From the NCBI GenBank assembly GCA_016291435.1, contig JAEEXH010000010.1, positions 1 through 54,636 of the forward strand: a stretch of 54,636 nt of DNA, given 5' to 3'. A program made the translations under genes and the position numbers. Positions 1-54,636 of the stretch are shown one piece after another (within the stretch, counting starts at the first letter, position 1; each line of letters begins with the position of its first letter). The DNA is from Oscillospiraceae bacterium (GTDB lineage: Bacteria; Bacillota; Clostridia; Oscillospirales; Ruminococcaceae). Under the pieces are notes generated by a model. The model did not search any database. It was not told where the DNA came from and saw only the letters and a program-made list of their open reading frames with translations.

Positions 1-99
1 GCTTTTTGAAATTCCCCATAACATTCTGTCGAACGCAAAACTCTAATGAAACAGAAAGTTTGAGCGCAATACCAGTAGACAAACGGCTTTATTGCGCGC

Positions 100-105
100 T
101 ATAAT
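100..105 (+). promoter_or_regulatory. Putative -10 box ahead of the first small gene
   Basis: A TATAAT hexamer lies 52 bases upstream of the 158 start. It is embedded in GCGCTATAAT, which recurs exactly in the recombinase promoter near 892-901. The only -35 candidate (TAGACA, 76-81, spacing 18) is weak. The shared -10 context suggests the two promoters of this element are built alike. Confidence 0.45.
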
Positions 106-157
106 ATTATCATCAGGGGTTGTCCTGAAATCCAAACATAGATGGGTGGTGAGATGA

Positions 158-493
158 ATGCGTGGAAATCTGAGCGACAACCAGGCTAAGATCGACAACG
201 TCGAAAAGGCGGTGAGAGCTGCACTTGAACGCAAGCGCAAGATCATTATGCAGAGCAAGCAGATCGCTTACGATATGCTCACCGAGCTGTACGGCTTGGA
301 GGGACAGGAGCTTGTCGATGCTATTACTGCGGAGCATACGCTCATCAGTAAGCTGACCGCAAGCGGTATGACCTATGAGCAGATCGGCGAGCTGGCTGAC
401 GATAGTTCTGCTAATGCTGACAACAAGTCGGACGATGATGCTGACGGACAAACTTCGTTCTTCGATGGGAACTCTAACCCTTATGCGGTTTAA
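158..493 (+). CDS. Hypothetical mobile-element protein, 111 aa
   Basis: I do not recognise a family. The product is a small, charged, probably soluble and mainly helical protein: a Lys/Arg-rich helical half (about residues 10-45), a middle part resembling an HTH-like 'SGMTYEQIGELA' helix (about 69-80), and an acidic Asp/Ser/Asn-rich tail (about 81-105). There is no signal peptide or membrane segment. A GGTGAG-like site precedes the ATG. It sits upstream of a TnpW-like ORF and a large serine recombinase in an AT-richer segment, so it is best read as an accessory gene of that integrative element, perhaps DNA-binding. The real left part of the element lies outside the window. Confidence 0.6.
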   Translation: MRGNLSDNQAKIDNVEKAVRAALERKRKIIMQSKQIAYDMLTELYGLEGQELVDAITAEHTLISKLTASGMTYEQIGELADDSSANADNKSDDDADGQTSFFDGNSNPYAV

Positions 494-515
494 GATATAG
501 ACCGACAACAAAACG

Positions 516-602
516 ATAGCTGTGATATGGGACGGCTCTTGCCGTTCCGCACAGCTATAAACAAACAACACAAAGAGGGGCAGATAGAGAAAGCGATCCC
601 CT
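516..602 (+). other. Two intergenic stem-loops between the small mobile-element genes
   Basis: The 153-base gap between the first two ORFs contains a long hairpin with outer arms ATAGCTGTG / CACAGCTAT (about 519-557) and an inner GGACGGC / GCCGTTCC arm. A second pairing of GAGGGG with CCCCTC follows (about 576-603). Neither has a clear T-run, so they look like RNA structures (processing or attenuation) rather than classical terminators. Confidence 0.4.
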
Positions 603-646
603 CGCTCTAAAGCATAGAGATAGACAAGCTAAAGGAGTACAATGCT

Positions 647-853
647 ATGAAAAACAGAACAATGCAGGAGATGAACGAGCAGTACAAAGACTGTCCCGTT
701 CAGGTCAACACCTATGAGGTGGACGGACGCACATACATTGTGCATAGTCACTTCATTGGTGATCGTGACATCAATGATGTGATGTATCAGTATGCGGAGA
801 ATAAGGCGATGAGCGAAATGCTCGGTCTTGTTCCGAAGGCTGTTACAGCGTAA
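647..853 (+). CDS. Small transposon-encoded protein, TnpW-like
   Basis: 68 aa. The core 'TYEVDGRTYIVHSHF' followed by a short helical tail resembles the TnpW family of small proteins found just upstream of TnpX-type large serine recombinases in clostridial mobilizable elements; the function of TnpW is not established. An AAGGAG site sits 8 bases before the ATG. Its stop is 92 bases upstream of the recombinase start, and the gap holds the recombinase promoter. The gene order small protein - TnpW-like - recombinase supports the reading. The family match is from memory of the pattern and is moderate. Confidence 0.55.
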   Translation: MKNRTMQEMNEQYKDCPVQVNTYEVDGRTYIVHSHFIGDRDINDVMYQYAENKAMSEMLGLVPKAVTA

Positions 854-872
854 AATTTTTTCCCAAAACCTA

Positions 873-918
873 TTGCCTTATTCCATAAGGTGCGCTATAA
901 TAGTCTTATGGAATAAGG
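873..918 (+). promoter_or_regulatory. Recombinase promoter inside a perfect inverted repeat
   Basis: TTGCCT (873-878), a 17-base spacer and TATAAT (896-901) form a good promoter for the serine recombinase. A perfect 14-bp inverted repeat, CCTTATTCCATAAG (876-889) and its complement (905-918), surrounds it. The left arm overlaps the -35 box and the right arm covers the likely start point. This is the arrangement expected for an operator bound by a repressor, or for recombinase autoregulation. Confidence 0.7.
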
Positions 919-944
919 TCGCTTTGGGAGGAAAGGAGTTATTG

Positions 945-2600
945 ATGTTACCAAAGCAGACCGAATATAAAGTTGGGATGTATATGCGCCTTTCAAAGGA
1001 TGATGAAAGAAGCGGTGAATCCCTTTCAATAGAAAACCAGAGAAAGATACTCACGGAGTACATTACACAGCAGGGCTGGACGCTCTATGATGAGTATGTG
1101 GACGACGGCATTAGCGGAACCACGTTCGAGAGACCGGGTGTCCAGCGTTTACTCGACGATGCCAAGACGGGAAGAATAAACCTGATACTCTGCAAGGATT
1201 TGAGCAGATTTGGTCGTAATTATATCCAGGTAGGACAGTACACAGATTACATATTCCCAATGTATAACATTCGCTTCATCGCTCTCACGGACAACGTGGA
1301 TACTGCAAATTCCGCAAGTTCGGGAATGGACATGATGCCGATAATGAATGTCTTTAACGAGTGGCACAGCGCCAACACGTCCAAGAAGATCAGGGCGGTT
1401 GTTGAATCGGGAGCAAAGTCGGGCAAGTATAGGACGACATTTGCGTCCTACGGGTATTTCAAGGGTGATGATGAAAAGCGTACACCTGTGATTGATCCCG
1501 TTGCCGCTGCTGTTGTACGCCGTATCTTTGAAATGAGGGCGGCAGGCTATAACATGAAGCGTATCGCCCAAGTGCTGAATGATGAGGGTATCCTCACTCC
1601 CGATGATTACAGATACAGCTTGCTGAACAAAGAAACGCCACATTACAGTCTTCACCTGTGGAGCGTGGAAACGATAAAGCGTTTACTTCGTAATCAAATT
1701 TACATTGGCAACCTTGCCCAGCTCCGCACGACTACGGTTAGCTACAAAAATCACAAGGTTATCCGCAAGGAAGAAGATGAATGGGTGGTCGTTGAAAACA
1801 ACCACGAGCCTATTATCAGCAGAGAATTGTGGGATAAAGTTCGCGAGATCGAAGCATCTGTAAGTACTGGTAAGATGACAAAGCAAGGCATAACACTTCC
1901 GCTGACAGGTCTGTGCTATTGTGCGGACTGCGGTTCAAAGTTCAAGCAGGCTGGTTCTGCTAAGCGTAAAAGCACCGTTACGGGGTATTCCTGCGGACAG
2001 TATGCGAGATTTGGCAAGAAATACTGCTCCTCACATTTCATAACTGCACACGCACTTCAGGATATTGTTCTTGCCGACATCAAGCGCCAGATCGACTTTG
2101 TGATGAACGATGATAAGGCAAGAGAAAAGTATCTTGCAAGAAAGCAAGGGCTTTATACAGAACAGCACAGCGGTGACAAGAAAAAGCTCCGTGACATCAA
2201 CAAACGTATCGCAGAGCTTGACAGGCTGATCGCAAGTGTGTATGAGGACAAGGTTACAGGTAAGGTGCCCGAAGATATGGCGTTCACATTGCTCGACAAG
2301 TATCAGACCGAAAAGAAGTCTTTGCAGTCTGAGAGCGATGAAATGCAGAAGCACACTGATATGGCAAAGCAGGACGAAGCCGATGTGGACGAATATATCC
2401 GTCGCTTGAAAAGCTATGCAGGTGCTGAGGAGCTTACAAGACAGATGGCGCTTGATCTGATCGAGTATATAACGATAGATGAAAATCCGAGAAAGAAAGC
2501 TATCCCTCGTGATATTCACATCTACTACAAGCTGATCGACAAGCCCCTGAAAAACAAAAATAATGCCCTCGCTGAACAAGCAGGGGCAATCAAAAAATGA
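945..2600 (+). CDS. Large serine recombinase (TnpX-like site-specific integrase)
   Basis: 551 aa; excises and integrates the mobile element through a covalent phosphoserine intermediate. The resolvase domain (about 8-155) has the catalytic Ser17 in 'YMRLSKDD' and conserved arginines such as Arg15 and the 'DLSRFGRN' stretch (85-92). It is followed by a recombinase domain (about 165-300), a zinc ribbon (Cys326, Cys329, Cys350, Cys361), a coiled-coil (about 405-475) and a C-terminal segment like DUF4368 of clostridial transposon recombinases. The ATG at 945 is preferred over the in-frame upstream start at 828 because GGAGGAAAGGAG lies just ahead of it and the promoter lies between the two. The AT-richer composition marks foreign DNA. 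The gene appears intact. Confidence 0.93.
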   Translation: MLPKQTEYKVGMYMRLSKDDERSGESLSIENQRKILTEYITQQGWTLYDEYVDDGISGTTFERPGVQRLLDDAKTGRINLILCKDLSRFGRNYIQVGQYTDYIFPMYNIRFIALTDNVDTANSASSGMDMMPIMNVFNEWHSANTSKKIRAVVESGAKSGKYRTTFASYGYFKGDDEKRTPVIDPVAAAVVRRIFEMRAAGYNMKRIAQVLNDEGILTPDDYRYSLLNKETPHYSLHLWSVETIKRLLRNQIYIGNLAQLRTTTVSYKNHKVIRKEEDEWVVVENNHEPIISRELWDKVREIEASVSTGKMTKQGITLPLTGLCYCADCGSKFKQAGSAKRKSTVTGYSCGQYARFGKKYCSSHFITAHALQDIVLADIKRQIDFVMNDDKAREKYLARKQGLYTEQHSGDKKKLRDINKRIAELDRLIASVYEDKVTGKVPEDMAFTLLDKYQTEKKSLQSESDEMQKHTDMAKQDEADVDEYIRRLKSYAGAEELTRQMALDLIEYITIDENPRKKAIPRDIHIYYKLIDKPLKNKNNALAEQAGAIKK

Positions 2601-2661
2601 CCGATTGATACTCAAAAGCTATTTTGTTGGATTGAAGATAAAAAACTACCCATAGTTCACG

Positions 2662-2713
2662 CTTACATTCGTAAAAACATATCATATAATGGAAATACAG
2701 ACCGCATGCGGTC
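2662..2713 (+). promoter_or_regulatory. Promoter and 14-bp palindrome ahead of the first dockerin gene
   Basis: CTTACA (2662-2667), 17 bases, TATAAT (2685-2690). Ten bases after the -10 is a perfect palindrome GACCGCATGCGGTC (2700-2713), which falls near the transcript start and could be an operator. The boundary between the AT-rich mobile element and the GC-rich host DNA lies close by, so part of a recombination junction is an alternative. Confidence 0.5.
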
Positions 2714-2743
2714 GCAGAAAAAACAAAATCGGGGGATTTTATT

Positions 2744-5305
2744 ATGAAAAAGAGAAGCATCCTGCGGCGGGTCACCGCCGTCTGCACAGGACTCATGATG
2801 CTCGCTGGCATGCCCGTATCTGCCGATACCGGGCAGCGGGCGGTCGATGCGTTTTCAACGGAGATCGGGCTCGCGGCAAATCTTTACACCGTCGCCGGCA
2901 GCGGCTATGCCGATCATGCGGCGCTGCAATGGGCGACCACGCTGGACGCAGGGCAGTTTACGCTCTACCGCTCGGCGGGCTCCGACAGCAATTTTGTCCC
3001 GGTCTATACCGGCACGGGAACCTCATGGTCGGATAACGACATGCAGCCGGGCACGGAGTATTTCTATCAGCTCGCCGTGACAGGCAAGGACGGCACGCAG
3101 TATTCTTCGGTGAAGTCGCTTACGCCCTGTGCGGTCCCCGCGGGTCTAGACAGCTATGACAACCAGAAGGGGAGCAGCCTGCAATACGAGACCGGCGGCT
3201 ACAAGGTCGGCAATACCTATTACAGCTATGCGCTGCGCTCGCACGGAAACGGCGATATTTATCTTGAGGAGACCACATCCTCCGACGGCAGGCGCTTCGG
3301 CAATGCGCGCAATGCGGCGGATTCCTCGCAGAACAGCGCCCTTGCAAGCTGCAAGATCGAATCGGTACACATCGAATATCTTGCGCATGCAAACAAGGTC
3401 GTTGTCTGGGCGCACTGGGAGCAGCCCTCGGGCTATGCAGACGGCAAAGCGCTTGTCATCACCGGCACCCCGGGCGGCACATTCACCGTGCATCATGTCT
3501 ACAATCCGCTCGGCATTCAGGTGCGCGATATGGCGATCTTCTTTGACGATGACGCCGCACACACCGGCTATCTGATTGCGGCGGCAAACAAAGAGGGACA
3601 GGGCGCCAACGCGACCATCTATATTTTCAGGATGACCGCGGATTACAGCGATGTGACGGAGGTCGTCAAGACGCTGCACGAAAATCAGTACCGCGAATTC
3701 CCGAACATGATCAAGCGGAACGGCTATTATTTCCTCTTTACCTCGCAGGCGGCAGGCTGGTATCCGAGCAGCGGCGCCTACACCGTGACGGACAACATTG
3801 CAGGCGAGTGGAGCGGGCTGCGCAGCATCGGCAATTCCTCGACCTTCTCCTCGCAGTCCGGCTGGATCGTGAATTTGCAGGACAGGAATTATCTGATGCA
3901 CGCTTACCGCTGGCTGCGGGCATCCTCGACCTCGGGCACAACGCTCTGCCCGCTCTATTTTGACAACAGCTTTGCGTTTTATGACTACTGCCCGTCCTTC
4001 CTTTACAGCACAAAAACGGGCGACCTCTATCCCGTGCAGGAGGGCGAGCTGCTCTCGCAGAACAAGCCTGCATCTGCCTCGCTTGCGGCAAAGGCGGAGA
4101 CCTCCGCGGCGTCGGCAGTGGACGGCTCCTATCAATCCTCGTTCACGGCGATCGGCGATTACAAAAAGTGGCCCTTCTATCTGCAAATTGATCTGGAGCA
4201 GGTCTGTGCGCTCTCGAATATCCAGACCTCGTGGTATATCTGCAAGGGCTCTGAGGGCTATTACACCTACACAGTGGAGGGCAGCACGGACGGCGTCACA
4301 TGGAAAACGCTGCTCGATCACACCGACAAGAACAGCGACATCGTCAACAGCACCTACGGCTTCAACAGCGACATGCTTACAGGTGAGGCACGCTATGTGC
4401 GGCTGAATGTGCAGAATGCGACGCTGCAAAACAATCCGAACAACAACTGGTACACGCCGACCGTTTACGAGGTCAAGGTGTTCGGCAAGGTGCTCCGTGC
4501 AGCGGAAGCACCGCTTCCGGCAGTCGCCTATGACTTTGACAGCGTGTCCGGCGGCAGAGTGCCCGACATCACCGGGAACGGCGGAGACCTGACGCTTTCG
4601 GGCGGCGCGGCACTCGCGCAGGATGCGGAAAAGGGCAGTGTCCTGAAGCTCACGGGCGATGCGGCAGATTTTGCCGTGCTCCCGGCGGGTCTGCTGGACG
4701 GCACCCGGGAATACACCGTTGTGATGGATGCAAAATCGGATTCTGACGGCGATTTCTTCACCTTTGCGACCGGGCAGAGCCGCGACAAATACGCCTTCTT
4801 CAAGATCGCGCAGGATCATTTCCGCTTTGAGACAACGACCGACACATGGCGCGGAGAGAGCGGCATGCGGCATGATCTTGACGGCGCGAAGTGGCACCGC
4901 TATGTGCTCTCCGTGAGCGGCGGCAGCGCAAGGCTCTATGTGGACGGCGTGCTCGCCGCAGAGACCACCGAGCTCACGACCGGCCCTGCGGATATGGGCA
5001 GCGGACAGCAGGCGTATTTCGGCAAATCCTTCTATGAGGAGGATGCAGGATTCAGCGGGCTGATCGACAATGCGGCAGTTTACCGCCGCGCACTGACAGA
5101 ATCGGAGATCGCGGCGCTCAGCGGCAGCGGCAGGCTCCGCGGCGATGTCAATGCAGACGGGTCATTCGATCTTGCGGATGCCGTGATGATGCAGCGCTTC
5201 CTGCTCGCAGACGGTACGCTCACTGACTGGCAGGCAGGCGATTTTGACGAAAACGGCAGGATCAATGCCGTCGACCTCACGCAGATGAAGCGTGCGCTCC
5301 TGTGA
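2744..5305 (+). CDS. Secreted dockerin protein with GH43-like, F5/8-type and LamG modules
   Basis: 853 aa. A signal peptide (about 1-27, ending VSA) is followed by a fibronectin-III-like region (about 40-125), a five-bladed propeller resembling GH43_24/34 exo-beta-1,3-galactanases (about 135-430), an F5/8 type C (CBM32-like) module (about 440-580), a LamG/concanavalin fold (about 590-785) and a C-terminal dockerin (about 800-853) with calcium loops 'DVNADGSFDLAD' and 'DFDENGRINAVD'. In the propeller, 'VRDMAIFFDDD' and 'REFPNMIKRNGYYFL' match the usual GH43_24 landmarks, the Glu of REFP being the likely acid. The role inferred is cellulosomal attack on arabinogalactan-type side chains. GGGGGATTT precedes the ATG. 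Substrate is inference; the modular reading is solid. Confidence 0.85.
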   Translation: MKKRSILRRVTAVCTGLMMLAGMPVSADTGQRAVDAFSTEIGLAANLYTVAGSGYADHAALQWATTLDAGQFTLYRSAGSDSNFVPVYTGTGTSWSDNDMQPGTEYFYQLAVTGKDGTQYSSVKSLTPCAVPAGLDSYDNQKGSSLQYETGGYKVGNTYYSYALRSHGNGDIYLEETTSSDGRRFGNARNAADSSQNSALASCKIESVHIEYLAHANKVVVWAHWEQPSGYADGKALVITGTPGGTFTVHHVYNPLGIQVRDMAIFFDDDAAHTGYLIAAANKEGQGANATIYIFRMTADYSDVTEVVKTLHENQYREFPNMIKRNGYYFLFTSQAAGWYPSSGAYTVTDNIAGEWSGLRSIGNSSTFSSQSGWIVNLQDRNYLMHAYRWLRASSTSGTTLCPLYFDNSFAFYDYCPSFLYSTKTGDLYPVQEGELLSQNKPASASLAAKAETSAASAVDGSYQSSFTAIGDYKKWPFYLQIDLEQVCALSNIQTSWYICKGSEGYYTYTVEGSTDGVTWKTLLDHTDKNSDIVNSTYGFNSDMLTGEARYVRLNVQNATLQNNPNNNWYTPTVYEVKVFGKVLRAAEAPLPAVAYDFDSVSGGRVPDITGNGGDLTLSGGAALAQDAEKGSVLKLTGDAADFAVLPAGLLDGTREYTVVMDAKSDSDGDFFTFATGQSRDKYAFFKIAQDHFRFETTTDTWRGESGMRHDLDGAKWHRYVLSVSGGSARLYVDGVLAAETTELTTGPADMGSGQQAYFGKSFYEEDAGFSGLIDNAAVYRRALTESEIAALSGSGRLRGDVNADGSFDLADAVMMQRFLLADGTLTDWQAGDFDENGRINAVDLTQMKRALL

Positions 5306-5310
5306 TTACA

Positions 5311-5351
5311 AAAAACGGACATGATGCAGCAGATGCGTCATGTCCGTTTTT
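5311..5351. terminator. Bidirectional rho-independent terminator
   Basis: A 14-bp arm AAAAACGGACATGA (5311-5324) pairs with TCATGTCCGTTTTT (5338-5351). T-runs occur on both strands, so it can end the dockerin gene (plus) and the lipoprotein gene (minus). The core hairpin sequence is nearly repeated after the AraC gene at 11781-11812. Confidence 0.85.
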
Positions 5352-5369
5352 ATGCAAGCCTCTTTCTAT

Positions 5370-5411
5370 GATAAACCGGCGTTTGCACGGAGCCCGTGCA
5401 GGCGTTTTGCC
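5370..5411 (+). repeat. Solo end of the ~260-bp inverted-repeat element
   Basis: GATAAACCGG followed by TTTGCACGGAGCCCGTGCAGG and the GCGTTTTGCC motif matches the terminal inverted repeat at 22097-22138, but the rest of the element is absent. It appears to be a decayed remnant. Confidence 0.6.
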
Positions 5412-5460
5412 ATGCTTTGCTCCTTATTTGATGGGATTTGCTTTTATTATATCATGTATG

Positions 5461-6999
5461 TCAATATCCGATCACAGGGTCAATCACGCTGCCGTCGATC
5501 GCATTGATGCAGATCTGCGGCTGCACATGGCTGCTCTCGGAATCCCAGATTTCATGCCCGTCCGCGTCCAGCCGCTGTTTGGTGCCGAGAAATGCCCACA
5601 CCGGCACGACCAGTCCCGTATCCCAGCTGTCCTTTTCGCTGATGCGCGAATAGCCGAGAATGATATGGCTGATTTTGATTTTTTCGCCCTGCCCGTCCTC
5701 GTGCGCCTTTGTGATCGGCAGCATGCGTTCAAAGGTGGATTTGATCTCGTCAAAGGGCTTCATCTGCGCATTGTCCACGACGGTTTCCGTCACATCGAGC
5801 GGCGCGTAATAGGTAAAGGAGAGCAGCCCCGCGTCGGCAATGCGGATTTCAATCATCTCGGGCGGGAAATAATATTTTGTATAATTGCCGGTGTCCTCCT
5901 GCATGAATTTCGAGCCGCTGTCCTGCCGCAGCGGTACCCCGCCGATGCTGCGGACATAGCGCAGGATATAATTTGTGCGGTAGAGCGTGTTTTCCTCATC
6001 GGCGTACATCATCAGCTCCGCATAGCGCCCGCCCTCTTTGAGCATAAAGCCTGTGATGCCGAGCTTTTCCATCCATTCCTCCGCCTGTGCTTCGGCTTCC
6101 TCCTGCGAGAGCGTACAGGCATCGTCCTCGACTGCTTTGTAGGTGCGGCTGCCGTCATACTGGAAATGGTCGATGAAATTCTCCGGCACACCGCGCCCGT
6201 GACAGACAACCAGCCGATCGGGATTTGCGGAAAGGATAAATCCGTAGGAACCGTATGCAGTCGGGGTGACGGAATAGGAGATCATATTGCCGTCCGCGGG
6301 GTCATTGCAGGCATAGAACATGGTTTTCGCATCCGCGGTAATCTCCTGCAAAGTGCTGCCGTCCGGTCTGACCCGATAGCGCCACGCATGGATGCTGTTC
6401 CCCGGGTCCTCCTGCGCTGCGGCGGCATTGCTTTTCAGTCTGCCGTCGGAGAGGATCATCGGCGCTTCGTCCGGCGCGTGATTGTATTGCTGCTCCAGAC
6501 GCTCCATGCTCTCCCGGTATGCTTCCTCTGTGACCGCCCTGTCGTGCGCATCCGTGATACGCGCCAGCTCATTTTCAAAGCTCTCCCGCACACCTGCGAT
6601 CTGTGTTTCAATGTCGCGCTTTGTCTGCTGTCTCGCCGACGCATAGTCATACATCTGCGTGTCGCCGAGCAGCACACTGCGGTATTTTGCGATTTCCTCA
6701 TCCGTAAATTCATGCTTCTTTACCCGCAGAACGGAGAGCTGTTCCACATCGGGTATCGCCACATCCGCGCTGACCTTTGCAAAGACATTGAGCTTCTCCC
6801 CGTTGATTTCGGTTTCATAATGCTCGGTCGCAATCTGCTGCATCTCCGCAAGATCGACCTTGCTCTCCGAGCTGTTCTCCGCCTCGCTGATGACCTTTTC
6901 CATGTCCTTATGGACAACGATGCCGGAATCGGGGTTCTCGGCGCAGCCTGCCAGCATCAGCATTGCCAGCGCCGCCGCAAACAGTTTTCTGTATTTCAT
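5461..6999 (-). CDS. Lipoprotein, DUF6034-like
   Basis: 512 aa. A type II signal peptide with lipobox LAGC (Cys19) predicts a lipid-anchored extracellular protein. The rest is a large, mixed alpha/beta, soluble domain with two regions of propeptide-like 'EAEAQAEEWMEKLGI' helices. Length and pattern resemble DUF6034 lipoproteins, which are numerous in ruminococci and have no known function; this match is from memory. There is a TATAAT at 7049-7054 (minus) about 50 bases ahead and a GAAAGGAGT ribosome site. It sits alone between two divergent dockerin genes, so a role at the cell surface near the cellulosome is possible but unproven. Confidence 0.7.
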   Translation of the reverse strand: MKYRKLFAAALAMLMLAGCAENPDSGIVVHKDMEKVISEAENSSESKVDLAEMQQIATEHYETEINGEKLNVFAKVSADVAIPDVEQLSVLRVKKHEFTDEEIAKYRSVLLGDTQMYDYASARQQTKRDIETQIAGVRESFENELARITDAHDRAVTEEAYRESMERLEQQYNHAPDEAPMILSDGRLKSNAAAAQEDPGNSIHAWRYRVRPDGSTLQEITADAKTMFYACNDPADGNMISYSVTPTAYGSYGFILSANPDRLVVCHGRGVPENFIDHFQYDGSRTYKAVEDDACTLSQEEAEAQAEEWMEKLGITGFMLKEGGRYAELMMYADEENTLYRTNYILRYVRSIGGVPLRQDSGSKFMQEDTGNYTKYYFPPEMIEIRIADAGLLSFTYYAPLDVTETVVDNAQMKPFDEIKSTFERMLPITKAHEDGQGEKIKISHIILGYSRISEKDSWDTGLVVPVWAFLGTKQRLDADGHEIWDSESSHVQPQICINAIDGSVIDPVIGY

Positions 7000-7114
7000 G
7001 TTCTGTACTCCTTTCCCGCCTGACTGCGGATGTAATTTCTATGATATGATTATAGCAGACAAAAGGGCATCAAGTATTCATCGCAAGGTAAACAAATTGT
7101 AAATTCGCCGGACA

Positions 7115-7147
7115 GCAAAAAAGCCCGGTGATTGGTTATGTCACCGG
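7115..7147 (-). terminator. Terminator hairpin on the minus strand with no obvious gene before it
   Basis: CCGGTGA (7125-7131) pairs with TCACCGG (7141-7147), followed on the minus strand by GCTTTTTTG. It would stop a minus-strand transcript arriving from 7150-7590, or readthrough from the CotH gene. Confidence 0.6.
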
Positions 7148-7592
7148 ATTAGAGCATAACTGGCTTTATAAAAGCAGTTGCCTCCTGTATTCTCGGAACG
7201 GCATTTTGCGCGGGAACCGCTTGAATTTCACCGTTCTTTTTTTGTGATCTTTAATTCCGCGTATCATCGTAGTTTTTAAATTGGATGAGGGCTGGGTGCA
7301 TGCATTTCGTGTGAACTGATCATGTGAACTTTTTTGGGAACTGCGACTGAAAAGCGGTTCAAAATGCGCGGTTTCAGCGAACGATGCAGAAGATTTTTGC
7401 AGGAAAAGCGCGCTGAAACGAGCGGTGCTGCGTGAAAAATGCGAATTAGGTCGATTCGGGCTGCTGAGGCGGGAGAGGGGCGCTGCCCCATGCGAAAGCA
7501 GTCGGGTTTGCTTCGCAAACATCGACAAGCCCCGCCGGGGGGCGGCGCCCCCGCTGTGCATCATCGCGGAGCGATCCCTTTTCCGACAAACT
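7148..7592. other. Intergenic region without a convincing gene
   Basis: About 445 bases. It contains GC-rich palindromic stretches (GGGGCGCTGCCCC-like, about 7479-7553) and a minus-strand open frame (7166-7564) whose last third (about 33 aa, very rich in Lys/Arg) lacks a ribosome site. I see no tRNA and no promoter good enough to call a gene. The minus-strand terminator at its left edge leaves room for an untranslated RNA. Confidence 0.4.
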
Positions 7593-7622
7593 GAGCCCCG
7601 GTACTTTCACATGTACCGGGGC
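7593..7622 (-). terminator. Hairpin behind the CotH dockerin gene
   Basis: AGCCCCGGTAC (7593-7603) pairs with GTACCGGGGCT (7612-7622), an 11-bp perfect stem ten bases after the stop codon of the minus-strand gene. The trailing T-tract is poor, so termination may be partial. Confidence 0.65.
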
Positions 7623-7632
7623 TTGCTGTTTG

Positions 7633-10380
7633 TCAGTTCACGCAAACCAGCTTGAAATCGGAGATATAATAGGTGCCGACGCCCTTGTCCAGTCCGATCA
7701 GGAACTTGACATTGTCGTCATTCTGTGACATGGTCACGGTATCCGTAAAGGTCTGCGGATTCGGCGAGAAGCTGTGCTCCTGCCAGAGGTAGCTCGTGTA
7801 GTCATTGCCGCCCTCCTGGAACATCACATATGTATTGATGTTCGTGTTCGTGCGGACGGTGTAGGTGATCTTGTAGGTCTTGCCCGCCTCCATCTCCACG
7901 GAGCCGCTCGATACCTGCGCATACTGTCCCGTGCGGGTGACATTGACCGTGATGCTGCCGTCATCCTCATAGGAGATGGAGCCTGCGCCGTCATTCATCC
8001 AGATGCTCCAGCCGAACTGGTCAATCAGGTTGGAATCCGATGCCCACGCATCCTGAATGCCGTAAAGCTGATTGAGATGATGCAGTGCGAATGCGCCGCG
8101 CTTCGCGAAGAAATTGCGCAGAACCTTCACATTGCTCTGAAAGTCGATGCCGACATTGAATCTGCGGATCGTATCCGAAACCGCTGCATTCAGGCGGTTC
8201 ACATAGCCGTCGATTTTCGCATTCACGGCAGACGCCTCGAAATTCGTCTCCATGATCTCGACATATCTGTCATAGAACGCCTTTTTGAACTGCGCGTTGT
8301 TCAGCAGCTTGAAGAAGAGGGAGCCGATGCTGTTCAGCTTGCCGGACTGATCCATGTGCTTGAAATAATTGCGGGAGAGTCCGCTCACGCCGTCATAGCC
8401 GGCGGAATAGTCGGTGTCATAGAGCAGGAAGCGCCATTTGCCGTCTGCATAGGGGCTTGCGGCATCGGCTTCGTCCGCACGCCAGATCATCCAGTTGTTG
8501 CTGTTCAGCATGCAGTCCCAGTTGACGATGTAGCTTTCAAATGCGACAAAATCCATGAAGCCGTCAATGTCGATGGTCTCGCAGACCCGCTGATAGTTCG
8601 CGGCGTTTGACATATCTGCGGACATTGCCCAGTTCCAGAAGGCTTCGTAATCGCGGTAGGTTGTCTCCAGACCGCTGTATTCGATGCCTGCCTTGATCGT
8701 CGTCACATTGTCCGCATCGACATGGTAATGCGATTCGATGTAGTTCTCATCGAGCTTTTCCTGCATGCAATAATAGCCCCAGAATTCGCCGTCGAGGAAG
8801 ACGATATAGTCGTATTTTGCCTGTGTGCCCATATGCAGCCCCGCGGCAAGCGACTGATTGAGGTCGTCGCGGATGCGGGCATGATCGAAGTCATTGCCGC
8901 CGTTTCGGAGCGTGACCTTCTTGTATTCCTTGATCTTTGCGCCGTCCGCATCCGCCGCAGCGCCCTCGAAGAAGTCATACTGCATCTTGTTGCTGCCGTA
9001 ATCGCGGCGCGCATAGAAGGTCATGCTCTTCTGCGGGAAGGCGGTGGACCAGTTGCCGGAGATGCGCACGCCGACATCCTCTGTGTATTTCAGCTTGCCC
9101 TGCTCAAAGACCTGGATATTGCAGGGGCGCTCCCACTCTCTGCCCTCGCTGTTGTAGTTCGTGGGGTTCTTGGCATCGCCGAGATCCATGTTCGGATCAA
9201 AGCTGCCGCTCTGCTTCCAGCGGTAATACTGTTCGCCGATCACATAGATGCCCTTGTCTTTGTCAAAGAAATTCGCGGAATCGGTCGAGACCGAGAGCAC
9301 CTTCAGATCGGTGTAATACGCCGCGGACTTGCCGACGAAATAATTGTTTGTCGCAACAGCGCTGTAATTGCCCTGTGCATCCTTGCAGACCGCACGGACA
9401 ACCATGCCTTTGTCAACCTTGTAGTCGGGTGCCGTATAGGGGCGGAGCGAGATCTCGGTGATTGCGGAAAGATTGTTCGGATCGTTCGTGTTGTCGCGGA
9501 TGCCGATTGCGCCGCTGTACTGCTTTGCGGTGGAAGATGTGCGCGGATCGGAGCCGTCGAGCGTGTAGTAGATCGTATTCTTGTTTTCGTCGCTGAGCGT
9601 CAGGCTGAATGCTGCATCATAGAAGCCGCCCTCTGCGGAGAACACCGGCTTCTCGACACGGTAAACGACCGCAGCACTGTCATTCGACTTGCCGGGGCTC
9701 GGGTTCAGCAGCGCAAAATCGGAGGAGCCGTTTGCGAATCTGCCGTATGTCACATCGGTGTCGAGCTCTGGGAGCGGCACGCTGTCGATGTCGCTGCCGT
9801 CGGGCGCGGTGAGATAGACAGTCTCTCCCGCGGCACTGATCTTGAATGCCGCATGATACTCCGGCGAGACCGCATCGGTGTCGTCGCAGAGGATGATGAT
9901 ATACGCATCTGCGGCGAGCTGCGTGCCGTCCGGGAACTTGAATTTGTAGCGGTTTTTGCTGCCGTCGGAGACGCCGACGCCGGAGAGATCGAGTGCGGTG
10001 TCTCCCGCATTGTAAAGCTCGATCCAGTCGGGGCTGGTGCCGTTTGCAGCCTTGAGCGAGGTCTTGTTTGTCGAGCAGACCTCATTGATTTTCAGTGCCG
10101 CATAGCCCTCGCCCTTTGTCATGAGGCTGCGCTTCAGAAGCGTGAGGTCGGCGGCATTGATCTTACGGTTTCCGTCCATGTCGGCATCTGCGGAGACCTC
10201 TGCGCCGCCTGTCAGAAAGGTCATCAGGGCGGTCACATCTGCCTTGTTCACGGTGCCGTTGCCGTCGGCATCGCCGCGCAGGGCGGCAGAGGCAGTCGGT
10301 ACAGTCAGCGGAAGCCCCGGCAAAAGCACGGAAGCGCCGGTCAGAACTGCCATTGCAGAAGCAAGAAAACGCTTTTTCAT
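7633..10380 (-). CDS. Secreted dockerin-LTD-CotH protein with C-terminal carbohydrate-binding-like module
   Basis: 915 aa. Order of parts: signal peptide (1-33); dockerin placed at the N-terminus (about 36-92, loops 'DADGNGTVNKAD' and 'DMDGNRKINAAD'); lamin-tail domain (about 95-210, 'KINEVCSTNKTSL'); chitobiase-C/Fn3-associated strand module (about 225-345, 'IYYTLDGSDPRTS'); CotH kinase-like domain (about 350-735, with 'RNGGNDFDHARIRDDLNQ'); and a C-terminal jelly-roll-like region (about 780-915). CotH proteins phosphorylate a secreted protein in Bacillus spores; LTD-CotH proteins with dockerins are known in ruminococcal cellulosomes with no proven role. An AAAAGGGG site precedes the ATG. 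The 315-bp repeat element lies immediately upstream, so its promoter may be inside or next to that repeat. Confidence 0.87.
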   Translation of the reverse strand: MKKRFLASAMAVLTGASVLLPGLPLTVPTASAALRGDADGNGTVNKADVTALMTFLTGGAEVSADADMDGNRKINAADLTLLKRSLMTKGEGYAALKINEVCSTNKTSLKAANGTSPDWIELYNAGDTALDLSGVGVSDGSKNRYKFKFPDGTQLAADAYIIILCDDTDAVSPEYHAAFKISAAGETVYLTAPDGSDIDSVPLPELDTDVTYGRFANGSSDFALLNPSPGKSNDSAAVVYRVEKPVFSAEGGFYDAAFSLTLSDENKNTIYYTLDGSDPRTSSTAKQYSGAIGIRDNTNDPNNLSAITEISLRPYTAPDYKVDKGMVVRAVCKDAQGNYSAVATNNYFVGKSAAYYTDLKVLSVSTDSANFFDKDKGIYVIGEQYYRWKQSGSFDPNMDLGDAKNPTNYNSEGREWERPCNIQVFEQGKLKYTEDVGVRISGNWSTAFPQKSMTFYARRDYGSNKMQYDFFEGAAADADGAKIKEYKKVTLRNGGNDFDHARIRDDLNQSLAAGLHMGTQAKYDYIVFLDGEFWGYYCMQEKLDENYIESHYHVDADNVTTIKAGIEYSGLETTYRDYEAFWNWAMSADMSNAANYQRVCETIDIDGFMDFVAFESYIVNWDCMLNSNNWMIWRADEADAASPYADGKWRFLLYDTDYSAGYDGVSGLSRNYFKHMDQSGKLNSIGSLFFKLLNNAQFKKAFYDRYVEIMETNFEASAVNAKIDGYVNRLNAAVSDTIRRFNVGIDFQSNVKVLRNFFAKRGAFALHHLNQLYGIQDAWASDSNLIDQFGWSIWMNDGAGSISYEDDGSITVNVTRTGQYAQVSSGSVEMEAGKTYKITYTVRTNTNINTYVMFQEGGNDYTSYLWQEHSFSPNPQTFTDTVTMSQNDDNVKFLIGLDKGVGTYYISDFKLVCVN

Positions 10381-10422
10381 AAAAATCCCCTTTTTTGAAA
10401 TGTCCCGTGTCAGAATTGTGCT

Positions 10423-10737
10423 GATATAAATCGGAATTTAGCGGGGAGCGGAACCGCCCGTCCCCTCTGTCCTTCGGACATCTCCCCACCCAGTGGGGAG
10501 TCACCCGCGGGCGTTATTCTCAAGTCGTCCAAATATCCCGTGCTTGACAATACACCGGCGACGGCGCTGTTCGCGCCTGTTTCGGTAAATGCCTTGATAA
10601 TCGGCAGGATTTATTCAGCGGCGCCGGTGCAGACAGAAGCTGCGAACAGCAGCGTCATACATAGCTGCTGCACATTCTCTTTTCCGCCTCCCGGAGGCAA
10701 AATGCCTGCACGGGCTCCGTGCAAATTCTGATTTATC
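10423..10737 (+). repeat. Inverted-repeat element, copy A, with a nested insertion
   Basis: This copy matches copy B (22097-22356, opposite strand) over most of its length, including the long shared stretch from TCAAGTCGTCC to CGGCAGGATTTATTCA. The right terminal repeat is intact (ending ATTCTGATTTATC). The left terminal repeat is split after AATTTAGCG by about 65 bases containing CTCCCCACCCAGTGGGGAG, itself a palindrome. It occupies the CotH-AraC intergenic space. Confidence 0.75.
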
Positions 10738-10769
10738 ACAGGCGCATTTTTCCGAAACGGGAGTTTGAA

Positions 10770-10806
10770 ATCAGCCGGATGCGACCCTCTCTCCGCATCC
10801 GGCTGT
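10770..10806. other. Stem-loop between copy A and the AraC gene
   Basis: CAGCCGGATGCG pairs with CGCATCCGGCTG around a short pyrimidine loop. There is no T-run, so its purpose is unclear. Confidence 0.45.
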
Positions 10807-10924
10807 GAATCGGCATGCCCTCTCAGATGCCGTGCTGTGTCTTTATTGTAACAGATTCAGATATGAATTACAATGCTGTATTGTCCAAGTTGTATGATCT
10901 TTTGTGCAAGCCCGGCACACACAC

Positions 10925-10954
10925 TTGACAAATGCACATTCTGCGGGGTATAAT
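10925..10954 (+). promoter_or_regulatory. Consensus promoter of the AraC gene
   Basis: TTGACA (10925-10930), 18 bases, TATAAT (10949-10954), 33 bases ahead of the AraC start codon. Both hexamers are perfect. Confidence 0.8.
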
Positions 10955-10986
10955 GCAGGCAAGAACCCAAAACGGAGGGATACCGC

Positions 10987-11766
10987 ATGATTCTCAACAA
11001 TGTCGGCTATAACCACTGTCACGACGCAGACTTTCTGATCGACCGCCCGAACGGGAGCGGCGACTGTCTGCTGCTGATCCTCAGAACCGGTGCGGTCTTT
11101 ACGCTGAACGGCAGCGATCAGTATGCGCCGGAGCGTTCTGTCATGATCTATCCTGCAGGCATGCCGCAGCAATACCGCTGTCTCCCGCAGCAGACCTTTG
11201 CAAACGACTGGATGCACTTTACCTTCGAGGCGGATGAGGAGCAGCGCTTTCTCTCGCGCAATATCCCCTACGCGAAGATCATTCCCGTTGATTACACCGA
11301 GTTTTACAGCTTCTGCATCAAGGCGATCGCCGATGAGAACAGCTCAGATCATCCGCTCCGCAGGGACACGGTGTATCTCTATTTTCAGCTCATGTGCAAC
11401 AAGCTCAGCGATCAGATTCATGCGAATGAGCAGACGGAGCGCGGCACCCGCTACGAAATGATGCTCACCGTCCGCAACCAGATGTATGCGAACCCCTACT
11501 GGGAATGGAATGTTGCCTGGGCGGCGCACCAGACGCGCATGAGCCGCTCCTCGTTTCAGCATATCTACAAGGAGCAGTTCGGTGTGCCGTTCATTCAGGA
11601 TCTGATCCGCAGCCGCATCGAATACGCAAAGATGCTCCTGCGCACGACCAATATGTCCGTGCAGGATGTGAGCCAGAATGCCGGCTACCGCAATTATGAG
11701 CATTTCGCACGGCAGTTCCGGGATCAGTGCGGCATGACGCCGGGACAGTTCCGTCAGCGCGGATGA
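10987..11766 (+). CDS. AraC-family transcriptional regulator
   Basis: 259 aa. The N-terminal half (about 1-120) is a cupin-like sensing domain ('FTLNGSDQYAPERSVMIYP'). The C-terminal about 100 residues hold the two helix-turn-helix motifs of AraC/XylS proteins, the second ending in the conserved 'AGYRNYEHFARQFRDQCGMTPGQFRQ'. In this family the sensor usually binds a sugar, and regulation of neighbouring carbohydrate genes is common. CGGAGGG lies 7 bases before the ATG. It is a single-gene unit with a strong promoter and its own terminator. It sits between a cellulosomal gene and the ABC/two-component operon and could control either; the ligand cannot be read from sequence. Confidence 0.93.
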   Translation: MILNNVGYNHCHDADFLIDRPNGSGDCLLLILRTGAVFTLNGSDQYAPERSVMIYPAGMPQQYRCLPQQTFANDWMHFTFEADEEQRFLSRNIPYAKIIPVDYTEFYSFCIKAIADENSSDHPLRRDTVYLYFQLMCNKLSDQIHANEQTERGTRYEMMLTVRNQMYANPYWEWNVAWAAHQTRMSRSSFQHIYKEQFGVPFIQDLIRSRIEYAKMLLRTTNMSVQDVSQNAGYRNYEHFARQFRDQCGMTPGQFRQRG

Positions 11767-11780
11767 AACAGTATAAAAAT

Positions 11781-11820
11781 GCGGACATGATGCTGTGATG
11801 CGTCATGTCCGCTTCTGTAT
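11781..11820 (+). terminator. Terminator shared by AraC and the histidine-kinase operon
   Basis: GCGGACATGA (11781-11790) pairs with TCATGTCCGC (11803-11812), followed by TTCTGTATTCTTT on the plus strand. It is almost the same hairpin as at 5311-5351. Confidence 0.75.
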
Positions 11821-11824
11821 TCTT

Positions 11825-13096
11825 TCAGTGTGAAAGCCGGATCAGCAGCGCCGCGCAGAATCCGCCGCCGCGGTTTTCACAGATCAGCTGCCCGTCCATC
11901 CGCTGCATGAGCGCGTCGGCAATATAAAGCCCCAGACCGCTGCCGTCCTTCCCGCCGCTGTTGCGCTTGCCGCGGTAATATTTCTCCTTGATGTGCGTGA
12001 GCTCCTCCTCCGGGATGCCGCCGCCCGTATCGGCAATCTCCATTGCAAGATACTGTCCGCGGAACGTATACCGCACGGAAATCTCCGTGCCTGCGTATTT
12101 ATACGAATTGCTGATCAGATTGCCGATCACCTGCGAAAGCCGGCTGCGGTCTGCAAAAATCAGGCATTCCGGCACAGTCTCTGCGCGGACAAGCCCCCTT
12201 GTGTCATGCTCCTTGCAGATCTCCGCAAGCACGGAAGATGCGATGTCTCTGCACTGCACCTGCATCTCGCCGAGCTCCTCCAGCGCAGAGGTCAGCAGGT
12301 CATCTGCCAGCACGCGGATCTGCTCTGCCTTGCGGTCAATATCCGCGAGTTTGCCGCGCAGATAGCTGTCCTCCGTGCGGACAGAGAGCAGCTCGCAGAT
12401 CAGCCGGATGCCCGTCACCGGCGTTTTGATGTCGTGGCTGAGCGATGCCGCCAGCTCCTTTTCGCGCTGCCGGAGCGCTGTCTCGCGGCGCTTTGCGTCC
12501 CGCAGCTCCTCCCGCATGATGTCGAAGCTCTCGGTGAAGCTGCCGAAGAGATTGTCCTGCTCCATCATCAGCGGATCGTCCAGATCGCCCTGTGCGACGC
12601 GCACGGCAAATCCCTGCATATTCCGGAAGGGCTGCACGACACGCTGCCGCAGATAAAGCCCGATGCCGGCGAGCAGCAGAAAGATCAGCCCGCAGACCGC
12701 CGCTGTCGTCAGCACAAGCCTGCGTCGCATCGCGGCATAATACGCTGCCCCGGGGTCGGGCACTGCAACGCTGCCGAGATAGCGGCCTCCGTCGGTGACT
12801 GCCATGCAGAGCCAGCCCTGCCGCAGAGCATCCTGCTCTGTGCCAATTTCCGGCGGCACGCCCGCTGACGCATAGATCCGCTCCCCGCCGCTCCGGAAAA
12901 CCAGCAGTTCTGTCTCACAGGGGATGCTGCCAATCGTTTCGGGGGCATCCATGCGCGCCTGCACCGAGTGCACAAGATCATTCAGCATGACATTGTCGCA
13001 GGCAAGCTGCGTTCTGCCTGTCAGCCATGCCGCGAGCAGCACACAGCCCGTCAGAAACAGCGCCGCCGCAGCAAGAAATCTCCGATAGCCCTTCAT
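11825..13096 (-). CDS. Membrane sensor histidine kinase
   Basis: 423 aa. TM1 (about 7-27), an extracellular sensor of about 100 residues, TM2 (about 127-148), HAMP linker (about 150-205), HisKA with the phospho-acceptor His221 ('SLSHDIKTPVTG'), then HATPase_c with N box 'VIGNLISNSYKY', G1 'DTGGGIPEEEL' and G2 'GSGLGLYIA'. It should autophosphorylate and pass phosphate to the adjacent response regulator. The ATG at 13096 overlaps the regulator's stop as ATGA, which is why I prefer it to the in-frame start 39 bases upstream. The kinase is last in a five-gene operon with an ABC transporter, a pattern typical of cell-envelope or antimicrobial-peptide sensing in Firmicutes; the signal is inferred. 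Confidence 0.93.
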   Translation of the reverse strand: MKGYRRFLAAAALFLTGCVLLAAWLTGRTQLACDNVMLNDLVHSVQARMDAPETIGSIPCETELLVFRSGGERIYASAGVPPEIGTEQDALRQGWLCMAVTDGGRYLGSVAVPDPGAAYYAAMRRRLVLTTAAVCGLIFLLLAGIGLYLRQRVVQPFRNMQGFAVRVAQGDLDDPLMMEQDNLFGSFTESFDIMREELRDAKRRETALRQREKELAASLSHDIKTPVTGIRLICELLSVRTEDSYLRGKLADIDRKAEQIRVLADDLLTSALEELGEMQVQCRDIASSVLAEICKEHDTRGLVRAETVPECLIFADRSRLSQVIGNLISNSYKYAGTEISVRYTFRGQYLAMEIADTGGGIPEEELTHIKEKYYRGKRNSGGKDGSGLGLYIADALMQRMDGQLICENRGGGFCAALLIRLSH

Positions 13097-13839
13097 ACTG
13101 TCCCCGGATCCTCCATGATATAGCCGACGCCCCACACCGTCTTGATGAGCTGCGGCGCGGCGGGATCGGCTTCGATCTTCTCGCGCAGATGGCGGATGTG
13201 AACAGAGAGCGTGCCCTCACCGATGAACAGATCGCCCCAGACATTTTGCAGGAATTCATCCTTCGTGATGACCCGCCCGCGGTGTTCGAGCAGGTAGCAG
13301 AGCAGCTTGTATTCCATCGCCTTTAAGCTGACGGCCTGCTGTGTGCCGGAGCCGCCGCGCAGGATCTGATGCAGACTGCGGTCGAGCACCAGCCCCGGCG
13401 TAATCGGAAGCTGCGTCTGCTCCGTGTGCGCAGAAGCAGCTTTTGCGAAGACAGCCTCTGCCGCCTCCGCTGCTTTTTCATATCGCTTTAGAATCGCACG
13501 CACCTTCGCGAGCAGGATGCTCAGCGAAAAGGGCTTTGCGATAAAATCATCGCCGCCGATGTTCAGCGCCGTCAGGATGTCGTCATCGCTGCTGCGGGCG
13601 CTGATAAACAGGATCGGCATATCATACTGCCTGCGGATCTGTTTGCAGAGCTCAAAGCCTGAGCGGCTGCCGAGATTGATGTCGAGCAGCAGCAGCGAGA
13701 CGCGGTTTGTCTCCAGAAAGCGCACCGCGTCCTCGAAGCTGTTGACAAAAGCTGTGCTGACATCGAACATATTGAAATATTCCGCGGTGTTCTCCGCGAT
13801 GGTCACATCATCGTCGATCATGAGGCACTGATAGTGCAT
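13093..13839 (-). CDS. OmpR-family response regulator
   Basis: 248 aa. The receiver domain (about 2-118) has acidic residues Asp9-Asp11, phospho-acceptor Asp53 ('LLLDINLGS'), and the conserved Lys of 'AKPF'. An Ala-rich linker joins it to a winged-helix DNA-binding domain (about 150-243; 'HIRHLREKIEADP'). The ATG at 13839 follows GGGAGGTG by six bases and is better than the ATG 15 bases upstream. Its stop overlaps the kinase start, so the two are translated together. It starts 19 bases after the serine hydrolase stop and likely regulates its own operon. Confidence 0.94.
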   Translation of the reverse strand: MHYQCLMIDDDVTIAENTAEYFNMFDVSTAFVNSFEDAVRFLETNRVSLLLLDINLGSRSGFELCKQIRRQYDMPILFISARSSDDDILTALNIGGDDFIAKPFSLSILLAKVRAILKRYEKAAEAAEAVFAKAASAHTEQTQLPITPGLVLDRSLHQILRGGSGTQQAVSLKAMEYKLLCYLLEHRGRVITKDEFLQNVWGDLFIGEGTLSVHIRHLREKIEADPAAPQLIKTVWGVGYIMEDPGTV

Positions 13840-13858
13840 GCACGCACCTCCCATGCTG

Positions 13859-15793
13859 TCAGCTGATATTCAGACCCACTGCACTGCCGGTCTCGCCGAT
13901 GAATACGATCTTGCCGTTTTCCGGGAGCGGAACGGTGTTGCCGTATGCCTTCATATAGCTCGAATAGGTCAGACGGTCGCGCTGATCGTAGACATAAACT
14001 GCCGCACGCGCCGGGATTTCGAGCTGCACAGTGCTGCCGGAGTCACTGCCGATATTATACCACAGCGCCGCGCCGGTTGTCAACTCCGCCGTGCTGAGAT
14101 CCCGCGGCAGATCGGGGATATCCGTCTCAGAGAGATAGACAGTGCCCGCATCCTTCATCGCGAGATATTCCCTGCCGTTTTCCGTGTAGATCTCCATATC
14201 GGACTGATCGCGGGAAGCCGACGAGGGGATGTGCAGGCAGGCCTGCGCATGGGTGCTGTCCCCGATCTGCAAATTGTTCACATAGCCCTCCTGCGGGACC
14301 GTAATCTGCATCGCGGGCGACTGATCCGCATAGAGCGCAGAGGAAGCGGAATCGCCGCAGAGATAATAGCGTCTGCCTGCCCGTGCTTCCCACGCTGCCT
14401 GTGCGTCTGCGCTGACAGCATGTGCATCTGCCTTCTGCGCCATATAGACTGCACGCGTGTGCTGATAGCCGCGCAGGCCGTCGCCCGTGATCTGCTCCTC
14501 GGTGAGATAGACACTGCCGCCGCGCTCCGCAAAACGCAGGATCGTCTGCGCATCGGCAGGCTGGGCGGCAGTCCCGGTTTCAGCATTGCCGTAAACCTGC
14601 ACGAAGCCGCCGTCACCGGCATAGAGAAACTGCATCGCTTCCTCCGTCGGGTCATGCAGCGGGTCGAGCCGCAGATATTTCTGCTCAGGGAAGGTCATTG
14701 CCCAGAGCCCGGAGCCGGTCGCATAAGTGTCCGCATACGGGAGATATTCGTCCGGCACGGTCTCCTGCACAGGCAGCTTTTCAGGCGCGGCATGCGTGAC
14801 AGAAATGCCCTTTTCCTCAAGCGCAATGTCCATAAGCGCCCGGGCAAGCTGGGTATTTGCGCTGCTGCTGCCGCCCGCGGAGGTCACGGCAATGCTGATC
14901 TCCTCATCGGGTGCGACAAGCAGCTCCGCATGCTGGAAGACCAGATCGCCGCCCTTGCTGATGACCTGCACGCCCGCCGCGTCATAATCCGGGTCGCCGA
15001 CGGAATCCCAGCCGAGCCCGAAGCCGTCCTCATACGGATCCGCTTCGGCATGCGTGCGCATGGCATTCTTTGCCTGCTCGGAAAGCAGCACGGGATTCCC
15101 CGTGAAGAACGCGCTGCCGAAGGTGCTGAGCTCCTCCGCCGTAGAGAGCACGCCGCCCGCGCCGATTGTCATGCAGTAATCGGGGAAAAATTCCGCTTTG
15201 TTCCGATAGACGGGCGCCTGTCTGGGATCCCGGAAGAGATCCTGCGGCGTGCCGGTCTGCGTGAGACCGAGCGGCTTTGCGATATGCGCCGCGATATAAT
15301 CGGTGAAGGCTTCGCCGCTGACCGCTTCCACGACCAGCTCAAGCAGCGCAAATCCGTCGTTGCAGTAGCTGCTGTATGCGCCCGGGTCCGCCTTCAGGCG
15401 CTCCCCGCTGAGCTGCCGCAGCAGGCCGTCATGCGCCGCGGTGCTGCTGTCATCCAGCAGAATGTCATCGCTGTAACAGGAGCCCATCAGCCCGGAGCGG
15501 TGGTTCATCAGCATCCGCACGGTGATCTCCCGATACCGCGGATCTGCCGTTCTGAATTCGGGCAGGTATTCCGTCACGGGTGCGTCAAGGCTGAGCTTTC
15601 CCTGATCGGCAAGCTGCATCGCCGCTGCCGTCACAAACATCTTGCTGACAGACCCGACCGAAGACACCGTGTCTGCCGCCGTATCATTCTGCGGTGCAGC
15701 GCCCGCTTCTCCGGCTGCACCCGTGCCGGACACTGCGGTCAGCAGCAAAGCTGCCGCGAGCGCCGCACATATTCTCTTGTATCTGTGTTTCAT
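13859..15793 (-). CDS. Secreted serine hydrolase of the beta-lactamase/PBP-like family
   Basis: 644 aa. A signal peptide (about 1-28) leads to a class C beta-lactamase-like domain with SxxK at Ser48-Lys51 ('SVSK'), YxN at Tyr143-Asn145 ('YCN') and a 'KGGD' box in the HxG/KTG position. The catalytic domain covers about 45-335; the remaining about 300 residues form strand-rich repeats like the C-terminal beta-barrels of bacterial peptidase-type serine hydrolases. Such enzymes cleave D-amino-acid peptides or esters; true beta-lactamase activity is not implied. The catalytic Ser is unusually close to the signal peptide, so the usual N-terminal strand is missing or short. It is embedded between the ABC permease (4-base gap) and the response regulator, suggesting a job linked to envelope stress. 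Confidence 0.85.
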   Translation of the reverse strand: MKHRYKRICAALAAALLLTAVSGTGAAGEAGAAPQNDTAADTVSSVGSVSKMFVTAAAMQLADQGKLSLDAPVTEYLPEFRTADPRYREITVRMLMNHRSGLMGSCYSDDILLDDSSTAAHDGLLRQLSGERLKADPGAYSSYCNDGFALLELVVEAVSGEAFTDYIAAHIAKPLGLTQTGTPQDLFRDPRQAPVYRNKAEFFPDYCMTIGAGGVLSTAEELSTFGSAFFTGNPVLLSEQAKNAMRTHAEADPYEDGFGLGWDSVGDPDYDAAGVQVISKGGDLVFQHAELLVAPDEEISIAVTSAGGSSSANTQLARALMDIALEEKGISVTHAAPEKLPVQETVPDEYLPYADTYATGSGLWAMTFPEQKYLRLDPLHDPTEEAMQFLYAGDGGFVQVYGNAETGTAAQPADAQTILRFAERGGSVYLTEEQITGDGLRGYQHTRAVYMAQKADAHAVSADAQAAWEARAGRRYYLCGDSASSALYADQSPAMQITVPQEGYVNNLQIGDSTHAQACLHIPSSASRDQSDMEIYTENGREYLAMKDAGTVYLSETDIPDLPRDLSTAELTTGAALWYNIGSDSGSTVQLEIPARAAVYVYDQRDRLTYSSYMKAYGNTVPLPENGKIVFIGETGSAVGLNIS

Positions 15794-15797
15794 ATCA

Positions 15798-18296
15798 TCA
15801 CTCCGTCATCAGTTCGTAAACCGAGATTTTCCGGATCTTTCCTGCGCCGAGATATGCGCACCCGAAGCAGAACGCCAGAATGCAGCAATCCAGCAGGAGC
15901 ACCGCCGGGAGATTCACCGGAACATTGCCGATGAAGCTGACCAGCAGCACCGTCGCACCGACAGCGAGCAGCGTGCCGATGATCACGGCGAGCAGTGCAG
16001 TCGGCATGATGCGGAAGGCGAGCTGGAGCATCAGCTCCTTCGAGGTATAGCCCATGCCCTTCATGATGCCGAGCTCTCTGCGCTGCCGGCGGATCTCCGA
16101 TTCCATCAGGATCCAGAGGATCATCATGACGACGAGCGCCGAGATGCCCATGAACAGCCTGGCCGTCAGCGAGACTGCCGTGCTGATCTGAACCATGAGC
16201 GATTCCAGCAGCTCGGGCAGATTCAGGAACGAGCGGATCTTGATCTCCTTGCTGCCGCCGGTGATCACCTGATCGCCCACACGAATGGCATACTCCACAT
16301 TCGTCGCGCCGTCCTGCTCGATCATAGACGCGATGATCTGCTCGGCTCTCTGCCGCACACGCGCCTCATAGCTGTCTGCGGCGATGTTTTCTTCGCTGCC
16401 GAGGCTCTCGGCGCTCTTGCCGAATCTGCGGTCGAGCTCTGCGCGCAGGGACTCGGTATCTGTGTCCTCACTGCGGTAGATCAGGAAGGAATCCGGCTGA
16501 TAGACCGGATAGATGCGCCGCATGCCGTCCTCGGTTATGTAGACGGAGGCCGCATTGACCACGGCGGTCACGATGCCTGTGATGAGGTAATCCCGGCGGA
16601 CGGAATTCATTTCCAGCGTGAGCGTATCGCCCGCACGGAGCCCGAACATCGAGGCTGTCTGCTTTGTCACCATGATCTCATTCTCATGCCGCGGCAGACG
16701 CCCCTCGCAGGGGATGATATTCTCTGTTTCCGCATAGTCGGGATAGACCACGGCAATGAGAGGCGTATTTTGCCCGACGGCATGGAAGAAATACTCCGAG
16801 GTCTGCGTGGTCGGGAGCACCTTGCGGACGCCCGGCATCGCTTCCAGCTCTGCACGGAAGGCGTCGGTGTCGATGCCCGTGACAGTCGAAAGCTGGAGAT
16901 CCGCCATCTCCTGTCCGGCGATCATTCTGACCACATTTGAGCCTCTGCCGAGAAAAAGAAAGAGAATAAAGCTCAGCACGACCGCAAAGGATGTGATGCT
17001 CATGACAAAGGTCAGCCCGACCTGCCGCCCGGCACGGTCGGCAAAGCCCTTCATCGCAAGGCGGAGATGCACATTGCCCCTTGTGCGCCGCAGCGGGAAA
17101 TGCGACTTCCCGAAGTGGTGATTCTGAATGCCCTTGCGGAAGGCAAGCACCGGCGGATATTTCCGCACGGAACGCGCCTTCATGTAGGCGGTCAGGAAGA
17201 CCGTCAGCAGCAGCACCGCAAGGAGGATGAAGAGCACCGCGCCCGAAATGCCGTGACCGGCGGTGCAGCCCTTCATGTTCTCCGCAATGCCGATCAGGAC
17301 GCGCTGCAAGACTGCGCCGAGCAGCGTGCCCGCTGCGCAGCCCGCCAGCGCAATGATCAGATACTCTGCCGCATAGGAGCGCGCAATCTCGCGGGAGCGG
17401 TAGCCGAGCGCTTCCAACACGCCGATGTTCACAATCTGGTCGCGGATATCGCTGACGATGCTGTATCCGATCATCACGGTGACGGCAATCAGGATCATGC
17501 ACGCCATGACCTCGATGATGCGCAGAATGAACAGAATCTCCACATTGAACTCTGTCTGCATGGATCTGAAATCCGACCAGCCGATATGATCGGTGGCGAC
17601 GCCTGCTTCCGCACAGCGGGAAAAGAGATCGGTGCGGATCGCCTCGGCATCACCGGTGTTTTTTACATTGCAGGCGACCTCGGCAAACTGATTGAAGAGC
17701 GTTTTCATCACAGCATAATCGGCATCGGATACAATGAATTTCGGCTCGGTGAAGTAGCCGCTTTCATAGAATCCCGCGACTGTGAATGTAAACCGCTTGG
17801 AATCGCTGATGACGGTGAAGCTGCCGCCCTCCGTCAGCGAGAGCGCCTTCTTCTGGCTGAGCGGCACAATGATCGGGTGCTCCATCGCGGCGATTTCCGC
17901 CTCAGAGAGCGAAGACTGCGGTTCATAGTGCTCAAACAGCCGCTCGTTCTCCTCGGTCATGAATGTGATAATATACAGCTTTGTCTTGCCGTCTTCCTCC
18001 GGGATGCGCGTCGAGCCGGAGGAGATATAGTGATAGACGGTGCTGTCCGTGACGCGGTCATCCTCTCTGAGAAGCGAGCGGAGCATCGGATCATATTCCT
18101 GCTCCGTAATATACATCCGCACATCCCACGCTTCGGTGCGCTCCATCAGATCAGGGAACATCTGCCGGATATTCCGTTCCGCCGCGATTGCGCCGAAGAG
18201 CAGCGTCATGCAGAGCATCACGAGAATGCCGAGCAGGACGGATTCTTTCTTGTGGCGGCGCAGATTTGCGCGTGCAAGTCTCAGAATCTTGTTCAT
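15798..18296 (-). CDS. ABC transporter permease, FtsX-type
   Basis: 832 aa from ATG 18296; a GTG at 18305 overlapping the ATPase stop (GTGA) is an alternative start. The N-terminal anchor ('RLARANLRRHKKES', then a hydrophobic segment to about residue 40) is followed by a large extracytoplasmic domain, a three-helix FtsX block (about 245-365), a second anchor and extracytoplasmic domain, and a final three-helix block (about 705-825). This duplicated MacB/BceB-like plan matches transporters that remove or sense antimicrobial peptides or lipoproteins, driven by the ATPase encoded just upstream. The end 'YELMTE' is usual for this group. Export substrate is unknown. Confidence 0.9.
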   Translation of the reverse strand: MNKILRLARANLRRHKKESVLLGILVMLCMTLLFGAIAAERNIRQMFPDLMERTEAWDVRMYITEQEYDPMLRSLLREDDRVTDSTVYHYISSGSTRIPEEDGKTKLYIITFMTEENERLFEHYEPQSSLSEAEIAAMEHPIIVPLSQKKALSLTEGGSFTVISDSKRFTFTVAGFYESGYFTEPKFIVSDADYAVMKTLFNQFAEVACNVKNTGDAEAIRTDLFSRCAEAGVATDHIGWSDFRSMQTEFNVEILFILRIIEVMACMILIAVTVMIGYSIVSDIRDQIVNIGVLEALGYRSREIARSYAAEYLIIALAGCAAGTLLGAVLQRVLIGIAENMKGCTAGHGISGAVLFILLAVLLLTVFLTAYMKARSVRKYPPVLAFRKGIQNHHFGKSHFPLRRTRGNVHLRLAMKGFADRAGRQVGLTFVMSITSFAVVLSFILFLFLGRGSNVVRMIAGQEMADLQLSTVTGIDTDAFRAELEAMPGVRKVLPTTQTSEYFFHAVGQNTPLIAVVYPDYAETENIIPCEGRLPRHENEIMVTKQTASMFGLRAGDTLTLEMNSVRRDYLITGIVTAVVNAASVYITEDGMRRIYPVYQPDSFLIYRSEDTDTESLRAELDRRFGKSAESLGSEENIAADSYEARVRQRAEQIIASMIEQDGATNVEYAIRVGDQVITGGSKEIKIRSFLNLPELLESLMVQISTAVSLTARLFMGISALVVMMILWILMESEIRRQRRELGIMKGMGYTSKELMLQLAFRIMPTALLAVIIGTLLAVGATVLLVSFIGNVPVNLPAVLLLDCCILAFCFGCAYLGAGKIRKISVYELMTE

Positions 18297-18301
18297 TCGG
18301 A

Positions 18302-19060
18302 TCACCAGCCCATCTCATCGAGGAAGCGCCCGAGCCCTTCTCTGCGCGCCCGGAGATCATCGGTGCCGTAAGCGGGCATGCGGTGCTCGCCGACAATGCT
18401 GCCGTCTCTGAGGAAGATGACGCGGCTGCCGCGGAGCGCGGTCTTCAGATCATGCGTCACCATCACGATGCTCTGCCCCGATTCGTGCAGCTCCGTGAAG
18501 ATATCGAGCACATCGGTGCCGGCGGAGGAATTCAGCGCACCGGTCGGCTCATCCGCAAAGAGAATCTGCGGCGCATTGATGACCGCACGGACAATGCCGA
18601 CGCGCTGGCACTCGCCGCCGGAGAGCTGATTCGGATATTTCTTCCACATGTCCGCACCGATGCCGACCTTGCAAAGCAGCTCCTCCGCACGCTTCACGAG
18701 CTCCGGCGAATTCTTCTGCGCGACCAGTGCGCCCGTCATGATGTTGTCGAACACATCCATATTCTCAAGCAGATAGATGCTCTGGAAGACAAAGCCGCAG
18801 TGATTCCGGCGGAAGACCGCAAGCTGATCGTTTGTGTAGGAGGAGATCTCCGTCTCGCCGAAATAGACCTTGCCGAGCGTCGGCTTATCCATGCCCGAGA
18901 GCGCATAAAGCAGCGTGGATTTGCCTGAGCCCGAGGCGCCCATGATGACGGTGAAATCCTGCTTCAGAATTTCCAGATCGAGATTTTTGATGATATGCTG
19001 CTGCACGCCGCCGTTCGAGAAGCTCTTGCAGAGCTTTTCCGTCCGCAGAACCGATGCCAT
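18302..19060 (-). CDS. ABC transporter ATP-binding protein, LolD/MacB/BceA type
   Basis: 252 aa. Walker A 'GASGSGKST' (about 42-50), Q-loop 'FVFQSIYLL', signature 'LSGGECQR', Walker B 'ILFADEP' and the H-loop 'VTHD' are all present, with the 'DEPTGALNS' text characteristic of the MacB/BceA class. It energises the permease encoded immediately downstream (stop and start overlap or lie 5 bases apart). The ATG at 19060 follows GGAAGGGAG by 8 bases; an ATG 9 bases upstream is less well placed. It is first in the five-gene operon, driven by the minus-strand TATAAT at 19093-19098. Confidence 0.95.
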   Translation of the reverse strand: MASVLRTEKLCKSFSNGGVQQHIIKNLDLEILKQDFTVIMGASGSGKSTLLYALSGMDKPTLGKVYFGETEISSYTNDQLAVFRRNHCGFVFQSIYLLENMDVFDNIMTGALVAQKNSPELVKRAEELLCKVGIGADMWKKYPNQLSGGECQRVGIVRAVINAPQILFADEPTGALNSSAGTDVLDIFTELHESGQSIVMVTHDLKTALRGSRVIFLRDGSIVGEHRMPAYGTDDLRARREGLGRFLDEMGW

Positions 19061-19092
19061 AGCAGACACTCCCTTCCGTTTTGTATGCTTTC

Positions 19093-19098
19093 ATTATA
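19093..19098 (-). promoter_or_regulatory. -10 box of the ABC/serine-hydrolase/two-component operon
   Basis: On the minus strand TGTATAAT forms an extended -10. No strong -35 is seen, which suits a promoter that depends on the operon's own response regulator. Confidence 0.55.
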
Positions 19099-19194
19099 CA
19101 TGAAAACCGTGCGGGAGTCTTTATCAGAATCCTGTATAATTCTTATCAAATTCTTAACAGGGCACAATTTTGCAGAGAAAAGATTATTTTGATA

Positions 19195-19223
19195 TTGCAC
19201 GCCGCGAAGTTGTATGCTATAAT
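19195..19223 (+). promoter_or_regulatory. Promoter of the GH3 gene
   Basis: TTGCAC (19195-19200), 17 bases, TATAAT (19218-19223) within TGCTATAAT. The 5' leader is about 85 bases. Confidence 0.65.
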
Positions 19224-19316
19224 ATGGAGAGTCTATGCACAGCACTGCGGTTTCCAATCGCTTGGAACCGCACACAACCGGTTTCCGGACAGTATCAAAG
19301 AAAGAGGAACTCCCTT

Positions 19317-22076
19317 ATGAGAGATGAACAGGCGTTCAGAGACCGCGCAGGGGCGCTGGTCGCTGCGATGACAACAGAAGAAAAGCTCGGGCTTCTGACA
19401 ACCCATCAGTTCCCGGCGGAGCGGCTCGGGCTCCCGGAATTCTATATCGGCACGGAGGTCGCACGCGGCTATGTCGGGCGCGAGGAATCAAAATATTCCA
19501 CCGTCACGCCGCAGCCGATCGGGATGGCGGCGAGCTTTGACCGTGACCTCATCGAGGCGCTCGGCAGCATTGCCGGAGACGAGTGCCGCGCCTGGCATAA
19601 CAGCGGCGACAAGGGCGCACTCTGCGTCTGGGGGCCGACCGTTGACATGGAGCGCGACCCGCGCTGGGGCAGAACCGAGGAAGCCTACGGCGAGGATGTG
19701 TTCCTTGCGGGCGAAATGTCTGCCGCCTACACAAAGGGGCTTGCGGGCGACGATGACACCTACATGAAAACAATCCCGACGCTTAAGCATTTCTGCGCGA
19801 ACAATCACGAGGAGGCGCGTGTCAGCGGGAATTCCGTTCTGCCGCCGCGCCTGAAATATGAATACTACTATGCCGCGTTCATGCCGGCGATCCGATACGG
19901 CGGTGCACGCAGCGTTATGACCGCCTACAACGAGATCAACGGTCTCCCCGCGCTGCTGAACCCGGAGCTCGACAGCATCCTGAAAGCGGAATGGGGGCTG
20001 TGGTTTGCCGTGACGGACGGTGCCGATTTCCAGCAGACCGTTCTCGCGCACCGCTACTGCCCGACGCATGCAGAAGCCTATGCGGAAGCCGTCAAAGCGG
20101 GCTGCAATATCATGACCGACGAGCCGGAGCTGACGCGCCGCGCCGCGGAGACTGCCCTGCGCGAGGGGCTGCTCACCGAAGCGGACATCGACCGTGTGCT
20201 CACGGAGGTCATGTATGCACGGCTGCGGCTCGGCATGCTCGACCCGCAATGCCCCTATCACGCGATCACGGCAGACTGCATCGACAATGAAGCTGCGCGT
20301 GCGGTCAATCTGCAAATGACAAAGGAGCAGATCGTGCTGCTGAAAAATGACGGCACGCTGCCGCTCCTGCCCGCAGAAGCGCCCCGGCAGATTGCTGTGC
20401 TCGGACCGCTTGCCGACGAAAACCTCATGGACTGGTACACCGGCTGCTTCCGGGATGCGGTCTCGCCGCTCGCGGGCATCCGTGCGGCATATCCCGATCG
20501 GGAGACCGTCACGGACAGCCTCTGGGATCTGGTCGCGGTCAAGGCGCCGAACGGCAAATATCTCGCGGCACATGCAGACGGCAGCATCCGCGCAGATGCC
20601 GATACGGTCACGGAGGATGCGGTCTTTGAATTGCAGGACTGGGGCGAAAACTGGCAGAATCTCTATTCCCGGAAAAACAGCCGCTATGTGCGCATGACGG
20701 ACGGCACGCTGAAGCTGCACAACCGCCGCATCTACGACTGGTTCACAGCAGAGACCTTCCGGCTGTATCATACGCCGGATGGCACGCTGATCGAGGAATA
20801 TCTCCACGGAAAGCGCCTCCGTGTTGATGCAGACGGCACGGCGGGCTTCACGGAGCGCCGCAGCATTCTGCCGGATGCCCTGTTCTGCATCGAAACCGTG
20901 AGCCGCGGGGAAGACCGCGCCGCAGAGCTTGCCGCACAATCGGGCGCCGTGATCTACTGCACAGGCAATCATCCCGTGCAGGTCGCGAAGGAATGCTACG
21001 ACCGCAGAACGCTCTCGCTGAATATTCAGCCCGATATGGCACAGAAGCTGCACAAAGCAAATGAGAAGACCGTGCTGCTGCTCATTTCCTCTTATCCGTA
21101 TGCGGTCTGCCGCGAGCAGGAGACGCTGCCCGCGATCCTCTGGAGCTCCCATGCGGGCGCACATCTCGGGACAGCGGTCGCTGCCGTGCTCTCGGGTGCA
21201 TACAATCCGGCAGGGCGGCTGCCGATGACATGGTACCGCTCGGAGCATGAGCTGCCGTCCATCGGGGATTATGACATTGCCGCGGCAGGCACGACCTACA
21301 TGTATTTCAAAGGCGACCCGCTCTATCCCTTCGGGCACGGGCTTTCCTATGCGGCATTTGCCTATCGCGGCATGACGGTCGCTCAGGACGGAAACGGCGG
21401 CTGCACCGCAGAGATCACGGTGCAGAACACCGCAGCATGTGACGGCAGCGAGGTTGTGCAGGTGTATTATGATCTGCCGGGCTCAGCGGTGCCGCGCCCG
21501 ATCCGAAAGCTGTGCGGATTTACGCGGGTGCATCTCAGAGCGGGCGAGACAAAGACTGTGTCTGTTGCGATTCCCGCCTATATCCTGCAAATATACGATA
21601 CACACAGCGGAAGGATGCTGACCGAAGCGGGCACATACCGCTTCTTTGCAGGCGGCTCCTCCGCAGATCTGCCGCTCTGCGCGGAATGTGCGCTCAGCGG
21701 GGAACAGATTGCTCCGCGCAGCACGGTCATTGCCGCAGAGCGCTATGATTTCGCACACAGCACCGAGATCCGCTGGTCGCGCAAAAACCGCTGCCACTAT
21801 CTCCGCACCCGCGGCTGGACGGGCAATGCTGTTTATGAAGGTGTGCCGCTCGGCGGTCACAAAACGCTTCTGCTCTCGGCCGCCTCGCCGATCAAGCTCT
21901 GCGAGCTGACGGTTGAGATCTGCGGCAGGCGCTTCCCGCTCGCGGTCGGGGCAGCGGACAGCACGGATGATTTCAGGGAATATGCGCTCCCGCTGCCGGA
22001 GGGTCTGCCCGCATACGGCACAGTCGCGGTAACGCTTCCGGAGGCGGTGCAGCTCAGCGCACTGCGTGCGGAGTAA
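19317..22076 (+). CDS. Intracellular glycoside hydrolase family 3 with inserted fascin-like module
   Basis: 919 aa, no signal peptide. The GH3 barrel (about 5-300) contains 'WGPTVDMERDPRWGRTEEAYGED', 'TLKHFCANNHE' (Lys157-His158) and the nucleophile region 'AVTDGADF' with Asp234. The alpha/beta sandwich domain is interrupted at about 400-540 by a beta-trefoil, fascin-like segment ('VAVKAPNGKYLAAHADG'). A C-terminal FnIII-like domain ('RAGETKTVSVAIP') and a further extension to 919 follow. GH3 enzymes release terminal beta-linked glucose, xylose or related sugars; here it would finish oligosaccharides imported after cellulosome action. The ATG at 19317 with AGAGGA ahead is chosen over an upstream in-frame ATG because the promoter lies between them. 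Exact substrate is unknown. Confidence 0.9.
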   Translation: MRDEQAFRDRAGALVAAMTTEEKLGLLTTHQFPAERLGLPEFYIGTEVARGYVGREESKYSTVTPQPIGMAASFDRDLIEALGSIAGDECRAWHNSGDKGALCVWGPTVDMERDPRWGRTEEAYGEDVFLAGEMSAAYTKGLAGDDDTYMKTIPTLKHFCANNHEEARVSGNSVLPPRLKYEYYYAAFMPAIRYGGARSVMTAYNEINGLPALLNPELDSILKAEWGLWFAVTDGADFQQTVLAHRYCPTHAEAYAEAVKAGCNIMTDEPELTRRAAETALREGLLTEADIDRVLTEVMYARLRLGMLDPQCPYHAITADCIDNEAARAVNLQMTKEQIVLLKNDGTLPLLPAEAPRQIAVLGPLADENLMDWYTGCFRDAVSPLAGIRAAYPDRETVTDSLWDLVAVKAPNGKYLAAHADGSIRADADTVTEDAVFELQDWGENWQNLYSRKNSRYVRMTDGTLKLHNRRIYDWFTAETFRLYHTPDGTLIEEYLHGKRLRVDADGTAGFTERRSILPDALFCIETVSRGEDRAAELAAQSGAVIYCTGNHPVQVAKECYDRRTLSLNIQPDMAQKLHKANEKTVLLLISSYPYAVCREQETLPAILWSSHAGAHLGTAVAAVLSGAYNPAGRLPMTWYRSEHELPSIGDYDIAAAGTTYMYFKGDPLYPFGHGLSYAAFAYRGMTVAQDGNGGCTAEITVQNTAACDGSEVVQVYYDLPGSAVPRPIRKLCGFTRVHLRAGETKTVSVAIPAYILQIYDTHSGRMLTEAGTYRFFAGGSSADLPLCAECALSGEQIAPRSTVIAAERYDFAHSTEIRWSRKNRCHYLRTRGWTGNAVYEGVPLGGHKTLLLSAASPIKLCELTVEICGRRFPLAVGAADSTDDFREYALPLPEGLPAYGTVAVTLPEAVQLSALRAE

Positions 22077-22096
22077 CGCGAAGCCTATTTTCCGGC

Positions 22097-22356
22097 GATA
22101 AATCAGAGTTTGCACGGAGCCCGTGCAGGCGTTTTGCCGTCCGGGCGACTGACAGAGAGTGCTCAGCAGCTTGGTATGACGCTGCTATTCGCAGCTTTTG
22201 TCTTCACCGTCGCTGTTGAATAAATCCTGCCGATTATCAAGGCATTTACCGAAACAGGCGCGAACAGCGCCGTCGCCGGTGCATTGTCAAGCACGGGATA
22301 TTTGGACGACTTGAGAAAAGCGCCTGCGCGGGCTCCGCGCTAAATTCTGATTTAGC
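22097..22356 (-). repeat. Inverted-repeat element, copy B (intact, 260 bp)
   Basis: It starts GATAAATCAGAGTTTGCACG and ends in the imperfect complement (CGTGC-like core, ATTCTGATTTAGC), giving terminal inverted repeats of about 40 bp. The core is near-identical to copy A in the opposite direction. There is no coding capacity. It follows the GH3 stop by 21 bases and may also act as its 3' structure. Confidence 0.8.
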
Positions 22357-22379
22357 TTAGCAACATAAATATGCACAAT

Positions 22380-22409
22380 GCCCCTGAGTGCTTTGTAACA
22401 CTCAGGGGC
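22380..22409 (-). terminator. Hairpin behind the tandem-GH43 gene
   Basis: GCCCCTGAGTG pairs with CACTCAGGGGC (11 bp). It lies about 70 bases past the stop of the minus-strand gene. The following tract is only weakly T-rich. Confidence 0.55.
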
Positions 22410-22478
22410 AAAACTTCTATATAGGTATTCGTCTTAGGGGCTGGGTATTTTGCAATGGGGTCCGGAGGCACTTCTTTG

Positions 22479-25430
22479 TTATCCGACCTGCACGGTCGCA
22501 GTCACGGTGCGGCTGCCGGCGGAGAGAAATTCATCCTGCCGCAGATTGATCTGCGGGACGCCGTTCACATCGAAATATACCTGTCGGATATGCGTGTGGC
22601 GGCAGGGATCATAGAGCGGATCGCTCGCATAGGTGCCGCATTCCTTCCTGTCATGCGACTCCGGGCGTGCGTGATAGACAATCAGCAGATTGCCGGATTC
22701 ATCCGTGACAAAGGAATTGTGACCGGGTCCCTTTTCACCGGTGAGATCGGAGGTGCTGAGCACAGGCGACTTCTGCTTTGTCCAGCTCGCGGTGTCCATG
22801 AGGTTTGCATCTGCGTCGGCTTCCATCCGTCCGACGCAGTATTCCGAGCCTGTGCCCGATGCCGAGAAGAACACATAGATCTTCCCGTTTGCCTTGAGCA
22901 CGGCAGCGCCCTCATTCACGCGGTGATTGACCATTTCCCAGTCATATTCCGGCTTCGTGAGCAGAATCGGCTGCGAGATGAGCTTCCACGGCGCAGCAGG
23001 GTCGATCTCTGCCATGAAGAGCGAGGAATCGCCCTTGATCTCCGCCCAGATGACATAGTGATGCCCGTTCTGCTCAAAATAGGTCATGTCGAGCGAGAAG
23101 CTGCGGAAGGAGGATGTGTCGCCCGATGCCGCCTGCATCTGCCCGCGCTCTGTCCAGGTGCCGGTGAAGGGATCGCCGCTGCACTCCAGCACATAGGGTC
23201 TGATTGCCCAGATGTCGGAGCTTGCGCCTGCCGCGAAGAAGATATACCACTTCCCGCCGATTTTGTGCATCTCCGGCGCCCAGATATGCTTTGCCATGAT
23301 GCCGCTGCCGTGCGCCTTCCAGACGGTCTTCTCCTCCGCAGCGGCGAGCCCCGCAACGGTGTTGCTGCGCCGCAGAATGATGCGGTCATAGCCTTTATTC
23401 ACGCTGCCGAATGCGGGATAGGATGCGGTGAAATAATAGTATCCGTCGCCGCCGTCGGTCACAAAGGGGTCGGCGCGCTGTTCAATGAAGGGATCCTTGT
23501 AATCGCTGCCCTGCACGCTGCCTGTGACGGTGTAGGTGCCGGGCTGCGCGGTGTCGATCTGCGAAAGGGCTGCGGCATCCCATGTGACGGGCAGCTCCAT
23601 TCTGCCGCCGTCGCTGTATCGCGCTGTGACGGTCTCCGGCAGGCTGACAGTGCCGCCTGTCTGCACATGCAAGGCCGGCTGATCGACCGCAGTTTGATAG
23701 GTGTGCAGACCCGCAGAGGGGAAGGCGCTCACCAGTGCGTCATACTGTGCGCCGGTGATCGGGATGACATAGCCGTGGCGCGGGGTGAAATCGAAGCTGT
23801 AATCGGCGCGGCTGACAGTGCGGAAGTTCTCGAGATCGGTTGTCTCCTGCATGACATAATACCCGTTTCCGTAGGCGTCGGACATGAGCAGCCATTTGTT
23901 CTCGCCGTTCAGCTTGTAGATGTTCGGTCCCTCGACGCCGAGACTGCCCTCCGAGATCTTATGTATTTCCTTGTAGGGACCCGATGCATGCTCTGCTTCT
24001 GCGAGGAAAATGCCCTTTGTCGTCTCATCCTTATAATACATATAGTATTTGCCGTTCTCGAAGATGATATCCGAGTCGATTGCATCGTGACCGCTTGACG
24101 GTGCGAGCAGCAGCGCCGGTGTCGTGTCGAGCTTCATGAGGTCGCGGCTGTAGGCGTAATACATGATCGTGCGGTCGTCTGTGCCGGGCACGCGTGCCGC
24201 GAAATAGATCATGTAAGAGCCTTTTTCGGGATCGTAGATCGCCTGCGGAGCCCATGCGCGGTCGCAGTTCATCATGTTCGGATACTGATTCGCAATTTTG
24301 ATCTGCGATTCATCGAACCAGTGAATGAGATCGGTCGATTTTGCGCTGATCAGATCACGGTTGCTGTTCCAGCCGAGCGAAGACTTCATATCGGTCGCGA
24401 GCAGATGCCAGAGACCGTCCTCCCCCTTGAAGATATAGGGGTCGCGCAGGCATTTTGTGCCGACGGACGACTGCCAGACCGCTCTGCCGCCGTTCAGTGC
24501 GCTGAAATGATAGCCGTCGCGGCTGACCGCATAGGAGAGCCGCTCCTGATCGGGATTGTTGCCGAGAAAGTAGGCGAAGAGATAGGCGGTCGGCTCCGCA
24601 TCTGCCGCCGGAACCTGCACCGTATCCGTGCGGAAGCCGTCACGCCCGCGCAGGAGATAATCGCAGAGGGCTCTCGCATCCTCTGCGTTCACAGTCGGTG
24701 TATCGCCCGCGCTTTCGGTGTCTCCGCAGTCTGCGATATAGGCACAGACCGGGTCAAATCCGGAAAGCAGACCGCGCTTTAAGAGCGTAAGGTCGGCAGC
24801 GTTCAGCTTCCCGTTGAAATCGAGATCACCGCGCAGGAAGGTCAGTGCGCCGTCTGCGGGCTGAATGTAGAATTTCTGTCCCTCGCCGCCCCAGTAGTCC
24901 CACTGGTCGATGTTCGCGCCGTTCTCATAGCTGATGTCATAGACATCGAGCGCGGCAGAGCGGCTGCACTTTGCACGGATACAGAATGCGTCGTCCGCTT
25001 TGATGAGCGAGAAGAGCTGTGCATCGCTGCCGGTGAAGGTGCTGAGCGCGATGTTGTTGCCGTTGGTGTTGTCGCCGCCCTCGACGGTGAGTGCCAGCGA
25101 CGGATTCTCCGCGGAGAGAATCGCGCAGTAACCGTCCTGCTTCACGATTTTCCAGCGCTGTGCGGCGGTGCCGAGTGCCTCCCACTGCTGCACATTGCCG
25201 TCTTCGGCGGCGGTGATGAATTTGCCGCTCAGCCGCACCATGATGCGGTATTCCGCGCCGCTGACGACCGTCTGCCCGGCATCCGCGTATTCCGCAGAGA
25301 CGGCATTTGCCGCCTGAGCCGCGGGCGCTGCTGCAAAGACAGCCTGTTCTGTGTGCTGCGGTATTGCCGAGATCCCCGTGCTTGCCGTCACCGCTGCGAG
25401 CAGTGCTGCAAGCTGTTTCCCTTTTTTCAT
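22479..25430 (-). CDS. Secreted cellulosomal enzyme with two GH43 modules, ricin-type CBM and internal dockerin
   Basis: 983 aa. Signal peptide (about 1-40); ricin-B/CBM13-like trefoil (about 55-190, 'SLALTVEGGDNTNGNNIALS'); dockerin inside the chain (about 200-262, loops 'DLDFNGKLNAAD' and 'DTESAGDTPTVNAED'); GH43 module 1 (about 280-610; base Asp330 in 'LRDPYIF', acid region 'SLGVEGPNIY'); a Big_4-like strand domain (about 625-665, 'PGTYTVTGSV'); GH43 module 2 (about 670-975; 'RADPFVTDGGDGYYYFTAS', 'KHIWAPEMHKI', 'NEGAAVLK'). GH43 enzymes invert arabinofuranoside, xyloside or galactan bonds; two modules suggest debranching plus backbone or two linkages. GAGGGAAA precedes the ATG at 25430; the longer in-frame start at 25571 lies upstream of the promoter. 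Confidence 0.9.
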   Translation of the reverse strand: MKKGKQLAALLAAVTASTGISAIPQHTEQAVFAAAPAAQAANAVSAEYADAGQTVVSGAEYRIMVRLSGKFITAAEDGNVQQWEALGTAAQRWKIVKQDGYCAILSAENPSLALTVEGGDNTNGNNIALSTFTGSDAQLFSLIKADDAFCIRAKCSRSAALDVYDISYENGANIDQWDYWGGEGQKFYIQPADGALTFLRGDLDFNGKLNAADLTLLKRGLLSGFDPVCAYIADCGDTESAGDTPTVNAEDARALCDYLLRGRDGFRTDTVQVPAADAEPTAYLFAYFLGNNPDQERLSYAVSRDGYHFSALNGGRAVWQSSVGTKCLRDPYIFKGEDGLWHLLATDMKSSLGWNSNRDLISAKSTDLIHWFDESQIKIANQYPNMMNCDRAWAPQAIYDPEKGSYMIYFAARVPGTDDRTIMYYAYSRDLMKLDTTPALLLAPSSGHDAIDSDIIFENGKYYMYYKDETTKGIFLAEAEHASGPYKEIHKISEGSLGVEGPNIYKLNGENKWLLMSDAYGNGYYVMQETTDLENFRTVSRADYSFDFTPRHGYVIPITGAQYDALVSAFPSAGLHTYQTAVDQPALHVQTGGTVSLPETVTARYSDGGRMELPVTWDAAALSQIDTAQPGTYTVTGSVQGSDYKDPFIEQRADPFVTDGGDGYYYFTASYPAFGSVNKGYDRIILRRSNTVAGLAAAEEKTVWKAHGSGIMAKHIWAPEMHKIGGKWYIFFAAGASSDIWAIRPYVLECSGDPFTGTWTERGQMQAASGDTSSFRSFSLDMTYFEQNGHHYVIWAEIKGDSSLFMAEIDPAAPWKLISQPILLTKPEYDWEMVNHRVNEGAAVLKANGKIYVFFSASGTGSEYCVGRMEADADANLMDTASWTKQKSPVLSTSDLTGEKGPGHNSFVTDESGNLLIVYHARPESHDRKECGTYASDPLYDPCRHTHIRQVYFDVNGVPQINLRQDEFLSAGSRTVTATVQVG

Positions 25431-25473
25431 ATGTTTCCCTCGATTCTGCCCGTTCCCTGCGGGCTTTTTGCTT

Positions 25474-25502
25474 ATTATAACACAGCATGCGGCGGGATAC
25501 AA
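25474..25502 (-). promoter_or_regulatory. Promoter of the tandem-GH43 gene
   Basis: On the minus strand TTGTAT (25502-25497), 17 bases, TATAAT (25479-25474). It is only about 45 bases downstream of the 3' end of the structured RNA gene. Confidence 0.65.
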
Positions 25503-25547
25503 TAGCAAAAAGACAACTTCTCCATACATTTTGTATCTGAATTGCGC

Positions 25548-25963
25548 AAAAAACGGCACAGGACGAAACATCCTGTGCCGTTTGGCTTTGCAGTGACAAG
25601 CAATCCGATGGCAGACGCAGCACGCATGAAAAAATCATATCTCCATGTGGATAAAAGGAAGCCATCTCTGCTCACAGTGAGCAGTTTCGTCCTCCCGGAC
25701 GATATGCGGGCTGCACGCTTGTCGGTTCATAAAGGGGATACAGGCCATCTTGTGACAGACTGCATTCGGGGGGTCATAATAATCATTCATGATAAAAGGA
25801 AGTCACATGAAAGCCGGAGCTCTCATCCCGAAGCAACGCCTGTATCGCTTTGGCAAGCCATCTGACAGCAGACGGATTTCTGCGCTTTCTATCCCGGGCG
25901 GGATAGCAGTTACGAGCTGTAAAAGGATGCTGTCAATTCATTGCGCAGATCCACGCTTGCCTT
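25548..25963 (-). ncRNA. Large structured non-coding RNA, about 415 nt, family not recognised
   Basis: No coding frame with a ribosome site spans it, yet it has a consensus promoter and a strong terminator. Distant perfect complements nest into separate domains: GGCAAGC (25852-25858) with GCTTGCC (25955-25961), enclosing GACAGCA (25864-25870) with TGCTGTC (25929-25935) and a TATCCC/GGGATA hairpin; GATACAGGC (25737-25745) with GCCTGTATC (25838-25846), enclosing TGTGAC/GTCACA and an ATCAT/ATGAT hairpin; GACAAGC (25595-25601) with GCTTGTC (25717-25723), enclosing GATGGC/GCCATC. Plus-strand words GATAAAAGGAAG (25653 and 25791 areas) and a TGTAAAAGGATG variant, and GCCATCT three times, recur, so the RNA shows UCCUUUUA motifs that could pair with ribosome-binding sites. 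It lacks the RNase P P4 motif and tmRNA acceptor features. Independent regulatory RNA is inferred. Confidence 0.78.
25552..25582 (-). terminator. Terminator of the structured RNA
   Basis: ACGGCACAGGA (25553-25563) pairs perfectly with TCCTGTGCCGT (25571-25581). On the minus strand it is followed by TTTTTT. This is one of the strongest intrinsic terminators in the window. Confidence 0.9.
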
Positions 25964-25969
25964 ACGCTC

Positions 25970-25998
25970 AGTATAACACGGATTTCTCCGTTTGTCAA
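25970..25998 (-). promoter_or_regulatory. Consensus promoter of the structured RNA
   Basis: On the minus strand TTGACA (25998-25993), 17 bases, TATACT (25975-25970) with an extended TG. The -35 overlaps the TGA stop of the TerD-like gene, so the RNA has its own start directly behind that gene. Confidence 0.85.
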
Positions 25999-28001
25999 CC
26001 CTCAAGGAAGAAATTGCTGTCGATGAGGCTCAGCTCATGCTCCGCGGAGGGCTTGCCCATCACGAGCACGACATCCGCTTCCGCCGCGCTTCCGACAAGC
26101 TCCGCGTGCTGTGCCTGCATGAGAAGATCGAGGTATTCGCGCAGGGAGAAACCGCCGTTCCGCGGGCAGGCGGAATAGAAGTCACCGTCGATCTTCGGCT
26201 TGCCGTCAAAGACGAGCAGACGGTTCTGCACATCAATGTAGCCGTAGTTCATCTGATGGGACTTGCCGGTGAGATTATGCGTAAAGAAGCAGTTTTTCGG
26301 ATCGTAGAGCTTGACCGCAGCGCCGGTTTTGGAGACTGCCATGATGCCGACAAAGCACTCGTCGATCTCGCCGAATGTCTCGTATCCGGCATAGAGATTG
26401 ATATTGAGGCTGACGGTGCGCAGCAGCTTCTTTCCGCCTTCGAGATCGAGGTCGATGTATTCCGCGGCATCGGAATGGGTGATGTCGCCGCTGAAGACCA
26501 GCTCGCCGCCCTTGAATGCCGCGTTCCAGCCGACGGTGATCGCTCTGCCGTCCGCAGTGAATGCCGCTGCGTGCAGATCGACATCCACGCGCTTTTCATC
26601 GTTCCAGTAGACGAAGAAGCGGATGCAGCGCACGTTGTCGGGGATGCGGTATGCGAGCCCGGAGCGGATATAGCCGCCCTCCTCCGACTTGTCACCGATG
26701 CGGAGCTCGGAATGCGCAAGGTCGAAGTCCGGCATATTGAGGTACACCTTTTTGCCGCGCAGTGCGGTCTCATTTGCCGCGAGCCGTCTTTGCAGCAGAT
26801 AGCGGGTGATGAGCCGCAGATTTCTTGCCTCCTCGAAGCGTTCCGGCGGCAGGGAATCTGTCTCCGGGCGCGAGAAGAACGAGACCAGACCTGCGAGCGT
26901 CTGCGGGCTGAGGGCATCTGCGTGATCTTCCAGCTTGTCGCAGACAGCAAGCGGGGCATAGCCGTTCCGCAGCAGATAGGTCATGTGACGGAGCATCATG
27001 CCGGGGCGCTGCGCGTAGGCATCGAGCACCTCCGGGCTGCCCTGTGCGACCATCTCCTTGACCTTCGACTCCCACGAACGGAGCGTGCCGTTCCGGAGCG
27101 CCGCGACTGCATCGGCATGTGCCTTGCTGCGCGAATAGGAGTTGAAGTCGATGAACTTGAGCATCAGCAGCGTGCGCTCGCGCTTCTTGCCCGAGAGGAT
27201 GAGGTTCTCGCGGAAATCGCCGGCAGAGTAGCTTTCGAGCAGCTTCACGAGCAGACGCTTCTGCGATGTGCGGAAGTGATAATTTGCCCGCGTGAGGGAA
27301 AAGTCCATGCACTTCCAGACATCGCCCGTGTGCTGGCAGAGCGCGTGCAGGCATGTGAGCTTCTGCGCGGAGGTAAGCGCCTCTGCCGCAAAGACCGCAT
27401 GGAACAGCATCAGCATATTCTGCTTGAATGTGACCCTGATGCCGGCAAGCGTCTCCGGGGAGAGCTCCTTTGCGCACACCGCGATGATTCTGCACTCCTT
27501 GTCCGTCATGCGCTCGGTCTTGCCGAGGATGCGCTCTGCGGGGCAAAGATACTGCTCGCTGATGTCGATGAGACCGAGCACCTTTGCTTCGAGCAGGGTA
27601 TCATCGGACTCCGTCTTTTCGGTGTCCTGCATCCCGGGCAGCCAGCCGCGGGTGACAGGTACGCCCGTGAGATCTTCGATGCCGTAGGTCGAGAAATAGT
27701 GCAGGAGCTGATGGAAGCGGAACACGGCTTCATCGAGATCCATGACCTGCGACGGGAAATCGGGGTACATCGGCTTTGCCTTGACATCGCCGGCATATTT
27801 CCGCACGCGCTCCGTGAGCGTATCCGCATCCGCAGACTGTGCCAGTGTCACAACATCGCCCGCGGAAAGGGTATACCCGATCGCACGCAGCTCTTCGTTG
27901 ACCGTCATCGCCTTGACGAGGTTCTCCTCGGTGAGCGGTGCGGTATTCTTCGCGACTGCGATCAGACGCAGCTCTGAAAACAGCAGCATTCCGTAATCCA
28001 T
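25995..28001 (-). CDS. TerD-domain protein, MXAN_6230/SCO0854-like
   Basis: 668 aa, no signal peptide. The N-terminal about 400 residues are helical and of unknown role. The C-terminal part (about 425-560) reads as a TerD-like calcium-binding fold ('SGLAYRIPDNVRCIRFFVYWNDE', 'GDITHSDAAEYIDLDLEGGKK'), followed by a tail of about 100 residues. The layout fits the MXAN_6230/SCO0854 group of TerD-related proteins, linked loosely to tellurite/stress systems, but without the RING part named in that group. GGAGGGA precedes the ATG. It has its own TTGACA/TATATT promoter and no other ter genes nearby, so it stands alone. Function is not established. Confidence 0.7.
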   Translation of the reverse strand: MDYGMLLFSELRLIAVAKNTAPLTEENLVKAMTVNEELRAIGYTLSAGDVVTLAQSADADTLTERVRKYAGDVKAKPMYPDFPSQVMDLDEAVFRFHQLLHYFSTYGIEDLTGVPVTRGWLPGMQDTEKTESDDTLLEAKVLGLIDISEQYLCPAERILGKTERMTDKECRIIAVCAKELSPETLAGIRVTFKQNMLMLFHAVFAAEALTSAQKLTCLHALCQHTGDVWKCMDFSLTRANYHFRTSQKRLLVKLLESYSAGDFRENLILSGKKRERTLLMLKFIDFNSYSRSKAHADAVAALRNGTLRSWESKVKEMVAQGSPEVLDAYAQRPGMMLRHMTYLLRNGYAPLAVCDKLEDHADALSPQTLAGLVSFFSRPETDSLPPERFEEARNLRLITRYLLQRRLAANETALRGKKVYLNMPDFDLAHSELRIGDKSEEGGYIRSGLAYRIPDNVRCIRFFVYWNDEKRVDVDLHAAAFTADGRAITVGWNAAFKGGELVFSGDITHSDAAEYIDLDLEGGKKLLRTVSLNINLYAGYETFGEIDECFVGIMAVSKTGAAVKLYDPKNCFFTHNLTGKSHQMNYGYIDVQNRLLVFDGKPKIDGDFYSACPRNGGFSLREYLDLLMQAQHAELVGSAAEADVVLVMGKPSAEHELSLIDSNFFLEG

Positions 28002-28047
28002 AACATTCCCTCCTTCAATTTGCTGGCCTCTTTGGGGTTAGTATTTC

Positions 28048-28076
28048 AATATATCACAAACGAGGGAGTTTGTCAA
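28048..28076 (-). promoter_or_regulatory. Promoter of the TerD-like gene
   Basis: On the minus strand TTGACA (28076-28071), 17 bases, TATATT (28053-28048). Upstream is AT-rich with a TGTGAACAAA / TGTAAACAAT direct-repeat pattern. Confidence 0.8.
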
Positions 28077-28114
28077 GGAAAAATCACATTGTTTACAGTT
28101 TGTTCACATTTTAC

Positions 28115-28157
28115 AAAAACAACAGCCCGGACACCGCGGTGATGCAGCGCCCGGGTC
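28115..28157 (-). terminator. Terminator of the GT2-ACP-LuxE-LuxC operon
   Basis: GCCCGG (28125-28130) pairs with CCGGGT (28151-28156) around the palindrome CACCGCGGTG (28132-28141). On the minus strand it is followed by CTGTTGTTTTTG. Confidence 0.75.
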
Positions 28158-28176
28158 ATAGCTGTGCAAATGCGGC

Positions 28177-29364
28177 TCAGAGGATCGTCACGCGCCTTGA
28201 CATCTGCCGGATCAGATCATAGCCGTCCCAGATGAGTGCAAAGTCCATCGTCTTTCCGATCGGGACAATGCGGTCGATGCCGAAGGGTCTGCCCTTCTCA
28301 AGAAACGCCGCAAGATCCTCCTTTTTGACGCCGTAATAGGAGAGCGTCTGGCAGCGTGTGCCGCAGACGGGCAGAATCTCGCAGAGGTCGGAGATCTCCT
28401 TCTCGAAGAAGAAGCCGCTGTTAAATTTGAAATCGGGCAGATCGCTGTCAAGCTGCTCGGGGGTCACGCGCATCACATAGAGATCCTCGCTTTTTGTGAG
28501 CGACATCGGCTTCTGTGCGGCAGCCTTGCAGAGCGCCTGCAGCTTCCCGACCGCCTGCACCGGCCGGAGCTTATAGTTTTCCCGCACGGTGCGGTGCACT
28601 CTTTCCCAGAAATCCGCCTTCGCCTCTGCGGTGTGCGCTCCCTGCCAGAAGACAAAGCGCGGGGAGGTGCAGGCGTTCTGATCGGTGTAATAGGTATCGT
28701 TGTAGAAATTCTGCACGATGAGATCCTTGTTCTCCGCGCAGAGATACGCATCTGCGTCGATTACGGCAGCGGAGTGCCGGTCTGCGAAGGTGATCTCACC
28801 GGCTCTCGGCGGGAGCGGGGAGCGGCGGATCTCCGCGACAGTTGCGTCGCCGCCCCAGATGACGCGCACGGCGCAGCGTGCGGAGAGCATGTCGGTGATC
28901 TCCTTGTCGGGCGGGAATTTCACGAAGCAGACATAGGGCGCGAGGGCGCTGTGCTGGTTTGCCAGGAGCGTGCGGATTGCGTCACAGATGACTGTGACCT
29001 GCGGGAAATCCTTTGCCGGGAGCCGCACGATATTGGCGTTTCCGGCGAGCAGCCCCGCAGCAAAGCTGAATGCAAAGTTCACCGGGACATTGGAGGGGGT
29101 GCTGTGCAGGACAGTGCCCTTGCCGAAGCGCTCCGCAAGATCGTCATATTTATCCTTCTCCTGCATGAGCGCCGCCTTCCGGCACCAGAAGCCGAAGGTC
29201 GCAATATCGGGGTAGGTGCGATCTGTGCGCAGCATGGCGGAAAGATCGCTGAAAAAGCTGAGCACCGCCTCATCGAAGGGTCTGAGCGGGCGGAGCGACG
29301 CCATCGCAGAGAGCCTCTCCGCATCGCCGATCACATATTGCAGATCACTGAAATTTTGCGGCAT
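28177..29364 (-). CDS. LuxC-like acyl reductase
   Basis: 395 aa. LuxC proteins reduce an activated acyl group to an aldehyde with NADPH through an acyl-cysteine intermediate. The aldehyde-dehydrogenase-like fold is suggested by 'STPSNVPVNFAFSFAAGLLAGNA' (nucleotide-binding region, about 88-110) and the catalytic Cys232 in 'QNACTSPR'. Length is somewhat short of the about 480 aa of light-organ LuxC. The start at 29364 lies 20 bases inside the LuxE-like gene, with GGGGGTG upstream; a start 30 bases earlier exists. It is last of seven genes in the operon. The acyl donor could be a LuxE-bound or carrier-bound acid from the same operon; chain identity is not visible. Confidence 0.85.
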   Translation of the reverse strand: MPQNFSDLQYVIGDAERLSAMASLRPLRPFDEAVLSFFSDLSAMLRTDRTYPDIATFGFWCRKAALMQEKDKYDDLAERFGKGTVLHSTPSNVPVNFAFSFAAGLLAGNANIVRLPAKDFPQVTVICDAIRTLLANQHSALAPYVCFVKFPPDKEITDMLSARCAVRVIWGGDATVAEIRRSPLPPRAGEITFADRHSAAVIDADAYLCAENKDLIVQNFYNDTYYTDQNACTSPRFVFWQGAHTAEAKADFWERVHRTVRENYKLRPVQAVGKLQALCKAAAQKPMSLTKSEDLYVMRVTPEQLDSDLPDFKFNSGFFFEKEISDLCEILPVCGTRCQTLSYYGVKKEDLAAFLEKGRPFGIDRIVPIGKTMDFALIWDGYDLIRQMSRRVTIL

Positions 29365-30436
29365 AGGTATCACTGCACCCCCTGATCTCGGCATTTTTCA
29401 GTCTGCCGTTGATTTTGAAATACTTGCCCTTTCTTCCGCAGGGGCAGTCATCCTCGCCGAGAATCACGCCCTCGTCCTCCGTCAGCAGGCTGTGCCCGGG
29501 GTAGGACTCCGGAATCGCCGAAACAACCTGTATGATGCCGGTTTCTCCGACGGCGCAGGGCGAAAGATCTGCCGTGCGCCTTGTGATCACATCGGAGAAG
29601 ATGCTCGCGTGGAGATGCCCGCATTCGCATTCCATATAGATGCAGCCGGTCTGCTCGACCATGCCGTAGTAATCGTGGACAGCGCGGATGCCGCAGACAT
29701 CGTGCAGCTTTTCGCGGAAGGCGTCATGGCTCACCGCCTCTGAGATGAGCTTTTTCCAGCCGCCGCCGTGAATGAGAATGCCGTTTGAGAGATCGAAGCA
29801 GATGCCCTCCTCTTTCAGCCGCAGCAGCTCCTTATAAAAATGCTGCCAGATCATGAAGGTGAAGCCGAAGAGCAGGATCCGCTGCCCGCTGTGCTGTGCG
29901 AGAAATTCCCGCAGCGCCTCCGTATTCAGCTTCATGTCATCGTCGAGCGCATAGATCTTCTTTGCGCCGAATATGGAGAAGCCGAGGATCCCGGCGCCGC
30001 GTGCGGAGAACATCGCCCTGTCGCGCACAACGCCCGGGCAGTCGAGAATGATCATCGGCATGCGCCCGGAGCCCGTGAACGACGAAACAATCTTCACCAT
30101 CGTTTTCTGCTGGTTGGCGGCAGTCACGCGGTCGAGGAAAATGCGGCTCACAGCCTGTCCGGTCGTGCCCGAGGAGGTCATGGTCTTGACGATTTCCTCC
30201 TGCGGGACAGAGCGCAGTGCCGTCTCCTTGAACATCCGCACCGGCAGCATCGGCACATCCGTCACAGACTGCACCGCATCCGGGTCAAAGCCGATGCAGC
30301 TGAGGATATTGGCATATTCGGGGCAGCGCGCCCTGTGAAGCAGCGTCAGCTCCTTCAGGCGCGCCGTCAGCAGTCTGTCCTTCTCCGCTTTGCCCAGCGA
30401 ATAGGGCGGGATATTCAGCATTTCGTCATAGGTCAT
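29345..30436 (-). CDS. LuxE-like acyl-protein synthetase
   Basis: 363 aa. LuxE activates a carboxylic acid with ATP and hands it to LuxC. The ANL-type phosphate loop 'MTSSGTTGQAVSR' (about 86-98), 'VHDYYGMVEQTGCIYMEC' and 'GKYFKINGRLKNAEIRG' follow the LuxE/PaaK-like pattern. A cluster of cysteines ('MECECGH', 'DDCPCGRKG') suggests a metal site as in many PaaK-like members. The start overlaps the thioesterase stop (ATGA) and the end overlaps LuxC by 20 bases, so the two products are made together. Similar LuxE-LuxC-ACP sets occur in surface polysaccharide clusters of other bacteria. Confidence 0.88.
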   Translation of the reverse strand: MTYDEMLNIPPYSLGKAEKDRLLTARLKELTLLHRARCPEYANILSCIGFDPDAVQSVTDVPMLPVRMFKETALRSVPQEEIVKTMTSSGTTGQAVSRIFLDRVTAANQQKTMVKIVSSFTGSGRMPMIILDCPGVVRDRAMFSARGAGILGFSIFGAKKIYALDDDMKLNTEALREFLAQHSGQRILLFGFTFMIWQHFYKELLRLKEEGICFDLSNGILIHGGGWKKLISEAVSHDAFREKLHDVCGIRAVHDYYGMVEQTGCIYMECECGHLHASIFSDVITRRTADLSPCAVGETGIIQVVSAIPESYPGHSLLTEDEGVILGEDDCPCGRKGKYFKINGRLKNAEIRGCSDTYAAKFQ

Positions 30437-31149
30437 TGCCGCACCTCGCTCTCCGGCAGCAGGATCCCGCGGATCATGTCAGCCATTTCCTTGTGATGTT
30501 CCTTGATAAAGAAATGATTGCCGGTGAATGCGGCAAAGCTGCATCCGCCGGTGAAGATGCTGCGCCATTTTTCCATCGTGCGCAGCGGGGTATCGCTTTC
30601 AGAATAGAAGATCACCGCACGGACAGGCGCTTCGAGCCCCGGCTCCCGGAAGCTGTATCGGCTGATGAGCGTGTAGTCTGTGCGGTAGAGCGGAAGATAC
30701 ATCCGCCAGAAGCTGCGGTTCCCGAGCAGTGTCTCCGGAACCGTGCCGAAGGCAACCGTCCGCGCTCTGACCAGTTCATCGGGGATTTCGCTGCCCTGAA
30801 AAGCGGCGAATTCCGGCGAAATATCCGGTGCATGCGCCGCAAGAAAAACGCATTCGGGCAGCGGCATGCCGCACGATAGGATGCGCCGCAGCACTTCTGT
30901 CACCGTGATCGTGCCCATGCTGTATCCGAAGAGGGCATAGCGCCCGCCGTTCCACTGCTCCTGCACGGTGCGGAACATATCGTCCGCAAGCGTGTCAAAA
31001 TCGGAAAGCAGCGGCTCTCTGTGCCGCTTGCCGTGGCCGGGATAATCCGGAGCGGAAAGCTCCAGCTCCGGCAGATCATCCGCGATCGTGCGGAAGAAAT
31101 TGCCTGTTCCGCCCGCATATGTGAAGCAGAACACCTGCGGCTTATTCAT
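30433..31149 (-). CDS. Type II thioesterase (alpha/beta hydrolase)
   Basis: 238 aa. Looks like GrsT/RifR-type editing thioesterases: N-terminal 'VFCFTYAGGTGNFFR', oxyanion region, nucleophile Ser77 in 'GYSMG', and a C-terminal His in 'TGNHFF'. Such enzymes release wrong or stalled groups from carrier proteins, or free the product. The ATG at 31149 overlaps the ligase stop by 8 bases and gives the family's usual length; the longer frame upstream is non-homologous. Here the carrier is likely the 80-aa ACP of the operon. Confidence 0.88.
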   Translation of the reverse strand: MNKPQVFCFTYAGGTGNFFRTIADDLPELELSAPDYPGHGKRHREPLLSDFDTLADDMFRTVQEQWNGGRYALFGYSMGTITVTEVLRRILSCGMPLPECVFLAAHAPDISPEFAAFQGSEIPDELVRARTVAFGTVPETLLGNRSFWRMYLPLYRTDYTLISRYSFREPGLEAPVRAVIFYSESDTPLRTMEKWRSIFTGGCSFAAFTGNHFFIKEHHKEMADMIRGILLPESEVRQ

Positions 31150-32548
31150 AGTATTTCTGAAGCTCCCTGTAAAGCGTCTTCCCGGCATCGTTCTTCGGGA
31201 TCGCATCAATGACCGTGACGCGGAACGCCGCCGGATTGAGGCGCGTCTTCCGGACCACGAATTCGCGCACCGGCTCTGCGAAGGCAGCATCGGTGACAAA
31301 GAGCTCCATATGGTCATCCTTGCCGGCGCAGGCAGCCTCAATCTGAAATTCACTGCGGATCATGCGTTCCGTTTCGTCAAGGTTGACACGGTTGCCGTAG
31401 ATCTTGAGAAAGCGCTTTTTCCGCCCGACGATGTAGTAATAGCCGTCCTCGTCAAACTGTGCCATATCGCCGGTTTCGAGGATGCCGCCGCGTTCATCGC
31501 CCCGGCTGAGGTCATCGCCGCATTCCGCATAGCCGAGCGTGACATTTTTGCCTTCGTAGACCAGCTCGCCGGTCGTGTGCGGCGCCGTGACCGTGCTGCC
31601 GTCCGCGCCGATCAGGCGGAATTTGCCGCCCGGGATCGCGATGCCCATTGAGCCTTTTTTGGCGGCTGCCATTTCAGGCGGCAGAAAGCCCATGCGCGCA
31701 GTCGCCTCACACTGCCCGTACATCACAACGAACTGCCTGCCGGTCTCCTCTGCGTAGGCTGCAAATTTCTCATGCAGCTCGGGCAGGATCTTTCCGCCTG
31801 CCTGCGTCATGGTGCGCAGGGAGGGGAGCTGCATGCGGTAAAACCGCAGCCGGTCGAGCATCTCATAGGTATAGGGCACGCCGCCGAAGGAGGTGGCGCC
31901 CGCTTCCCTGAAGAAGCTCCAGAATTCCTTTTGCATGAGCCCCTTCTCAGTCATGAGGATTGCCGCGCCGACCAGCAGATGGGAGTTGATGATCGAGAGC
32001 CCGTAGGTATAGTTCATCGGCAGTGTCGTGATCGGGCGCTCGTCGGCGCTGAGCTTCAGATACTGCACGATCGACTGCGCATTGTCGAGAATATTCGCAT
32101 AGGACTGCCGCACGAATTTCGGCGAGCCCGTCGAGCCCGAGGTCGTGAGCAGAAGCCCCAGCTCATCATAGAGCGGATATTCCTTCGGAAAGTCCGTTTT
32201 CAGCAGGGCATAGCCGTATGCCGCATACACGGGCTCTGTTCCGGGGAACTGCGCAGCCTGCTCCTCCGGGCACCAGATATATGCCGGCGCATAGACCGAG
32301 AGCAGGTTTTCCAGCAGCGCTTCGTCGAGCGTGCTGCTGAGCATGATCGGCGGGATCCGGCCGTTCAGGCAGGCGACATAGCCGATCAGCGAACCGATTG
32401 TATTGCGGCAGAGTGAAAACACGAGACAGCGCCTGCCGATCTTTTCCGCAAGCGCCTCCGTTTCCGCTTTCAGCTCCGCATAGGTGAGCACAGTCCCGCT
32501 GCTCTCGATCACGGCGGGGCTGTCACCGTATTCAGCAAGATTCCACAT
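31142..32548 (-). CDS. AMP-forming acyl/aminoacyl ligase (ANL superfamily)
   Basis: 468 aa. Motifs of adenylating enzymes are in place: 'LLLTTSGSTGSPKFV' (about 131-145), 'YGQCEAT' (about 285), 'ETGDMAQFDEDGYYYIVGRKKRFLKIYG' landmarks and the C-terminal catalytic Lys in 'KNDAGKTLYREL'. It would activate a small carboxylic acid and load it onto the neighbouring carrier protein encoded 3 bases upstream, much as DltA does with DltC. Shorter than NRPS A domains and with no attached carrier or condensation domain. Substrate pocket not predictable by eye: fatty, hydroxy- or amino acid are all open. Confidence 0.9.
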   Translation of the reverse strand: MWNLAEYGDSPAVIESSGTVLTYAELKAETEALAEKIGRRCLVFSLCRNTIGSLIGYVACLNGRIPPIMLSSTLDEALLENLLSVYAPAYIWCPEEQAAQFPGTEPVYAAYGYALLKTDFPKEYPLYDELGLLLTTSGSTGSPKFVRQSYANILDNAQSIVQYLKLSADERPITTLPMNYTYGLSIINSHLLVGAAILMTEKGLMQKEFWSFFREAGATSFGGVPYTYEMLDRLRFYRMQLPSLRTMTQAGGKILPELHEKFAAYAEETGRQFVVMYGQCEATARMGFLPPEMAAAKKGSMGIAIPGGKFRLIGADGSTVTAPHTTGELVYEGKNVTLGYAECGDDLSRGDERGGILETGDMAQFDEDGYYYIVGRKKRFLKIYGNRVNLDETERMIRSEFQIEAACAGKDDHMELFVTDAAFAEPVREFVVRKTRLNPAAFRVTVIDAIPKNDAGKTLYRELQKYYE

Positions 32549-32551
32549 ATC

Positions 32552-32794
32552 TCAGAGCTCGATCTGATACTCCGGCTTCGCAAGGATCTCCTTGCCCTTC
32601 TCATAGGAGCTGAAGTCGATGATGTCATCGGTATCCATCATGATGCCGAAGGTGTCCTCAAGCTCCGCGATGAGCTGCATGTGCCCGACGGAATCCCATG
32701 CGGGAATATCCTGATACTGCAAGCCGCTGAGCTGCTCCGCGGTGATGCCGAATGCGTTGATGAATACCTGATCATACTTTTCGAGATTTGTCAT
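32552..32794 (-). CDS. Acyl carrier protein
   Basis: 80 aa, acidic. Phosphopantetheine attachment Ser35 in 'WDSVGHMQL', and the helix III text 'DTDDIIDFSSYEKG' is typical of stand-alone carriers found beside LuxE/LuxC or polysaccharide genes rather than of the FabD-type AcpP. AACGAA/GGAGG-like site: CGGAGGAAACGAAC lies just ahead of the ATG. It stands between the SAF-domain gene (60-base gap) and the ligase (3-base gap). Confidence 0.93.
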   Translation of the reverse strand: MTNLEKYDQVFINAFGITAEQLSGLQYQDIPAWDSVGHMQLIAELEDTFGIMMDTDDIIDFSSYEKGKEILAKPEYQIEL

Positions 32795-32854
32795 GTTCGT
32801 TTCCTCCGATTCTGTTGTTGATACAGTTCCGGGGGCAAATGCCCCGCGGTCTGT

Positions 32855-33136
32855 TCAGATGCCGAGATCCTCCGGGCGGATGAGACTGCCCTTTGTGACT
32901 GTGCGGACGGCGGTTTTTCCGATCACCTCGCCGATCCGGTCGGGGCTGATGCCGTCGCCGGGACGCTTTGCTTCGCAGTCTGCCGCCGTGATGACGGTGC
33001 CCGCGGGGATTTCCCGCGCCGCAGTGATGCTCCGCCGCATCCGGAGCTTCATCTCTTCCTCCTCCGGGAGCAGGACGCGCGCCCTGCTGCCCATTGCCGC
33101 ATGCACCTCGCGGCAGGCATCGACGAGCGCCTTCAT
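32855..33136 (-). CDS. Stand-alone SAF-domain protein (C-terminal part of NeuB-type synthases)
   Basis: 93 aa. The whole chain matches the end of sialic/pseudaminic acid synthases: a linker helix with 'REVHAAMGSRARVLLPEEEEMKLRMRRSI' features followed by the antifreeze-like SAF domain ('AKRPGDGISPDRIGEVIGK'). In NeuB the SAF domain caps the partner subunit's active site; the TIM barrel that does catalysis is missing here. ATG overlaps the GT2 stop as ATGA, so expression is coupled and a real short protein is likely. Alternatively it is the remnant of a decayed neuB gene. No barrel-encoding gene is in the window. Confidence 0.75.
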   Translation of the reverse strand: MKALVDACREVHAAMGSRARVLLPEEEEMKLRMRRSITAAREIPAGTVITAADCEAKRPGDGISPDRIGEVIGKTAVRTVTKGSLIRPEDLGI

Positions 33137-34080
33137 TGCTGCGGCTTCTGAATATTGATCGTCCTGCGGATGACATACTGCGGGGCGTCATTGATGCAGA
33201 TATAGATTCTGCCGATGTATTCACCGATCATCCCGAGCATGAGCATAATCATGCCGGATGTGATAAGAAACACCGCCATCAGCGAGCTGTATCCGACAAG
33301 AATCTCAGGATGGAGGAGCTTCCGGATGACCACAACAACGCTGAACACAAGCCCGATCAGTGCCATGAGCATGCCGCAGATCGAAGCGGCACGCAGCGGC
33401 TTGACGGAAAAGGATGTCAGACCGTTCGTCAGCAGATTGATCGACTTTCTCAGTGTGAAGCCGGTCGCGTTGTCATCGCCGCGCTCCCGCTGCTCCATCG
33501 GCACCGTTGCGATGCGGCGGGTGATGCGGAGCACGAGCCCTTCGAGATAGGGATAAGGGTTCTTGTAGGCGGTGACCTCCTTCGCGACAAATGCCTTCAT
33601 CGCATTGAAATTCTCAAAGCGCAGATCCTTCGGCTTTTCGAGCATGATCCGGCTCATCATGAGGTTGACATCGCTGCCGAGCCGCTTATAGAGCTTTTCG
33701 CGCTTCATGGAATACTTTGCTGTGGCATAGTCGCATTCATCGCGCTCCACGGGCTCCAGCAGCCGCCAGAGCTCATAGACCGGGCTCTGGCAGTCATCGT
33801 CGAGATCGAAGACATATTCCCCGAGCGCGGCGGCATAGCCCGCGAGCACGGCGGCATGCTTGCCCATATTCTTTGCAAAGTCGATGACCTTGATCTTCGG
33901 ATTCTGCGCTGCAAGGCGCTCCAGCACATGGATGACGCCGTCCGGCGAGCAGTCGTTGACGCAGATGATCTCGTAGTCATATTCCGCACGCTGTGTGACG
34001 GTGGCGATAATCTCATCGACGACCTTTTCGATGGTTTTTTCGCTGCGGTAGCAGGGTATGACAAAGCTCAGAAGTGTCAT
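33133..34080 (-). CDS. Membrane-anchored GT2 glycosyltransferase (GtrB/ArnC/DPM1-like)
   Basis: 315 aa. GT-A fold with 'LLSFVIPCYRSEKTI', 'VNDCSPDGV', 'DFAKNMGKHAAVLAG' and the metal-binding 'FDLDDDCQSP'. Two C-terminal hydrophobic helices (about 230-252 and 265-290) follow. This plan is that of transferases that load a sugar onto undecaprenyl phosphate at the inner face of the membrane. The ATG at 34080 with GAGGGATCAC ahead is used; the frame runs 111 bases further up, past the promoter. First gene of the operon, so the acyl/aldehyde genes downstream are plausibly for modifying a lipid-linked or surface sugar. Confidence 0.9.
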   Translation of the reverse strand: MTLLSFVIPCYRSEKTIEKVVDEIIATVTQRAEYDYEIICVNDCSPDGVIHVLERLAAQNPKIKVIDFAKNMGKHAAVLAGYAAALGEYVFDLDDDCQSPVYELWRLLEPVERDECDYATAKYSMKREKLYKRLGSDVNLMMSRIMLEKPKDLRFENFNAMKAFVAKEVTAYKNPYPYLEGLVLRITRRIATVPMEQRERGDDNATGFTLRKSINLLTNGLTSFSVKPLRAASICGMLMALIGLVFSVVVVIRKLLHPEILVGYSSLMAVFLITSGMIMLMLGMIGEYIGRIYICINDAPQYVIRRTINIQKPQQ

Positions 34081-34162
34081 GTGATCCCTCGATTTCTGAT
34101 TGAAATGTGCGCGTGTGCAGTGCCGCAAAAAGGTGCGGCAGCACCCCGGCGATCCTGCTGTC

Positions 34163-34191
34163 ATTATATCATAGTTTATGTGCATTGTCAA
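34163..34191 (-). promoter_or_regulatory. Consensus promoter of the GT2-ACP-LuxE-LuxC operon
   Basis: On the minus strand TTGACA (34191-34186), 17 bases, TATAAT (34168-34163), both perfect. The leader before the GT2 start is about 75 bases. Confidence 0.85.
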
Positions 34192-34275
34192 GTTAAATAA
34201 TCGAATAAATGCAGAACTATGCGTCAGATTATATGTAAATGATGCAAATTGTCATGAAAATCTGTTTTTTTGTTA

Positions 34276-34304
34276 TTGTTTTGGCGGGGGGAACGGTCTA
34301 TAAT
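34276..34304 (+). promoter_or_regulatory. Promoter of the GH97 gene
   Basis: TTGTTT (34276-34281), 17 bases with a G-run, TATAAT (34299-34304). Confidence 0.65.
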
Positions 34305-34383
34305 GATAATCGGAGAAATAGCCGGAAAACGGCAGACAGCAGGGGGAGAGAGAAAAAAACAACAAAACAGGAGGATTTGGGAC

Positions 34384-37300
34384 ATGAAATCAGGAAAACG
34401 GTATCGGGGGGCAGCGAGCGCCGCAGCCGCTCTGCTGCTCTTTGCACAGGCGGGCTTCGGCGGATTCCCCTTCGGCGGTGCGGCGCTCCGGGGCGCGGAG
34501 GCGGCGACGCTCTCCGGCGCGAAGATCGCAAGCGCCGGCACAGTGCAGGATGCGCCTGCGGTCATCCGGGGCAGCGCGGCAAGCATTATCCGTGACAGCA
34601 CCCGCAATTCGGATGTGCTGCATTTGGCCGGCAATGCGTTCGGGTCAGGCTGGCTCCAGCTCCCGCCGCTGTTCTCCGGCGACCGGAGCAAGGGCTTTTC
34701 GTTCTCGATGCAGTTCAAGCTGCAAAGCGATGCGGCAGACTACACGCGGCTCTTCCAGTTTGCGACGGTGCCCTTTGGCTCCGGCAACACCAACGGCTAC
34801 AATTCGCCGGATATCTCGATGGACTTAAACGACGGCACGAGCTTCCGCGCATCTGTGTTCCCGGGGAAGGGGAGCGATGCGACAGACGCCGGTCTGCGCG
34901 CAATCTTCAGTCTGGATGCCTCGCATGACACCGCGTGGCACACGCTGACAGTGAGCTATGCACCGGACGGCGCGGTCTATTATCTCGACGGCAAGGCACT
35001 TTCGGCAGACAGCAGTGAGGGCGCCGGAAAGCTCGCGGATGCCTGCAAGGCACTTTTCGGCAGCAACCTGCTCGGCGGCTATGATTACTGCGCTGTCGGA
35101 CATTCCCTTTACGGCGACAAGGATCTCCGTGCGGACATCGACGATGTGATGTTCTACGATTACGCGCTGAGCGCATCGCAGGCGGCAGTGCTCCCGGATA
35201 ATCCGCTCTACCGCTATACATTTGAAGCGGATACGGTCACGGCGCCCGACCCGCAGCAGGCAGGCGACCCCGAGAATTCCAATGCACCCGACGGCACCGC
35301 AGTCACGAGCATCCCCGAGATGCAGACGGTCTCCCCGGACGGCTCGCTGGTCATGAAGATCTGGCGGGACAGCCGCGGCAGATACTATTATTCTGCGGAC
35401 AAGGACGGCGATACTGTGATTCTTCCCTCGCGGCTCGGCATGACGACCGACACCGCGGATCTCGCCTCCGGCTTCAGTGTTGATCCCGCAGAAGCGGTGA
35501 TTGAGGAGCATGACGAGACCTATGATATGCCCGTCGGCAAGCATGTGCATATCCGCAATCACTACTATGAGCTGACCTTCCCGCTCGCTAAGGGCAATGA
35601 CATCCTGACAGTCTATGCCCGCGTCTATGATGACGGCGTCGGCGTGCGCTATGCGCTGAATCACGGTGCGTCAGTCAAGGAGGAGCAGACACAGGTCATG
35701 TTCCCGGGCGGCAGTACCTTCTGGGGCAACTGGCCGAACAACACCTATGAGTGGGATATGGTCGAGCTGCCGAAGGACCGTCCGAATGAGACCAACGCGA
35801 CCTATTCCTGCCCCTACACCGGCGTGATCTCCGACCGCTACTGGGTCACGGTCACCGAGGCAAATGTCTTCAATGAGGAAACGCCCTACTGTGCAGGCGC
35901 TTTGCAGTTTGTCGGCAATTATCACAGCCTGCGCTTCAAGGGCGGCAACAAGGTGCGTTCGATCTCCTTCAATCAGCCGTTCCATACGCCGTGGCGTGCG
36001 GTCGTGATCGGCGATTCGCTCAATCAGATGGCATCGAGCGACCTGATCCTCAATCTGAACCCGCCCTCCGTGCTCGGCGATACGAGCTGGGTGAAGCCCG
36101 GCAAGGCGGCATGGTCGTGGTGGTCGAGCGGCGGCGATTCCCCGGTCGAGTATCACATGCAGAAGGAATACATCGACTTTGCGGCAGAAAACGGCTGGGA
36201 CTGCGTCTGCGTCGATTTCGGCTGGGCGCTCTGGGATGACAGCGCCGCAAAAATCAAGGAGCTCTGCGATTACGGCAGACAGAAGGGCATCGGCATCTGG
36301 CTCTGGTACGGCGTCAACAACACGGGACATTCCGGCTACAAGGACAGCGCCGGGCATCCCGCATATCCGTATTATTCGCTGCTCGACAAGGAGACCATCG
36401 TCCGTGAGTTCGAGCGCATCAGCGGGCTCGGCGTGCAGGGCGTCAAGGTCGATTACTACGAGAGCGACACGCAGGACACAATGTATCAGATGTATCTCTG
36501 CGCGAAGATCGCGGCGGAGAACAAGCTGATGGTGCTCTTCCACGGCTGCACGCTCCCGCGCGGTGAGAGCCGCACCTTCCCGAACATCGTTTCCTATGAG
36601 GCGGTGAACGGCTCGGAGTATTACAAGTGGTTCGAGGCACCGTCGCTTGCAAACCGCGTTTCCTATACCTTCACCCGCTGCGTGGCGGGCTCGGCGGATT
36701 TCACCCCGACCGGCATCCCGATCTACGGCATCGGCGCAACGGCAGGCTTTGCCCTCGCAGATGTAGTCACGATCGAATCCGGCGTGCAGCATTTTGCACA
36801 TTCCGTCTATACCTATGAGGGCAGCCCCGCGCTCCCGCTGCTCAATGACGTCCCCGTTGCATGGGATGACATGCATGTGATCGACGGCAGACCGATGGCG
36901 TTCAATGTCACGGCACGCCGCAGCGGCTCCGACTGGTATATCGGCTGCTCAACGCTCAGCGCACGCACCGTCAGCATCCCGCTCAGCGAGCTGATCACCG
37001 ACGACGGCACCTATAACGCCTATATCTTCGGCGACAACGCAAACGGCAGCGCCTTGCAGGTCTCCGTGCAGACAGGGCTCACGAAGGATTCCGTCATCAA
37101 GCGGGATCTCCTGAAAAACGGCGGCTGCGTCATCAAGCTGACAGGAGCAGCGATGAATCTCTCCACGCCGTATTCCGACTACAAATTCTATGAGGCGGAG
37201 CAGGCAAAGCTGAACGGCAGAGCGTCCATTACATCCGGCAGCGATGCGAAATACTGCTCCGGCAGCGCCTATGTCGGCTATGTCGGCGGCGGCAGAGACA

Positions 37301-37764
37301 ACTATGTCACCTTCGAGAATGTCGAAGCACCGGCAGACGGCGAGTATACGCTCCGCGTCTACTATGTTTCCGGCGAGACCCGGCAGCTCAAGGTGGATGT
37401 CAACGGTGCCTTTGCCGGCTCCCTTGACCAGTGCTACGCAAACCGCGGCGACTGGAAGGGCGTGCGTGCGGCAAACCTGACCGTGAAGCTCAAGGGCGGC
37501 AAAAATACCGTCCGGCTTTACAACGATCAGAGCTACGGTCCGTCGGTTGACCGCATTGCCGTCGCGATCCCGCATGAGAACTGGCTCATCGGCGATATGA
37601 ACTATGACGGCAAAATCGACGCACGCGACCTGACAATCTTAAAGCGCGATCTCATGACATCGTTCCCGGACAAAAAGGCAGAGACCGTCGGCGACTTCGA
37701 TCAGGACGGCAAGCTGACCGTTTCCGACGCAAGATCAATGCTGAATTTCCTGCTCGGCGCATAA
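34384..37764 (+). CDS. Secreted dockerin GH97 alpha-galactosidase/alpha-glucosidase
   Basis: 1126 aa. Signal peptide (about 1-40); LamG/concanavalin-like module (about 60-275); GH97 N-domain, barrel and C-domain (about 305-920, with 'AAWSWWSSGGDSPVEYHMQ', 'CVDFGW' and 'GVKVDYYESDTQDTMYQMY'); CBM35/CBM6-like module (about 935-1060, 'FYEAEQAKLNG', 'DNYVTFENV'); C-terminal dockerin (1069-1126, loops 'DMNYDGKIDARD' and 'DFDQDGKLTVSD'). GH97 contains inverting glucosidases and retaining galactosidases; the Asp in 'KVDYYESD' sits where the retaining nucleophile is expected, so alpha-galactosidase is my preferred guess. The ATG at 34384 has CAGGAGGATTTGGGAC ahead; an in-frame ATG at 34270 is upstream of the promoter -35. 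Confidence 0.9.
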   Translation: MKSGKRYRGAASAAAALLLFAQAGFGGFPFGGAALRGAEAATLSGAKIASAGTVQDAPAVIRGSAASIIRDSTRNSDVLHLAGNAFGSGWLQLPPLFSGDRSKGFSFSMQFKLQSDAADYTRLFQFATVPFGSGNTNGYNSPDISMDLNDGTSFRASVFPGKGSDATDAGLRAIFSLDASHDTAWHTLTVSYAPDGAVYYLDGKALSADSSEGAGKLADACKALFGSNLLGGYDYCAVGHSLYGDKDLRADIDDVMFYDYALSASQAAVLPDNPLYRYTFEADTVTAPDPQQAGDPENSNAPDGTAVTSIPEMQTVSPDGSLVMKIWRDSRGRYYYSADKDGDTVILPSRLGMTTDTADLASGFSVDPAEAVIEEHDETYDMPVGKHVHIRNHYYELTFPLAKGNDILTVYARVYDDGVGVRYALNHGASVKEEQTQVMFPGGSTFWGNWPNNTYEWDMVELPKDRPNETNATYSCPYTGVISDRYWVTVTEANVFNEETPYCAGALQFVGNYHSLRFKGGNKVRSISFNQPFHTPWRAVVIGDSLNQMASSDLILNLNPPSVLGDTSWVKPGKAAWSWWSSGGDSPVEYHMQKEYIDFAAENGWDCVCVDFGWALWDDSAAKIKELCDYGRQKGIGIWLWYGVNNTGHSGYKDSAGHPAYPYYSLLDKETIVREFERISGLGVQGVKVDYYESDTQDTMYQMYLCAKIAAENKLMVLFHGCTLPRGESRTFPNIVSYEAVNGSEYYKWFEAPSLANRVSYTFTRCVAGSADFTPTGIPIYGIGATAGFALADVVTIESGVQHFAHSVYTYEGSPALPLLNDVPVAWDDMHVIDGRPMAFNVTARRSGSDWYIGCSTLSARTVSIPLSELITDDGTYNAYIFGDNANGSALQVSVQTGLTKDSVIKRDLLKNGGCVIKLTGAAMNLSTPYSDYKFYEAEQAKLNGRASITSGSDAKYCSGSAYVGYVGGGRDNYVTFENVEAPADGEYTLRVYYVSGETRQLKVDVNGAFAGSLDQCYANRGDWKGVRAANLTVKLKGGKNTVRLYNDQSYGPSVDRIAVAIPHENWLIGDMNYDGKIDARDLTILKRDLMTSFPDKKAETVGDFDQDGKLTVSDARSMLNFLLGA

Positions 37765-37793
37765 CGCAGGACCTGAACATCATCGCCCGGGGC

Positions 37794-37815
37794 ACGCGCT
37801 TCGGGCGGTTTTGTT
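37794..37815 (+). terminator. Terminator of the GH97 gene
   Basis: CGCCCGG pairs with CGGGCG around a short loop (37794-37807), followed by GTTTTGTTT. Confidence 0.7.
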
Positions 37816-37856
37816 TCCTTTGCAGAAAACTCCCACTGCTTTTTTCTGCAAAGTCC

Positions 37857-37885
37857 TTGACTTTCCATGTAAAATATAGTATACT
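37857..37885 (+). promoter_or_regulatory. Strong promoter upstream of rny
   Basis: TTGACT (37857-37862), 17 bases, TATACT (37880-37885). It lies 328 bases ahead of the rny start. Confidence 0.75.
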
Positions 37886-37891
37886 TATTGT

Positions 37892-38037
37892 GTGTATTAT
37901 GCATTGCACCGGAACGGTGGGGCTCTTTGCCGCCCGCACACGCTCCGATGTGTTTGCGGCAGATGCCGCTGTTGATATATTTTTATACTCCATACCCCCT
38001 TATTTTGCCGGGGAATCAGCAATCCCCCCGGCTTTTT
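37892..38037 (+). ncRNA. Short terminated leader or small RNA ahead of rny
   Basis: A transcript from the promoter above would meet a strong intrinsic terminator after about 145 nt: GCCGGGG (38007-38013) with CCCCGGC (38026-38032) and TTTTTATA. Before it are a CACCG/CGGTG hairpin and a longer stem closed by GCCGC and GCGGC. It may be a separate small RNA or a regulated leader whose terminator must be passed to express rny. I could not match it to a riboswitch class, 6S or SRP RNA. No ORF with a ribosome site is present. Confidence 0.5.
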
Positions 38038-38212
38038 ATACAGGATGCCCCGATCACCTGCACAAGAAAGAAATCCGTGCGTATACGGGCGTCCCCGAAC
38101 CTTTATGTGAATGTAAAAAAACAATCAAACGGCGTGTTTCCTGCCGCAGAGTCAAATGAGCAATATACAGATTTTACGCAGAATTTGATGATGTTAGGAG
38201 GAAATCACAGAC

Positions 38213-39898
38213 ATGACTATCAGCATTCTCCTTGCAGCTACGGAGCTCTCTGTCACTGCGGTCGTGCTGATCCTCGTTGCGCTCGTTGTCGGTGCCGTGA
38301 TCGGCGTGTTTGTCGGCGGCGGAAAGGCAAAGCGCGATGTGGACGCACAGGTGCAGGAAGCGGAGAAGCGCGGTGTCGAAAAGGGCATCGAGCAGCGCAA
38401 GGCAACCGCAGAGGCTGCCATCGGCAGCGCTGAGCAGGAGGCAGAACGCATCCGCAGCTCGGCAGTCAGAGAGGCTGACGACCGCAAGAAGTCGGCTCTC
38501 GTAGAGGCAAAGGACGAGATCTTCCGTCTCCGCAGCGAAGCAGAGAAGGAGATCAAGGACCGCCGCAGCGAAATGGCGCGGCAGGAGCGCAGAATCCAGC
38601 AGAAGGAAGAAAGTCTCGATAAGAAATCCGAGCATTTCGAGCGCAAGGAGGAGCAGCTCCAGGCAAAGCTCCACGCCGCAGACGAGCGTCTTGCTGAGGC
38701 GGAGGAGATCAAGAAAAACGGCACCGAGGAGATCGAGAAGCTGAAGCGCAGCCAGATCGACATGCTCGAGCGCATCTCTGAGCTGACACGCGATCAGGCA
38801 AGAGACCAGCTTTTGCAGCAGCTCGATCAGGACCTCGTCCACGAGAAGGCGCTCAAGATCACTGCCTATGAGCAGCAGATCAAGACCACCTGCGAGGATA
38901 TCGCTCGCAGCCATATCTCCATGGCAATCGCAAAATGTGCCGCAGAGCAGGTCTCTGAGGTCGCGGTTTCCGTCGTGCCGCTCCCGAATGACGAAATGAA
39001 GGGCAGAATCATCGGCAGAGAGGGCAGAAATATCCGCTCGATCGAGTCGCTGACCGGCGTCGATCTCATCATCGACGACACGCCCGAAGCCATTACCCTC
39101 TCCTGCTTCGATCCCGTGCGCCGTGAGGTTGCAAGAATCGCGCTTGAGAAGCTGATCCTCGACGGCAGAATCCATCCGGCAAGCATCGAGGAGAAGGTTG
39201 ACAAGGCACGCAGAGAGGTCGAAAAGCGCATCAAGCAGGAGGGCGAAAGAGCCGTCCTGGAAACAAATGTCCACGGGCTCAATCCGGAGCTCATCCGTCT
39301 GCTCGGCAGACTGACCTTCCGCACGAGCTACCGCCAGAATGTTCTGAATCACAGCATCGAGGTCGCAACGCTCTCCGGCATTCTTGCCTCTGAGCTCGGC
39401 GTCGATGCGAATATGGCAAGACGCGCAGGTCTGCTCCACGACATCGGCAAGGCGCTGACCGCCGAGATCGAGGGCTCGCATGTCGCGATCGGCGTCGATG
39501 TCTGCCGCAAGTATAAGGAGCCCGCAGAGGTCATCCATGCTGTGGAAGCGCATCACAACGATGTCGAGCCGCGCACCGCGATCGCATGTATCGTGCAGGC
39601 AGCGGACGCCATCTCCGCCGCAAGACCCGGCGCGAGAAGCGAGAATCTGGAAAGCTACATCAAGCGTCTCCAGAAGCTCGAGGAGATCTGCATGTCCTAT
39701 GAGGGCGTCGAAAAGTGCTTTGCCATGCAGGCAGGCAGAGAGGTTCGCATTATGGTCAAGCCGGAGGTCATCGACGACGAGCGCATGGTGCTGGTCGCCC
39801 GCGAGATCGCCCAGCAGATCGAGAACGACATGGAGTATCCCGGTCAGATCAAGGTCAACCTCATCCGCGAGAGCCGCGTGATGGATGTCGCAAAATAA
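38213..39898 (+). CDS. rny: Ribonuclease Y
   Basis: 561 aa. N-terminal membrane anchor (about 11-36), a long charged coiled coil (about 38-215) rich in Glu/Lys/Arg, a KH RNA-binding domain ('[21 protein letters not shown]' region) and an HD domain with '[11 protein letters not shown]' holding the metal-binding His-Asp pair. RNase Y is the endoribonuclease that starts mRNA decay at the membrane in Firmicutes. Slightly longer than the usual about 520 aa because of the coiled coil. AGGAGG lies 11 bases before the ATG. It is followed by an unrelated membrane protein gene 56 bases on. Confidence 0.97.
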
Positions 39899-39943
39899 TC
39901 CGATGCGCATGTGCCGGCAGCAGGCGCATGCGCATTCTTATCG
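39899..39943 (+). other. Stem-loop between rny and the next gene
   Basis: ATGCGCATGTGCC pairs imperfectly with GGCGCATGCGCAT. A short TTCTTA tail follows, so termination would be weak and the downstream gene may be partly co-transcribed. Confidence 0.5.
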
Positions 39944-39954
39944 GAGGGGCGCTT

Positions 39955-41526
39955 ATGGCGAAACAACTCTTTCACACTACGGAAAAATCTGATTTTATCC
40001 TCAACATGGATCTGGACAAATACCGCAGCTTCTGCGCGAAGATGGTGCTGATCGTCCTCTGGGTGACGGCTGCCTCTGCGGCGCTTTACCAGATCACCTA
40101 CCCGGTCAACAGCCGCCTTGCGGAGATGGCAGGGGAGGGCGGATTTGCAGCGGTTTTCAGCCTGCTGCTGATCGCCCTGAGAAGCACGGCATCGCTCTTT
40201 TCGGTTGTCGGTGTCGCCGCACTGATCACAATGGTGATCGGCCTGATGCGAAAGCAGGTCACAAAGCAGACGGCAGTGCCCTATCTGCTGCTGGCGGCGT
40301 CGCTTGGCTGGGCGGTGGTCTCCATGTGCCATTCTTACAGCACGGAGTATTCTCTCTTCGGGCAGGACGGCAGAGATGAGGGTCTTCTCTCGCTGCTGAT
40401 GTATGCGGCAGTCTTCTATCTCGGCACAATGCTCCGCCGCCGCGAAAACCTCTGTATTCTCCTGCGCGGGACGCTGATCTTCGGCATCGTGCAGGGCGTC
40501 TGGGGACTTTTGCAGGCGCAGCCGTTCTTTGCTTTCCCGACGGAATATGCGGACATCGAGCCGATGCTCCTGCGCGGGATCCGTCTCCCTTCGGGTCTGA
40601 CAGACAGCCCGGTCACCTACGCGATGCTGCTGTGCATGCTGCTGGCGCTCTCGATCCCGGCAGCGCTCTGTGCGGAGAAGCAAAGCACGCGGATTCTCGG
40701 TGCGGTCTCGGCGGTGCTCTCACTGTTGATGACCGTCAAGACGCAGACCTATGCGGGACTGATCGCGGCGGGCGGTGCGCTGCTTGTCACGGCAGGCTTT
40801 GTGATCGGCAAGCGGAAGGAGCTGCCCCGAAAGCGCCTGATTGCCGTGCCCTGCATGGTGCTCGCGGCGCTGGCATGTTCTGTCTGCTGGACATATTTCA
40901 CACCTTCGCTGAACGGCGTCACACGCACGCTCAATGAGGAAACTGTGGAAAACGGCATCACGATGCTGGACGGCGCGATTGTCTGGGACGATGCAAACTA
41001 CCGGCTCTCTGCCGCGGGACCCTATCAGCGGGAGAGCGCGGAGCAGCTCGGATTCGAGGTCAGCGATGCGGCATCCGTCCTGCGCTATTGCCGCAGCGAG
41101 GGCATCCGCGTCATCAAGATGTATCCGGTGCTCGGCACGGGACCTGACAATTTTGCCTTCACGCAGCTTCACAAGAGCATGGTGCTGGAATACAACACCA
41201 ACTCGATCGACCGCCCGTACAATGATCTGCTGTTCATCGGCGCGACACGCGGCATTCTTTCGATGGTGCTGCACATTGCGCTGCTGATCGTCAGCATATG
41301 GTTTGCATGGAAAAACCGCAAAGCGGGCTACGGCTGGCTGCTCCCGGCATTCGGCGCGGCGGCGCTGCTCTATGTGATCGCTTCCAATGTCGGCATCTCG
41401 GTGCTGACGGTCGCACCGCTCTTCTGGGGCATGCTGGGTGTGCTGGCAGGCGAGCCGATCATCGAGGCGCAAAAGCAGGAGAAGACAAGGCAGCCGAAGA
41501 AGAAAAAGGCAAAGGCAGCAGAATGA
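39955..41526 (+). CDS. Polytopic membrane protein, O-antigen ligase/polymerase-like
   Basis: 523 aa with about 10 hydrophobic segments and a long outer loop (about 320-425) that contains 'VLGTGPDNFAFTQLH', the hallmark region of Wzy/WaaL-type O-antigen ligase-like proteins. The tail is basic ('KKKKAKAAE'). In Gram-positives such proteins polymerise or attach surface glycans or teichoic-acid-like polymers, so it may work with surface sugars such as those made through the GT2 operon, though it is not linked to it. The ATG at 39955 follows GGAGGGG; the frame extends upstream into rny and is ignored. Confidence 0.8.
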   Translation: MAKQLFHTTEKSDFILNMDLDKYRSFCAKMVLIVLWVTAASAALYQITYPVNSRLAEMAGEGGFAAVFSLLLIALRSTASLFSVVGVAALITMVIGLMRKQVTKQTAVPYLLLAASLGWAVVSMCHSYSTEYSLFGQDGRDEGLLSLLMYAAVFYLGTMLRRRENLCILLRGTLIFGIVQGVWGLLQAQPFFAFPTEYADIEPMLLRGIRLPSGLTDSPVTYAMLLCMLLALSIPAALCAEKQSTRILGAVSAVLSLLMTVKTQTYAGLIAAGGALLVTAGFVIGKRKELPRKRLIAVPCMVLAALACSVCWTYFTPSLNGVTRTLNEETVENGITMLDGAIVWDDANYRLSAAGPYQRESAEQLGFEVSDAASVLRYCRSEGIRVIKMYPVLGTGPDNFAFTQLHKSMVLEYNTNSIDRPYNDLLFIGATRGILSMVLHIALLIVSIWFAWKNRKAGYGWLLPAFGAAALLYVIASNVGISVLTVAPLFWGMLGVLAGEPIIEAQKQEKTRQPKKKKAKAAE

Positions 41527-41551
41527 ACGATACATCACAGGGGGTGAGGAC

Positions 41552-41761
41552 ATGACACAGACCATCGGCATTACCGGCATGATGTGCGGACACTGCGAGG
41601 CGCATATGCGCAAGGCACTGGAGGCGCTTCCGGGCGTGACCGTGCAGCGCGTGAGCCATGACGACAACTGCGCAGTGATCGAGACTGCGGAGCCGGTCGC
41701 GGAGGAGATCCTTCGCAAGACCGTCACGGAGGCAGGCTACACATTCACATCGGTGCAGTGA
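41552..41761 (+). CDS. Heavy-metal-associated (CopZ-like) metallochaperone
   Basis: 69 aa, a single HMA domain with the copper-binding 'GMMCGHCEAHM' (Cys12, Cys15) and the usual beta-alpha-beta fold. Binds Cu(I) or a similar soft metal and passes it to a P-type ATPase; no such ATPase is in the window. GGGGTGAGG precedes the ATG, 25 bases after the membrane protein stop. Confidence 0.9.
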   Translation: MTQTIGITGMMCGHCEAHMRKALEALPGVTVQRVSHDDNCAVIETAEPVAEEILRKTVTEAGYTFTSVQ

Positions 41762-41770
41762 GATGCAAAA

Positions 41771-41806
41771 GGCAGCACAGGGCGAGGTACTCTGTGCTGC
41801 TTTTTT
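41771..41806 (+). terminator. Terminator after the metallochaperone gene
   Basis: GGCAGCACAG pairs with CTGTGCTGC and is followed by TTTTTT. Confidence 0.9.
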
Positions 41807-42002
41807 CTGCGGCAGAAAATGTCATGCTGCGGTTTTCGTTTATGTCTGACTACTGTGCAGGGGCTCCGGTATTAGCTGAGGATTAAGACGATATAAGTCT
41901 TTTTGCATGATGCGGCAAAATTAAGCAAACAGTAAACTTAGCTTATGTGAAAGCATCCAAAATATGCGGGAATAGCACAATATTGCACAAAAGATGATGA
42001 TT

Positions 42003-42037
42003 GCACACTTGTGCCTGTGTGCGAAATGTGCTATAAT
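42003..42037 (+). promoter_or_regulatory. GH74 promoter with inverted repeat over the -35 box
   Basis: TTGTGC (42009-42014), 17 bases, TATAAT (42032-42037). GCACAC (42003-42008) and GTGTGC (42017-42022) flank the -35. TTGCACA-type words also occur at about 41983 and 42001. This looks like an operator for a sugar-responsive regulator. The rest of the 340-base gap is AT-rich and shows nothing else. Confidence 0.6.
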
Positions 42038-42103
42038 GACAATAGACGCGGCATGTCCGGTGCTGCGTGAAATGTCTTTTTTCTATTTGAGAGGGGAACG
42101 CAT

Positions 42104-44758
42104 ATGAAGAAACATCTTACAATTGCACGCGCAGTCTCTGCGCTTGCGGCAGCAGCGGTCATCTGTACCGCCGCACCCGCCGGGATGGGTACCGGCGCGG
42201 CTGTCACCGACATCTCAAGCACCATGACATGGAAGGCCATGCGCATCGGCGGCGGCGGCTTTGTCTCCGGCATCGTGGCCGGCAAGAAGGTCATGTACGC
42301 CCGCACGGATGTCGGCGGCGCATACAAGTACAACTACGATACCGCGGAGTGGGAGCAGCTCCTCGGCTTCATCAACGATTCCGACAGAGGTCTGCTCTCG
42401 GTCGATGCGATGTGCATTGATCCGACCGACGACAACACCGTCTATTTCCTCTGCGGCTGTGCCTATTTCTCCGCGGAGAAGACCGTCGTCTTCAAGACAA
42501 CGGACGGCGGCAAGACCTTCAAGGAGTATGATGTCACGAATCTCATCAAGGTCATGGGCAACGGCGACGGCAGACAGTGCGGCGAGGCGATTGCAGTCGA
42601 TCCCGACAACCCGAAGGTGATCTATGCCGGCGGCGATGTCACTTCCGATGACAAATCGAAGTCTGCGCTGATCAAGTCCACCGACGGCGGCGAGACATGG
42701 GCACCGGTCGAGGGATATGATGCGCTGGGGCTTTTCAAAAGCACGACCAGTTGGCCGACCTGGGGCTCTGTCAAGGCGCGCTCTGTCACAAGCGATGAAT
42801 ATAACCACCAGAACGGCGTTGCGGCGATTGCGATTACCGGCGGCAAGGTCTATGTCGCCACCTCGACAACCGGCACTGCGAATGTGCATGTCGCTTCGGT
42901 AAAGGATGACAAGTTTTCCGTGCTCTCGAAGGATCTCCCGACGGATGTATTCCCTTCCCGCATCAATTTGGATGCGAACGGTGAGCTGCTGATCAGCTAT
43001 ATCGCGGGGCTTGCGTTCAACGGAGCATCCGGCGGCGCATACCGCTATGTGCCGAAGACCGGCGCGGTGACGCAGATCTTTGAGACCGGCGTCGGGCTCG
43101 GCTCTGTCTGGGCGGATCCCGCAAATCCCGAGCATATGATCGCAGGAAGCTGCGGCAAATGGCAGGATCAGGAGTGGGCGGCGTGGACGGATGACCACGG
43201 CGCTGTCTGGGGCGATCAGTATTTCCGCTCCTTCGACGGCGGCAAGACCTGGCAGAACTTCACGCCCGGTCACAATTCCGGCTGGGGCACTGCTCTCGTC
43301 TCCAATTACCTGCAGGACGGCGGCTATGCGTGGATCCGCGAGAAGGCGATCCACTGGTCCGGCGCAGTCGTGACAGACCCGCGTGATCCCAACAGAATGT
43401 GGATCACCTCCGGCAACGGCATCTTCCGGGCAGACAACATCTGGAGCCAGGATGACGCCTCCGTGGAAAACGGCAAGGTTCCGACCTTCACCTTCCACCC
43501 GACAGGCGTTGAGGAAGTCGTTGCACTGGATTTTGTCTCGACACCGGACGGTCTCGATCTCTCCGCGATCGGCGACTATGACGGCTTCGTGCATCAGGCA
43601 GTCGATCAGATCGGTCTCCAGTATAATCCGAACATGGGCAGCACCTCCGCGATCGCGGTCTGCCCGCAGAACACCGATGTCTGGGCGCGCCTTGCAGAGG
43701 GCGACAACGGCGGCGGCTATTACACCACCGACCGCGGCAAGACCTGGAAGACCTTTGCACCGGCTGTGAAGGGCGGCAAGCTCGCCATCGCAGAGATCTC
43801 GAAGGGCAAATACCGTATCTTCAATACCGGCAAATCGGACGGCGGTGTCTCTTACAGCGATGACTGGGGCGGCACATGGTCGAAGTGCGACGGCATCCCC
43901 TCGCAGTACGGCTCCAAGCCCACGATGCTGTTCGTCGAGCCGGATGACCCGAACACCGTCTACGCCTACGCGACCTACTTTAATTCTTCGTGGCACTACT
44001 CGAAGGATGCGCCCGATGCTTCCGATGCGCAGTATAAGATCTGCGTCAGCACCGACGGCGGCAAGACCTTCACCAGCACCGATGTCTGCATGTATGACCA
44101 GTGCGACAGCGCAGGCAGAATCGGCTGGCTCGGCAAGGGCGAACTGATGCTCGGCGGCGGCTGGTACGGCATGTATCACGCGACTGTCAGCGGCAGCAAG
44201 GTCACAGTCGAAAAGCTCGACAATGTCTTCTACTGCAAGACGCTCGGCTACGGCGCGCCTGAGAAGAAGGGCGGCGTCAACACGATCTATTTCTACGGCA
44301 AGCCCGCAGAGACCGATCCCGAGGGCATCTACCGCTCCACCGATGCCGGCAAGACATGGGTCTGCATCAACACCGATCACCTCTACGGCGGCACCGGCAA
44401 CGGCAACTTCCTCGTCGGCGATATGGATGAGTTCGGCAAGGTGTATATGTCCACCGTCGGCTGCGGCATCATCTGCGGCTATCTCTCCGGCAGCGAGCCT
44501 GTGTCTTCTTCCACGACCACGACCTCCACGACCGGCGGCAGCACAAAGGTCATGTGGGGCGATGCGGACTGCAACAGTGCCGTTGAGCTGCGGGATGCGA
44601 TCCTGATGGCGAAGGCTGTGAGCGGCGCGGCAGAGCTCTCTGTGCAGGGCAAGCGCAATGCGTCTGTCTGCGGCAAGGACAATCTCTCGAACGACGATCT
44701 TGTGAAGCTCCTGAAATTCCTCTCAGGTGCGATTGAATATTCGGAGCTGGCTCCGTAA
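42104..44758 (+). CDS. Secreted cellulosomal GH74 xyloglucanase
   Basis: 884 aa. Signal peptide (about 1-33); two seven-bladed propellers built of BNR-type blades ('STDGGETW', 'STDAGKTW'), about 40-800; Thr/Ser linker (about 805-820); dockerin (about 823-884). Catalytic aspartates fit the GH74 pair: Asp69 in 'ARTDVGGAY' and the Asp of 'AIGDYDGF' near 485, matching the spacing in Clostridium thermocellum Xgh74A. It cleaves the xyloglucan backbone by inversion. The dockerin ('DADCNSAVELRDA', then 'GKDNLSNDDLVKLLKFL') is of the Ruminococcus flavefaciens style and differs from those of the GH43, CotH and GH97 proteins here. GAGAGGGGAACG precedes the ATG. Confidence 0.95.
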   Translation: MKKHLTIARAVSALAAAAVICTAAPAGMGTGAAVTDISSTMTWKAMRIGGGGFVSGIVAGKKVMYARTDVGGAYKYNYDTAEWEQLLGFINDSDRGLLSVDAMCIDPTDDNTVYFLCGCAYFSAEKTVVFKTTDGGKTFKEYDVTNLIKVMGNGDGRQCGEAIAVDPDNPKVIYAGGDVTSDDKSKSALIKSTDGGETWAPVEGYDALGLFKSTTSWPTWGSVKARSVTSDEYNHQNGVAAIAITGGKVYVATSTTGTANVHVASVKDDKFSVLSKDLPTDVFPSRINLDANGELLISYIAGLAFNGASGGAYRYVPKTGAVTQIFETGVGLGSVWADPANPEHMIAGSCGKWQDQEWAAWTDDHGAVWGDQYFRSFDGGKTWQNFTPGHNSGWGTALVSNYLQDGGYAWIREKAIHWSGAVVTDPRDPNRMWITSGNGIFRADNIWSQDDASVENGKVPTFTFHPTGVEEVVALDFVSTPDGLDLSAIGDYDGFVHQAVDQIGLQYNPNMGSTSAIAVCPQNTDVWARLAEGDNGGGYYTTDRGKTWKTFAPAVKGGKLAIAEISKGKYRIFNTGKSDGGVSYSDDWGGTWSKCDGIPSQYGSKPTMLFVEPDDPNTVYAYATYFNSSWHYSKDAPDASDAQYKICVSTDGGKTFTSTDVCMYDQCDSAGRIGWLGKGELMLGGGWYGMYHATVSGSKVTVEKLDNVFYCKTLGYGAPEKKGGVNTIYFYGKPAETDPEGIYRSTDAGKTWVCINTDHLYGGTGNGNFLVGDMDEFGKVYMSTVGCGIICGYLSGSEPVSSSTTTTSTTGGSTKVMWGDADCNSAVELRDAILMAKAVSGAAELSVQGKRNASVCGKDNLSNDDLVKLLKFLSGAIEYSELAP

Positions 44759-44770
44759 GGAAAACTGCAT

Positions 44771-44812
44771 ACAGAACACGCCCCTGATCTGATGTGATCA
44801 GGGGCGTTCTGT
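44771..44812 (+). terminator. Hairpin terminator of the GH74 gene
   Basis: ACAGAAC and CGCCCCTGATC pair with GATCAGGGGCGTTCTGT, a long stem directly after the stop. The T-run is short. Confidence 0.75.
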
Positions 44813-44851
44813 GTATTGATAGAGGTATCGCCGGCGCGATGGATTGATAAT

Positions 44852-44907
44852 GGGGACGCTGTCCCCAAGCCCCTGCCGGGGACAGCGGTCCCCGGACCCC
44901 GTTTTTT
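44852..44907 (+). repeat. GC-rich palindromic element with T-run
   Basis: GGGGACGCTGTCCCC pairs with GGGGACAGCGGTCCCC (one bulge), followed after GGACCCC by GTTTTTT. It resembles the short palindromic repeats common between clostridial genes and could act as a second terminator. Confidence 0.55.
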
Positions 44908-44964
44908 ATTCCGTCAGGATTACACTGCGAAGCAATTTCAGTTTCATTTCTGCTATATGATGAA

Positions 44965-44992
44965 AGCCTCCCCATCCCCGGGGAGGCTTCTG
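44965..44992 (-). terminator. Hairpin behind the methyltransferase gene
   Basis: AGCCTCCCC pairs with GGGGAGGCT; on the minus strand it is followed by TTCATCATAT. It stands about 20 bases past the stop codon. Confidence 0.6.
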
Positions 44993-45011
44993 TATGATCG
45001 AACAGATTCTT

Positions 45012-45794
45012 TCAAAAGTTGCCGCCTTTTTGCGCAATGAACAGCAGCCGCTGGGTCTCCGGGGTCGGCGGGGCAAAGCTGTCTCCGTCCAGTGTCTCGC
45101 GCAGGATGAGCCCTGCCTCCGTGAGAAGCTGCTCCAGCTGCGCAGGCGCATAGACCCGCTCCGTGAACTGCTCCGAAGCACGGCGGTATTTGTTCCCTTC
45201 CAGCTGCTCAAAGAAATCCAGCCGGATCTCCACCGGGTATTCCGGCGCACGGTCGGTCAGCTGGTTCTGCCAGACGCAGACCGCCTCCGGCAGCTCATAG
45301 ACAAAGCAGGCATCCTTTAGCACCTGCCTGTGCTTATACTCCGTGTTTACATCAAACAAAAACAGCGCACCTGCGTTGGAAAAGAGGCTCACGCGAGAGA
45401 AGACCTCCCGCACATCCTCCGCGCAGGGAAGATGACTGATGCTGTCGAGCGCACAGACTGTGACGCTCACCGTGCCGAAAAGATCCAGCGCACGCATATC
45501 CTGCTGCAAATACTGGATCGGCAGCCCGCTGTCATATTTCTTGTCGAGCGCTTCGCTGAGCATCTCCGCCGAGCTGTCGATGCCGATGACATCCCAGCCG
45601 TGCCGTGCAAGGGCTTCGGAGAGCGAGCCTGTTCCGCACGCGAGATCGACAAGGATATTGTCGGGCATCTCCGCAGGCAGCCATTTGCGGATCAGCCTGT
45701 CAAGCTGCGCGGCGCGCTCCGCATAGCCGACATTCTGCGTCAGTGCGTCATAATACTGCGCAAAGACGCTGTACGCTGCGGAATCAGTCTGCAT
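45012..45794 (-). CDS. Class I SAM-dependent methyltransferase
   Basis: 260 aa. Rossmann-type fold with the SAM loop 'LVDLACGTGSLSEALA' (about 48-63), acidic motif 'VIGIDSSAEML' and 'YLQQDMRALDL'. The C-terminal half with 'YRRASEQFTERVYAPAQLEQLL' resembles the small-molecule methyltransferases often found in Firmicutes behind yerC-like or rsfS-like genes. Target not known. Its start overlaps the YerC-like gene by 11 bases, so both are in one transcript. Confidence 0.9.
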   Translation of the reverse strand: MQTDSAAYSVFAQYYDALTQNVGYAERAAQLDRLIRKWLPAEMPDNILVDLACGTGSLSEALARHGWDVIGIDSSAEMLSEALDKKYDSGLPIQYLQQDMRALDLFGTVSVTVCALDSISHLPCAEDVREVFSRVSLFSNAGALFLFDVNTEYKHRQVLKDACFVYELPEAVCVWQNQLTDRAPEYPVEIRLDFFEQLEGNKYRRASEQFTERVYAPAQLEQLLTEAGLILRETLDGDSFAPPTPETQRLLFIAQKGGNF

Positions 45795-46092
45795 TGCCGT
45801 TCTTCTGCTTCAGGCGGTCGAAGACGATCGCATAGCCGCCGGAGCTGACCATGCTGAGGGAGCGGTTGACGCGGCTGATGGTCGCGGTGCTGGTGCCGGT
45901 CATCTCCACGATTTCGGCATACTTGTGCTCCTCCGAGAGCAGCTTTGCGATCTGATAGCGCTGTGCGATCGCGACAAGCTCCTGCGGGGTGCAGAGATCC
46001 TGCATAAACATCGAGACCTCCTCTGCGGTTTCGAGCAGGGAAAAGGCTTCGTAGAGATCCTTCAGGTTCTTCTCATCTATCGGCTTAAACAT
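45784..46092 (-). CDS. YerC/YecD family TrpR-like regulator
   Basis: 102 aa. Matches the TrpR superfamily proteins of the YerC/YecD group: helical, with 'TPQELVAIAQRYQIAKLL' and the helix-turn-helix 'YAEIVEMTGTSTATISRVNRSL' ending 'GGYAIVFDRL'. These bind DNA but are not necessarily tryptophan repressors; ligand and targets are open. AAGGAGGACAG precedes the ATG. It leads the two-gene unit with the methyltransferase. Confidence 0.92.
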   Translation of the reverse strand: MFKPIDEKNLKDLYEAFSLLETAEEVSMFMQDLCTPQELVAIAQRYQIAKLLSEEHKYAEIVEMTGTSTATISRVNRSLSMVSSGGYAIVFDRLKQKNGNAD

Positions 46093-46135
46093 GATTTCTG
46101 TCCTCCTTGCGGGAATCGTTCGGGTTCATACTCCT

Positions 46136-46164
46136 ATTTTAACACATTAGCTTGTAAAAGTAAA
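46136..46164 (-). promoter_or_regulatory. Promoter of the yerC-methyltransferase unit
   Basis: On the minus strand TTTACT (46164-46159), 17 bases, TAAAAT (46141-46136). Confidence 0.6.
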
Positions 46165-46230
46165 GGGGTTTTCAAAATTTTTTCGCCAATTTCAGAAGGA
46201 AACGCAAAACCCCCGGGGCAGATGCACAGA

Positions 46231-46263
46231 AAAACAGCCGGATGCCTGACATCCGACTGTTTT
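46231..46263 (-). terminator. Terminator of the pectate lyase gene
   Basis: ACAGCCGGAT pairs with ATCCGACTGT; on the minus strand it is followed by TTTTTCTG, 50 bases after the stop codon. Confidence 0.75.
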
Positions 46264-46312
46264 CCGAAAGAGAATGGAATGGTTATGAGAGAGGGTATGG
46301 TGAATGCATGTA

Positions 46313-48760
46313 TCAGAGCTTCTCGAGCAGCCCCGCGAGATATTGCAGCAGCTTTGTCAGGTCGCCGCTGCCGATGCCTTCGGTCTCATCAATCTCAGCG
46401 TTCTGTCTGCCTTCCACGGAGAGATTCACATCGACACCGCCGATTGCCTTTGCGAGCATGACAGCATCTGCGAGCTCAACGAGCTTGTTGCAGTCAAGGT
46501 CGCCCTTCATGCGGTAGAGGGTCTCAGAGGAAACGGTGGTGCTGGTGGTCGTGGTATCAGAGGAGGAAGAAGCCGTGGTCGAAGTTGTGGTGGTCTCAGA
46601 GGTTGTGGTCGTGGTGGTGGTCGTCGTCGTGGTGGTAGTGGTGGTGGTCGTCGTCGTGGTGGTAGTGGTGGTGGTGGTCGTCGTCGTTGTGGTGGTCGAA
46701 TCGGAAGCTGCAAAGCTGCCGGACTTCGCCTGATCGTCCAGTGTGCCGCCCCATGTACCGAAATAGGTCAGCAGACCGGAGGTGCTTGTCTGAAGCTGAT
46801 AGTTGCCGGAGGGGATGTAAGACAGCGAGGAATTCGTATCGAAATCGCCGTACTTGTTGTTGCTGGAGACCTTCTGTGTCTTGCTGGAAACAACGGTCGC
46901 CTGCATATCGCCCTTGCAGTTTGTGAGGGTATCGTTGAAGCTCTTGATCGCGCCCTGCTTGATCTGCTGCGGGTTCTTGCAGCTGTCAAAGAGGTTGTAC
47001 TCAGAGAAGATATAGGCATCGGCTCTGGGGTTCTGGCAGTAGCTTGTCTGACCCTTGAAGACATTGTTATACATGTGGATGTTCGCCTGACGTGCGAGCG
47101 GTCCGCGGGATTCGCACTTGTTCCAGTAGTTGTGGTGGAAGGTGATGTGGAACTGGAGGTTCGAGTCAGAGGCACCGACCAGATTGGTCTTGTGGTAGCT
47201 CTCGTAGTAGTTGTAGCTCATGGTGAAATAATTGCCGCGCTTGAAGTCGCAGGCACCGTCGCCGCCCGCCTTGTCGGACTCTGCCGGATTGGAGATCGAC
47301 GGCGCATAGAATTCGTTGTTGTGGACCCAGCAGCGCTCAACAGGAGCAGTGAGCGTCGAGCCATCCTGCACGCCTTCCATGCCGATGCAGTCTTCGGGGA
47401 CATTGCGGAACTTCAGGTTTCTGACCTCGAAGCTCTTGCCGAGGGAAGGATTGCCGCTCTCGCAGATGAAGTGAATGCCCCAGCCGTTGATCTGTGCGTC
47501 ATTGCCGATGCCCTCGATGGTGATATCCTTGCCGGACTGCATTCTTGCCATGTAGCCGTTGTCGCCGACTGTTCCGCCGTAGTCAACGGAATCGTATGCG
47601 GTAAGGCCGCTCGGAGCCTTGACATCGCCGATGATGCGGATGACGAGCGGGGTGCCGTCCTTTGCGAGCTTCTCAATGATGCCCTTGTTGGAGTTTGCAG
47701 TACCGCCCTTGGCGGTCTTGCCGCCGGAAGACTCCTTGCCGGAGGAGTTGAGGATATTGCCGATGCCGCTGACGGTCGTGCCGTCCTTCGACTTCACGGT
47801 GACAGAATTCTTATTGGAATCAGTGACATAGAGCACGATTGCATTGGATTTCAGCGTACCTTTGTCGGTGTAAGCGCCGACGCCTGCGGTGTAATTGTAA
47901 TGCGCATAGCCGGAGCGGTCCTGTGCGGAGACCTGGATGCCGGAGATTGTCGCATTGCCCTTGGTCGTTGTGAGCGTGAGGGAATAGGTGCCTGCCGGGA
48001 CGCCGGGGATATCCACACGGACGCCGCCGCTGACATCGCGCACCAGATAGGTGAGATCATCGCCGGAGAGCGAGCCGGAAGCCGCGCCGCTGTAAGAAAC
48101 GCCGGTGACCTGTGCATCGCTGACGCCGGAGACGGTCGCATAGAGCATCTCATTCCAGCCGCCGGAGCTGACGAGCTTGAAGTCGCCCTGTGTCATCTGA
48201 CCCGTGCCCTGCTGTGCGGTCGTGGAAGAGGGCTCAGAGCCGGTATCCTGCGTGGTGGTGACAACGGGCTCGGAGCCGTTGCCGCCGGAAACTGCGAGAT
48301 AGAACAGATTGGAGCTGCCGCTGCCCTTCTTGATCGTATGTGCGCCCGCGCCGATCGAAACGGTGAGCACGCTGTCTGCGGGGATGTTGTGCGCGGTGCT
48401 GTCCACATAGACGGTGGTGCCGTCCTTGATGACGAGCGTGAGCGTGCATGCACTGCCGGTCGTGAATGCGATCGAAGTGGTGCTCTCCATCTTGAGGCAC
48501 TGGGTCAGGGTCTTGCCGTTATAGGTGACGCTGCCCTTTCCGGTCGAAAGATTGCCGGTGATGTCGAAATAGCTGCTTGAAGTGCCGTTTGCGGTGAAGT
48601 CATGCTCTGCGGAAGTGGTGATGGGGCTTGCCGCGGCGCTGACTGCCGCCGTTGCGGTGAAGACCGGCACGATGCCTGCCGGGAGCGTGGCTGCTGTGCC
48701 GGAGAGCACGATCGCTGCCGCTGTGATGCCGCTGAGCTTTTGCAACAGGGTGTGTTTCAT
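46313..48760 (-). CDS. Secreted cellulosomal PL1 pectate lyase
   Basis: 815 aa. Signal peptide (about 1-35); N-terminal strand module (about 50-160); a CBM-like module (about 185-285); PL1 right-handed beta-helix (about 290-690) with 'CWVHNNEFY', calcium-site text 'DGACDFKRGNYFTMSYN' and the catalytic Arg region 'HHNYWNKCESRGPLARQANIHMYNN'-type signature; a pure Thr stretch of about 32 residues; a mixed Thr/Ser linker; and a dockerin (about 755-815, 'DLDCNKLVELADA', then 'GSGDLTKLLQYLAG') of the same class as GH74. It cleaves polygalacturonate by beta-elimination with calcium. The ATG at 48760 follows GAGGAGG by 8 bases; a TTG two codons earlier is possible but crowds that site. Confidence 0.93.
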   Translation of the reverse strand: MKHTLLQKLSGITAAAIVLSGTAATLPAGIVPVFTATAAVSAAASPITTSAEHDFTANGTSSSYFDITGNLSTGKGSVTYNGKTLTQCLKMESTTSIAFTTGSACTLTLVIKDGTTVYVDSTAHNIPADSVLTVSIGAGAHTIKKGSGSSNLFYLAVSGGNGSEPVVTTTQDTGSEPSSTTAQQGTGQMTQGDFKLVSSGGWNEMLYATVSGVSDAQVTGVSYSGAASGSLSGDDLTYLVRDVSGGVRVDIPGVPAGTYSLTLTTTKGNATISGIQVSAQDRSGYAHYNYTAGVGAYTDKGTLKSNAIVLYVTDSNKNSVTVKSKDGTTVSGIGNILNSSGKESSGGKTAKGGTANSNKGIIEKLAKDGTPLVIRIIGDVKAPSGLTAYDSVDYGGTVGDNGYMARMQSGKDITIEGIGNDAQINGWGIHFICESGNPSLGKSFEVRNLKFRNVPEDCIGMEGVQDGSTLTAPVERCWVHNNEFYAPSISNPAESDKAGGDGACDFKRGNYFTMSYNYYESYHKTNLVGASDSNLQFHITFHHNYWNKCESRGPLARQANIHMYNNVFKGQTSYCQNPRADAYIFSEYNLFDSCKNPQQIKQGAIKSFNDTLTNCKGDMQATVVSSKTQKVSSNNKYGDFDTNSSLSYIPSGNYQLQTSTSGLLTYFGTWGGTLDDQAKSGSFAASDSTTTTTTTTTTTTTTTTTTTTTTTTTTTTTTTTSETTTTSTTASSSSDTTTTSTTVSSETLYRMKGDLDCNKLVELADAVMLAKAIGGVDVNLSVEGRQNAEIDETEGIGSGDLTKLLQYLAGLLEKL
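46602..46697 (-). repeat. In-frame triplet microsatellite encoding the poly-Thr linker
   Basis: Thirty-two consecutive GTN triplets on the plus strand (threonine codons on the coding strand). A 27-bp unit occurs twice exactly (46611-46637 and 46638-46664) and a third time diverged. Prone to slippage in steps of nine residues. Confidence 0.85.
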
Positions 48761-48849
48761 TTCCAATTCCTCCTCAAAATCATGTGTGTGGGTTTGCTGT
48801 TTCTATATGTACCGCGTGCTGCGGTGCGTTCCGTAAAAAAAGGGTGGAA

Positions 48850-48895
48850 CGCTCCGTCTGCACCCCTTGGGGGCAGAGTGTCAGAGCGGAGCAGT
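48850..48895 (-). other. Stem-loop in the pectate lyase leader
   Basis: In the leader, GCTCCG pairs with CGGAGC around an inner CTGCCCCC / GGGGTGCAG hairpin. It could protect the 5' end of the mRNA. Confidence 0.5.
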
Positions 48896-48917
48896 TCCGT
48901 ATCCGGTTTCCAAGTCT

Positions 48918-48946
48918 ATGATACTGCTTTTTGATCCGCTTTTCAA
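48918..48946 (-). promoter_or_regulatory. Promoter of the pectate lyase gene
   Basis: On the minus strand TTGAAA (48946-48941), 17 bases, TATCAT (48923-48918). Confidence 0.55.
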
Positions 48947-48982
48947 TGACATATGATATTTTCTACCTGACGAATGATCTTT

Positions 48983-49242
48983 ATATAGAATGGCGGGGAG
49001 CCCCCGCGCGCGGAGCCCGCGCCGGCGTTTTTCTCAAGTCGTCTGACCATTCCGCGCCAGCCTGCGCACCGGCAACGCTGCTGCTCGCAGCTATTGCAGT
49101 AAATGCTTTGAAAATAGTGCAGGATATATTCAGCAGCGCCGGTGCGTTCAAAAGCTGCGAACAGCAGCGTCATATTGAGCTGCTGCACATTCTCTTTCCA
49201 GCCTCCCGGAGGCACAACGCCGGCGGGGGCTCCCCGCGCTTA
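48983..49242 (+). repeat. Inverted-repeat element, copy C
   Basis: Same direction as copy A. Recognisable by CTCAAGTCGTCTGACCATTC, then GTAAATGCTTTGAAAAT, GCTGCGAACAGCAGCGTCAT and AGCTGCTGCACATTCTC. More diverged in the first half. Terminal GCGGGGAGCCCCCGC / GCGGGGGCTCCCCGC arms remain complementary. Its right end contains the TAA stop of hypE. Confidence 0.7.
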
Positions 49243-50247
49243 GCAGATGCGCGGCAGGAGCTCACCCTTGGGCTGGGGGAGCAAAGTCTGTGTGCCGATC
49301 TCCGTCTCCAGCACAACGCGCCCGGGATTCTCTGCGGTGATCTCTCCGATGACAGCAGCGCCCTCGCCGTATTTGTTTCCGTGCAGCGCTTCGAGCAGGG
49401 CGGGAACCTCGCTCTGCGGCGCAATGATCACCAGTCTGCCCTCACAGGCAAGATACAGCGGCTCCAGACCCAGCATGCCGCAGGTGCCCTTCACGCGGCT
49501 GTCCACAGGAATCGCGGACGCATTCAGTTTCACGCCGACATTTGCCTGACCTGTGATCTCATAGAGCACGGTGCCGACACCGCCGCGGGTTGCGTCGCGA
49601 ATGACATGGATATTCTTCGTAGCAGCGAGCATTTCCCCGACCATGCCGCAGAGGGGCGCACAGTCGCTTGTCACATCGGCGTCGATGCCGAAATCATTGC
49701 GTGCCAGCAGGATGGTACATCCGTGGCGCCCGATGTCGCCGCTGACGATGACCGCATCGCCGGGCTGTGCAAGCGTGCCCGATGTGGTGACGCCCTCGGG
49801 AATGACGCCGATGCCCGTTGTCGTGATGAACACGCCGTCGCACTGTCCCTTTCCGGCGACCTTTGTATCGCCTGCGACAATGCGCACGCCTGCCTCGGCT
49901 GCGGTCTTCTCCATCGCGGCTGCGATCTTCTCGAGATTTGCGAGCGGGAAGCCCTCCTCGATCACGAATGCACAGGTGAGATAGAGCGGAACAGCGCCCA
50001 TGCAGGCAAGGTCATTCACGGTGCCGCAGATGCTCAGCTTTCCGATGTTGCCGCCCGGGAATTCCCACGGGGAGACAATGAATCCGTCGGTGCTCATGGC
50101 AACTCTGCCTTCCGGGAGCGCGAGCACGGCAGCGTCATCGCCGGTGAACTGCGGGTTTGCGAAATGTGCGTGGAAAACCTGCTCGATGAGCTCGTTGGTC
50201 TGTTTGCCGCCTGCGCCGTGTGCAAGCGTTACGGTTTGATCTGTCAT
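49240..50247 (-). CDS. hypE: Hydrogenase maturation factor HypE
   Basis: 335 aa. AIR synthase-like ATPase with 'LAHGAGGKQTNELI', 'FTGDDAAVL', 'MSTDGFIVSPWEFPGGNIG' and 'GTVNDLACMGA', and the invariant C-terminal PRIC, whose Cys is the carbamoyl/cyano carrier used to make the iron cyanide ligands of NiFe hydrogenases. Family length is normal. It lies last in an eight-gene operon, 29 bases after the PstS-like gene, with no other hyp or hydrogenase gene in the window. The stop codon falls in repeat copy C, which may have arrived after the gene. Confidence 0.95.
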   Translation of the reverse strand: MTDQTVTLAHGAGGKQTNELIEQVFHAHFANPQFTGDDAAVLALPEGRVAMSTDGFIVSPWEFPGGNIGKLSICGTVNDLACMGAVPLYLTCAFVIEEGFPLANLEKIAAAMEKTAAEAGVRIVAGDTKVAGKGQCDGVFITTTGIGVIPEGVTTSGTLAQPGDAVIVSGDIGRHGCTILLARNDFGIDADVTSDCAPLCGMVGEMLAATKNIHVIRDATRGGVGTVLYEITGQANVGVKLNASAIPVDSRVKGTCGMLGLEPLYLACEGRLVIIAPQSEVPALLEALHGNKYGEGAAVIGEITAENPGRVVLETEIGTQTLLPQPKGELLPRIC

Positions 50248-50276
50248 ATAAATACCTCCGATTATAATTGCGAATT

Positions 50277-51233
50277 TCAGCGAAGCGAAACATACCCGCT
50301 TTCTGAGACAATGCGCTGCCCTTCCTCCGAGAGAATAAAGTCGATCAGCAGCGGAATATTCGGGTTCGGATTCGCCTTGTCATAGACCGCGTAGAAATTG
50401 CTGGACGCGGGATAGCTCCCGTCTGCGATGTGCTCCGCCGTCGGAGAGACGCCGTTCAGCGAGAGCAGCTTGATGCCGCTCTGATCGCCTGTGAGCCCCT
50501 CGACATAATAGCGGAAGGAATAGCCGATGGCGCTGCCTGTCACCGCAAAGGGATTGCGGTGCATCTCCCTGCCGCCCATGAAGCTGAGCATGGCAGTCTG
50601 GCTGCCGCTGCCTTCGTTGCGCTGTACTGCGTCAATGCGGGCGTTTGTGCCGCCGAGCTCCGACCAGCGCTGATATTTTCCCGCGTAAATATCCTGCACC
50701 TGTTCCACTGTGAGGCTCTCCACGGGGTTGTCTTTGTTCACAATGAATACAAATGCTTCACAGCCGATCGGCACGAGCTGAAGCTCTTTGCCCTTCTCCT
50801 TTGCATACTGCATCTGGGCTTCGGAGGGCTTTGCGCAGAAGACCACATCTGCCGTGCCGTCCGCGACTGCCGTGTAAGCGCCGCGGGTGTTGTGAAACTG
50901 CATTTTGCTCTCCGGGGTGAAGTCGCCGTTTTCATAGGAGACCGCGTCCTCGGGGTAGAGCGCGTGGACAAATGCCGAATACACAGGAAAAAGCGCCGCC
51001 GCACCGTCCACCACCGGGAGATCGCCCGTGAGCTTCTCTGCGGTCTCTGAGCGGCAGATGCCGGAGCTTTCGTCAAAGGGGAGATACTCAGACACCGCGA
51101 CCGATTTTGCGTGCATCTCGCTGCTGCTGCGGTCGATATAGCGCCGCGTGATGACCGTGTAGATACATGCGTCAAATGCCGCAAAGCCGAGCACGACTGC
51201 GCCGAGTGCGGCAAGCTGTTTTGTCAGTTTCAT
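50277..51233 (-). CDS. PstS-like phosphate-type substrate-binding protein
   Basis: 318 aa. Uncleaved or cleaved N-terminal membrane segment (about 8-28) and a PBP-like fold with 'GSGSQTAMLSFM' (anion-binding Ser/Thr loop), 'ESLTVEQVQDIYAGKYQRWSELGG' and 'GSAIGYSFRYYVEG' characteristic of PstS-type proteins. No lipobox Cys at the usual place; instead the first helix could anchor it. No pstC/A/B genes follow, so it is an orphan binding protein inside a flavin/electron-transfer-like operon. It may sense rather than import. It starts 4 bases after the 45-aa gene. Confidence 0.85.
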   Translation of the reverse strand: MKLTKQLAALGAVVLGFAAFDACIYTVITRRYIDRSSSEMHAKSVAVSEYLPFDESSGICRSETAEKLTGDLPVVDGAAALFPVYSAFVHALYPEDAVSYENGDFTPESKMQFHNTRGAYTAVADGTADVVFCAKPSEAQMQYAKEKGKELQLVPIGCEAFVFIVNKDNPVESLTVEQVQDIYAGKYQRWSELGGTNARIDAVQRNEGSGSQTAMLSFMGGREMHRNPFAVTGSAIGYSFRYYVEGLTGDQSGIKLLSLNGVSPTAEHIADGSYPASSNFYAVYDKANPNPNIPLLIDFILSEEGQRIVSESGYVSLR

Positions 51234-51237
51234 GCTG

Positions 51238-51375
51238 TCAGCCTCCGTTTGCGATGTAGGAGAGCACAGAGCATTCCCCGTGCAGATACCATGTATATGC
51301 CGTCAGTGCGATGACGCTCAGCAGCCCGAGCGCCGTCACCAGAAGCAGCAGGCGGCGGAAGGTCTTGTCTTTCAT
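51238..51375 (-). CDS. Small single-pass membrane protein, 45 aa
   Basis: An ATG preceded by GGGAGGGAATGCAC opens a 45-codon frame: basic start 'MKDKTFRRLL', one hydrophobic helix (about 9-28), then 'WYLHGECSVLSYIANGG'. Spacing to the genes on both sides is tight (16 bases after the 83-aa gene, 4 bases before the PstS-like gene), which supports a true gene. I know no family. A subunit or anchor for the PstS-like protein is a guess. Confidence 0.72.
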   Translation of the reverse strand: MKDKTFRRLLLLVTALGLLSVIALTAYTWYLHGECSVLSYIANGG

Positions 51376-51391
51376 GTGCATTCCCTCCCGG

Positions 51392-51643
51392 TTACATGTG
51401 TGCAAGCCCGATCATCAGCAGGATGAACAGTGCACAGCAGACCGCAAGGAAAATGCCGAAGATCACGACGGATATTATCAGCATGCGCTTTCTCTTCTTT
51501 GTCTGCACTTCGTCGGATTTGTCGCGTCTGAGATACCGCACCAGCGAGATGAGGAAAAACAGCAGCACGCCGACCGGCACGCCGATCAGTGCGAGCGTGA
51601 GCAGGGCTTCTTCGATCAGGAACCCGAGTTCGTTTGCGTCCAT
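51392..51643 (-). CDS. Small two-helix membrane protein, 83 aa
   Basis: Acidic start, TM1 (about 13-36), a basic loop 'RRDKSDEVQTKKRKR', and TM2 (about 54-80). Both ends would be outside and the loop inside. Family not recognised. AAAAAGGAGTG precedes the ATG. It is 6 bases after the Gx transporter gene and 16 before the 45-aa gene in the same operon. Confidence 0.8.
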   Translation of the reverse strand: MDANELGFLIEEALLTLALIGVPVGVLLFFLISLVRYLRRDKSDEVQTKKRKRMLIISVVIFGIFLAVCCALFILLMIGLAHM

Positions 51644-51649
51644 ATCGTG

Positions 51650-52150
51650 TCACTCCTTTTTTGCAGGCGGGAATCTGCCGATGACGAGCTGTGCCGTGAG
51701 ACCCGTAAAGAGCCCGGCGAGTGCGCCCGAAACCAGCAGAACCGGCAGGTAGCTCAGCACCGCAGACGACCGCATCACGGCAATCGCAGCGATGATCTGT
51801 CCGAGATTGTGAAGCATGGCGCCGATGACGCTGCAAATCCAGATCTGCTTTGCGGGCAGGTGCTTTCGCAGGGCGAGCATCCCGAGCAGGCAGCAGAAGG
51901 CGCCGCATGCGCTGTATATGAGCGCGGAGAAATTGCCCGAGAACATTGCCCCGAGCAGCAGCCTTGCCGAAACGACCAGCGCGGTCTCTGCGGGAGTGAA
52001 GCGGAAGACGCAGTACACAGTGATGATATTGGCAAGCCCTAGCTTCATGCCGGGAATCGGCAGGGGATTCGGAATCTGCATTTCGACAGTGAACAGAATG
52101 AGCGCCAGACCTGTCAGCAGCCCGAGCGTTACCGTTTTCTTTGTATTCAT
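51650..52150 (-). CDS. Gx transporter family / HepS1-like membrane protein
   Basis: 166 aa with five to six membrane helices. 'VEMQIPNPLPIPGMKLGLANIITVY' is the signature of the Gx transporter family (also annotated heptaprenyl diphosphate synthase component I-like), built like ECF S-components. In Firmicutes it commonly stands with a NusG-II protein and ApbE in loci for flavin-based extracellular electron transfer, where a demethylmenaquinone or flavin role has been suggested. Here it is 9 bases after the NusG-II gene. Confidence 0.9.
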   Translation of the reverse strand: MNTKKTVTLGLLTGLALILFTVEMQIPNPLPIPGMKLGLANIITVYCVFRFTPAETALVVSARLLLGAMFSGNFSALIYSACGAFCCLLGMLALRKHLPAKQIWICSVIGAMLHNLGQIIAAIAVMRSSAVLSYLPVLLVSGALAGLFTGLTAQLVIGRFPPAKKE

Positions 52151-52159
52151 ACTGTCCCC

Positions 52160-52501
52160 TCACTCTGCAAACCGCACGATCAGCTTGTTCGGCAGGCAGA
52201 CGATCGGCATGGTCTCCGATTTCAGCGTGCCCATATGCACGCAGGTGTGATCGGGGCAGCCCGCCTCCGAGACAGAGATTGTCCCGTCCTTTACGGAGAC
52301 AATATTATAGGAGCCGCCGTCTTTCGAGGGGATGCGGATATCCTCATCGGGTGCATCCGAGAGGTCGATCACGCGGAGCACGGTGCCGTCCTGCACGATC
52401 TCAACCAGTGTGCCGTCAGAGGGACGCATGAGGAGAAATGCCAGCACCGCCGCGATCACGAAGACCGCCGCCGTGATGCCGTAAATGCGCTTGATTTTCA
52501 T
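52160..52501 (-). CDS. NusG domain II-containing membrane-anchored protein
   Basis: 113 aa. One N-terminal helix (about 7-25) then an outer NusG_II beta domain ('VRVIDLSDAPDEDIRIPS'-type strands, 'GCPDHTCVHMG' and 'ETMPIVCLPNKLIVRF'). The CxxxxCxH-like text is typical of these proteins, not of the transcription factor NusG. ATG overlaps the apbE stop (ATGA). Probably an extracytoplasmic partner in electron transfer. Confidence 0.9.
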   Translation of the reverse strand: MKIKRIYGITAAVFVIAAVLAFLLMRPSDGTLVEIVQDGTVLRVIDLSDAPDEDIRIPSKDGGSYNIVSVKDGTISVSEAGCPDHTCVHMGTLKSETMPIVCLPNKLIVRFAE

Positions 52502-53511
52502 CGGGTGATCTCCTCCCAGGGGAGCACGGAGCCGGCATCAAAATCGTTCACAATGCCCTCTGTGACAAAGAGCCTGTCATCGGTGACGAGAATCATCTCA
52601 AAATCATCGCAGGCGCGCCAGTGCGCGATGGCTTTCTCAGTGCCCTCGACAAAGAGTGCGGTCGAGAGGGCGTCGCAGCGGAGCCCGCTCTCCCCGATGA
52701 CCGTGACGGAGCGGAGCCCGTTGTCTGCGGGGGCGCCGTCTGCCGGGTCAATGATATGCCAGTACCGCGTGCCGTCCTCTGCGGTGAAGCAGCGCTCATA
52801 GTCGCCCGAGGTGATGACAGCCTTGTTCCCGACATGCACCGTCCCGAGCAGCTGATCCCCGCCGAAGGGATTTTCAATGCCGACTGCCCACTTGCTGCCG
52901 TCGGGCTTTGTGCCGATTGTCTGCACATTGCCGCCGAGATTGACGATTGCCGAGGTGATGCCCGCCTCCCGCAGCAGCGCCGTGACCGCATCGCCGGTGT
53001 AGCCCTTTGCGAGTGCGCCGAGGTCAATCTGCATGCCTTCGGGGACAGTGAGCGTGTTGCCTTCAATCAAAATGCGCGTATCATCGACATTTTGCAGCAG
53101 CTCTGCGATCTCTGCCTCACCGGGGACACGGTAACTGCCCGTGGTGAAACCCCAGGCCTGCACGACGGGATAGACGGAGATTTGCAGTGCGCCGCCGCTT
53201 TCCGCGGAGACGTCTGCTGCCGTGCGGAGAATTGCCGCGGTGTCCCCGGAGACCGTGACCGGCGCGCCGCCCGCGTGGTTTGCGGCATAGATCTCGCTGC
53301 CTGCGTCGGTGACAGAGAGCATGTGTTCGAGCGCAGTGATCTTCTCCTCTGCACGGATGAGCGGTTCATTCACGCTGTCATTGCCGTAAGCGGTGAGGAG
53401 CATGTAGGTATCCATCGCGAAGACATCGCGGCTGTGTTTTTCGTTCGCATGCTGTGCGCCGCAGCCGGTGAGCATCAGGCAGGCGGCAGCGAGGGGAAAG
53501 ATTCGTTTCAT
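52498..53511 (-). CDS. apbE: FAD:protein FMN transferase (ApbE)
   Basis: 337 aa lipoprotein (lipobox LTGC, Cys17). ApbE motifs are clear: 'AMDTYMLLTAYG', 'MQIDLGALAKGYTGDAV' , 'AIVNLGGNVQTIG', 'YWHIIDPADGAPADN' and 'CDALSTALFVEG', giving the Mg/FAD site. It attaches FMN to a Thr of extracytoplasmic target proteins. No target with the FMN-binding motif is in the window, so the acceptor lies elsewhere. It starts 13 bases after the phosphoesterase gene. Confidence 0.95.
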   Translation of the reverse strand: MKRIFPLAAACLMLTGCGAQHANEKHSRDVFAMDTYMLLTAYGNDSVNEPLIRAEEKITALEHMLSVTDAGSEIYAANHAGGAPVTVSGDTAAILRTAADVSAESGGALQISVYPVVQAWGFTTGSYRVPGEAEIAELLQNVDDTRILIEGNTLTVPEGMQIDLGALAKGYTGDAVTALLREAGITSAIVNLGGNVQTIGTKPDGSKWAVGIENPFGGDQLLGTVHVGNKAVITSGDYERCFTAEDGTRYWHIIDPADGAPADNGLRSVTVIGESGLRCDALSTALFVEGTEKAIAHWRACDDFEMILVTDDRLFVTEGIVNDFDAGSVLPWEEITR

Positions 53512-53524
53512 GTGCGTTCCGTTT

Positions 53525-54337
53525 CTATTGATGCAATAAAAGCACTTCCGGCGGATTGAAAAGCCGCAGCTTCCCGAGCCCGCCGCTGACGATCATATCA
53601 TGCCTGCCGTCGGTGTAATAGCCCTTGTCATAGGGCGGGAAGAACGTGCGTTCGGGAGAGAGCAGCCCACCGATCAACGGCAGCCGCACAGCCCCGCCGT
53701 GGACATGCCCCGAGAGCGTGAGCGCCGCGCCCCATTCCGCATAGCTTCTGAACCAGAGCGGATTGTGCGCCAGCAGAACCGTGTTTTCTTCGCATGTGCC
53801 GAGGCGTCCGTTGAGCGTATCTGCGGTGAATGGGAGCCTGCCCGTGAAGCCGAATCTGCCGCCGCCGCGGTAATATGCGCGGGGGAGCGAGAGCCCTGCG
53901 ATATGCAGCTTGCCGAGCATAACCGTGCGGTTTTCAAGATAGGTGATGCCCGTATCCTGCATCATGCGGCGATAGTCGGCATAGAGCGCGGGCGGGAGAT
54001 CCGCCTCGTGATTGCCGGGCACTGCGAGGACAGGTGCGAGCCTGCGCAGGGCGCTGAGGAGCTTTTCTGTTTCCGTGAGGTCACGGACGGTGCGGGAGAT
54101 GAGGTCGCCGGTGATGAAGATACAGGCAGGCTGCTGTTCCCCGATCAGACGCAGAAGGCGGCACTGATCCTTGCCAAAGCGCCGCTTGTGAAGATCGGAA
54201 AGCACGATGCTGCGCGGAAATCCGTCGATCGGCACGCGGTATTCCTGCACGCGGAGCAAGGCGGTGTTCTCATAGATGCCCCATGCGGCAAGTGCGCCTG
54301 CGGCAGCTGCCAGACCAGCGGGGATTCGGTTTCGCAT
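53525..54337 (-). CDS. Metallophosphoesterase, YkuE/YaeI-like
   Basis: 270 aa. An N-terminal hydrophobic segment (about 5-22) and a calcineurin-like core with 'VLSDLHKRRFGKD', 'FITGDLISR', 'VPGNHEA' and 'LSGHVHGGAVRLP', i.e. the dimetal ligands in the usual order. Family members hydrolyse phosphodiesters or lipid pyrophosphates (UDP-2,3-diacylglucosamine-like or undecaprenyl products) at the membrane. The ATG at 54337 follows AGGAGATGAGCAC; the longer frame overlaps the promoter. First gene of the eight-gene operon. Confidence 0.9.
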   Translation of the reverse strand: MRNRIPAGLAAAAGALAAWGIYENTALLRVQEYRVPIDGFPRSIVLSDLHKRRFGKDQCRLLRLIGEQQPACIFITGDLISRTVRDLTETEKLLSALRRLAPVLAVPGNHEADLPPALYADYRRMMQDTGITYLENRTVMLGKLHIAGLSLPRAYYRGGGRFGFTGRLPFTADTLNGRLGTCEENTVLLAHNPLWFRSYAEWGAALTLSGHVHGGAVRLPLIGGLLSPERTFFPPYDKGYYTDGRHDMIVSGGLGKLRLFNPPEVLLLHQ

Positions 54338-54370
54338 GTGCTCATCTCCTTTGCGCGGTGTTGCTTCTCT

Positions 54371-54399
54371 ATTATACCACATATTCCCCCAAAACGCAA
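54371..54399 (-). promoter_or_regulatory. Promoter of the phosphoesterase-apbE-hypE operon
   Basis: On the minus strand TTGCGT (54399-54394), 17 bases, TATAAT (54376-54371), 34 bases ahead of the first start codon. Confidence 0.7.
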
Positions 54400-54402
54400 C
54401 CC

Positions 54403-54520
54403 GGCCCGGAGCGCCCGGAGCCCGGGCTGGCGTTTCCCTCCGGTCGCCCGACCGAAGACGCCCAATGAAGAACCATTGACGGCGCTATTCGCGCCTTTTG
54501 GATGCACCGTGCTTCCTGCC
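54403..54520 (+). repeat. Degenerate fragment of the inverted-repeat element, copy D
   Basis: GCCCGGAGCCCGGGCTGGCGTTT matches the terminal-repeat core, and GACGGCGCTATTCGCGCC matches the inner part of copies A and B. The remainder is unlike the other copies. Confidence 0.5.
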
Positions 54521-54554
54521 TGTGTTCTATCGGCATCTTGCACAAAAATTCTGC

Positions 54555-54608
54555 ATTTGACAGGCTTTGACATTTTCATAAGGGTTGTCAAATTGTCAAG
54601 TTGTCAAG
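54555..54608. repeat. Cluster of TTGACA/TTGTCAA words
   Basis: TTTGACA at 54556 and 54566, then TTGTCAA three times with an 8-base period (54585, 54593, 54601), the reverse complement of TTGACAA. It may be a binding-site array or a set of -35-like hexamers. No gene starts in the remaining 28 bases. Confidence 0.5.
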
Positions 54609-54636
54609 TCTCTGCGATTTGCATAAAAATCGCGTG

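Follow-up and report, generated by a model that had tools for sequence, protein, structure and literature searches.

The window, by which we mean the whole 54,636-nucleotide stretch of DNA analysed here, contains on its minus strand a consensus promoter and a terminator that together enclose an RNA gene of ~416 nt (25963-25548), which a first-pass annotation had read as an unannotated structured RNA gene. The locus raises the question of what this stretch encodes and whether its product has a partner. The answer we reach is an RNA built of one repeated module, with a pseudoknot in each copy, and the same module is found with the same protein gene in many genomes; none of these three points was part of the earlier reading.

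Promoter and terminator signals enclose three copies of one module

The two transcription signals described in the first pass are present in the sequence. The promoter (25970-25998) consists of TTGACA at 25998-25993, a 17-bp spacer and TATACT at 25975-25970, its -35 box overlapping the stop codon of the upstream gene for a 668-residue protein, and the intrinsic terminator (25548-25582) consists of a hairpin at 25580-25554 followed by six Ts at 25553-25548. Judging from the letters, the predicted transcript start is the first base of module A (described below) or its neighbour. When folded, the promoter–terminator stretch (418 nt) reached -157 kcal/mol, compared with a shuffle mean of -125.3 kcal/mol (sd 5.8; z = -5.5), and was more stable than 100 of 100 dinucleotide shuffles. 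No Rfam 15 family matched the window at the gathering threshold. At E ≤ 10, the sole match in a 601-base region was a chance one to the terminator on the opposite strand, and Rfam identified two tRNAs and nothing else in 10 relative loci. The signals, the absence of an Rfam match, and the homologues beside TerD-like genes and covarying helices described below support the reading as an unannotated structured RNA gene. A protein-coding reading was dropped: the stretch holds short ORFs only, and its homologues in other loci stand clear of the gene and have covarying RNA helices.

Three tandem copies of one module, all on the minus strand, fill the RNA. Module A (25851-25962; 60.0 bits in cmsearch) carries the core AUCCUUUUA at 25928-25920 and the helices P1 (GGCAAGC/GCTTGCC), P2 (TCTGCGC/GCGCAGA) and P3 (TGACAGC/GCTGTCA). 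Module B (25738-25845; 82.3 bits), with the core UUCCUUUUA at 25801-25793, pairs 25845-25838 with 25745-25738 in P1 and provides the 5′ arms of P2 (UUCGGG, 25832-25827) and P3 (GUGAC, 25806-25802). In module C (25594-25724; 61.6 bits) the core UUCCUUUUA recurs at 25660-25652, and the helices include P1 (GACAAGC/GCTTGTC) and P3 (GATGGC/GCCATC). The three domains that the first-pass annotation had delineated are real as copies of this module, and the distant complements used to define them most likely correspond to P1 and parts of P2 and P3, an assignment made for the group rather than complement by complement. The recurring words CUUCCUUUUAUC and CAUCCUUUUACA proved to be the conserved core of each module. 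The word AGATGGC, reported three times, marks a conserved GAUN-P1′ junction in two of its copies; the third copy falls in module C, where it serves as the 5′ arm of P3 and its recurrence is a coincidence.

Module architecture and covariation

Searching 30 genomes of the genus at the DNA level recovered diverged relatives of the window RNA, and the eight loci inspected contained repeats of one unit, seven of them visibly adjoining the same gene and all eight placed there by further scans. Each module is 74-194 nt long, usually about 90-130 nt, and begins with the 5′ arms of P1, P2 and P3, in that order, followed by a nine-base core, a variable stretch and a 3′ half composed of the P2 3′ arm, a short linker, the P3 3′ arm, GAUN and the P1 3′ arm. 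Because the arms of P2 and P3 interleave, these two helices form a pseudoknot, and nested MFE folds cannot display both together. The unpaired core lies outside P1, P2 and P3 and has the consensus NU(C/A)CUU(U/C)U(A/G). Among 120 distinct modules, U2, C4, U5, U6 and U8 were invariant, while position 3 was C in 81 and A in 39, position 7 was U in 110 and C in 10, and position 9 was A in 100, G in 15 and C or U in 5. The resulting forms include UCCUUUU, UACUUUU, UCCUUCU and, in six modules, CUCCUUUUA.

Compensatory change in P1 and P3 was followed in two alignments. The first, A1, comprised 28 modules from nine loci; 93.5% of its P1/P3 cells were paired, 12 of 15 pairs had undergone change in both partners and a one-base shift of one arm reduced pairing to 20-31%, in a test that leans towards structure because most of the 28 modules had been picked by P1 and P3 pairing. 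Further pair types in A1 did not rise above shuffles (385 of 500 were equally high). The second, A4, comprised the 120 distinct modules, fitted to P1/P3, and showed 93.2% of cells paired, double changes at 13 of 15 pairs and a covariation score of 0.646 compared with 0.257 in shuffles, while its count of double-change pairs did not beat shuffles (69/500). Overall, two of the five P1/P3 measures fail to beat shuffles. P2, which was absent from the model and the selection of both alignments, provides an independent test of the structure. With G-U pairs counted, a P2 helix of 6 bp or more was found in the expected window in 113 of the 120 modules, compared with ~39 of 120 when the 3′ arms were taken from other modules, and its mean score was 19.7 versus 10.8 for mis-paired arms (sd 0.28, 300 permutations).

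Within the genus, modules occupying the same array position (positions assigned by hand) were 62.8% identical between species, while modules at different positions were 46.3% identical, or 46.2% within a locus. The higher same-position identity indicates that the array positions are old; they may also be specialised.

Tight linkage and co-occurrence with a TerD-like gene, and copies away from it

The gene just upstream of the window RNA (25995-28001, minus strand) encodes a 668-residue protein with an N-terminal helical solenoid (residues ~1-411) and a C-terminal TerD-like domain (residues ~412-668). Scanning GTDB 220, one genome for each species, with the protein alignment yielded 73 loci. 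Many have source names that refer to the rumen or gut, and the hosts are Ruminococcus/Oscillospiraceae, Lachnospiraceae, Erysipelotrichaceae, Mogibacterium, Christensenellaceae and others. Sarcina sp. DSM 11001 (L188), named as a strain from a culture collection, carries both the protein gene and the RNA, the latter as one upstream module. Searching 802 kb of gene neighbourhoods on both strands (search R1) returned 121 module matches at E ≤ 0.1 in 62 of the 73 loci, and none of the 121 lay on the antisense strand, inside the gene or more than 650 nt from it. A further search (R2) added five loci, all with upstream modules. Homologous intergenic regions beside TerD-like genes thus carry the same module, on the sense strand and at most 650 nt away, in 67 of 73 loci. 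At L089 (G332:C142), which at first appeared unlinked, the gene stops 240 nt short of a contig end and the RNA begins 151 nt from one, so that the two may be neighbours.

The RNA-less loci are of several kinds. L192 and L199 are cut on the 5′ side of the gene, the contig of L149 ends 240 nt downstream of the gene and holds no RNA, the match in L200 spans residues 418-666 only, and L138 and L154, whose flanks are intact, lack a linked RNA. Downstream of the gene, where the RNA is missing, L138 (7136-7300) and L149 (7205-7444) contain similar sequence with TTAAGGCAACACCGCAC, which may be a mobile repeat that inserted where the RNA would stand.

The RNA lies upstream of the gene in 37 of the 67 loci and downstream in 30. 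Upstream loci mostly have a single module (34/37), and the module closest to the gene precedes it by about 20-190 nt; downstream loci have one to five (29 of 30 counted). In a quick tree of 69 proteins the position of the RNA changes twice, strongly supported branches forcing only one change, and the RNA stays beside the gene despite these changes. Across the 73 loci, the RNA is the only widely common neighbour of the gene, judged against the 22 largest neighbour clusters listed. A common operon or defence context was rejected, as the largest other cluster listed occurs in 18 of 73 loci, in mixed positions; its longest member is ABC transporter-like by eye.

Transcription signals accompany the module in its relatives. 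In 46 of 62 loci the 30 nt preceding the first module contain a TATAAT box, allowing one mismatch, compared with 12% of random positions and 3-14 of 62 positions shifted by 60-200 nt. In 34 of these 46 loci the box lay 5-9 nt before the module, so that transcription is expected to start at the first bases of P1. Of the 30 downstream loci, 26 have a terminator-like hairpin behind the last module, against a rate of 1.9% in shuffled sequence. Between module and gene, a terminator was detected in 4 of the 37 upstream loci and not in the other 33, by a criterion that misses long loops (L159 looks like a terminator by eye). Since most upstream loci have no such terminator, upstream modules may be leaders; they may also be released by processing or by P1 with U runs behind it.

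RNA and protein co-occur across genomes as well. The protein was encoded in 11 of 30 genomes of the genus, and the RNA in the same 11, ten of them recognised in one search and G024 in another; in a family sample, the protein was found in 15 of 396 genomes and the RNA in all 15 (13 by the first scan, and G024 and G373 by the R2 search), counts that are not independent because the genomes are related. The family, class and order RNA scans used strict filters, with 9-12 candidates scored per genome, so that absence in them is soft. Under these filters, the RNA appeared in 1 of 291 class and 1 of 295 order genomes, in both cases the window's own genome, and the laxer R2 search covered 10 of the 396 family genomes.

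Copies also exist away from the gene. Five genomes (G017, G299, G410, G423 and G433) have extra unlinked copies of one to four modules on other contigs, each in addition to a linked copy and the protein. A promoter stands directly in front of the unlinked copies in the first four of these genomes; that of G433 has no obvious promoter. G373 encodes the protein, and its RNA is a two-module array on another contig only; we infer that locus L154 belongs to this genome.

Several weak matches were set aside. In two genomes without the protein, one match ran across a gene (G022:C2, 26.7 bits in R1) and the other lay inside a gene (G376:C16, 22.8 bits; 16.8 bits and E 0.85 in R2). We attribute both to chance, together with a match within or across a long ORF (G017:C139, 23.7 bits), a partial 16.6-bit match on the opposite strand in L008/L053 and an 18.9-bit match (E 0.52) in G165. 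Separately, a 3.4-kb contig in the assembly of another species (G007:C24, L006) matched the window with 100% identity along the whole 461-base query. Given this identity and the diverged copy that G007 has of its own, the contig is probably misbinned, and it was left out of the reasoning, its record L150 still being counted among the 73 loci. An IMG/VR contig (IMGVR_UViG_3300021400_004534, L215) encodes, at 2297-4668, the protein (61% identity) with three modules downstream, and may come from the flank of a prophage or be bacterial.

A putative protein partner and its alternatives

An AlphaFold2 model of the 668-residue protein (mean pLDDT 85.5, pTM 0.83) comprises a helical N-domain and a beta-rich C-domain, the latter matching the TerD structures 2kxt and 3ibz in Foldseek with probability 1.00. 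The NCBIfam profile NF041916 (MXAN_6230/SCO0854) resembles the TerD region of the window protein (70.1 bits, strongest over residues 452-596) and, in 26 of 35 N-domains at E ≤ 1 (best 1.7e-9), a portion of the solenoid, but the score is far below the cut-off of 600 and the matches span only parts of the 842-position profile. A literature search by the locus tags MXAN_6230 and SCO0854 returned no paper. Pfam found no family above cut-off for the window protein and no credible one among its relatives (20 full proteins and 35 N-domains; best 25 of 36 N-domain families), PDB sequence searches gave nothing significant (a single match, E 1.4), and the one PADLOC match (E 0.031, in 1 of 20 proteins) was not credible. 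The window N-domain has a net charge of -3, without the positive charge often found in RNA-binding proteins.

The nearest analogue, as we see it, is Ro60 (Rsr) with its Y RNA. Bacterial Rsr and Y RNA share one operon, as described in PMC7790460, and here too a small non-coding RNA is encoded beside the gene of an alpha-helical-repeat protein. The structural likeness is weak: Ro60 entries ranked 19-20 by E-value in Foldseek for the full model (probability 0.98, E 0.04, TM about 0.3) and 40 for the N-domain alone (E 0.49, probability 0.94), where the match had the top probability and the top query-normalised TM-score (0.34) among the 50 matches listed, and other helical proteins outrank Ro60 by E-value. 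TROVE homology by sequence was rejected, as TROVE was absent from the window protein and among the Pfam families listed for 20 full proteins and 35 N-domains, and hhalign against a profile of four Firmicutes TROVE proteins gave a probability of 0.3%; a PF05731 search of the window's own genome found no match. Unlike Ro60, of which the vWA domain is a feature, the partner protein has a TerD domain in its place, and unlike Y RNA, the modules are pseudoknotted and often tandem; the window RNA had no Rfam match to a Y RNA or tRNA-like fold. Given the weak Foldseek match and the absence of a TROVE profile match, we treat Ro60 as an analogy that stops short of family membership.

Proteins with a TerD domain occur widely in stress responses and phage conflict, and what they do at the molecular level is unclear. 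This background is treated in part in PMC7824862. Co-occurrence with one protein points to that protein as the partner of the RNA, and we consider it reasonably likely that the RNA belongs to a new non-coding class that partners the solenoid-TerD protein in an RNP acting in trans; the module structure, the promoter and terminator signals, the linkage and co-occurrence and the unlinked copies are shown computationally, and transcription, direct binding and RNP function we infer. The locus would make a stable non-coding RNA of ~416 nt with three pseudoknotted modules, a dedicated partner of the protein encoded just upstream. The protein probably recognises the P1/P2/P3 pseudoknot and the unpaired core of each module, and multi-module arrays would load several protein copies per RNA. 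By analogy with Ro60/Y RNA, the RNP is probably a trans-acting particle for RNA handling or stress, in which the RNA may occupy, gate or scaffold an RNA-binding solenoid. A single upstream module without a clear terminator may double as a leader, through which the protein would autoregulate its mRNA. We hold more tentatively, at a little short of an even chance, a narrower version in which one to five tandem pseudoknot modules are the obligate guide, gate or scaffold of the RNP, making it an independent counterpart of Ro60/Y RNA in anaerobic gut Firmicutes.

Other readings were weighed against this RNP. The module could be a cis-regulatory leader of the TerD-like gene, riboswitch-like or autoregulatory, that was later copied downstream in Ruminococcus, as the 37 upstream loci would suggest with their mostly single modules close before the gene, many of them directly preceded by a -10 box and most with no terminator detected. 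A leader would, however, always be found in the 5′ leader, and in 30 of 67 loci the modules are downstream, mostly with a promoter-like box in front and a terminator behind (26/30), while copies with promoters exist on other contigs; we regard this origin as unlikely. A base-pairing small RNA whose UCCUUUU cores would bind ribosome-binding sites, a mode of action suggested in the first pass, we hold to be very improbable. The cores do lie outside the helices, and CUCCUUUUA (6/120) resembles the 16S anti-Shine-Dalgarno sequence, but the core varies at positions 3 and 7, where changes would weaken such pairing, and the co-occurrence with one protein is left unexplained.

A type III toxin-antitoxin-like pair, in which the pseudoknot RNA would neutralise a toxic or defence solenoid-TerD protein, perhaps one that cuts the array into modules, is also improbable. 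In the ToxI, CptI and TenpI systems tandem structured RNA repeats adjoin one protein gene, and in CptIN they lie upstream of the toxin gene, as described in PMC4627078. The present locus shares the tandem pseudoknots beside one protein gene, though 34 of 37 upstream loci are single-module, and is a stand-alone two-part unit in variable surroundings, with a patchy distribution (15/396 genomes) and one viral-collection contig bearing both parts. However, no ToxN/CptN/TenpN-type endoribonuclease was among the matches listed from Pfam, PADLOC and Foldseek against the PDB. ToxI-type repeats are ~35-45 nt long, so that the module is about two to three times longer, and the RNA often has one module and often lies downstream of the gene or on another contig. 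The STAXI motif (RF01728) differs in its hosts, Enterobacteriales, and in its neighbours, which are SSB, topoisomerase and integrase genes; its model, assumed to be in Rfam release 15, matched neither the window nor the 10 relative loci.

Since no known family tested fits, we regard this pseudoknotted, modular RNA without an Rfam match as a new class; in how it works it could still turn out to be a variation on Ro60/Y RNA or on type III systems. No description of the RNA was among the papers that the literature searches listed, and in the main text of PMC8040213 the strings tellur, TerD, Ruminococc, pseudoknot and tandem are all absent. If the RNP is real, the TerD stress domain would gain an RNA cofactor; one TerD branch at least would then be known to act as an RNP, and the co-occurring RNA would offer a direct handle on its function. 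Copy number (1-5), movable position and unlinked copies provide a natural series for studying RNA-protein co-evolution.

Upstream of the partner gene, at 28177-31353 (minus strand), a LuxC-like reductase, a LuxE-like synthetase and a thioesterase are encoded in a row, perhaps as part of a fatty-acid or secondary-metabolite cluster; none of these families stood out by eye among the 22 neighbour clusters listed. Downstream of the RNA, at 22479-25571 (minus strand), lies an ORF for a GH43 protein that also carries ricin-B-like and Big_4 domains, its dockerin match staying below cut-off; the protein probably starts near 25430, past the terminator, instead of at the first start codon of the ORF.
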